The notes below the pieces were generated by a model. The model saw only the letters and a program-made list of their open reading frames with translations. It had not been told where the DNA came from and made no database searches. A DNA stretch of 28,665 nucleotides from Saccharofermentans sp. (GTDB taxonomy: Bacteria > Bacillota_A > Clostridia > Saccharofermentanales > Saccharofermentanaceae): assembly GCA_024695565.1 (NCBI GenBank), contig JAILHX010000033.1, positions 1-28,665 on the forward strand, in the 5' to 3' direction. A program made the position numbers and the translations under genes. This document shows, piece after piece, positions 1 to 28,665 of the stretch (the first letter of the stretch is position 1; the number at the start of each line of letters is the position of its first letter).

Positions 1-1
1 C

Positions 2-124
2 CAAAACAAAACTCCGTTTGACTTAATGCAAACGGAGCCGCAGAAAAAGCTGTTGGACACTCTCGGACTACATGCCATCCCGCCAGATGACGTAGTCCTG
101 AAACCTAAGTTGATTAAACACTAA
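2..124 (+). CDS. C-terminal end of an unidentified protein (possible transposase tail)
   Basis: One reading frame is open from the window edge to a TAA at 122-124 and gives 40 residues ending in KPKLIKH. The stretch QKKLLDTLGLHAIP recalls the leucine-rich tails of some IS4/IS1634-type transposases, which often end in a similar helix, but 40 residues are too few to decide. The gene starts outside the window. It runs towards the leftward gene cluster, so the two converge. A transposase here would fit the accessory look of the next 9 kb. The function is unproven. Confidence 0.4.
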   Translation, partial: QNKTPFDLMQTEPQKKLLDTLGLHAIPPDDVVLKPKLIKH

Positions 125-362
125 ACCAACCGTCAGGTCAGACAGCAAACAAGTGTTTTCAAGTTTCCTTTATGGTTACCATAACTTTTACAAATAAAAG
201 CGGTAACCTTTGTTTGCCATGCCTTGTTTCCGTGAAAAAACAACTAATTTAAGTGGATTATACACGATTTTGGCCCGGTTAACATCAGAAAAACGCTCTG
301 GTTTAAGGTGTATTATGTCTCGATCTTACGGGAATGAAATATTACTTATTCACTCAACGATC
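125..362. other. gene-free gap with short inverted repeat
   Basis: No convincing gene was seen between the two convergent reading frames. The gap is AT-rich. It holds TTATGGT-T-ACCATAA at 170-184 (7-bp arms) and a second half-site GGTAACC at about 202-208. A short hairpin ACTCAA/TTGAGT lies on the minus strand just past the stop of the VirD4-like gene, but it has no clear U-tract, so it is a poor terminator. Confidence 0.4.
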
Positions 363-1766
363 CTATTTTTTGAGTTCCGGATACAAACTTGTATAAAACG
401 GAAGCATCGAGCAGAACACCTTGTCATCCATCAGGACAAGTGCCTGGTGTGTCTTGAGCGCTGAGAGGCTGTCCTGCGTTATGAGCGGTTCGTTCTCTAT
501 ATGGTCACCGTAATCGACTTGACGCATTCCGCATATTCTTCCGTAATGAAGATACGTCTCATAATCAAGAGTCCTGAAAAAGATCGTCGTACTGCAGTTC
601 GATGCCAAGGTGTTTGCCATCGCCGGTCCGAACAGATCTATAAGCTGAGAGTAGCTCTGCAGGATCAGGTGAATGCGTATGCCGTAAGATCTTCCAGCCG
701 TTATCAGTTCGCTGATCAACGGGATGGTCTTGCCGATAGTGCCGAACTCTTCGAGCAGGAAGGTAGTCTCAGTGGGAAGTCTGTTGTCGGGATGCTGTGA
801 TGCGGCCCTGAACAACTGCTGCGCAAACTGATTGCAGATGATTCCCGCAAGCTTGTCGTAAGCATGCGTATGAATCGGGATAACAATAAATACAGCGCAG
901 GGAGTTTTCCCGTTAAAACTGCTGATGTTAACGTCATCACCTGAGTGGAGTTTTCGCATGTCACCCGATCCGATAAACTTGGTCAGATGCGAATTAATAA
1001 CGGAGACAATATCGCGCAGCACTTTCAAATCGTTTGAAAGAGCGGCCGACATACCTTCTCTGGCGATTATTGCGACCTCATCGTCACCTTGAATATATCT
1101 TTCGATTTTCCTCAAGTGGGTCTGAATGTTTGAACCGCGAAAAAAACTTGGTTCATCCTCATCTTCCTCATCGTGAAACATCGGTACGCAGCCGTTAATA
1201 TGATTGCTGAGTGTAATAGGATTAACGTCGTTCAGAAATGTAGTCAGCGCAAGAAACACCGCTCTTGTGGTATTGAGTGCCGAGTTGTCCCAAAACGGAT
1301 CCTGCAAACGGATACCGGATTCTTTAAACAGCGCATCGAGGGTCGACTCGAGCAATTCAAAACCGATAGTCTTATCTTCCGGCTTGTCGCTCCTGAGAAG
1401 AATGGTGATATATGAGAAAATGTTGAACCTGAAGGAATGCTTCGGATCGGTCAGATCGATCACGATCTTTCTGTAATTCTTCGGAACGTGATTTCCTATT
1501 ACATCAAGGAGCTGACCTTTTGGATCGATCGCAATAAGAGACTTTCCTGCCTTGATCGTATTGTATGCTTCCGTGAGAGATCCGGAGGTTGTCTTTCCGC
1601 TTCCCGTGATGCCATAAGTAATGATGTGCCTTGTGGAACTATCCACGCGAACCTCGCCGTCAGGAGAACTGTAAACGACAGGACCGGGATTATACTTCTT
1701 GCCGTTAAACAGTTCTGATGTCTCTTCTCTGATCTGGTCTTTTTCAAGAAATCTTTTGTCTCTCAT
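363..1766 (-). CDS. VirD4/TraG-like P-loop ATPase, short soluble form
   Basis: The 467-residue protein carries a Walker A motif GITGSGKT (52-59) and a late Walker B-like FLLEEFG (336-342). The following stretch TAGRSYGI...LQSYSQLIDLFG is typical of the TraM-recognition part of type IV coupling proteins. Family members normally pump DNA or protein substrates at the inner membrane and are about 600 residues long with N-terminal membrane helices. This one begins only about 50 residues before Walker A and has no membrane helix, so it should be soluble. The usual Walker B aspartate is Glu (E339). Its ATG overlaps the stop of the preceding gene by four bases (ATGA), with GGAGGAATTGCC just before it, so the two are translationally coupled. 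It is the last gene of the cluster. No relaxase or secretion-channel gene is in view, so a conjugation role is doubtful. Confidence 0.8.
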   Translation of the reverse strand: MRDKRFLEKDQIREETSELFNGKKYNPGPVVYSSPDGEVRVDSSTRHIITYGITGSGKTTSGSLTEAYNTIKAGKSLIAIDPKGQLLDVIGNHVPKNYRKIVIDLTDPKHSFRFNIFSYITILLRSDKPEDKTIGFELLESTLDALFKESGIRLQDPFWDNSALNTTRAVFLALTTFLNDVNPITLSNHINGCVPMFHDEEDEDEPSFFRGSNIQTHLRKIERYIQGDDEVAIIAREGMSAALSNDLKVLRDIVSVINSHLTKFIGSGDMRKLHSGDDVNISSFNGKTPCAVFIVIPIHTHAYDKLAGIICNQFAQQLFRAASQHPDNRLPTETTFLLEEFGTIGKTIPLISELITAGRSYGIRIHLILQSYSQLIDLFGPAMANTLASNCSTTIFFRTLDYETYLHYGRICGMRQVDYGDHIENEPLITQDSLSALKTHQALVLMDDKVFCSMLPFYTSLYPELKK

Positions 1767-2173
1767 ATGGCAATTCCTCCTTCAATTATGTTGATGTCCA
1801 TCTCGTTTGACAGGTATTCGATAAGCTGATCTTTGCGTCTGCATAATTCAGGATCAAAAAGGATCTGAACATCAGCACTGTCCTTTAACCTGTTCGCCCA
1901 GCGGATTACCTGCTGCATCGATTCCTCTTCAAATGCATCTGAAATATCGCTTATATCAATAAGAACCACGCCATCGTAAGTGTTAGTCAGGATCGCCTCC
2001 GTGCTTAAAACAGAAAGCCGTTTTCTGTTTAAGGCAGGATCCTCAAGTGCTGTAACGGCAAGGCCGGGAGTCGGGTTAAGGATAACCCGGCCCTTGCTGA
2101 TCTCTTCCTTTGCCATACCGATTGCCAACTGTCCCAAGTCTTTTTCGACAGGTCGAAAACTAAGTCTTATCAT
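1763..2173 (-). CDS. hypothetical protein between ClpP and the VirD4-like ATPase
   Basis: The protein has 136 residues from the ATG at 2173, which I prefer because GGGGTG lies seven bases upstream. In-frame ATG (2179) and GTG (2182) codons are alternatives. I do not recognise it. It has no membrane helix or signal peptide. Alternating hydrophobic stretches such as YDGVVLIDISDI and DVQILFDPE look like beta strands of an alpha/beta fold and are followed by helices, but no nucleotide-binding motif is visible. It starts 15 bases after the clpP stop and overlaps the ATPase start by four bases. An adaptor or partner of the two enzymes is an inference from position only. Confidence 0.7.
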   Translation of the reverse strand: MIRLSFRPVEKDLGQLAIGMAKEEISKGRVILNPTPGLAVTALEDPALNRKRLSVLSTEAILTNTYDGVVLIDISDISDAFEEESMQQVIRWANRLKDSADVQILFDPELCRRKDQLIEYLSNEMDINIIEGGIAI

Positions 2174-2188
2174 AAGCATCACCCCACT

Positions 2189-2773
2189 TTATAGATCTTC
2201 CGGATAACCGATCTTGTCGACTATCCCGTACTTAAGAGCCTCTTTGGCTCCCATGATGTAATCGCGTTCGATGTCTTTCGCAATCTGTTTTGCCGAAGTG
2301 GTCGTCGTCTCGGCCAAATAATCAATCAAGTCGTTCTTTGCCTGCTTGCCCAATGTATAGGCAATCTCTGCATCTGTTACCTGGCCCGAAAACCCAATTA
2401 TCGGCTGATGTATCAGCACCTTCGCGCGGCTTGTGATATAGCGGGATCCCCTGGTTCCGGACGCCAGCAAAATGCTTGCCATTGAAGCTACAAGGCCTGT
2501 TGCGACAGTAGCGACTTCGATGCCGTTCTCCTGGCATTCGGTGATCGCATCGATCATGGCATTTCCGTCTGAGACAGAGCCTCCGGGGCTGTTGATCAGG
2601 ATTGTGATCCTGTCTTTTGACTTAAGCGCGAGGGCCTTCATGGTCAAAACAAACTCTGAAGCCAAAGGCGTCGATATCGGCTCGTCGATAGTGATCAAGC
2701 GCTGCTTGTTAGCCATAAGGTCTCTTACCGGGAAAACGCCGTCTTTCCCGTTTATCTTAGCGATTACATTCAT
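2189..2773 (-). CDS. clpP: ClpP-family serine protease (accessory)
   Basis: This 194-residue protein aligns along its whole length with ClpP, the barrel-shaped peptidase fed by AAA+ unfoldases. The catalytic triad is complete: Ser97 in GLVASMASILLA, His122 in LIHQP, and Asp171 in ERDYIMGAKEAL. These fall at the same numbers as in mature E. coli ClpP. The oligomerisation and substrate-loop motif INSPGGSV is at 60-67. The strand that in housekeeping ClpP supplies two tyrosines to the unfoldase-docking groove reads ITILIN here, so both are lost (Thr57, Leu59). The start has a strong AAGGAGG site. It lies 15 bases after the sigma-like gene and is followed by the 136-residue unknown and the VirD4-like ATPase. 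No clpX or clpC gene is nearby. A phage or plasmid style accessory ClpP is likely. Confidence 0.9.
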   Translation of the reverse strand: MNVIAKINGKDGVFPVRDLMANKQRLITIDEPISTPLASEFVLTMKALALKSKDRITILINSPGGSVSDGNAMIDAITECQENGIEVATVATGLVASMASILLASGTRGSRYITSRAKVLIHQPIIGFSGQVTDAEIAYTLGKQAKNDLIDYLAETTTTSAKQIAKDIERDYIMGAKEALKYGIVDKIGYPEDL

Positions 2774-2787
2774 AAGGTCCTCCTTTC

Positions 2788-3081
2788 TTATGCGCAGGTA
2801 TCGCGCCCGTCGCAGCCGTCCATGATGTAGTCGATGATCGCTTCCCTGATCTTGTTTTCGACATACTCGCGAAAACTAGTATCGGAAAATATACTGTATG
2901 AATCGATTGCATCTGTTATCGCCTTGGAAGCAACACCGACCATCTCGTCTCTGTCACCGATAGGAAGGCTGTCAATGATATCCAATGCGTAGTCGATGTT
3001 TTCAAGAGCAAGCTCTGTGATTGCATCGGGGTAACCGTTCTGTGCCATAGAAATAAGACTAAGTAAGCGATAGCGTTCCAT
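2788..3081 (-). CDS. small protein resembling sigma-70 region 2
   Basis: The 97-residue product starts at an ATG with an AAGGAGG site eight bases upstream. A longer reading frame to 3153 would run into the CAP gene and lacks such a site. The sequence is helical and follows the sigma-70 region 2 pattern. There is an A-x-x-G spacing with a following L and N (AQNGYPDAITELALENIDYA), an acidic DEMV where sigma factors have DLIQ, and then AITDAIDSYS...FREYVENKIREAI in place of the usual GL-KA-D-FD...FSTYA-W-IR-AI. Regions 1, 3 and 4 are absent, so it cannot recognise a -35 element as a normal sigma factor does. It might bind core polymerase or be a regulator derived from a sigma factor. The match is by eye, and the rest of the function is inference. 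Confidence 0.7.
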   Translation of the reverse strand: MERYRLLSLISMAQNGYPDAITELALENIDYALDIIDSLPIGDRDEMVGVASKAITDAIDSYSIFSDTSFREYVENKIREAIIDYIMDGCDGRDTCA

Positions 3082-3094
3082 AAATTTTTCCTCC

Positions 3095-4441
3095 TTAAAT
3101 GTCTGTCTGGTCTTCGCCGGGTACTTCAGCAGATGTTTCAGCAGGTACTTCATCCGGCTGTGTTTCTGTCGGTTCTACTGTTTCTGTTGTTTCAGATGTT
3201 TCTGGTGTTTCAGGTGCAGTGGTTTCTGCTGCGCCAGTTGGATAATCTGTGTATCTTTCCGCATAGGTTTCGCCGCATTTCGTACAACGGAAGTAATCGT
3301 ATTCATCGTTGTCACCGGTGTATTCCCAATCGTGTTCACAGCCGTTGTCGGGCGGTTCCTGTGGATACTGCGGTTCCGTTGGAACTGTATCTGAAGGTGC
3401 GGGCGTGGGTGTTGCACTGCCTACATATACGTCAATGGTCTCGTGACAATACTCACACTCTCTGACATCAATCAGGTTGTAGTAGTTATCTACCCGCTGT
3501 TCTATCGTTACCCAGTTGTGATGGCACTGATCGGGATCCTCGTAACCGGAGTCAGGACTGTATCCGTAATTACTTTGGATCTGTCCGTAACATGCATATG
3601 TTTTTCCGTTGTAATACAGCACGCCTACTACCGCATCTATCGAGCTTAAGCCCGCACTGCTGGTGCATCCACCCATGAGTAAGGCGTAGTGTCCGGGAGA
3701 GTTCTGCCAACAGTAAACTATGGCAGAAGCATCTACTTCACCGCCTGCGTTATAGAGGCATTCAGAACCCAAGCCTGAACCGCTTGCCGAATTGTGAGAC
3801 CAGTCTGTAATTATCTCTTTGCATCGTGTATGAGCTTTGTTCCACGCTTCTTCAGAGCTTGCCCTGACAATGGGAACGTAGTACACGCACTGACTTCTTA
3901 CAGCTTCTGCCTTGCGAAGCCCGTTTATGAGCTCGATACATTCGTCTTCGATATCGCTTCTGAAAACGTAATCGGAGGATGTCGCAGGCTCTACGGGAAT
4001 GTATTCGTCTTCATATATTTCCTCTTCGGTTTCAGCAGTTGACGTTGATTGCTCCCCGCTTGTTGCTTCCGGTGTTGAGACAGGTATGGAAATGCCTCCG
4101 GGAATCTGTCTGCTTTCAGAAGAACTGCTATCGTCTGCTTCATGAATATCAGCTGTAAGATCGCTGTCGGCTTCAGAAGTCTGAGCCTCGGTCTCATACG
4201 ATGACTGAATCTCTTCTGCAGATCCAGAGGACTCCGCCGGTTCTTCATTGGAAACCAATGCTTCTGCTATCTCCAGGTCGTCACAGCCTTCTGCCTGCAA
4301 TGTCTCGATGAGCTCGATCTCTTCCTGAGCGATCTCAACGCCGGCCGGCTGATTCTCTTCGTATAAATCGCAGCTTGCAAGTGGTACTATGGCAATCGCC
4401 GCTGCTAACGATACCGCACAAACCTTTACAAACCTTTTCAT
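3095..4441 (-). CDS. CAP/SCP-domain lipoprotein with cysteine-rich modules
   Basis: The 448-residue protein opens with a signal peptide and lipobox LASC, with lipidated Cys24. Residues 35-62 form a short acidic helical module. Residues 70-155 are Ser/Glu/Thr-rich and look disordered. A CAP domain follows at about 165-288, with the family landmarks His216 (WSHNS), Glu227 (GSECLYNAG) and WQNSPGHYALLM around His251. Two related C/H-rich modules come next (about 306-332 and 368-389), each with a CEH/CHH-x-W start and a later C-x-x-C pair, as in many clostridial surface proteins. The tail is Thr/Pro/Glu-rich. CAP proteins are secreted and are usually linked to adhesion or host contact, but their reaction is mostly unknown. 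It lies between the 47-residue gene and the sigma-like gene, 13 bases from the latter, so it appears to belong to the same transcript. Confidence 0.85.
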   Translation of the reverse strand: MKRFVKVCAVSLAAAIAIVPLASCDLYEENQPAGVEIAQEEIELIETLQAEGCDDLEIAEALVSNEEPAESSGSAEEIQSSYETEAQTSEADSDLTADIHEADDSSSSESRQIPGGISIPVSTPEATSGEQSTSTAETEEEIYEDEYIPVEPATSSDYVFRSDIEDECIELINGLRKAEAVRSQCVYYVPIVRASSEEAWNKAHTRCKEIITDWSHNSASGSGLGSECLYNAGGEVDASAIVYCWQNSPGHYALLMGGCTSSAGLSSIDAVVGVLYYNGKTYACYGQIQSNYGYSPDSGYEDPDQCHHNWVTIEQRVDNYYNLIDVRECEYCHETIDVYVGSATPTPAPSDTVPTEPQYPQEPPDNGCEHDWEYTGDNDEYDYFRCTKCGETYAERYTDYPTGAAETTAPETPETSETTETVEPTETQPDEVPAETSAEVPGEDQTDI

Positions 4442-4465
4442 AATGTTACCTTCTTTCTACTGTGA

Positions 4466-4609
4466 TCAAGCTGCCTGATTGAGTTCAGTGTCGCCTGATT
4501 CGCTGCCCTCTGCTTCTTTAAGAAGCTCCCAAATAGTGATCTGATGATGTTCTTCTTCAAGGATGTCCCAGATTGAGATCTGGCCTTTGATAACGTCGCA
4601 ATAAGTCAT
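4466..4609 (-). CDS. 47-residue protein with two tandem QIxIW motifs
   Basis: An ATG at 4609 with GAAAGGA eight bases upstream opens a 47-codon frame ending at TGA 4466-4468. Residues 10-20 and 23-33 are near copies: QISIWDILEEE and QITIWELLKEA. Each begins with a Q-I-S/T-I-W pentapeptide close to the beta sliding clamp binding consensus QL(S/D)LF. The rest is acidic and uncharged tail (ending ELNQAA), with one cysteine (C4). It is the first gene of the leftward cluster, 24 bases before the CAP lipoprotein start. Both the reading frame and the repeat are seen directly. Clamp binding is inference. It could instead be a docking peptide for another partner. Confidence 0.7.
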   Translation of the reverse strand: MTYCDVIKGQISIWDILEEEHHQITIWELLKEAEGSESGDTELNQAA

Positions 4610-4635
4610 ATGTTTAGTCCTTTCTTTTAAATTCT

Positions 4636-4651
4636 CGAAAACCGGTTTTCG
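4636..4651. promoter_or_regulatory. perfect 16-bp palindrome before the six-gene cluster
   Basis: CGAAAACCGGTTTTCG is a perfect inverted repeat. It lies 26 bases upstream of the start of the 47-residue gene and within its likely leader or promoter. It could be an operator for a dimeric regulator or a small hairpin in the 5' leader. No regulator gene is adjacent. The gap 4610-4847 separates this cluster from a rightward gene, so it should hold both promoters, but I could not assign -35/-10 pairs with confidence. Confidence 0.5.
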
Positions 4652-4847
4652 CTTTGTTAGCCACAGTGTAGCAAGTTAGAAAAAATTTCGATTGTTAAAA
4701 ATTGATTTACCGATTTCGGGGAAGAGATGCTACAATTCAGATAGCAAGATAACTGCACAGAGGTTTTAATAAAAGGCATGTGTCACAATGAATTCACGGA
4801 TTTTTGTCCCACATTTATTGTTTAGCAGTTTTGACGGGTAACGGTAC

Positions 4848-5891
4848 ATGAGCAAAAAGGGCAAGACAAAATCAGACGTCATAGAGGACCTGAGAAGGAT
4901 CTACAGGGATATAAAAGACCCCGCGCTTATGTCTGCCCGTGATAAGAATATAAGTATATTTATTCTTTATGTGGCTACCATCTGCTGCAGGAATGAGACT
5001 GGCAAGCGAAAGGTCAGAAATGAGGGCTCCGGTTCAAACGGATATAAACAGCTCAGGGGGTATACTAACTTTCCCAAAAATGTATCCGGACCATGTTATG
5101 TTCTTTTTTCCAGGGTGATGAACGAAAAGAAAACCGACCGCTCCAAAGTCAAACCGAAAGATTTTGACAGGCTGAGCAATGCCGTGTTTTACAAATATGT
5201 GGTTAAGATCGATGGCAAAGAGACAGAAGATAACAATTTGTGGATTAACGATTTATTGACTGAAAATTATGTAGAGTTGCTGAATAATGATTCGTTGATT
5301 GAAGAAATGAAAGAAGATATCGATATCAGTGGATTGGATTCTTCCATCGACGATGAAGCACGTAAAGATTGTGATAAATTACAGCTATTTCCTCTAATTA
5401 AATATATTAATGAGAAATTAGCTATCGATCCGTGGGACAGGAGCAAGGAATATGTTGAAAGAATAGTCACAAGATATGAGTTTCATATCTTAGAAGAGCA
5501 TATTGATGAGTTAGAAGATTACGACGATTGGTTCGATGCCTACAAAGATTTGTGTCTTCCTAAAAGATTACTAGATGATTTAGTAAGGATTGCAAAAGGC
5601 GAATCTGCATACATGCCTATAACCATATACGAAGTCTTAAGCGAAAGCTTGAAGCAGAATCTTAGTGCAGAAAATGATTCCCGGCAGAAATATGCCCCGC
5701 TTGAATATATAAGAAATCTGGAAGAAAGAATGCAATACCGGTTTGACGGGATAAGTCCCACGCTTATAGATGACTGTTATAAGGATCTTATTAAAAGACT
5801 TGATAACAGCAGGAATTATGGTGATTGCAGGAAAAAGGAGCAGAGAGAAGCCAAGGGTATCCCTGTATTGGACATTCAAGTTAAGGCTTAG
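4848..5891 (+). CDS. hypothetical protein, 347 residues
   Basis: I do not recognise this protein. It has no signal peptide or membrane helix and is hydrophilic and charged. It starts with a basic stretch (SKKGKTKSD) and has a Cys-Cys pair near residue 46. A Gly/Tyr-rich segment follows (about 60-85, GSGSNGYKQLRGYTNFPKN). The long helical, Asp/Glu-rich remainder contains HILEEHIDELEDYDDWFDAYKD. The middle part is AT-richer in codon choice than the flanking genes, which suggests recent arrival. The ribosome site before the ATG is weak (GGGTAACGGTAC). It is transcribed away from the ClpP/VirD4-like cluster across a 238-base gap and ends before a hairpin terminator. An accessory or defence role is possible from position, but nothing in the sequence proves it. 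Confidence 0.65.
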   Translation: MSKKGKTKSDVIEDLRRIYRDIKDPALMSARDKNISIFILYVATICCRNETGKRKVRNEGSGSNGYKQLRGYTNFPKNVSGPCYVLFSRVMNEKKTDRSKVKPKDFDRLSNAVFYKYVVKIDGKETEDNNLWINDLLTENYVELLNNDSLIEEMKEDIDISGLDSSIDDEARKDCDKLQLFPLIKYINEKLAIDPWDRSKEYVERIVTRYEFHILEEHIDELEDYDDWFDAYKDLCLPKRLLDDLVRIAKGESAYMPITIYEVLSESLKQNLSAENDSRQKYAPLEYIRNLEERMQYRFDGISPTLIDDCYKDLIKRLDNSRNYGDCRKKEQREAKGIPVLDIQVKA

Positions 5892-5948
5892 AGACAGGGT
5901 AATCGCCCGAGACTCAAAAGTGTAGTCAAACACCCTCAAATACTCTCA

Positions 5949-5980
5949 AAAAAGTCTTTTCCCGGCAAAAGAGACTTTTT
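5949..5980 (+). terminator. hairpin terminator after the 347-residue gene
   Basis: AAAAAGTCTTTT, a six-base loop CCCGGC, and AAAAGAGACTTTTT form a stem with a two-base bulge that ends in a T-run. It follows the rightward gene by about 60 bases. It sits inside a cluster of GAGAC/GTCTC motifs (5891-6020), and CCC-GAGACT at 5905-5914 is mirrored by AGTCTCAGGG at 6015-6024. Confidence 0.5.
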
Positions 5981-6056
5981 CGAGTAGTACAATCACCCAA
6001 AACAGTCTCTTTTTAGTCTCAGGGTTTTCGAAGGGCCTTAATCACTTTTCTCACAC

Positions 6057-6090
6057 AAGAAAAACACGGCTATCGTGTGATAGCCGTGTT
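6057..6090 (-). terminator. terminator of the duplicated-domain secreted protein gene
   Basis: On the minus strand an 11-bp perfect stem (AACACGGCTAT / ATAGCCGTGTT) with a six-base loop is followed by TTTTTCTTG. It lies 25 bases past the stop of the gene at 6115-7029. Confidence 0.8.
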
Positions 6091-6114
6091 CGCATACTGA
6101 TTTAGAATAACTGA

Positions 6115-7029
6115 TTATGCGGCATAGAAAGAGATTTCATCACTCTCGGTAATTGTGCTGTAGCTGTCCGCATCAATAATCCTGAATGTCAACGTGATTT
6201 CTTCGACTGAAGTGATGTCGTTTTCTTCAAGTTCAGAACTCAAGAGTGTAATGCTGTCATAAGCCATCTTGCCATCATATACAGTAGAACTGAATATTGC
6301 AGAATTCATAGTGAATCCGTTTACTGAGAGATTATCTACATGGATAACAACATTTGTTCCGGAATTGTTCTCGATGTAGAGCAATACTGCTGCACCCCAG
6401 AAATCGGAATCATCAACATATTTGCCGACGATCTTGATGCCATCTTCCTCATACAATACCTGTCCTGCATCATCAACAGTTGTATCCATCTGATCATACA
6501 TTGATGTTCTGATCGTGATGCAATCGGGATCTGCAATTGCATCCCATGTATCTGAATCATAAATGTGGAAATAAATCTCAACTTGACCGATTGTCTCAAT
6601 GCCGGCTGCCTTGAGCTGAGATGACAACAGATTCATCGTCTCATTAGTTTTCTTTCCTGCAGCGACCTCGGCAACAAACAAGTCTGTAATCATATAATTG
6701 TTGACGATAAGAGCAGTACAACCAACGGTAATGTTCTGTTCGGTGTCATTCTCTATCAGGAACTTGATGCCATCACCCCAGATTGAATCACTTGTATATT
6801 CCTTGGCAGTAATCTTAACGCCGCCTTCATCATATACAACTTCTTCTTCAATAGTCGGTGTTGATGGTGCAGCCTCAGTAGTTGTTGTCGTAGCTTGTGT
6901 AGTTGAATCCGCATTTGTTCCCGAAGTATCCGAAATATCTTTCTTTGAACCTGAGGAACTGCTGCCCATAGCGAATGACATAAAAATGCTAATCGCCATT
7001 ATGATCGCTAAAACCTGACTTTTCTTCAT
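6115..7029 (-). CDS. secreted protein with two tandem copies of an unknown domain
   Basis: The 304-residue protein has a basic start and hydrophobic core (MKKSQVLAIIMAISIFMSFAMG) without a lipobox cysteine, so it is exported or membrane-tethered. A Ser/Thr-rich linker (about 23-62) leads to two tandem copies of a domain of roughly 110 residues. The first runs from VVYDEGGVKITAKEY and the second from VLYEEDGIKIVGKYV. They share the order W-G, (F/Y)-IEN, VN-(Y/F)-M, NLLSSQL/TLLSSEL, (E/T)-(I/L)-(Y/T)-F-(H/R)-I-D, and D-I. The pattern looks like a beta-sandwich, and no catalytic motif is visible. A strong GGAGG site for this gene lies inside the end of the upstream membrane gene, with a 41-base overlap, so both are co-transcribed. 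It ends with a clear terminator. Function is unknown, and a surface or envelope-stress role is inference. Confidence 0.75.
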   Translation of the reverse strand: MKKSQVLAIIMAISIFMSFAMGSSSSGSKKDISDTSGTNADSTTQATTTTTEAAPSTPTIEEEVVYDEGGVKITAKEYTSDSIWGDGIKFLIENDTEQNITVGCTALIVNNYMITDLFVAEVAAGKKTNETMNLLSSQLKAAGIETIGQVEIYFHIYDSDTWDAIADPDCITIRTSMYDQMDTTVDDAGQVLYEEDGIKIVGKYVDDSDFWGAAVLLYIENNSGTNVVIHVDNLSVNGFTMNSAIFSSTVYDGKMAYDSITLLSSELEENDITSVEEITLTFRIIDADSYSTITESDEISFYAA

Positions 7030-7429
7030 ATAATTTACCTCCTCGAATTATTAGGATTGCCAATAAACTTCCAAGAATATAAACAATCCCATCAACTATA
7101 TCTGCTGTTCCGGGAGCGATTCCGAAACGTTGCATTAATTCAAAAACAATCCCCAGCAAGCTGCAAAAAACTAAAAAAACTGTCTTTTTCTTTTCGGTCC
7201 AAACAATCAATTGAATAACTAATGTGAATGAAACTGACCATAAGAAATCCGCACCGAAGCTTCTAAGGATTGTTAAAACAAAACTATTGCCGGTATTTAT
7301 CTGAATTGGGATTATCTCTAATAGAACCTTTGAAACATACGCATCTCTGTTTAGCAAAAGGTATAGTAACAATCCCAGAATCAACATGATTACACTGATG
7401 ATTAAGAGTATTGCTTTTTTCTTATTCAT
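6989..7429 (-). CDS. small VanZ-like membrane protein
   Basis: The 146-residue protein has four predicted membrane helices (about 7-27, 55-77, 82-99, 109-129) and a hydrophilic end. The stretch FELMQRFGIAPGTADIVDGIVYILGSLLA resembles the E-x-x-Q...D-x-x-D...G pattern of the VanZ/VanZ-like fold, whose members are linked to low-level glycopeptide resistance and envelope physiology but have no established reaction. An in-frame TAG lies directly before the ATG, and the nearest AAAGGAGG is about 18 bases upstream, unusually far. The gene overlaps the start of the duplicated-domain gene by 41 bases. A terminator-bearing leader region lies upstream at 7500-7646. The family call is by eye and moderate. 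Confidence 0.6.
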   Translation of the reverse strand: MNKKKAILLIISVIMLILGLLLYLLLNRDAYVSKVLLEIIPIQINTGNSFVLTILRSFGADFLWSVSFTLVIQLIVWTEKKKTVFLVFCSLLGIVFELMQRFGIAPGTADIVDGIVYILGSLLAILIIRGGKLYEEKSGFSDHNGD

Positions 7430-7499
7430 CTAGGAATCGTAATACAGCCTCCTTTCACCAAAACGCATTGCAACCGAAAGCATTGATCATTTGCTATTG

Positions 7500-7532
7500 C
7501 AAATAAAAAGTGCGGCAACCGAAGCTACCGCA
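7500..7532 (-). terminator. intrinsic terminator of the candidate RNA
   Basis: On the minus strand GTGCGGTAGC, loop TTCG and GTTGCCGCAC form a 10-bp stem with a stable UUCG-type loop, followed by TTTTTATTTG. It lies upstream of the VanZ-like gene, so it ends a separate RNA or acts as an attenuator. Confidence 0.75.
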
Positions 7533-7646
7533 CCGAAAACCGCCAGCCCCGATTGCTGCGACACAACTCATCCTATGACAGGTATGAAAGAGACCGACGT
7601 TTTTACCAAAACGTCAATTTGTCATAGGTGATATCTAGTTGTGTCG
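7500..7646 (-). ncRNA. candidate structured small RNA or attenuated leader
   Basis: On the minus strand a promoter (7653-7682) should start RNA at about 7646. This is exactly where an 11-bp stem begins: 7636-7646 pairs with 7557-7567. Inside it lie a 9-bp stem (7619-7627 with 7571-7579) and an 8-bp stem (7607-7614 with 7595-7602, loop of four). All three are perfect. A strong terminator follows at 7500-7532. The product would be about 147 nt, and no reading frame of note lies within it. I do not recognise it as a known riboswitch or RNA family. Because the VanZ-like gene starts 70 bases downstream on the same strand, it could be an independent RNA or a leader whose terminator is controlled. 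Confidence 0.45.
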
Positions 7647-7652
7647 CACCTT

Positions 7653-7682
7653 TATTATACTCAAACTTCTATTACCTTTCTA
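7653..7682 (-). promoter_or_regulatory. promoter of the candidate RNA
   Basis: On the minus strand TTAGAA (7677-7682) and a perfect TATAAT (7653-7658) are 18 bases apart. The predicted start is seven bases on, at the first base of the outer stem of the RNA. Confidence 0.55.
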
Positions 7683-7853
7683 ATAACCTTTTGTTAACGA
7701 GTAGTGAAAGCTATTAGCTCCTGTATCGTCTTTTGAAAACACCGGGAGAATAGGATATTCAAGTACTTTCGGTCTCTTTCCCTCTCTTTCATACCATGTG
7801 CTGAGTTCGATACTATCACCTGTTTTAACAGTATTGGTATGCCGTCAGCATAC

Positions 7854-7889
7854 ATAAAAAGCCCTGACAGGCTAAGGAGCTGTCAGGGC
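7854..7889 (-). terminator. terminator of the XRE regulator gene
   Basis: On the minus strand a perfect 10-bp stem, GCCCTGACAG / CTGTCAGGGC with a nine-base loop, is followed by TTTTTATG. It lies about 30 bases past the stop of the regulator gene. Confidence 0.85.
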
Positions 7890-7920
7890 ATCGAAAACAT
7901 TTATATTTTTGTCTCGTCCG

Positions 7921-8349
7921 TTAGTTCAGAGGCTCAAACTTGTACTCTTCAAGAAGGCCGTTCAATTCCATGATGCTCATCTTCTTGTTGATCGCATAGA
8001 TTACCAAGCTGTCGCGGCGGCTCTTGGCATAGAGGATGCCTTCCTGCGCTATCTCAAGTGCGCGCTGGCATTCGGGAAGAGTCATTCCGCAGGCGATTGC
8101 GATTGCAATGATCTTGTCTCTGCCGGGATGCTTGCTGCCATCCATGATCTGATAGATGTAGTTTCGGTCGATGCCGCTCTTCTTCTGCATGTCGGCAATG
8201 CTCATGCCTCTTTCCTGGAGGACCGCCTTAACGAATGAACTGAAATCATCAGGATACTTGCCCCTGATCTCTTCGAGGTAACGCTCGAGTTCTTCCGGAG
8301 TATCCGTCGATGTCAGTTTGTTCATCAGGTCACCGGTTTTGTCTGTCAT
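7921..8349 (-). CDS. XRE-type helix-turn-helix regulator paired with a kinase
   Basis: The 142-residue cytoplasmic protein has an N-terminal helical part. An XRE/Cro-type HTH follows at about 37-92 (ERGMSIADMQKKSGIDRNYIYQIMDGSKHPGRDKIIAIA). A conserved-looking C-terminal helix region comes after it (LYAKSRRDSLVIYAINKKMSIMELNGLL). Its start has GAGAGGAAG eight bases upstream. It is transcribed away from the serine/threonine kinase gene, with 29 bases between the two starts, and a TGTTAT-N4-ATAACA palindrome lies there. The pairing suggests that the regulator controls both genes and may be a substrate or partner of the kinase. That link is inference. Several Ser/Thr residues in its N-terminal and C-terminal parts could be targets. 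Confidence 0.85.
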   Translation of the reverse strand: MTDKTGDLMNKLTSTDTPEELERYLEEIRGKYPDDFSSFVKAVLQERGMSIADMQKKSGIDRNYIYQIMDGSKHPGRDKIIAIAIACGMTLPECQRALEIAQEGILYAKSRRDSLVIYAINKKMSIMELNGLLEEYKFEPLN

Positions 8350-8364
8350 AGTAACTTCCTCTCG

Positions 8365-8390
8365 ATTATAATTGTTATATGCATAACATG
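8365..8390. promoter_or_regulatory. overlapping divergent -10 boxes and operator-like palindrome
   Basis: Plus-strand TATAAT at 8367-8372 and minus-strand TATAAT at 8365-8370 overlap in ATTATAAT. Next to them TGTTAT (8373-8378), four bases and ATAACA (8383-8388) form a perfect inverted repeat that covers the kinase start codons. A dimeric XRE protein bound here would block the kinase start and probably its own promoter. No good -35 box was seen for the plus direction. Confidence 0.55.
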
Positions 8391-9428
8391 TCCGAGTACA
8401 AAGAATTATATCACTACGATAACAAGCGAAGCCTGGTCATGAATGAGATGACGGGGGACATTCGCATGATGAAGCGTCTCGAACATTACGATGAGAATGT
8501 TTATGCATATCTTGCTTCTCACCCGGACAAACACATACCCGCTATCTATGAATTCTACAGGGATGCGGACAACACACTTATAGTCCTGGAAGAATACATT
8601 CAGGGCAATACTTTCGATATCCTGATAAACGATCAGAAGATGCCTGACAAGCAAAAGCTCAGTTACTTCATCGAACTGCTCGAAGGCTTGTCATTCCTGC
8701 ACAGCGCGCCGAACCCGATCATACACAGAGACTTGAAGCCTCAGAACATAATGATCACGGAAAAGGGCGAGGTCAAGATCCTGGACTATGATGCTGCCAA
8801 GATATATAAGCCCGGCAACACCGGCGATACAACTTACCTGGGCACTGACGGAATCGCAGCTCCCGAGCAGTATGGCTTCATGCAGTCCGATCCGCGGAGC
8901 GATGTTTTCGCCGTCGGCAAGATGCTCGAAGCAGCGTTCCCAAATAACTCCAGGATCCGGCAGGTCGCCGCCAAAGCATCAAGCTTCGATCCGAATAACC
9001 GTTACGTCAACGCGCGTGATCTGTGTGACGTTTTATCGAAGCGCTTAAGCCCCAGATTAAGGCTCAAACCGCCCTTCCCGCCACCCGGTTTCCGTACCGG
9101 CAAATGGTGGAAGATCATGCTCGCAGTCATCGGTTACCCGTTCCTCATTATTACCGTAATCACTTTGAGATCAGACAATAATTCCGCTCTCGAGAACCTT
9201 GCACTGAAGCTGTTTTTGGGATTCTTCATATTGATCGCGCTCGACATCTGCTGCTCATGGACGGGTCTATTCGACTTTCTGCCCTTCGTCACGCATGATA
9301 ACCGCTTCCTGCGCTATCTGTTCAAATTCCTGTTCGTGATTGCAGCACTTATAGTCCTGCTAATCGTTGAAACATGCATTCTCACAGTCATCGCTCACTT
9401 CGTTCCCGTCTGGGGACATTCGTGGTAA
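8379..9428 (+). CDS. membrane-anchored serine/threonine protein kinase
   Basis: The 349-residue protein has a eukaryotic-type kinase domain (about 15-222). Visible landmarks are Lys32 in RMMKRL as the likely ATP lysine, HRDLKPQN (116-123, catalytic Asp118), DYD (136-138) in place of DFG, and APEQYG (161-165). The N-lobe is short and shows no glycine-rich loop. After a Pro-rich link (PPFPPPGF) come three membrane helices (about 245-263, 276-294, 312-335), so the kinase faces the cytoplasm. There is no extracellular PASTA domain, unlike PrkC/Stk1. No ribosome site precedes ATG 8379 or the in-frame ATG 8388, and a TATAAT ends six bases before 8379. The mRNA may therefore be leaderless. The target is unknown, and the divergent XRE regulator is the obvious candidate. 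Confidence 0.85.
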   Translation: MHNMSEYKELYHYDNKRSLVMNEMTGDIRMMKRLEHYDENVYAYLASHPDKHIPAIYEFYRDADNTLIVLEEYIQGNTFDILINDQKMPDKQKLSYFIELLEGLSFLHSAPNPIIHRDLKPQNIMITEKGEVKILDYDAAKIYKPGNTGDTTYLGTDGIAAPEQYGFMQSDPRSDVFAVGKMLEAAFPNNSRIRQVAAKASSFDPNNRYVNARDLCDVLSKRLSPRLRLKPPFPPPGFRTGKWWKIMLAVIGYPFLIITVITLRSDNNSALENLALKLFLGFFILIALDICCSWTGLFDFLPFVTHDNRFLRYLFKFLFVIAALIVLLIVETCILTVIAHFVPVWGHSW

Positions 9429-9524
9429 ATATTTTCGAACACACTTCCTTCGCTCCGAGACTGAAAAGAGACTGTTTGATTTATTAGCCGGGAAACCGGA
9501 AAGCTCTTCAGCGGATGTTTACAG

Positions 9525-9717
9525 TTATCACAAACGGATTGATTTTCGAGATTTTTGATAAAAAACCGAGTGGATTTTATCGCTAACGATGTGTTTTCGC
9601 GGGTTAATGATAACAACAGCTTGTGGTTTTATCATTAATGCTCTTTTTTCTTCTGGAAAATGATAAAAAACCTCGTCTTAATTATCATTTATGCCAGTTT
9701 TTTGGAGTTTATGATAA
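9525..9717. repeat. four-unit phased array of TTATCA/TGATAA inverted motifs
   Basis: TTATCA (or TTATCG) starts at 9525, 9578, 9629 and 9682. TGATAA starts at 9556, 9608, 9661 and 9712. The steps alternate at 31, 22, 30, 21, 32, 21 and 30 bases, which gives four units of 51-53 bp, each an inverted pair. The sequence between motifs is only loosely conserved; GATAAAAAACC recurs at two sites. Steps near 21, 31 and 52 are close to 2, 3 and 5 DNA turns. The array lies in the gene-free gap 9429-9802 between the kinase and the leftward acyltransferase. The rest of the gap shows only CGAACACAC at 9436 and again at 9786. Confidence 0.65.
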
Positions 9718-9802
9718 CTCGAAAAATCAGTCACAAAAGCAAGTCTGAAGGAACTTCCAAACACACAGTACTTCTCCGGAACTCCCGAACACACAAAAAT
9801 CA

Positions 9803-10828
9803 TCACGCCTGCGCGGCGTTTTTCTTCACAAACACCTTCTTAATCAGCCACTTGAAGAAGAACACGATCATGGACACTATTCTTGCAAACACCACTGACA
9901 CGATGATGACCAGGAGAGGCAGCTGCCATGCGGCATAGCGGCCGGCCTTCGGGTAGGAGTACATGAAGACCGAGAGATAGTAGAGAAGTATGAAGTGGAA
10001 CAGGTAGATGAAGAGCGAGTCTTCGCGGCCCAGGTAAGCGATGGGCTTGATGATGTACCAGTTCGGCTTTTTCGCGCCGAGGATCAGGATAAAGGAGGCG
10101 CAGAGCATCTTGAAGGGCTGCGAGATATCGAAGTGCCCAACCTTCACGCACACGAAGGTGAACATCGCTGCGGCCGTGAGGACGGAGCCGAGGATCAGGA
10201 TCCACGTGGGGATCTTCATGAGCTTTTCTTTGTTATCGGCAATGACGTAGCCTAAGAGCATCATGGGCAGGACGCCGATCAGGGCGTTGCCGCTGTAGTG
10301 CCAGTTGGCGCCGTATGAATTGACATACGAATCGACGATGATGCGCGCGATTGCAAAGATGGGGCACAGCACGTAGATCACTTTCTTCAGGTTGAAGCGG
10401 ACGAGGACGAACAAGATCAGGTAGCAGTACAGGAGCGCGACCATGTACCAGAGGGGCGAGCCGTAAAAGAATTCGAAGTCGCCCATGAAGATCATGTTCA
10501 CGAACGTCGCCGGTTTCTTGAGTTCCAATTGCCATAAGATGAGGAGGTTATCACTCTTATATGCAAAGTAACTGAAGGTCATGTAGAGGGCGATGGCGAG
10601 CGCGGTGATGATGCCGTTCCTGACAAAGCGCTTCAGGATCTTTTTGCTCATGACTTTGCTGTCGCCGCAGCATGCGTATCCGCTGATGATCGCAAAGAAG
10701 CCGACGCCCCATGTGCCGACACATGTCATTATCGTGCCGAACTTGCCCGGGAACGGGATGTGGACCAGAATGACTCCGATCGCTGCTATGAACTTCCAGA
10801 AGTCCAGAAAATAGTTGCGCTTACCCAT
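9803..10828 (-). CDS. acyltransferase family 3 membrane protein
   Basis: The 341-residue protein has about ten membrane helices and opens with NYFLDFWKFIAAIGVILVHIP, the typical start of acyltransferase-3 proteins. These transfer acetyl, succinyl or other acyl groups to surface sugars or lipids, and the early His in HIP is their conserved active-site candidate. SPLWYMVALLYCYL and the late ...YLGREDSLFIYLFHFILL also fit the family. The stretch ends with a basic tail. A good promoter lies directly upstream at 10863-10889, so it is transcribed separately from the GGDEF gene. The ribosome site is weak: GGGG lies 13 bases off and AAGG too close. A short stem (ACGCC/GGCGT, 9805-9819) followed by GATGATTTTT on the minus strand overlaps the stop and may terminate it. 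The acceptor is unknown. Confidence 0.85.
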   Translation of the reverse strand: MGKRNYFLDFWKFIAAIGVILVHIPFPGKFGTIMTCVGTWGVGFFAIISGYACCGDSKVMSKKILKRFVRNGIITALAIALYMTFSYFAYKSDNLLILWQLELKKPATFVNMIFMGDFEFFYGSPLWYMVALLYCYLILFVLVRFNLKKVIYVLCPIFAIARIIVDSYVNSYGANWHYSGNALIGVLPMMLLGYVIADNKEKLMKIPTWILILGSVLTAAAMFTFVCVKVGHFDISQPFKMLCASFILILGAKKPNWYIIKPIAYLGREDSLFIYLFHFILLYYLSVFMYSYPKAGRYAAWQLPLLVIIVSVVFARIVSMIVFFFKWLIKKVFVKKNAAQA

Positions 10829-10833
10829 GCCTT

Positions 10834-10889
10834 GTATTCCCCATATTCAAAAATGACAATTCATTATACCAAGAAATGGGAATACTCAA
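10834..10889 (-). promoter_or_regulatory. promoter of the acyltransferase gene, flanked by inverted repeat
   Basis: On the minus strand TTGAGT (10884-10889), 15 bases and TATAAT (10863-10868) preceded by TGG form an extended -10 promoter. ATGGGAATAC on the plus strand (10876-10885), overlapping the -35, is mirrored by GTATTCCCCAT at 10834-10844 in the leader, with one extra base. The downstream arm includes the GGGG that could serve in ribosome binding, so it may be an operator or a leader structure. Confidence 0.5.
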
Positions 10890-10892
10890 TGA

Positions 10893-12038
10893 TCAGCCGG
10901 CGTCTTCATCTGCAGCATCTTCATCTGCGGCATCCTCGTATATCAGGATGTTCTTGCCGTGCTGCTTGCCATAATACATGCGCTCGTCAGCTTTCTTGAT
11001 GACGGCTTCGGGCTCCTTGTAAGACTTGTTGTACTGCTCAAGGCCTATGGTCGTCGTGACGAAGATCTGCTTTTTGAAGAAGACCGTCGGATTGGATTCG
11101 ATCGTCTTTCTTAGTCTCTCAACACGGCTTTTAGCAGTCGCTAAGTCGCAGTCCTTAAGCAGGATAACGAACTCCTCACCGCCCCATCTGCAGATATCGC
11201 AGCCGGGAAGCTCTTCCCTGATCATGGTGGTGGCGTGCTTCAAGACTTCGTCGCCTGCTTCGTGGCCGTAGGAATCGTTAACGCGCTTGAAGTCATCCAG
11301 GTCGCAGAATGCGATACAGAATTTCTGTGTCTTGTCGCTGCTCATCAGATTCTTGACGATAGGCAGGAATCCTCTTCTGTTAAGAAGGCTCGTCAGCTCA
11401 TCTTCATGCGCGTCAGCCGAGAGCTGCTCATTCTTCTTCTCAAGGCTGTTAACGAGCTTCTCACTCGTGTAGATGTATACGGCATTGTAGAACAGGCACG
11501 CGAAAACCATCGCGAACGCCGAGAAGACAACCAGTACCAGCATTATCGTAGGATCAACAACATAGAGCGGTTCAACATTGAAAAACCTGATGTAGAGCAC
11601 GACAAACGTTGCGAAGTTCAGCACGAGCATAACGACAATGCCGCGTCTCTGCCTGCCCTTAAACAGGCTGCATCCGAAGTATATGATTATCGGAACTATC
11701 GAGAACAGGAAGCAGTATGTTCCGCACCTTAAGCCTACAAAATATGTGGATACTACCGAGTAGATCGTAACCTCGATGATGATGCTGACATATACCGGCA
11801 TGATGTGACCGAATTTGCACAGGATAAAACAGAATGTATATACGACAACACTGAGGGTGTTAAAAAGCACCAGCGGTGTGACACCTGCAATCCAAAAGAT
11901 TATCAGCAGCACCGCATGGACAAAACCCATAACACCGACCGTGATCGTGAAAGTGTTATCGACAAAGAAATTCAGCGCTTTATAGGCTATTGACGAATAG
12001 CCGTTAAAGGTTGGTTTGCTGTCTGCTGCTTTACTCAT
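10893..12038 (-). CDS. membrane GGDEF protein, probable diguanylate cyclase
   Basis: The 381-residue protein has six membrane helices (about 30-190), a short coiled linker (LVNSLEKKNEQLSADA), and a GGDEF domain (about 211-365). The domain has DELTSLLNRRGF, FCDLDDFKRVNDSYGHEAGDEVL and an intact active site RWGGEEF (286-290). Such enzymes make cyclic di-GMP from two GTP. The usual inhibitory RxxD site before the motif is not seen, because LPGCDIC occupies that place. The protein ends in a repeated acidic tail, DEDAADEDA. No known sensor domain is recognised in the membrane part. The start has CGGAGA close upstream. Its promoter must lie in the gap with the divergent ECF/coaX operon, where a 20-bp palindrome sits. 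Confidence 0.9.
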   Translation of the reverse strand: MSKAADSKPTFNGYSSIAYKALNFFVDNTFTITVGVMGFVHAVLLIIFWIAGVTPLVLFNTLSVVVYTFCFILCKFGHIMPVYVSIIIEVTIYSVVSTYFVGLRCGTYCFLFSIVPIIIYFGCSLFKGRQRRGIVVMLVLNFATFVVLYIRFFNVEPLYVVDPTIMLVLVVFSAFAMVFACLFYNAVYIYTSEKLVNSLEKKNEQLSADAHEDELTSLLNRRGFLPIVKNLMSSDKTQKFCIAFCDLDDFKRVNDSYGHEAGDEVLKHATTMIREELPGCDICRWGGEEFVILLKDCDLATAKSRVERLRKTIESNPTVFFKKQIFVTTTIGLEQYNKSYKEPEAVIKKADERMYYGKQHGKNILIYEDAADEDAADEDAG

Positions 12039-12088
12039 TCTCCGGGCCCCTTAGAGTGAATGTTTATGCGGCTGCTTTTTTACACTTA

Positions 12089-12108
12089 CATTTTTGCATG
12101 CAAAAATG
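12089..12108. promoter_or_regulatory. perfect 20-bp palindrome between divergent genes
   Basis: CATTTTTGCATGCAAAAATG is a perfect inverted repeat 50 bases upstream of the GGDEF start and about 80 bases upstream of the likely -10 of the ECF/coaX operon. It has no loop to speak of, which favours a DNA-bound dimer over a terminator. Just beyond it, GAATATTC occurs twice (about 12108 and 12132). Confidence 0.5.
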
Positions 12109-12187
12109 AATATTCCTATAGAAATTCTATGAATATTCTATGATTAAATATGCAGTCGTGCCACATTCCAAACACACTTTATTGATG

Positions 12188-12339
12188 TATAATCACCTTG
12201 GCCGGAGTCTTGGTTTTCGAGAAGGACGCCTCAGCACCGCAGATATCTTAATGAATCTGACGGAGGGTCCTGAAGACAAAGAGGAGGGCTTAAGTAACTA
12301 TATCCTCGCACGAGGAATAATAACAAAGGAGGATTTTGT
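12188..12339 (+). promoter_or_regulatory. -10 box and long leader of the ECF-coaX operon
   Basis: TATAAT at 12188-12193 is a likely -10 with a poor -35 (TTCCAA, 16 bases away). A start near 12200 would leave a leader of about 140 bases. It contains the small hairpin CCTCG-CA-CGAGG (about 12304-12315) and several GGAGG-like strings, ending in AAAGGAGG for the ECF gene. It matches no riboswitch that I know. The frame that crosses it (80 codons from 12140) has no ribosome site and overlaps the ECF start. Confidence 0.4.
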
Positions 12340-12954
12340 ATGGCTAAGCAAAATCGCAAATCACAGATCAAGACACTTGTAGTCTTGGCAGTTCTCATCG
12401 CACTTACGATACTTATGGCGTTCACGCCTGTGGGCTATCTCAAAGTAGGTGCAGTCTCAATCTCATTTCTCATGATCCCCGTCGCAATCGGCGCGATCGC
12501 CAAAGGTCCTTTGGCAGGCGCTCTCTTAGGCACGGTTTTCGGCATCACGAGCTTCGTTCAGTGCTTCGGCATGGATCCGTTCGGAACGTATCTGGCAAGC
12601 AAGAACGTTATCTTCACATTTATCATGTGCGTCGTATGCAGAGCTCTCGCAGGTTTTTTGGCAGGTCTCGTCTACAAGATCATCTCCAAGTTCGCGAAAA
12701 ACATGCCTCTGCGCTCTTCCATCACCGGTCTTTGCGCTGCACTCTTCAACACAGTTCTCTTCGTCGGGGCCCTGATCCTTCTCTTCGGTAAGGCAACGGT
12801 CAGCGAAGCAACGAACAATGATCCTTCACTCGGCATCATCGCACTCTTTGCAGCACTCGTAGGATTCAACGCGCTCTTCGAAGCAATCGCATCGTTCCTC
12901 ATCACAGGCGCTGTCGGCACGGCCCTGTCCGCTGCAAGACTCATAGAAAAATAA
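12340..12954 (+). CDS. ECF transporter substrate-binding (S) component, probably for pantothenate
   Basis: The 204-residue protein has about five to six membrane helices and the look of an S component of energy-coupling factor transporters: LVVLAVLIALTILMAFTPVGYLKVG, VSISFLMIPVAIGAIAKGPLAGALLGTVFG, then ...ALVGFNALFEAIASFLITGAVG. S components bind the vitamin and borrow a shared EcfA1-A2-T energising module, which is not in this window. The start has AAAGGAGG seven bases upstream. coaX begins 15 bases after its stop, so the two are one operon. Since coaX phosphorylates pantothenate, a pantothenate carrier (PanT-like) is the likeliest role. That specificity rests on neighbourhood only. Confidence 0.85.
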   Translation: MAKQNRKSQIKTLVVLAVLIALTILMAFTPVGYLKVGAVSISFLMIPVAIGAIAKGPLAGALLGTVFGITSFVQCFGMDPFGTYLASKNVIFTFIMCVVCRALAGFLAGLVYKIISKFAKNMPLRSSITGLCAALFNTVLFVGALILLFGKATVSEATNNDPSLGIIALFAALVGFNALFEAIASFLITGAVGTALSAARLIEK

Positions 12955-12969
12955 GCGGAGGTAACCACC

Positions 12970-13734
12970 ATGGTACTTGCCATCGACATCGGAAACACTC
13001 ACATTCTACTTGGCTGCTTTGATGAGCGCAGGATCTTATTCACCGAGCTCCTCTCAACCGACAAGACCAGCACCGATCTCGAATACGCATCTCTCATCAA
13101 GTCCGCATTGGACTTCAACGGCACGGACGCCGGTTCGATCGATGGGGCGATAATATCATCCGTTGTTCCCCAGGTCACACCCAACATCAGCAAAGCTGTC
13201 AGCCGCATCGCTTCAGTCGATCCTCTGATCGTAGGTCCCGGCGTCAAGACCGGCCTCAAGATCAAGATCGATAACCCCGCCCAGCTCGGCAGTGACCTGG
13301 TCGTCTCCGCGGTCGCAGGAATCAAGGAATACGGCGTCCCGCAGATCAACATCTACATGGGAACAGCCACCGCCTTCTCACTTATCGACAAGGATAAGAA
13401 CTTCGTCGGCACATCGATCGGCGCCGGCATGGGCATCGAAGCCGAGGCATTAAGCAGCAAGACTTCACAGCTCCCTAACATTGCTTTTGAGACACCCCGG
13501 AAAGTCATCGGCACCAACACCGTCGACAGCATGAAGAGCGGCCTCATCTTCCAGAACGCCGCCCTCATCGACGGCATGATCGACCGCATCGAAGAAGAGT
13601 ACGGCGATAAATGCGTGCTCACCGCCACCGGCAGATACGCCGCTTTGGTCACGCCCCTCTGCCGCCACAAGATCACGGTCGACACCGGCATGATCCTCAA
13701 GGGGCTTATTGAGGTGTACTACAAGAATCTGTGA
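12970..13734 (+). CDS. coaX: type III pantothenate kinase
   Basis: The 254-residue protein has the usual length and motifs of CoaX, the first enzyme of coenzyme A synthesis (ATP plus pantothenate to 4'-phosphopantothenate). These are DIGNTHI (6-12), GPGVKTGL (89-96), DNPAQLGSDL (101-110, including the likely catalytic Asp109) and GTATAFSLID. The aspartate that commonly precedes M/L/F-GTAT is Tyr129 here, a visible departure. The start has GCGGAGGT nine bases upstream. It is the second gene of the operon with the ECF S component and ends before a strong terminator. The enzyme normally works as a dimer in the cytoplasm with a monovalent cation, and it resists feedback by CoA. Confidence 0.95.
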   Translation: MVLAIDIGNTHILLGCFDERRILFTELLSTDKTSTDLEYASLIKSALDFNGTDAGSIDGAIISSVVPQVTPNISKAVSRIASVDPLIVGPGVKTGLKIKIDNPAQLGSDLVVSAVAGIKEYGVPQINIYMGTATAFSLIDKDKNFVGTSIGAGMGIEAEALSSKTSQLPNIAFETPRKVIGTNTVDSMKSGLIFQNAALIDGMIDRIEEEYGDKCVLTATGRYAALVTPLCRHKITVDTGMILKGLIEVYYKNL

Positions 13735-13760
13735 TTCTTTGGGCTTTGATCTGAATTCCG

Positions 13761-13798
13761 ACTACCCGCTAAAGTTTGTGTTTAGCGGGTAGTTTTTT
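13761..13798 (+). terminator. strong intrinsic terminator after coaX
   Basis: A perfect 13-bp stem (ACTACCCGCTAAA / TTTAGCGGGTAGT) with a seven-base loop is followed by six T. It lies 26 bases past the coaX stop. Confidence 0.95.
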
Positions 13799-13822
13799 GT
13801 TGTGCTGACGTTGCGGATTGCG

Positions 13823-14010
13823 GATGCGTTTTTTAATGCGTTAGGGAACGTACTTTTTAACGTTTTTTCCGGCTTTTTGGGCCGAAAATGCGTTTTTTAT
13901 TACGTATGTAAACGTATTTTTTAACGTACTTTTGGCTCGAAAACGCCGATATTACGTTTTTCGATGCGTAGGGAAACGTACTTTTTAACGTATTTTTGGC
14001 TGGCTGACGG
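13823..14010. repeat. three imperfect tandem repeats with 64-bp period
   Basis: Three units share the order ATGCG/TTACGTTTTTT...ATGCGTTAGGG...AACGTACTTTTTAACGT...TTTTTGGC-GAAA. The anchor AACGTA starts at 13847, 13911 and 13975, exactly 64 bases apart. Divergence between units is considerable. ACGT occurs many times in both orientations. It lies in the gene-free gap between the coaX terminator and the HerA terminator, 13799-14262, with no reading frame of note. Confidence 0.7.
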
Positions 14011-14032
14011 AGAATCGGGAACTCGGGAAAAA

Positions 14033-14148
14033 TATGGTAAAAACTATGGTTTAGACCACATCTTTTACCATAGTTTTCGAGGATTTACCGGGATTTCTAT
14101 GGTAAAAACTATGGTCCGGACCATACTTTTTACCATAGTTTTTTCGAG
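14033..14148. repeat. two palindromic units of TATGGT/ACCATA, 65 bp apart
   Basis: Unit one spans 14033-14077 and unit two 14098-14148. Both begin TATGGTAAAAACTATGGT and end TTTACCATAGTTTT-CGAG. In unit two, 14098-14137 is a 40-bp palindrome with a single mismatched pair. Each unit holds TATGGT twice forward and ACCATA in reverse (one copy degenerate in unit one). The motif family was not seen outside this gap, except for the loosely similar 15-base repeat at 170-184. Confidence 0.75.
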
Positions 14149-14171
14149 CACTCTAAGAGTTCAGTCAAAAG

Positions 14172-14189
14172 TTCAGTCACGTGACTGAA
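14172..14189. repeat. 18-bp perfect palindrome with neighbouring half-sites
   Basis: TTCAGTCACGTGACTGAA is a perfect inverted repeat. A further half-site, TTCAGTCA, sits just before it at 14160-14167, and TTCTGACC follows at 14190. It continues the repeat-rich gap next to the HerA gene end. Confidence 0.6.
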
Positions 14190-14262
14190 GTTCTGACCGA
14201 AAAACCGCCCGTCCCCGCCTCCGACCCCGCCACGCCCCGCGGGCCAACACACACCCAAACAA

Positions 14263-14293
14263 AAAAGACGGAAACCCGAGGTTCCCGTCTTTT
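14263..14293 (-). terminator. terminator of the HerA-like gene
   Basis: On the minus strand AAAAGACGGGAACC, loop TCGG and a complementary arm with one mismatch form a 14-bp stem followed by TTTTTTG. It may also work in the other direction. It lies 22 bases past the stop of the HerA-like gene. Confidence 0.85.
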
Positions 14294-14314
14294 AATATCA
14301 ACTCTATATAAATA

Positions 14315-15928
14315 TCAGAGCAACGGTGTGTCGTTGTGCTGCGTTCTCGGGCTCTTCTTAACATGTATGAACATGTTGTGGAGGAGGTTAACGCTCGTTA
14401 AGATAACTTCACCCTGATTGAGCTTTCTGACGTGCTTGATGGCATAATCGTCGAGGTGGCTCTCTACAGTCCTGATCTCATCGTTGAGCATGAGTCTGTG
14501 GATGAGCATCGTACCGATCTGACCGAAGAGGATCGGAGATACGTCCTTCGGGTTCTGTGTTGTCAGGTAGAGGAAGATACCCTTCTTACGGCCTTCTCTT
14601 GCGAGGAGTGTGAGACCGCCGTGGTATTCCTTGTCTGAATATCTGGACTTGGCATATCTGTGAACCTCGTCGATGAAGAATACGAACGGGCAGATATCTT
14701 CTCTGGACATAACGAAAGTACTTACGAGGTCGATGACCATGCCGCCGATACCTTCGGAAGCACCGAGTTGTGATGTATCGATGTAAAGGCTCTCTTCAGG
14801 CAGACGGAGGAACTCCTCGATTACGTCGAGAAGGTTGTACATGCCGGGATCGTTGGAGAAGAATGAGAGGAACTTTGTGTTCGTCATCTGATACTGGATC
14901 TTCTGAACGAGACCTGAGTTGAGGTTTGCCTTGAGCGTATCGTAGCAGTATTTGAAGTTGTAGTTGTTGTCTCTGTCAGGCTCACGAACGGATTCAGCCT
15001 GGATCTGCTCAGGAAGGAGCTCGATGTTGAAGTCTGTATCGTCCTTGCCGACGGAAGCGATGTTCTCCTGAACTTCCTCGATGTCCTCACCGACCTTGCT
15101 GTAATATGTGTCCTCACCGATCTTCTTCATGTAACGGAGGGATGTGATAGCCTCGGAGAGAACTGCGCCCTGGCTGCTGTTCTCGGTCTCGAAGAGCTTC
15201 TCCCACTGCTCCATGTTGATCTTGCCGGGTGATACAGTTGTGTCAACACCAAGTGTGAGCTTAGTGATCTCATCGTTGGAGAATGCGTTTCTGTACTCGC
15301 CTGTAGGGTCGATGATGAGGGCCTTCTTCCTTGTGGAGACGACCTTATCGAGGATAGCGAGAGCTGTTGTGGACTTACCGCTGTTCGTAGCGCCGATGCA
15401 CATGAGGTGACGGTTGAAGAGCGTGCTGGGCTTGAGAACAACGTCAGCCTGAGATCTGTTGAGGTATGTAGCAAATGAAGGAAGAGGTTCCTCTTGTTCG
15501 TTGGTGAATTCAAGTGACTGGAGGAAGAGCTCGTAGATCTTGTCTGTTGCAAGGTAGACCTTGTCGGTAATGCCGAGGGTCTTAAAGCCTGCGAGCTGGA
15601 ACTTCTTGGCCTCAGGTGTCATGATCGCGATAGTATCGATCAGGATCTCCTGGTAATCGCTCGGCTTCATGTCGCCGTTAACATCGAAGATGTTCTTTCT
15701 GGAAGCCTTGTTCTCAAATACTTCACCCAGGAAAACGCCTACTGTAGATTCGACAAGTACGAAATAGTTGATCGTGTTAGGAAGAAACGAGCTGTTGAAC
15801 CTGCTTCTGTCAGACATCAAAGCGAAATTGTCGATCTGTGCTGTGCTGTTACTTCTGTAAACCTGCGTTACTTTTCCGATGTAAAAGTCCTGTGGATTCT
15901 TACCGTCATAAAGTTCTTCAAGTGTCAT
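14315..15928 (-). CDS. HerA-like hexameric DNA-translocase ATPase
   Basis: The 537-residue protein has an N-terminal barrel-like part (HAS-barrel type, about 1-100: FYIGKVTQVYRSNST...VGVFLGEVF) and a DUF87/HerA-type RecA-fold motor. It shows Walker A GATNSGKS (179-186), DPTGEYR (208-213), Walker B FVFFIDEVHRY (D420, E421) and TTQNPKDVSPILFGQIGTMLIHRL. HerA family rings translocate DNA and usually work with a NurA nuclease in archaea, or with SIR2 or nuclease partners in bacterial phage defence. No such partner is adjacent here: the gene has its own leader and terminator, and both neighbours point away or are separate. The start has GGGAGGCG seven bases upstream. A role in DNA processing is probable, and the substrate is unknown. 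Confidence 0.85.
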   Translation of the reverse strand: MTLEELYDGKNPQDFYIGKVTQVYRSNSTAQIDNFALMSDRSRFNSSFLPNTINYFVLVESTVGVFLGEVFENKASRKNIFDVNGDMKPSDYQEILIDTIAIMTPEAKKFQLAGFKTLGITDKVYLATDKIYELFLQSLEFTNEQEEPLPSFATYLNRSQADVVLKPSTLFNRHLMCIGATNSGKSTTALAILDKVVSTRKKALIIDPTGEYRNAFSNDEITKLTLGVDTTVSPGKINMEQWEKLFETENSSQGAVLSEAITSLRYMKKIGEDTYYSKVGEDIEEVQENIASVGKDDTDFNIELLPEQIQAESVREPDRDNNYNFKYCYDTLKANLNSGLVQKIQYQMTNTKFLSFFSNDPGMYNLLDVIEEFLRLPEESLYIDTSQLGASEGIGGMVIDLVSTFVMSREDICPFVFFIDEVHRYAKSRYSDKEYHGGLTLLAREGRKKGIFLYLTTQNPKDVSPILFGQIGTMLIHRLMLNDEIRTVESHLDDYAIKHVRKLNQGEVILTSVNLLHNMFIHVKKSPRTQHNDTPLL

Positions 15929-15959
15929 GAAACGCCTCCCGGGTTGTTAATAAGTGCAT

Positions 15960-15987
15960 GGTCTGCGGACAGACCTTTTATATTATA
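15960..15987 (-). promoter_or_regulatory. -10 box and leader hairpin of the HerA-like gene
   Basis: On the minus strand TATAAT (15982-15987) is followed eight bases later by GGTCTG-TCCG-CAGACC, a six-bp hairpin at 15960-15975 near the 5' end of the message. No clear -35 was found. Confidence 0.45.
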
Positions 15988-16200
15988 GAGTGGTTTAGGC
16001 AAGATTTCAGTAACTTTTGTGTGAATTATTCAAAAAAATGGCTGTAGACCGCATCAAAATTGGTAAAACTAATTTGAAATTTGGCGGTAAAACCGTCAGA
16101 ATTTGTCCCCTATTGCTTTTCCCGGAGGCGTGCTACCCTATGCTTGGTAGTAGGAATAACACTTGTACAAGATCGTTCGGATGAGAGAAGGGGATACTCT

Positions 16201-17136
16201 GTGTTCAGAAAGATCTCAGCTTTTTTATTGGCTTTTGCAGCCTGTTTTTCGATTGCTTCGTGTTCATTGTTCACAGAAGACGGCAGTTTAATGCCTGAAC
16301 TTGATCAGATGGAGTCGTTCACGGATGACGTGTTCTCCTTATCCTTCGTGGTTTTCGACGGCAAAAACACGACCGTCAGCGACAGCGTCATGAGAAGAGA
16401 GGAAGAATACAATAATCTCCGGAGCCTGGCACGTCAGGTCATTTCTTCTTATGAGGGCGCGAAAACCACTTCCTGGACAAAGCAGGATCTCCAATACCCC
16501 GTCTATTCCCTGACCATCTGCCCCAATGTCATCGGACAGTCGAACCCGCCCGGCGAGACGGTCGTATGGTCCGGCGGGTATCTGTTCACGTCCTCAGGTG
16601 ACGTATATGAGTGCGTCATGGATTTCGGACCTCTGATGGAGCCTGATCTGGACTGCCTTCACCAAATAGAAGTAAACGACACCGAATTATCGGACCTCTC
16701 TGCGTTCCGCCCGCTGTTCTGCGCGAATGGCGGGTGGGACGCGGAATATCTGACCCCCTCAGAACACAGCGACATGTACACCGAAGACTATATAAACGCT
16801 GAATTTAAGGAGCTCTCTGACAGGAACGGATACTTCTGGGCAACCATCGAGCTCAGTAACGGGGGCACACAGAACTGGAGATACGAGAGCCGCACCGCGG
16901 ATGTCGAGGTCCTGGTTGACGGCACCTGGTACGTGGTCCCGAGGGACCCGCGCGTGATCGCTTTTGCCGGCATGGTGGTGACTTATAATGACAGCTTAGA
17001 GCCCGGCGATACCCAGACTATCGGGGCCACGATCGGCCCTTATGGCGGGCTTCCTCCCGGGGAATACAGGCTCGTGATCAACGGCACGTTTGAAGATAAA
17101 CAGGATGCCTATGCGTCCTATGTTGTGGAGAGATAG
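16201..17136 (+). CDS. lipoprotein with Ig-like C-terminal domain
   Basis: I start this gene at GTG 16201, preceded by GAAGGGG nine bases upstream. The frame runs open further to 16081, but only this start gives a clean lipoprotein signal (MFRKISAFLLAFAACFSIASC, lipid Cys21). The 311-residue product has a middle part with repeated aromatic strands. Its C-terminal 110 residues are of the bacterial Ig-like type: FWATIELSNGGTQNWRY, VDGTWYVVP, SLEPGDTQTI, LPPGEYRLVINGTF. These domains are common in clostridial membrane lipoproteins and are probably for surface binding. No catalytic motif was seen. It points away from the HerA-like gene and ends 27 bases before the stop of the MutS-like gene on the other strand. 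Confidence 0.8.
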   Translation: MFRKISAFLLAFAACFSIASCSLFTEDGSLMPELDQMESFTDDVFSLSFVVFDGKNTTVSDSVMRREEEYNNLRSLARQVISSYEGAKTTSWTKQDLQYPVYSLTICPNVIGQSNPPGETVVWSGGYLFTSSGDVYECVMDFGPLMEPDLDCLHQIEVNDTELSDLSAFRPLFCANGGWDAEYLTPSEHSDMYTEDYINAEFKELSDRNGYFWATIELSNGGTQNWRYESRTADVEVLVDGTWYVVPRDPRVIAFAGMVVTYNDSLEPGDTQTIGATIGPYGGLPPGEYRLVINGTFEDKQDAYASYVVER

Positions 17137-17163
17137 TTTTCGAAGACTACGGAAAATACGGCG

Positions 17164-18720
17164 TCAGGCGCCGCCTTCTGTCATCTGTTCGTATGTGATC
17201 CCGTACTTGACCGCAATGTCCTTTGCAAACGACGTCGTGTCGGGCTCGGCGCGCTTTAAGATAAAGGTGTTCTCGTCGTTTTTGCGCTCCATGACGATGC
17301 TGATGATCTTGCTTTTCCCCTCCCAGGCATCCATCTCGGGAATGCTCTTGGCGAGGTCATGGATGTGCGTATTGAAGATGACGTAAGCGCCTCTCTCCTT
17401 CAGGACATGGATCAGTTCCTTCGACAGGAACAGACCGTCGGTCGCAGATGTCGTCGAGAAAGTCTCGTTAAAAAGGAGCAGAGTGTTATCGTCAGAAGCC
17501 TTTACGAGCTCTTTGATCCTTATCGCTTCTTCGCCCAGACGGCCATAATTGATAGTGAGATTCTCGTCTATCGGATAGTGCGTCAGGATGTTGGTGAACG
17601 GCAGTCCGGTGCAGGATTTAGCGGTCACGAACATGCCGAGTGACATCATGACGGACATAATGCCCAGACCCTGCTCGAGGATCGTCTTGCCGCCGCGGTT
17701 AGGTCCGGTCAGAATGAAGATGCGCTCGTCGTCCGTGAATGCAAAATCGTTCTTGACGATATTCTCCTCGCCCTTGACAGCAAGCCTTATGTTGTAGAAA
17801 TCACCGGCTCTGAACCTGCCCTTCTGATCATCCCGGATCTCCGGGAAAGTTATCTCATAACCCCTGCTCTGAAGCTTTCTTCCGATCTCGGCAGTCTTCA
17901 TGTAGAACGTCAGGCTCCCGAACATCTCGGTTAAGAACCTGCTGTCGTAATTGGTATATTTTGCGAGCATCCTCTTGATCTCGGCATACTGCTTCCTGAG
18001 GTGCTTCTCGAGCTTGGGCGTGATCGCCGCCAGGAGCGGATCCGGCTGCTTGTACTTGACCTTGCTGAAGGGTGAATTGATCTTGGTCGTCAGCGTGATG
18101 TCAACGAGGTTATAAGCCGACCTGATCCTGTTCGGAACGAACTCGATCGCCGTGACGTCTTCGATGTTGAGGTCGGGCGTCAGGTTGACGCCGATGATGG
18201 CTCCCCTTGCGACCGAGAGGTCAGAAAGCATCGTCTTGATGTCCTCTTTGGCGATGCTGAATTTCTCGTCGGTAATGATCTTCTCCAATGAATCGCGGAG
18301 CGAGATAAGGCCTGCTGATGCTATATTGTTTTCCTTGAGCTGCGCGAAAATATCCTCGATGACATTTACGTAAACAGACAGCTCTCTTAACTGCTCTAAG
18401 ATCGTGTAGAGCGTGGTGTCCCTGTCACTTACGGCCTTCTTCATTCCGCCGTAGTAGATGAGGGTCTTAAGGCCGTCCAATGTCTCGGTCATGGAACTAC
18501 AGAGAGCTTCATTGTTCATGAAGTCTTTTGTGATCTCCTGGCGGAAGATAATGTCCTCGGGATCGCACGGAATGGAAGACATGATTTCCTTTAAAAGCTT
18601 GCGCTTCTCGGAATCCATGCTCATAAAATTAATGACCTCGCTTAATGCGACATCCTTAACAGTCTCTTCGGAAAGCTTAACGGCCTTTTTATCTGAGCCT
18701 TCTCTAAACAGCAGATCCAT
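17164..18720 (-). CDS. MutS-like ATPase lacking the mismatch-recognition domain
   Basis: The 518-residue protein (ATG at 18720, with GGGGG seven bases upstream; an in-frame start at 18753 lacks a site) has a helical lever/clamp region. The C-terminal ATPase resembles MutS: Walker A GPNRGGKT (339-346), then LLLFNETFSTTSATDG, then the switch-like FNTHIHDLA. MutS itself has TGPNMGGKS and DE-GRGT. Here the Walker B aspartate is Asn (N418), as I recall from other members of this short clostridial subfamily, while the catalytic Glu419 is kept. The mismatch-binding domain I is missing, and there is no Smr nuclease. A role in branched-DNA handling rather than classical repair is inference. It has no obvious operon partner. 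Confidence 0.85.
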   Translation of the reverse strand: MDLLFREGSDKKAVKLSEETVKDVALSEVINFMSMDSEKRKLLKEIMSSIPCDPEDIIFRQEITKDFMNNEALCSSMTETLDGLKTLIYYGGMKKAVSDRDTTLYTILEQLRELSVYVNVIEDIFAQLKENNIASAGLISLRDSLEKIITDEKFSIAKEDIKTMLSDLSVARGAIIGVNLTPDLNIEDVTAIEFVPNRIRSAYNLVDITLTTKINSPFSKVKYKQPDPLLAAITPKLEKHLRKQYAEIKRMLAKYTNYDSRFLTEMFGSLTFYMKTAEIGRKLQSRGYEITFPEIRDDQKGRFRAGDFYNIRLAVKGEENIVKNDFAFTDDERIFILTGPNRGGKTILEQGLGIMSVMMSLGMFVTAKSCTGLPFTNILTHYPIDENLTINYGRLGEEAIRIKELVKASDDNTLLLFNETFSTTSATDGLFLSKELIHVLKERGAYVIFNTHIHDLAKSIPEMDAWEGKSKIISIVMERKNDENTFILKRAEPDTTSFAKDIAVKYGITYEQMTEGGA

Positions 18721-18745
18721 ATCAAAACCCCCGTGATTTGTATTA

Positions 18746-18774
18746 TTACACAAACAGAGACGACATTGTATAAT
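18746..18774 (+). promoter_or_regulatory. promoter of the zinc-ribbon/ABC operon
   Basis: TTACAC (18746-18751), 17 bases and a perfect TATAAT (18769-18774) stand about 25 bases before the GGAGGG site of the zinc-ribbon gene. Confidence 0.5.
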
Positions 18775-18806
18775 CTAATTAACTCTTTCAATTGGAGGGA
18801 ACACTT

Positions 18807-19379
18807 ATGAAGTTTTGTTGGAAGTGCGGTACCCAGTTAAATGATGACGACAGATTCTGCAGAAAATGCGGAGCCGAATCTGTTGTTCCAAACGGAGCGT
18901 CTGCCGCGCAGCCCGCTGCGCCCGTTGCCCAGGCTCCTGTTAGTCAGGCACCCATAGTAAGTGTCGTTCCGCCATCATCGATGGCGACCATGCAGCAGCA
19001 ATACTTGGACGGTCCGTTCCAGTCAGCGACAAGCTTTACCGTTCCCCAGAGACCGCCTCAAGGAAAGGCTCTTCTCTTTGTCACCTGCAACGGTTCGAGC
19101 AGCAATCCGTCGGTAGTAATCCTCGACAACAACAAGGTCGTACCGAACCGTTTTGCCAAGCCCGGATTAAACCGCCAGCTGATCTATCATCCGGGAAGCA
19201 TTCTGATCAAGTACAGAGTTGACAGAGGTCCCGGCCTCACCTTCGTATCAGCAAGATATACGACATACTCCAAGAGTCTGATCTTCCATCCTGACGAGAT
19301 CATCACCATGCAGGTCGATGTCGGAAGGAATGTTACCCACATAGTTTTCCAGAGCAGCCAGGGATACGCAATCCCGTAA
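18807..19379 (+). CDS. zinc-ribbon protein with C-terminal beta domain
   Basis: The 190-residue protein starts at ATG 18807 with TTGGAGGG eight bases upstream. Two C-x-x-C pairs (CWKC, CRKC in the first 25 residues) make a zinc ribbon of the kind often found at the N-terminus of bacterial membrane-associated proteins. An Ala/Pro/Val/Gln-rich linker (about 30-80) follows. A domain rich in strands comes last (about 85-190, ALLFVTCNGSS...VVILDNN...LIYHPGSILIKYRVDRG...THIVFQSSQGYAIP). There is no membrane helix. The ABC ATPase gene starts 12 bases after its stop, so it is co-transcribed with the exporter. Its role is unknown. A sensor or adaptor for the transporter is inference. Confidence 0.75.
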   Translation: MKFCWKCGTQLNDDDRFCRKCGAESVVPNGASAAQPAAPVAQAPVSQAPIVSVVPPSSMATMQQQYLDGPFQSATSFTVPQRPPQGKALLFVTCNGSSSNPSVVILDNNKVVPNRFAKPGLNRQLIYHPGSILIKYRVDRGPGLTFVSARYTTYSKSLIFHPDEIITMQVDVGRNVTHIVFQSSQGYAIP

Positions 19380-19391
19380 AGATTTGAATCT

Positions 19392-20111
19392 ATGATCGAA
19401 GCAAAAAACCTGACAATGATCTACGGCAACGGTCACAAGGCGACCGACGATATCTCATTTGATATCAGGGCCGGTGAGATCGTCGGGTTTGCAGGTCCGA
19501 ACGGAGCCGGCAAAACGACCGTTATCAAAATGCTCACGGGCATACTAAAGCCCACGTCAGGCACTGCCGTTATCAACGGTTTTGATATCAACGAAGAACC
19601 CATCAAGGCCAAGAAATCTTTCGCATACATCGCAGATAATCCGGACATCCTGATTCAGCTCACAGGCCTCGAATATCTTAACTTCATCGCCGATATGTAT
19701 GAGATCCCAACAGGCGTCAGGAAGGAGAAGATCGAGAAATTATCCGCGCGCTTTGGCATGAGCGGTGTCCTTAATACCCAGATGCGCGAATATTCGCACG
19801 GCATGAGACAGAAGCTCATGGTAATATCAGCGCTCGTGCATGATCCGCCCGCATGGATACTGGATGAACCCATGACAGGACTTGATCCTTCGGCTGCATT
19901 TGAACTCAAGCAGATGATGCGTGAGCACGCCGCAGCAGGCAATGCCGTATTGTTCTCCACTCATGTCCTGGAAGTAGCAGAGCAGCTCTGCAGCAGGATC
20001 CTCATCATAAACGGCGGAAAGATAATCAAGGAAGGAACACTGGATTTCCTGACACTTGATAATCCCGGAATGTCTCTCGAGGAGATCTTCGTCAAGCTTA
20101 CCGGCAAGTAG
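19392..20111 (+). CDS. ABC transporter ATP-binding protein
   Basis: The 239-residue protein has all ABC ATPase motifs: Walker A GPNGAGKT (35-42), a signature-like YSHGMRQK (134-141) with the common Ser-His-Gly variant, Walker B AWILDEP (D158, E159), the D-loop GLDP, and the switch His191 in FSTHVLE. It resembles the CcmA/YhcG-type ATPases that drive ABC-2 exporters. It follows the zinc-ribbon gene by 12 bases, where no good ribosome site is seen, so translation may depend on coupling. The permease gene starts nine bases later. Substrate is unknown. Confidence 0.95.
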   Translation: MIEAKNLTMIYGNGHKATDDISFDIRAGEIVGFAGPNGAGKTTVIKMLTGILKPTSGTAVINGFDINEEPIKAKKSFAYIADNPDILIQLTGLEYLNFIADMYEIPTGVRKEKIEKLSARFGMSGVLNTQMREYSHGMRQKLMVISALVHDPPAWILDEPMTGLDPSAAFELKQMMREHAAAGNAVLFSTHVLEVAEQLCSRILIINGGKIIKEGTLDFLTLDNPGMSLEEIFVKLTGK

Positions 20112-20120
20112 GAGATAAGC

Positions 20121-21791
20121 ATGAACAAGACCAGGAGCTTATACAAAGCTTTCAGTTCAAATCTTGAGATGCCCAAGCCGAACGGCGAGAAGAAGGTCAG
20201 GCTCTATAACAGGTTCGGTCTGATTGCCTTCATCGGAATAATGGTGCCGGTGTCCTTCATCGTAGGCTATGTCACTTATGCGGTGACAGATCTCCTGTTC
20301 TATTTTGACGGCAACGCATACGGGCTTCTTTCCGAGTTAGACCTGATCTCCGCGTTTGCCATGATCTTCGGAATGCCCCTGATGTTCAGCGTCCTGTTCT
20401 TCTCTTCAGACCTTCAGTTCCTGACGGCGCTTCCCGTCACGCCTGTGTCCCTTTACACCGCAAGATTCTGGCACACCTTCAAGGCCGAGAACGTCATGAC
20501 ATCCAACGTTCTTTTCGCGATCTATATCGGATACTTCATCTCGTGCGCCAAAAATGCCGGAATAGCCTTCGCACTTAATCCCATAGCAGTCTTATCTTCA
20601 CTGGTCGGATTTTTGGGCTCGCTCTTAGTGCCCCTGATCTACTGCTCGATAATCGCAATGCTCCTGATGCTCGCATTAAGGAAGGTCAACAGAAGCGACA
20701 TCTACTACCATTCGTCGTTCGTCTTATTCGTAGCATTCACTCTGATGTTCCTGCTGTCATTTCGAAGTTACGGCAGCATCAGCATCGCAAATTATCTGGA
20801 CTCGCTTGTCGTCAGCAAGAACACGTTCATCGCTATCTGCAACGTTTTGTTCCCCACAAATTTCCTGACGACATTATCCATCAGAAACCATAATATCCTG
20901 CCTCTCTTAGGGTCCGTTGCGATCATTGCGGCACTCTATTCCCTGTCCGTTCTGACAGCGCACCTGACATACCGCAAAGGACTTTTTGCGGCAGCGGTGA
21001 TCACCAACAAAAAAGCTTCGCGCAAAGTCAATTCAGCATATGGCAGCCGCAAGGTCTTCCCGTCGCTCGTGATAAAGGAGATCAAGGTCTTAATGAGGAC
21101 CATGACCTACAGGATGAACTGCGTTTACGCGAATCTCCTGTGGCCGGTCGCAGCCGTGATATTTGTTTTCGAGGCCCCGAGATTCGAATTCTTCAAGAAG
21201 TTTGCATATAACCTCAAAACAGGTGATCCTTCAAGCAAAGTGATACTTTTTGCGGTGATGATCGCAGTGTCATTCATAGCTTCGGGACTTAACTCGATCG
21301 CGTCCACGTCGTTTACCAGGGAAGGCGTTCACATCGACATGCTCAAATACCTGCCGGCCGATCTGAAATATCAGATTCGCGCCAAAGTCTTCATCGCGGT
21401 CCTGTTCACATTCGTGCCCGTCGCGTTATCTATAGTGCCCGTTGCGATAAGGCTCGATGTGATCCCCATGATCCCCCTCTACATAACCATATCGTTCGTC
21501 TGCATCCTGACCGCAACCATGATCGGTGTTCTGATGGATTCCATCTCGCCTTACACCGCGTGGTCTGACGAACTTAGCGCACTCAGGGGTAATCTCAACT
21601 GCTTTTTTAACCTCGCGGCGGAGATGCTCGCAGCGCTTCTTATTGGCGGAATATCTTACGGTCTCTTCCTTCTTACAAAAAGCCCCGTAATCACGATATC
21701 TGCAGTATCCATAGTCCTCATCACCGCAGCAATAACGGGCACCCTGATAGGAATGCCCGCCGTAAAAAAGAATATCGAACTGCTTAAGTAA
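20121..21791 (+). CDS. ABC-2 type exporter permease
   Basis: The 556-residue protein has about twelve membrane helices in two halves (roughly 35-300 and 335-550) joined by a basic cytoplasmic stretch (TNKKASRKVNSAYGSRKVFPSLVIKEIKVLMR). That stretch fits the coupling region of large ABC-2 permeases. The motif SSDLQFLTALPVTPVSLYTARFW is typical for this clostridial permease class. It begins with GGAGAT before ATG and pairs with the ATPase just upstream. No accessory lipoprotein is present. Its TAA (21789-21791) directly abuts the last base of the opposing gene, so no terminator lies between them. Confidence 0.85.
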   Translation: MNKTRSLYKAFSSNLEMPKPNGEKKVRLYNRFGLIAFIGIMVPVSFIVGYVTYAVTDLLFYFDGNAYGLLSELDLISAFAMIFGMPLMFSVLFFSSDLQFLTALPVTPVSLYTARFWHTFKAENVMTSNVLFAIYIGYFISCAKNAGIAFALNPIAVLSSLVGFLGSLLVPLIYCSIIAMLLMLALRKVNRSDIYYHSSFVLFVAFTLMFLLSFRSYGSISIANYLDSLVVSKNTFIAICNVLFPTNFLTTLSIRNHNILPLLGSVAIIAALYSLSVLTAHLTYRKGLFAAAVITNKKASRKVNSAYGSRKVFPSLVIKEIKVLMRTMTYRMNCVYANLLWPVAAVIFVFEAPRFEFFKKFAYNLKTGDPSSKVILFAVMIAVSFIASGLNSIASTSFTREGVHIDMLKYLPADLKYQIRAKVFIAVLFTFVPVALSIVPVAIRLDVIPMIPLYITISFVCILTATMIGVLMDSISPYTAWSDELSALRGNLNCFFNLAAEMLAALLIGGISYGLFLLTKSPVITISAVSIVLITAAITGTLIGMPAVKKNIELLK

Positions 21792-23714
21792 TTATGTTTT
21801 CTTATGCTGCCTCTTCTCTTCGTACATGGCCTTGTCGGCGATCTTCAGGTACCGGGAGAACAGCTGATACTCATCGAGGCGGTCTTCCTTATCGACCTTG
21901 GCAGGCTCGGCAATGTAAGAACCGACGCTGACGTTGACGTCGTAGTGCTTGTTCTCCGAACGGATCTTGGTTGAGATAAAATCTCTTACCGAACGGACAA
22001 AATTCGCAACTCTCAACGCGTCGTAATTTTTAGCGAGGACAACGAACTCGTCACCGCCTGATCTCGTGCACATCTCATCGTCGCCTGATGCAGCCATGAG
22101 CGCGGAAGCGATCGCCTTGATGCCGTAGTCGCCTTCGTGGTGTCCGTAGTTATCGTTGATGAGTTTTAAGTCGTCCATATCGAAAACCATTACCGCGAGA
22201 CCCGTATTCTTCTCGCAGCATTCTTCGAAGTACTCGTGGAAGAACTTCTCGACGCCGTATCTGTTGTAAAGACCCGTAAGCATATCCCTGCTGTAGAGAA
22301 ATTCCAGTCTGTTAACGGTCGACTGCAAGTTTCTCTGGATGCGGCGGTTCTCGAAGATCATGCCGAGGTCAACGAGCCAGGACTGCTGGACTTCCTGCTC
22401 CTGCAGATCGATGTTGGGATTCACTATGAGATAACCCATGTAGTACTGCAGGTGGTGGATCGTGAAGATGTAGTAAGGATTGGGATCTTCCAAAAGGTCC
22501 TTGGGAAGGATATCCTTCTTGCGGAACGTCTGGACCGGGAAATCTTTGTCACCGATGAAGCCGGTTACGATAGTCATGTCTTCATCAGTAGTCGAATAAG
22601 ATTCATCTACTGTTCTCTGCTGGTCCCAGCCGGGTGCGAGGCACAGGAGCATATCCTTGTAGCCTGCATTCCACTTCGCATTCTTATTGACCACAGAGAA
22701 GAAATCAGGCAATGTCTCAGCCTCTGCCACGCCTAACATGAGGTTTGTGGTGGACTGCGAAACATCCGTCGCGTTTCTTAACTTCTTGAGATAAATGCCT
22801 CTGATATCCTGAATGTTCTCAGCCGTCTTCGGTTTGCATCCGCACGACTGTTGAACGAGCAGCTCACCCAATATCCTGATGGTATTAGGAACCTGCCTTC
22901 CTTCGAAGATCTCTGACAGTGCGAGGACCGCGGAATATCCTGAATTATAGAAAGGCTGTCTCGATGTCGTGATCGAAGGATAACCGTTGACAGCATCATC
23001 AACACCGTCGTAACCTGTTACGAGCATATCTTCAGGAACACGGATGCCTCTTGCGCGGCATGCCGCAATGAGACCTATGGCACTGTAGTCATTCGCACAG
23101 GCAACTGCATCAGGAAGCTTTTTGCCTTCCTTCTCACAGTTTGCCAATATGTAATTGAGAGCGTCCTCACCGCAGTCGCGCCAGAGGTTCCCGAAGAACA
23201 CTTTGTTGTCGTCGTACTCGATATCGTGAGCGATAAGAGCGCTCTTATATGCAGAGAGTCTCTCGTATGTAAAGTCTTTATCTTTGGTGCCTGCCAGATG
23301 ATAAATGTCACGGCAGCCGTGGACTTCGATCAGATGGTTTACGATCTCACTATAAGAATGAGTATCGTCACAGACGATGTTTATATAGCCTTCGTCGTAA
23401 CCTCCGATATTGATTACCGGTTTGTCGGTCTTCGACAGGATATGCTTCAGATGCCCCTTCACGGAACCGTTGATATAAGTGCTGATCTTAATGACTCCGT
23501 CAAAGTCACTGAGATCGGGAATGTCAAACGATACGTTGTCGCCCTGGTCGTACTTCACATACTCATCGTAGTTTCTTCCGCTGTATGAATCGGAAAAACT
23601 CGCAAAGTAGATAACCTTGATCCCGCTGTCCAGGGCAGCGGCATTGATGCCCTTCTGCATCAGACCCGACATAGGTTCATAAACATGAGATGTAAATACA
23701 GCAATCTTTTTCAT
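21792..23714 (-). CDS. LacI-like sensor fused to a GGDEF domain
   Basis: The 640-residue cytoplasmic protein starts directly with a periplasmic-binding-type sensor (about 1-290, MKKIAVFTSHVYEPMSGLMQKGI ... ACANDYSAIGLIAACRARGIRVPEDMLVTGYDG), without the DNA-binding HTH of LacI regulators. A Cys pair (SCGC) closes it. A middle region (about 300-460) resembles a GAF-type sensor. A C-terminal GGDEF domain (about 470-635) has RDMLTGLYNRYG, VFDMDDLKLINDNYGHHEGD and RSGGDEF intact. The inhibitory RxxD site is not evident. It should make cyclic di-GMP in response to a small ligand, perhaps a sugar. It diverges from the serine hydrolase gene across a 204-base control region. Its stop abuts that of the ABC permease. 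Confidence 0.9.
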   Translation of the reverse strand: MKKIAVFTSHVYEPMSGLMQKGINAAALDSGIKVIYFASFSDSYSGRNYDEYVKYDQGDNVSFDIPDLSDFDGVIKISTYINGSVKGHLKHILSKTDKPVINIGGYDEGYINIVCDDTHSYSEIVNHLIEVHGCRDIYHLAGTKDKDFTYERLSAYKSALIAHDIEYDDNKVFFGNLWRDCGEDALNYILANCEKEGKKLPDAVACANDYSAIGLIAACRARGIRVPEDMLVTGYDGVDDAVNGYPSITTSRQPFYNSGYSAVLALSEIFEGRQVPNTIRILGELLVQQSCGCKPKTAENIQDIRGIYLKKLRNATDVSQSTTNLMLGVAEAETLPDFFSVVNKNAKWNAGYKDMLLCLAPGWDQQRTVDESYSTTDEDMTIVTGFIGDKDFPVQTFRKKDILPKDLLEDPNPYYIFTIHHLQYYMGYLIVNPNIDLQEQEVQQSWLVDLGMIFENRRIQRNLQSTVNRLEFLYSRDMLTGLYNRYGVEKFFHEYFEECCEKNTGLAVMVFDMDDLKLINDNYGHHEGDYGIKAIASALMAASGDDEMCTRSGGDEFVVLAKNYDALRVANFVRSVRDFISTKIRSENKHYDVNVSVGSYIAEPAKVDKEDRLDEYQLFSRYLKIADKAMYEEKRQHKKT

Positions 23715-23771
23715 AGCATTCTAAATCCCCGGTAAGATCCGAACATAATTCGCCCTTGTACTACAACTTCG

Positions 23772-23894
23772 ATTATAAAATGCTTTTATGTCTATTGAAT
23801 TAACCCAATGTTAATTATACCCCGACATATGAAAGATAGTTCTGTAAACAAGATGGAAATTGTCGGGTTTCATATTTATGAGGTGTCATATAAT
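23772..23894. promoter_or_regulatory. divergent control region with inverted and interleaved repeats
   Basis: The leftward -10 is TATAAT at 23772-23777 with a weak -35 (TTCAAT, 16 bases away). The rightward -10 is TATAAT at 23889-23894. Between them AATTAAC-N5-GTTAATT (23798-23816) is a perfect inverted repeat. CCCGACA (23821-23827) and TATGAAA (23828-23834) are mirrored in the same order by TGTCGGG (23861-23867) and TTTCATA (23868-23874). Two overlapping operators, or bound protein pairs, could explain this. Confidence 0.45.
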
Positions 23895-23918
23895 ATACGG
23901 AGTTGAAAGGCGGTTTAT

Positions 23919-25778
23919 ATGAAAATTTCTTTAAAAGCTTTTATCAGCACGATATGTGCGTCAGCCGTTCTCTTAGGCGGCACCGCTGTCTTTGCTGACG
24001 ATAATAGAACAACTCCCACAGGGATCAAATACGATGACATCGGCTCGGCAATTGAGACCTGGTCTGAAGAAAACCCTGACGCTTTTGTCTCTTTTGTAAC
24101 CTCGGTTTTTGACAAAGACGAGATCCTCTATGAAGGCGCCTTCGGATATTCCGACCGCGAAAACGAGGTCCTCGCAGACAGCGAGACCGTCTATGAATGG
24201 GGCTCGGTTACCAAACTCACGGTATGGGTCAGCGTCATGCAGCTCTACGAGCAGGGCAAGATCGATCTGAACGCTGACGTGCGCGGATACCTGCCCGAAG
24301 ATTTCTTCCAAAATCTTAAGTACGACGAGCCTGTAACAATGTTAAATCTCATGAACCACAACGCAGGATGGTGCGAGACCACGTGGGCTCTGCAGGTCGA
24401 TGACGCAGGCGATGTCGTCCCCCTCGAGCAGGCTTTGCGAGACACCGAACCGCCTCAGATCTACCGTCCCGGCGAAGTCTGTTCATACTCCAACTGGGGT
24501 GCGGCACTCGCGGGATTCATCGTCGAGAGGATCAGCGGAATGTCTTTTGCCGATTATGTTCATCAGAATATTTTCGAGCCCCTCGGAATGGAACACACAT
24601 CGATCCTCCCCGATCACAGCGACAACAGTTGGGTTAAGCAGAAGCGCGAAGAACTCGTATCTTACTCCACCTTCTACGGCACATCATGGGACGAAGAAGG
24701 TCATGAACTGGTCTACATAAATCTCTATCCGGCAGGATCTGCCACGGGCACCGTATCCGATATGGCGCGCTTTGCGCAGAGCTTTGTCAGCGACGACTGC
24801 CAGCTGTTCTCAAATAAGGAGACACGTGATCTCCTGCTCTCGCCTTCACTTTTCTTAGGCGACACTGACATTCCCGTCTGCTGTCACGGTCTCTGGACTG
24901 AAGACCGCGGGGGCGTACGTCTCCTGGGCCACTCGGGCGGAACGAATTCCTGCTCAACTAATCTTCTGTTCGATACGGAAACAGGCCTTGGCATGGTCTT
25001 CATGACCGCCGGCGGAAAGCACGAGATACCTACCCTGATATTCGGGGAAGAGACTGCTTTTGATCCGGAAAGATACTCATCTTCCATATCTTCACCCGGA
25101 AGCCTTGCGGGCATATATGCAGGCTGCAGATCAGTCCGTCACGGCGTTTACAAGATATACGGACTGTTCAGCGTTCTCCCGCTGACTTATAACGGAGACA
25201 ATACATATAACGTAGCAGGAAGCGCCACGATGACACAGATCTCCGATGACATGCTAACCCTTGACCAGGACGATACGTCATTCCCCGTATATGTTTACAA
25301 GACAAGCGATGGAGATACGATATTATCACTGGGCTCACAGAGTTTTGCGAGCGATAAGTCCCTGATCCCGTCACTCGTGTTCCTCGCGCTGTTTGCGCTG
25401 ATCACAGTTGCAGGAATATTCATGCTGTTAAGCAAGCTCCTGGTGCTCATGTTCAGACAGCATAAGCCCTACAGGTTCGAACTGTTCGTCATCTTATCCC
25501 AGATCTTCAGAGTGGTCTCGATCCTGCCTCCGTTCTTCCTCATCGGTGCAAACGATGACCAGTATGGTCTTACGCGCACACAGGGTTATACCATCGCAGG
25601 CATCGAAGCAGTGTGCCTCGCTGTGTTCGGCGTGACACTCGTAACATCCGTCCTCGGCCTGATCTCAAAAGACAGCGAGGCAGAGCCGAAGTACAAATAC
25701 ATCTTAAGCATCATCGGCTGCGCGATATCGATCGCCACGATACTGATACTTGAGATGGTAAACGTCTGGGGAATCTGA
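23919..25778 (+). CDS. secreted beta-lactamase-like serine hydrolase with membrane tail
   Basis: The 619-residue protein has a signal peptide (cut near VFA-DD) and a class C beta-lactamase/penicillin-binding fold (about 35-380) with the full active-site set: S96-x-x-K99 (SVTK), Y190-S-N192 and H338-S-G-G. A beta-rich stretch (about 385-480) comes next, and then four membrane helices (about 483-505, 520-540, 560-582, 592-612). Such proteins are DD-peptidases or esterases acting on wall or small secreted molecules; true antibiotic hydrolysis is less likely. The helices should hold the catalytic domain outside the cell. The start has GAAAGGCGG upstream. It diverges from the LacI-like GGDEF gene. 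Confidence 0.85.
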   Translation: MKISLKAFISTICASAVLLGGTAVFADDNRTTPTGIKYDDIGSAIETWSEENPDAFVSFVTSVFDKDEILYEGAFGYSDRENEVLADSETVYEWGSVTKLTVWVSVMQLYEQGKIDLNADVRGYLPEDFFQNLKYDEPVTMLNLMNHNAGWCETTWALQVDDAGDVVPLEQALRDTEPPQIYRPGEVCSYSNWGAALAGFIVERISGMSFADYVHQNIFEPLGMEHTSILPDHSDNSWVKQKREELVSYSTFYGTSWDEEGHELVYINLYPAGSATGTVSDMARFAQSFVSDDCQLFSNKETRDLLLSPSLFLGDTDIPVCCHGLWTEDRGGVRLLGHSGGTNSCSTNLLFDTETGLGMVFMTAGGKHEIPTLIFGEETAFDPERYSSSISSPGSLAGIYAGCRSVRHGVYKIYGLFSVLPLTYNGDNTYNVAGSATMTQISDDMLTLDQDDTSFPVYVYKTSDGDTILSLGSQSFASDKSLIPSLVFLALFALITVAGIFMLLSKLLVLMFRQHKPYRFELFVILSQIFRVVSILPPFFLIGANDDQYGLTRTQGYTIAGIEAVCLAVFGVTLVTSVLGLISKDSEAEPKYKYILSIIGCAISIATILILEMVNVWGI

Positions 25779-26110
25779 AGTTATTTTGCCGGTCCCGGAA
25801 TTTCCGGGCGCTTGGGCTTGCACGTTGAATTGCCCCAAATTAGCTAAAACAGCACCTTTGGGGGCAACTCTCTATCAGTACCGAAGCTGTTAACGAAGAT
25901 ATGCAAATCTCTCATTTACGTTAATGACAACAAAACCCGGTTATCAAGCTTTGGTGTTACGAGATTGTTAAAGTCGAGACTTAACCGTAAACAAATGGTT
26001 AGAAGTTTTCATAACCCCATGCAATAGGATTTTGGGCATGTTAGAATTCTGGAAATGATGATGCGGAATATGTCTGCAGCTACTCCTCTTAAGGGTGCAA
26101 TGGAGCATTT
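25779..26110. other. gene-free gap with several hairpins
   Basis: No gene was seen. Structures are CCCGGAA-T-TTCCGGG (25794-25808), TTGCCCCAAA (25830-25839) with TTTGGGGGCAA (25857-25867, one-base bulge), TTAACG (25890-25895) with CGTTAA (25919-25924) enclosing AGAT/ATCT, and GTTAAAGTC/GACTTAAC (25967-25985). None has a U-tract, so the end of the hydrolase message is unclear. They do not match the cyclic-di-GMP riboswitch patterns I know. One may be a leader element of the GGDEF-EAL gene. Confidence 0.4.
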
Positions 26111-27847
26111 ATGACCAAAAAGACAGAAACAACTATGTCCAGAAATAACATGGATAAGGTCATGCAGGACCTGTCGATGAAGAAAGAGACTCCGAAGAGT
26201 GTCTTTATTGTTCTGGTAATGATCTATATTACAGCTTCGGTGTTTACCGTCCTGGCTTCAAGAAGCGCGGGTGCGATCCATGTTTTCGAGAACGAGGTAG
26301 CGCTGGCTTCATTTGCCGGTGTGTTCTCTTCGGTATCAAACATCGTTCTCATCTGCCTCGCAGTGCTGTTCCGCAAACCGGGATTCGTCTTCTCGCTCAT
26401 ATGCATCATCCTGCAGTTCCCGATGCTGATCGTAAACGTCTTCTTCAGACACGTGACGACCAATCTGCCGGGACTGTTTATGAACTTCTTCTGCCTGATA
26501 GCCATCGTAATCATTTATGTGTCATATCGAAAAGTCCTTCAGTACCAGAAGGGCATCCGTGACCAGGCGATCAAGGACAGGCTCACAGGGCTTCCCAACA
26601 GATTTGCCAGCACGGAACTGGTTGAGGATCTTATCGGGCGGGGCGAGAAGTTCGCGATCGTATCCATCGATCTTAATGACTTCAAGAGCATCAACGATAC
26701 CATGGGTCATGAGACGGGCAATATCGTACTGAGAAGTCTTGCGGACCGCTGGGTTGCGCTTGCAGATTCAATGGAGAACAACATCAGCGTGTTCGTCTCA
26801 CGTCATTCCGGCGATGAGTATTCATTGATCATCAGCGGCTATAATTTCTCTGATGATATCGAGAAGGTAATAGCGCAGTTCAGAACAGAACTCGAGAAGA
26901 AGATGACGATCGATGACTGCGATTACTTCCTTACGGCATGCTATGGATTTGCGGAATTCCCCAAGGACAGCAACAGTTCCGATACGTTATTCCTCTATGC
27001 TGACACAGCTCTGCACGAAGCAAAGAGGATCGGATCTTCCAATTCCGTTCTGCACTTTAAGCCTGACATCCTTAACACGGAAAAGACGCTTGAGACTGAG
27101 CGTAAGATCCGTTCGGCTCTCGAAAACAATAAGATATTCTTCCACCTCCAGCCGCAGTATGACATCGACCATAACCTCCGTGGTTTTGAGGCACTCGCGA
27201 GAATGAAGGATCCCGACGGCAACTATATCAGCCCCTCCGAATTCATTCCCGTTGCCGAGAAGACAGGTCTTGTCGACCGCATCGACATGAGAGTATTCGA
27301 ACTCTCCATGGAATTCTTATCTAACGTTTTGCGAGCTAAGAAGGACAGCGACCTGATCGTCAGCTGCAATGTGTCTGTAAGACATCTCATGAAGAATAAC
27401 TTCATCGAAGAGATCAAGAATGCACTCGTTAAGTATCAGGTTCCCGCGAGCCACGTTGAGATCGAGATCACGGAATCCATCATGATCGATTCACTCGAGA
27501 AGGCATTGGACAGAATAGACGAGATCAAGGAGATGGGCATGAAGGTAGCGATCGATGACTTCGGTACAGGCTACTCTTCACTAAGCTACTTAAACAACTT
27601 CCCGTCTGACCTTCTTAAGATCGACAAGTCATTCATCGACCTGATGAACACCAGCGAATCTTCCAAACAGTATGTCGCAACGATCGTATCCATCGGCCAC
27701 ATCTTAAACCTCAGCGTTATCTCTGAAGGCGTTGAAGATGAAGCGCAGATCGAGACATTAAAAGAGATCGGATGTGACTATATCCAGGGATTTGTATGGG
27801 GCCGTCCGATGCCGGCAGACGATGCACTGGAGATAGTATTTCAATAA
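26111..27847 (+). CDS. membrane GGDEF-EAL protein, probable cyclic-di-GMP phosphodiesterase
   Basis: The 578-residue protein has four membrane helices (about 30-140), a GGDEF domain (about 153-315) and an EAL domain (about 326-575). The GGDEF site reads HSGDEY (232-237), so the first glycine and last phenylalanine are changed and cyclase activity is doubtful. The EAL domain keeps FEALAR (Glu360), CNVS, IEITES, DDFGTGYSSL, LKIDKSF and SEGVED, the metal and catalytic set, so it should cleave cyclic di-GMP to pGpG. A degenerate GGDEF commonly binds GTP and tunes the EAL domain. The start has TGGAG six bases upstream. A terminator follows. It opposes the two cyclases of this window in action. Confidence 0.95.
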   Translation: MTKKTETTMSRNNMDKVMQDLSMKKETPKSVFIVLVMIYITASVFTVLASRSAGAIHVFENEVALASFAGVFSSVSNIVLICLAVLFRKPGFVFSLICIILQFPMLIVNVFFRHVTTNLPGLFMNFFCLIAIVIIYVSYRKVLQYQKGIRDQAIKDRLTGLPNRFASTELVEDLIGRGEKFAIVSIDLNDFKSINDTMGHETGNIVLRSLADRWVALADSMENNISVFVSRHSGDEYSLIISGYNFSDDIEKVIAQFRTELEKKMTIDDCDYFLTACYGFAEFPKDSNSSDTLFLYADTALHEAKRIGSSNSVLHFKPDILNTEKTLETERKIRSALENNKIFFHLQPQYDIDHNLRGFEALARMKDPDGNYISPSEFIPVAEKTGLVDRIDMRVFELSMEFLSNVLRAKKDSDLIVSCNVSVRHLMKNNFIEEIKNALVKYQVPASHVEIEITESIMIDSLEKALDRIDEIKEMGMKVAIDDFGTGYSSLSYLNNFPSDLLKIDKSFIDLMNTSESSKQYVATIVSIGHILNLSVISEGVEDEAQIETLKEIGCDYIQGFVWGRPMPADDALEIVFQ

Positions 27848-27874
27848 GTCTTCCTAAGTTAATTAAGTAATATC

Positions 27875-27911
27875 AAAAAGCGGCGGCGGGATCTCTCCTG
27901 CCGCTGTTTTG
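27875..27911 (+). terminator. terminator after the GGDEF-EAL gene
   Basis: AGCGGC-GGCGGGA, a short loop and TCCT-GCCGCT form a GC-rich stem with a bulge, followed by GTTTTGATTT. A TATAAT right after it (27915-27920) may belong to the promoter of the methyltransferase gene. Confidence 0.7.
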
Positions 27912-27949
27912 ATTTATAATGTTAATCAGCTTATAAAGAGGAGACACTT

Positions 27950-28665
27950 ATGGATATCAAGGATGAGAGAATAGATTCAGGCAAAGCTTTTGACTGGGGC
28001 AGGACTTCAAGGGAATATGCAAAGTTTCGTGACATCTACCCTGATGAATTCTACCAAAGAGTTGCTGACAGAGGTTTGTGCGTTAAGGGCCAGAAGGTTT
28101 TGGACCTGGGAACCGGCACGGGCGTTTTGCCGCGCCACATGTATAAGTACGGCGCTGACTGGGTAGGAACAGATATCTCACCCGAGCAGATAGAACAGGC
28201 AAAACTTCTGGCTGAAGATGCAGGTATGGATATAGATTTCCGCGTTATGTCAGCTGAACAATTAGACTTCCCCAAGGGAACTTTTGACGTTATCACGGCA
28301 TGCCAGTGTTTCTGGTATTTTGATCATGAGAAGGTAATGCCTGTTTTCGCAGACATGTTAAAACCTGACGGAAAGATCGTGATCCTTTACATGGCGTGGC
28401 TCCCTGATGAAGATAAGATCGCTGGCGAGAGCGAGAAGATGATACTTAGGTACAGCCCGACATGGTCAGGCGGACACGCGACGCGCAAGCCTAACTGGGT
28501 ACCGGACTGTGCATATGAATACTTCGATCTGGTTGAGCACGAAGAGTACGATCTAAACGTTCCGTTTACCAGAGAAACATGGCACGGAAGAGTCAGGGCG
28601 AGCCGCGGGATCGGCGCTTCTTTGTCTTCTGAAGAACTCGAAAAGTGGGATAAAGAACACCGCGC
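27950..28665 (+). CDS. class I SAM-dependent methyltransferase, cut by window edge
   Basis: An ATG at 27950 with AAGAGGAG eight bases upstream opens a frame of 238 codons that runs off the window without a stop. The SAM-binding motif is VLDLGTGTGVLP (about 50-61), followed by GTDISPEQIEQAKLLA (motif II region), the acidic-turn stretch AEQLDFPKGTFDVITACQCFWYF (motif IV), and DMLKPDGKIVIL. This is the Methyltransf_11/UbiE-like Rossmann fold, usually 240-260 residues long, so little is missing. The substrate cannot be told. It stands alone after a terminator. Confidence 0.9.
   Translation, partial: MDIKDERIDSGKAFDWGRTSREYAKFRDIYPDEFYQRVADRGLCVKGQKVLDLGTGTGVLPRHMYKYGADWVGTDISPEQIEQAKLLAEDAGMDIDFRVMSAEQLDFPKGTFDVITACQCFWYFDHEKVMPVFADMLKPDGKIVILYMAWLPDEDKIAGESEKMILRYSPTWSGGHATRKPNWVPDCAYEYFDLVEHEEYDLNVPFTRETWHGRVRASRGIGASLSSEELEKWDKEHR

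Follow-up and report, generated by a model that had tools for sequence, protein, structure and literature searches.

A ClpP paralogue with an altered Clp-ATPase docking pocket encoded beside a VirD4/TrwB-type ATPase without a membrane helix in a probable accessory operon of Saccharofermentans sp.

A contig of Saccharofermentans sp. encodes, at its left end, a ClpP paralogue from a lineage in which, judged from sequence, the Clp-ATPase binding surface is changed and the catalytic residues are kept. The gene lies in a cluster of six together with a gene for a VirD4/TrwB-type ATPase without a membrane helix (Table 1). In this study, we analysed positions 1 to 28,665 of contig JAILHX010000033.1, a stretch of 28,665 nucleotides that we refer to as the window. 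We tentatively read the protein as an accessory-operon ClpP with a re-made docking face, possibly partnered by the operon's own motor. In the usual view, ClpP relies on AAA+ Clp ATPases. A docking-altered, conserved ClpP lineage beside a VirD4-type motor opens to direct test the idea that the ClpP chamber can be driven by a motor of a different superfamily, and coupling-protein motors gain a possible role outside DNA transfer. The main parts each belong to known families, and their combination was not found among the literature matches listed, nor as a close relative in the genome, viral and plasmid collections by the pattern-based and BLAST searches used.

Table 1. Features at the left end of the window
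Feature	Positions	Strand	Characteristics
IS30-family transposase, last 40 codons	2..124	+	Cut at contig edge
VirD4/TrwB-type ATPase, 467 aa	363..1766	-	Walker A, Walker B, all-alpha-domain region; no membrane helix
136-aa protein, family unassigned	1763..2173	-	C-terminal half predicted alpha/beta, low confidence
ClpP paralogue, 194 aa	2189..2773	-	Ser-His-Asp intact; Clp-ATPase docking pocket altered; 3-residue insertion
97-aa protein	2788..3081	-	Partial sigma-factor region 2 likeness; region 4 absent
448-aa lipoprotein	3095..4441	-	Lipobox LASC by eye; weak CAP domain; two CxxC modules
47-aa peptide	4466..4609	-	Twofold repeat QISIWDILEEE / QITIWELLKEA; family: none

The ClpP protease named in the original prediction was borne out by Pfam PF00574 (CLP_protease, E 2.5e-44, 151.8 bits vs a cut-off of 20.2). 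It fell below the NCBIfam cut-offs of TIGR00493 (119.1 vs 308.6) and PRK00277 (135.3 vs 249), and also of its best NCBIfam model, PRK12553 (143.7 bits vs 228); indeed, none of the matched ClpP and head-maturation models had its cut-off reached. Relatives at 85, 58 and 51% identity formed with it a four-member clade, which stood on a long branch with support of 100/100 in a tree that combined P0022-P0085, from the 120 listed matches, with 18 others (82 sequences in all), its placement among the other ClpPs being unsettled. The Ser-His-Asp triad was complete in all four members and in all 116 of the other ClpPs. No Clp ATPase gene was found among the window proteins scanned.

The docking pocket of the four clade members was compared with that of the 116 other listed ClpPs in an alignment with Ruminococcus albus ClpP, using what we take to be the E. 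coli residue numbers of the pocket and their mapping onto the alignment. The pocket residues were defined from the available portions of PMC6853987 and PMC8182300. The Tyr62 column, which holds Tyr in 107/116 others, contained Leu/Ile/Phe/Phe in the four members, the change to Phe in two of them being mild. Thr replaced Leu114 in 4/4 members (Leu in 108/116 others), and the Thr79 column read Ala/Val/Ala/Met (Thr in 103/116). Phe49 was replaced by Ala/Ser/Cys/Asp, where the 116 others have Phe in 72 and Tyr in 40, and the Phe82 column held Glu/Glu/Asp/Phe, with Tyr in 49 and Phe in 41 of the others. A 3-residue insertion just N-terminal to the pocket-lining strand was present in 4/4 members and 0/116 others.

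Across the alignment, 85 columns were conserved in 80% or more of the other 116 ClpPs, and 25 of these were lost in all four members. The loss affected 8/10 pocket columns compared with 17/75 elsewhere (Fisher p 6.5e-4, to be read with the caveats that columns are not independent, that the four sequences represent one clade and that the N-terminal alignment is uncertain). Eight of the 17 non-pocket columns lie in N-terminal residues 5-25, and in three of the eight lost pocket columns Ile is exchanged conservatively: for Leu/Val/Val/Cys, for Val/Val/Met/Cys and for Val. Clade members lose six or seven of the seven key pocket residues. At least five of the seven are also lost in 9/116 other ClpPs, and thus pocket loss has happened elsewhere too. 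These results suggest that the cluster ClpP may not engage ClpX as other ClpPs do; if so, it would rely on a different motor, pair with a second ClpP ring or work without a motor. An altered pocket is what would be expected of a ClpP that works with something other than an ordinary Clp ATPase.

The nine other ClpPs that lose at least five of the seven residues are P0026, P0029, P0034, P0037, P0070, P0071, P0100, P0113 and P0132. Some are on long contigs (P0100: 261,989 bases), and these ClpPs, like that of the cluster, may have unusual partners.

The motor of the cluster matched Pfam T4SS-DNA_transf (E 7e-31), and both the nucleotide-binding domain, with Walker A and B, and the all-alpha domain were present. 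A crude hydropathy test gave a best 19-residue value of 1.23 and no membrane helix, in agreement with the soluble VirD4-like ATPase that had been predicted. The description of this motor as stripped of membrane helices therefore stands as to the helix, but the feature is not peculiar to it: counting the protein of the window itself, 16 of the 18 VirD4 proteins analysed lack one. The nearest curated family was CD1115 VirD4 (NF045973; E 4.5e-52, 177.4 bits vs a cut-off of 250). An IGF tripeptide (TIGFELL) in the VirD4-like protein was considered as a Clp-type docking loop and rejected, as it occurs in 2/5 family members only. PADLOC matched the motor to mad8 only (30.5 bits) and none of the other five proteins; it gave no set, and the reading of the cluster as a known anti-phage system was rejected.

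We then searched a large protein database with the VirD4, 136-aa and ClpP proteins. The best non-self relatives were full-length at 82% (VirD4, 466 aa), 77% (136-aa protein, 136 aa; the one relative known besides itself) and 85% identity (ClpP, 196 aa), and the longest contig reported for each of the three measured 51,313 bases. From this equal size we infer that the three lie on one contig in a second lineage, a chance match being very unlikely. For three VirD4 relatives further removed (55, 45 and 43% identity), the longest contigs had 6,085, 27,105 and 41,224 bases, and no ClpP on a contig of these sizes was among the 120 matches listed of 1,602. Similarly, the ClpP relatives at 58 and 51% had longest contigs of 2,763 and 3,233 bases, and none of the 18 VirD4 relatives found was on a contig of either size. 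The co-occurrence that had been proposed as a check is thus seen in the second lineage but not with the three distant VirD4 relatives, among the 120 of 1,602 ClpP matches listed. These results indirectly support a ClpP-VirD4 pairing in two lineages, with a wider spread unsupported.

Other collections were also searched. Genome contigs scanned with the ClpP and VirD4 alignments, and viral contigs scanned with the VirD4, the CAP lipoprotein and the 136-aa protein, yielded no relatives; the method is seeded by few short exact patterns and can miss relatives, and the ClpP genome scan missed even ordinary ClpPs. The ClpP alignment recovered 339 relatives from viral contigs, of which 80 were kept (28-43% identity). 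When the cluster proteins were compared by tblastn with 83 loci, no second member was found except the plasmid VirD4 of locus L003. A VirD4 profile run against 40 of the 80 viral records whole gave one 23-position match (E 7.5e-4), which was taken as chance. In tblastn against plasmids and phages, ClpP reached at best 41.7% and 42.3%, and VirD4 about 25%. The 136-aa and 97-aa proteins had no plasmid tblastn match at E 1, and the 47-aa peptide had no match in the plasmid collection at E 10. Among the best-ranked literature matches, including the available part of PMC5357655, no description of a ClpP-VirD4 gene pair was found; the ClpP in the accessible text of PMC3485107 lies between phage head genes.

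Six open reading frames stand in tandem on the minus strand from 4609 to 363, where a six-gene cluster had been predicted. In cluster order the first four gaps measure 24, 13, 14 and 15 nt, and the last two genes overlap by 4 nt. The 136-aa gene starts at ATG 2173 or alternatively at GTG 2182, with its stop at 1763. AGGAGG lies upstream of the 97-aa, ClpP and VirD4-like starts; the lipoprotein gene has AGAAGG, the 47-aa gene AAAGGA and the 136-aa gene a weaker GTGGGG. The short gaps and the overlap agree with one transcription unit, as originally proposed; the purine-rich ribosome sites, described there as strong, vary in strength, that of the 136-aa gene being weaker.

To the left of the cluster, 362 bases remain before the contig end. 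They start in the C-terminus of the IS30 transposase, which matched one Butyrivibrio plasmid record (55% over 38 aa, E 2e-4), with an alignment that extends to the C-terminal end of the Butyrivibrio protein. The genes to the right are mostly ordinary chromosomal ones (pantothenate kinase, ECF transporter, GGDEF/EAL, MutS-like, HerA-like, ABC). GC3 was 0.443-0.605 in the six cluster genes, 0.327-0.42 in the next three genes (4848-7429) and 0.587-0.816 in 15 genes further right. Because GC3 is low compared with the genes further right, the first 7.5 kb looks accessory, although at 0.605 the ClpP gene falls within the range of the chromosomal genes. The cluster is probably an accessory operon brought in by a mobile element. 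Within the window, no RNA family reached its gathering score, no tRNA was found, and repeat and promoter scans added nothing.

Some neighbouring genes are recorded here in their own right. A 347-aa protein without a Pfam match is encoded at 4848-5891, divergent from the cluster in the low-GC DNA. At 7921-9428, a divergent HTH regulator and a Ser/Thr kinase similar to those of mad6/PD-T4-6 are possibly a defence pair. A HerA/DUF87-family ATPase (14315-15928; PADLOC HerA E 3.5e-54) lies among the chromosomal genes, and a MutS-like ATPase (17164-18753) was below all cut-offs, the best NCBIfam model being KamC at 70.8 bits vs 300.

The cluster might instead derive from a conjugative or mobilizable element, as a fragment of it or as its cargo. 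The VirD4-like protein would then be a coupling protein for a relaxase and channel encoded elsewhere, and ClpP would be cargo or serve motor turnover; we consider this doubtful, though nearly as likely as the motor pairing. The IS30 end at the contig edge, the low GC3 of the cluster and the nearness of the motor to CD1115 VirD4 (177 bits, cut-off 250) favour it, as do the surroundings of five plasmid VirD4 genes, read over 9 kb on either side and in some cases poorly annotated: some transfer-type gene was annotated in 5/5, a relaxase in two and VirB4 in two. A ClpP was annotated in none of the five, which speaks against the motor pairing. There is also a precedent for motor turnover: according to the available part of PMC4969725, the jammed coupling protein DotL of Legionella is degraded by ClpAP. 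Against it, no relaxase, VirB4, integrase or channel gene was found in a scan of 19 proteins encoded to the right of the cluster (short ORFs left out). The predicted lack of relaxase and channel genes thus holds for the right side, which is the side that the scan covers, while the left side ends at IS30 within 362 bases. The motor also lacks the membrane helix that several coupling proteins need; in the portion of PMC7431656 available, TrwB, PcfC and MobB variants without it fail, and a TcpA variant works less well. Finally, the three genes are full-length at 77-85% identity in the second lineage, which argues that the cluster is not decaying.

A paralogous ClpP ring could also pair with the host's own ClpP, which is a point against the motor pairing. 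ClpP1/ClpP2 systems with unequal pockets are known and offer a precedent, and the catalytic residues of the cluster ClpP are conserved. The two ClpPs would form mixed tetradecamers, a host Clp ATPase would dock on the other ring, and the operon would merely alter cleavage specificity. The host housekeeping ClpP is encoded outside the window, and we regard this explanation as unlikely. Less likely still is a ClpP that works without an ATPase, like phage head maturation proteases, and cleaves a precursor protein or a product of the cluster, for example the sigma-like regulator: the altered pocket, the best PHROG (PHROG 94, head maturation, E 2e-28; ATP-dependent protease PHROG 1827 at 7e-12) and a match to NF045542 below its cut-off (69.6 bits vs 120) speak for it, but NCBIfam ClpP models outscore head-maturation models, no phage structural family was found among the proteins scanned, and in the tree four distant phage ClpP-like proteins branch apart, on a long branch of their own.

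The small partners were less readily classified. The 97-aa protein matched NCBIfam FliA_WhiG over residues 43-86 (E 5e-5, 23.1 bits vs a cut-off of 189.6) and five SigI models far below cut-off; there was no Pfam sigma match, and regions 2 and 4 fail the sigma-70 cut-offs. Its predicted sigma-like character is thus backed by weak NCBIfam region 2 matches but not by Pfam. The 448-aa lipoprotein has a hydrophobic N-terminus and acidic, Ser/Thr-rich linkers. A motif seen by eye, SH..E..W.NSPGH, is presumably CAP-like, and PF00188 matched at E 0.025 (15.9 bits vs 21.1). The protein probably carries a CAP domain; the lipobox and motif favour the CAP lipoprotein originally described, and the PF00188 score falls short. 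Nothing found ties the proposed protease and motor to export or to the CAP lipoprotein, and the suggested export route or surface-protein system is unsupported. The structure model of the 136-aa protein had a pLDDT of 51.5, with no PDB match at E 0.001 and weak small-GTPase and STAS-like rows, so that no fold was named.

Returning to the motor-paired ClpP, the paralogue keeps its catalytic residues with the ClpX/ClpC/ClpA pocket and N-terminal region changed, and its working partner would most likely be the same-operon motor, with the 136-aa protein perhaps an adaptor between the two. By analogy with HerA-type motors that stack on effector rings, a ring of the motor would act as gate or feeder for a ClpP ring. 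Complexes of HerA-type relatives with enzyme rings were among the matches listed for the motor, and a motor-gated ClpP is thus a reasonable first hypothesis, although one of low confidence. We infer ring formation, contact between ClpP and the motor and the protein or DNA that would be fed or sensed, as well as roles for the sigma-like protein and the CAP lipoprotein. The earlier suggestion that the motor may feed ClpP gains from the kept triad, the altered pocket and the linkage of three genes in the second lineage, but loses from the nine of 116 other ClpPs that lack at least five of the seven key pocket residues. In its stronger form, the hypothesis describes a novel ATP-dependent protease whose ClpP ring is powered or gated by a VirD4/TrwB-type DNA or protein translocase in place of an AAA+ Clp unfoldase, the two meeting at the re-made docking face with the 136-aa protein as adaptor; this we consider improbable.

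Compared with ClpP (peptidase S14), the cluster protein shares the Pfam family, the triad and the length, and differs in its docking pocket, its 3-aa insertion and its scores below every ClpP model cut-off. The motor shares Walker A/B and domain order with CD1115 VirD4 but is under that cut-off, has 467 aa and no membrane helix, and its neighbourhood, readable on the right, is without relaxase or VirB4; compared with the TrwB/VirD4 coupling ATPases (PDB 1e9r, 1e9s), it is naturally without the N-terminal membrane domain. The ClpAP-DotL system, as presented in the available part of PMC4969725, likewise brings a ClpP together with an ATPase of the coupling type; in Legionella, however, ClpA unfolds and DotL is the substrate. 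In contrast to HerA with its effector rings (SIR2-HerA, HerA-DUF4297, HerA-NurA), the cluster carries no defence annotation as a set, its motor is nearer TrwB, and its effector would be a protease.
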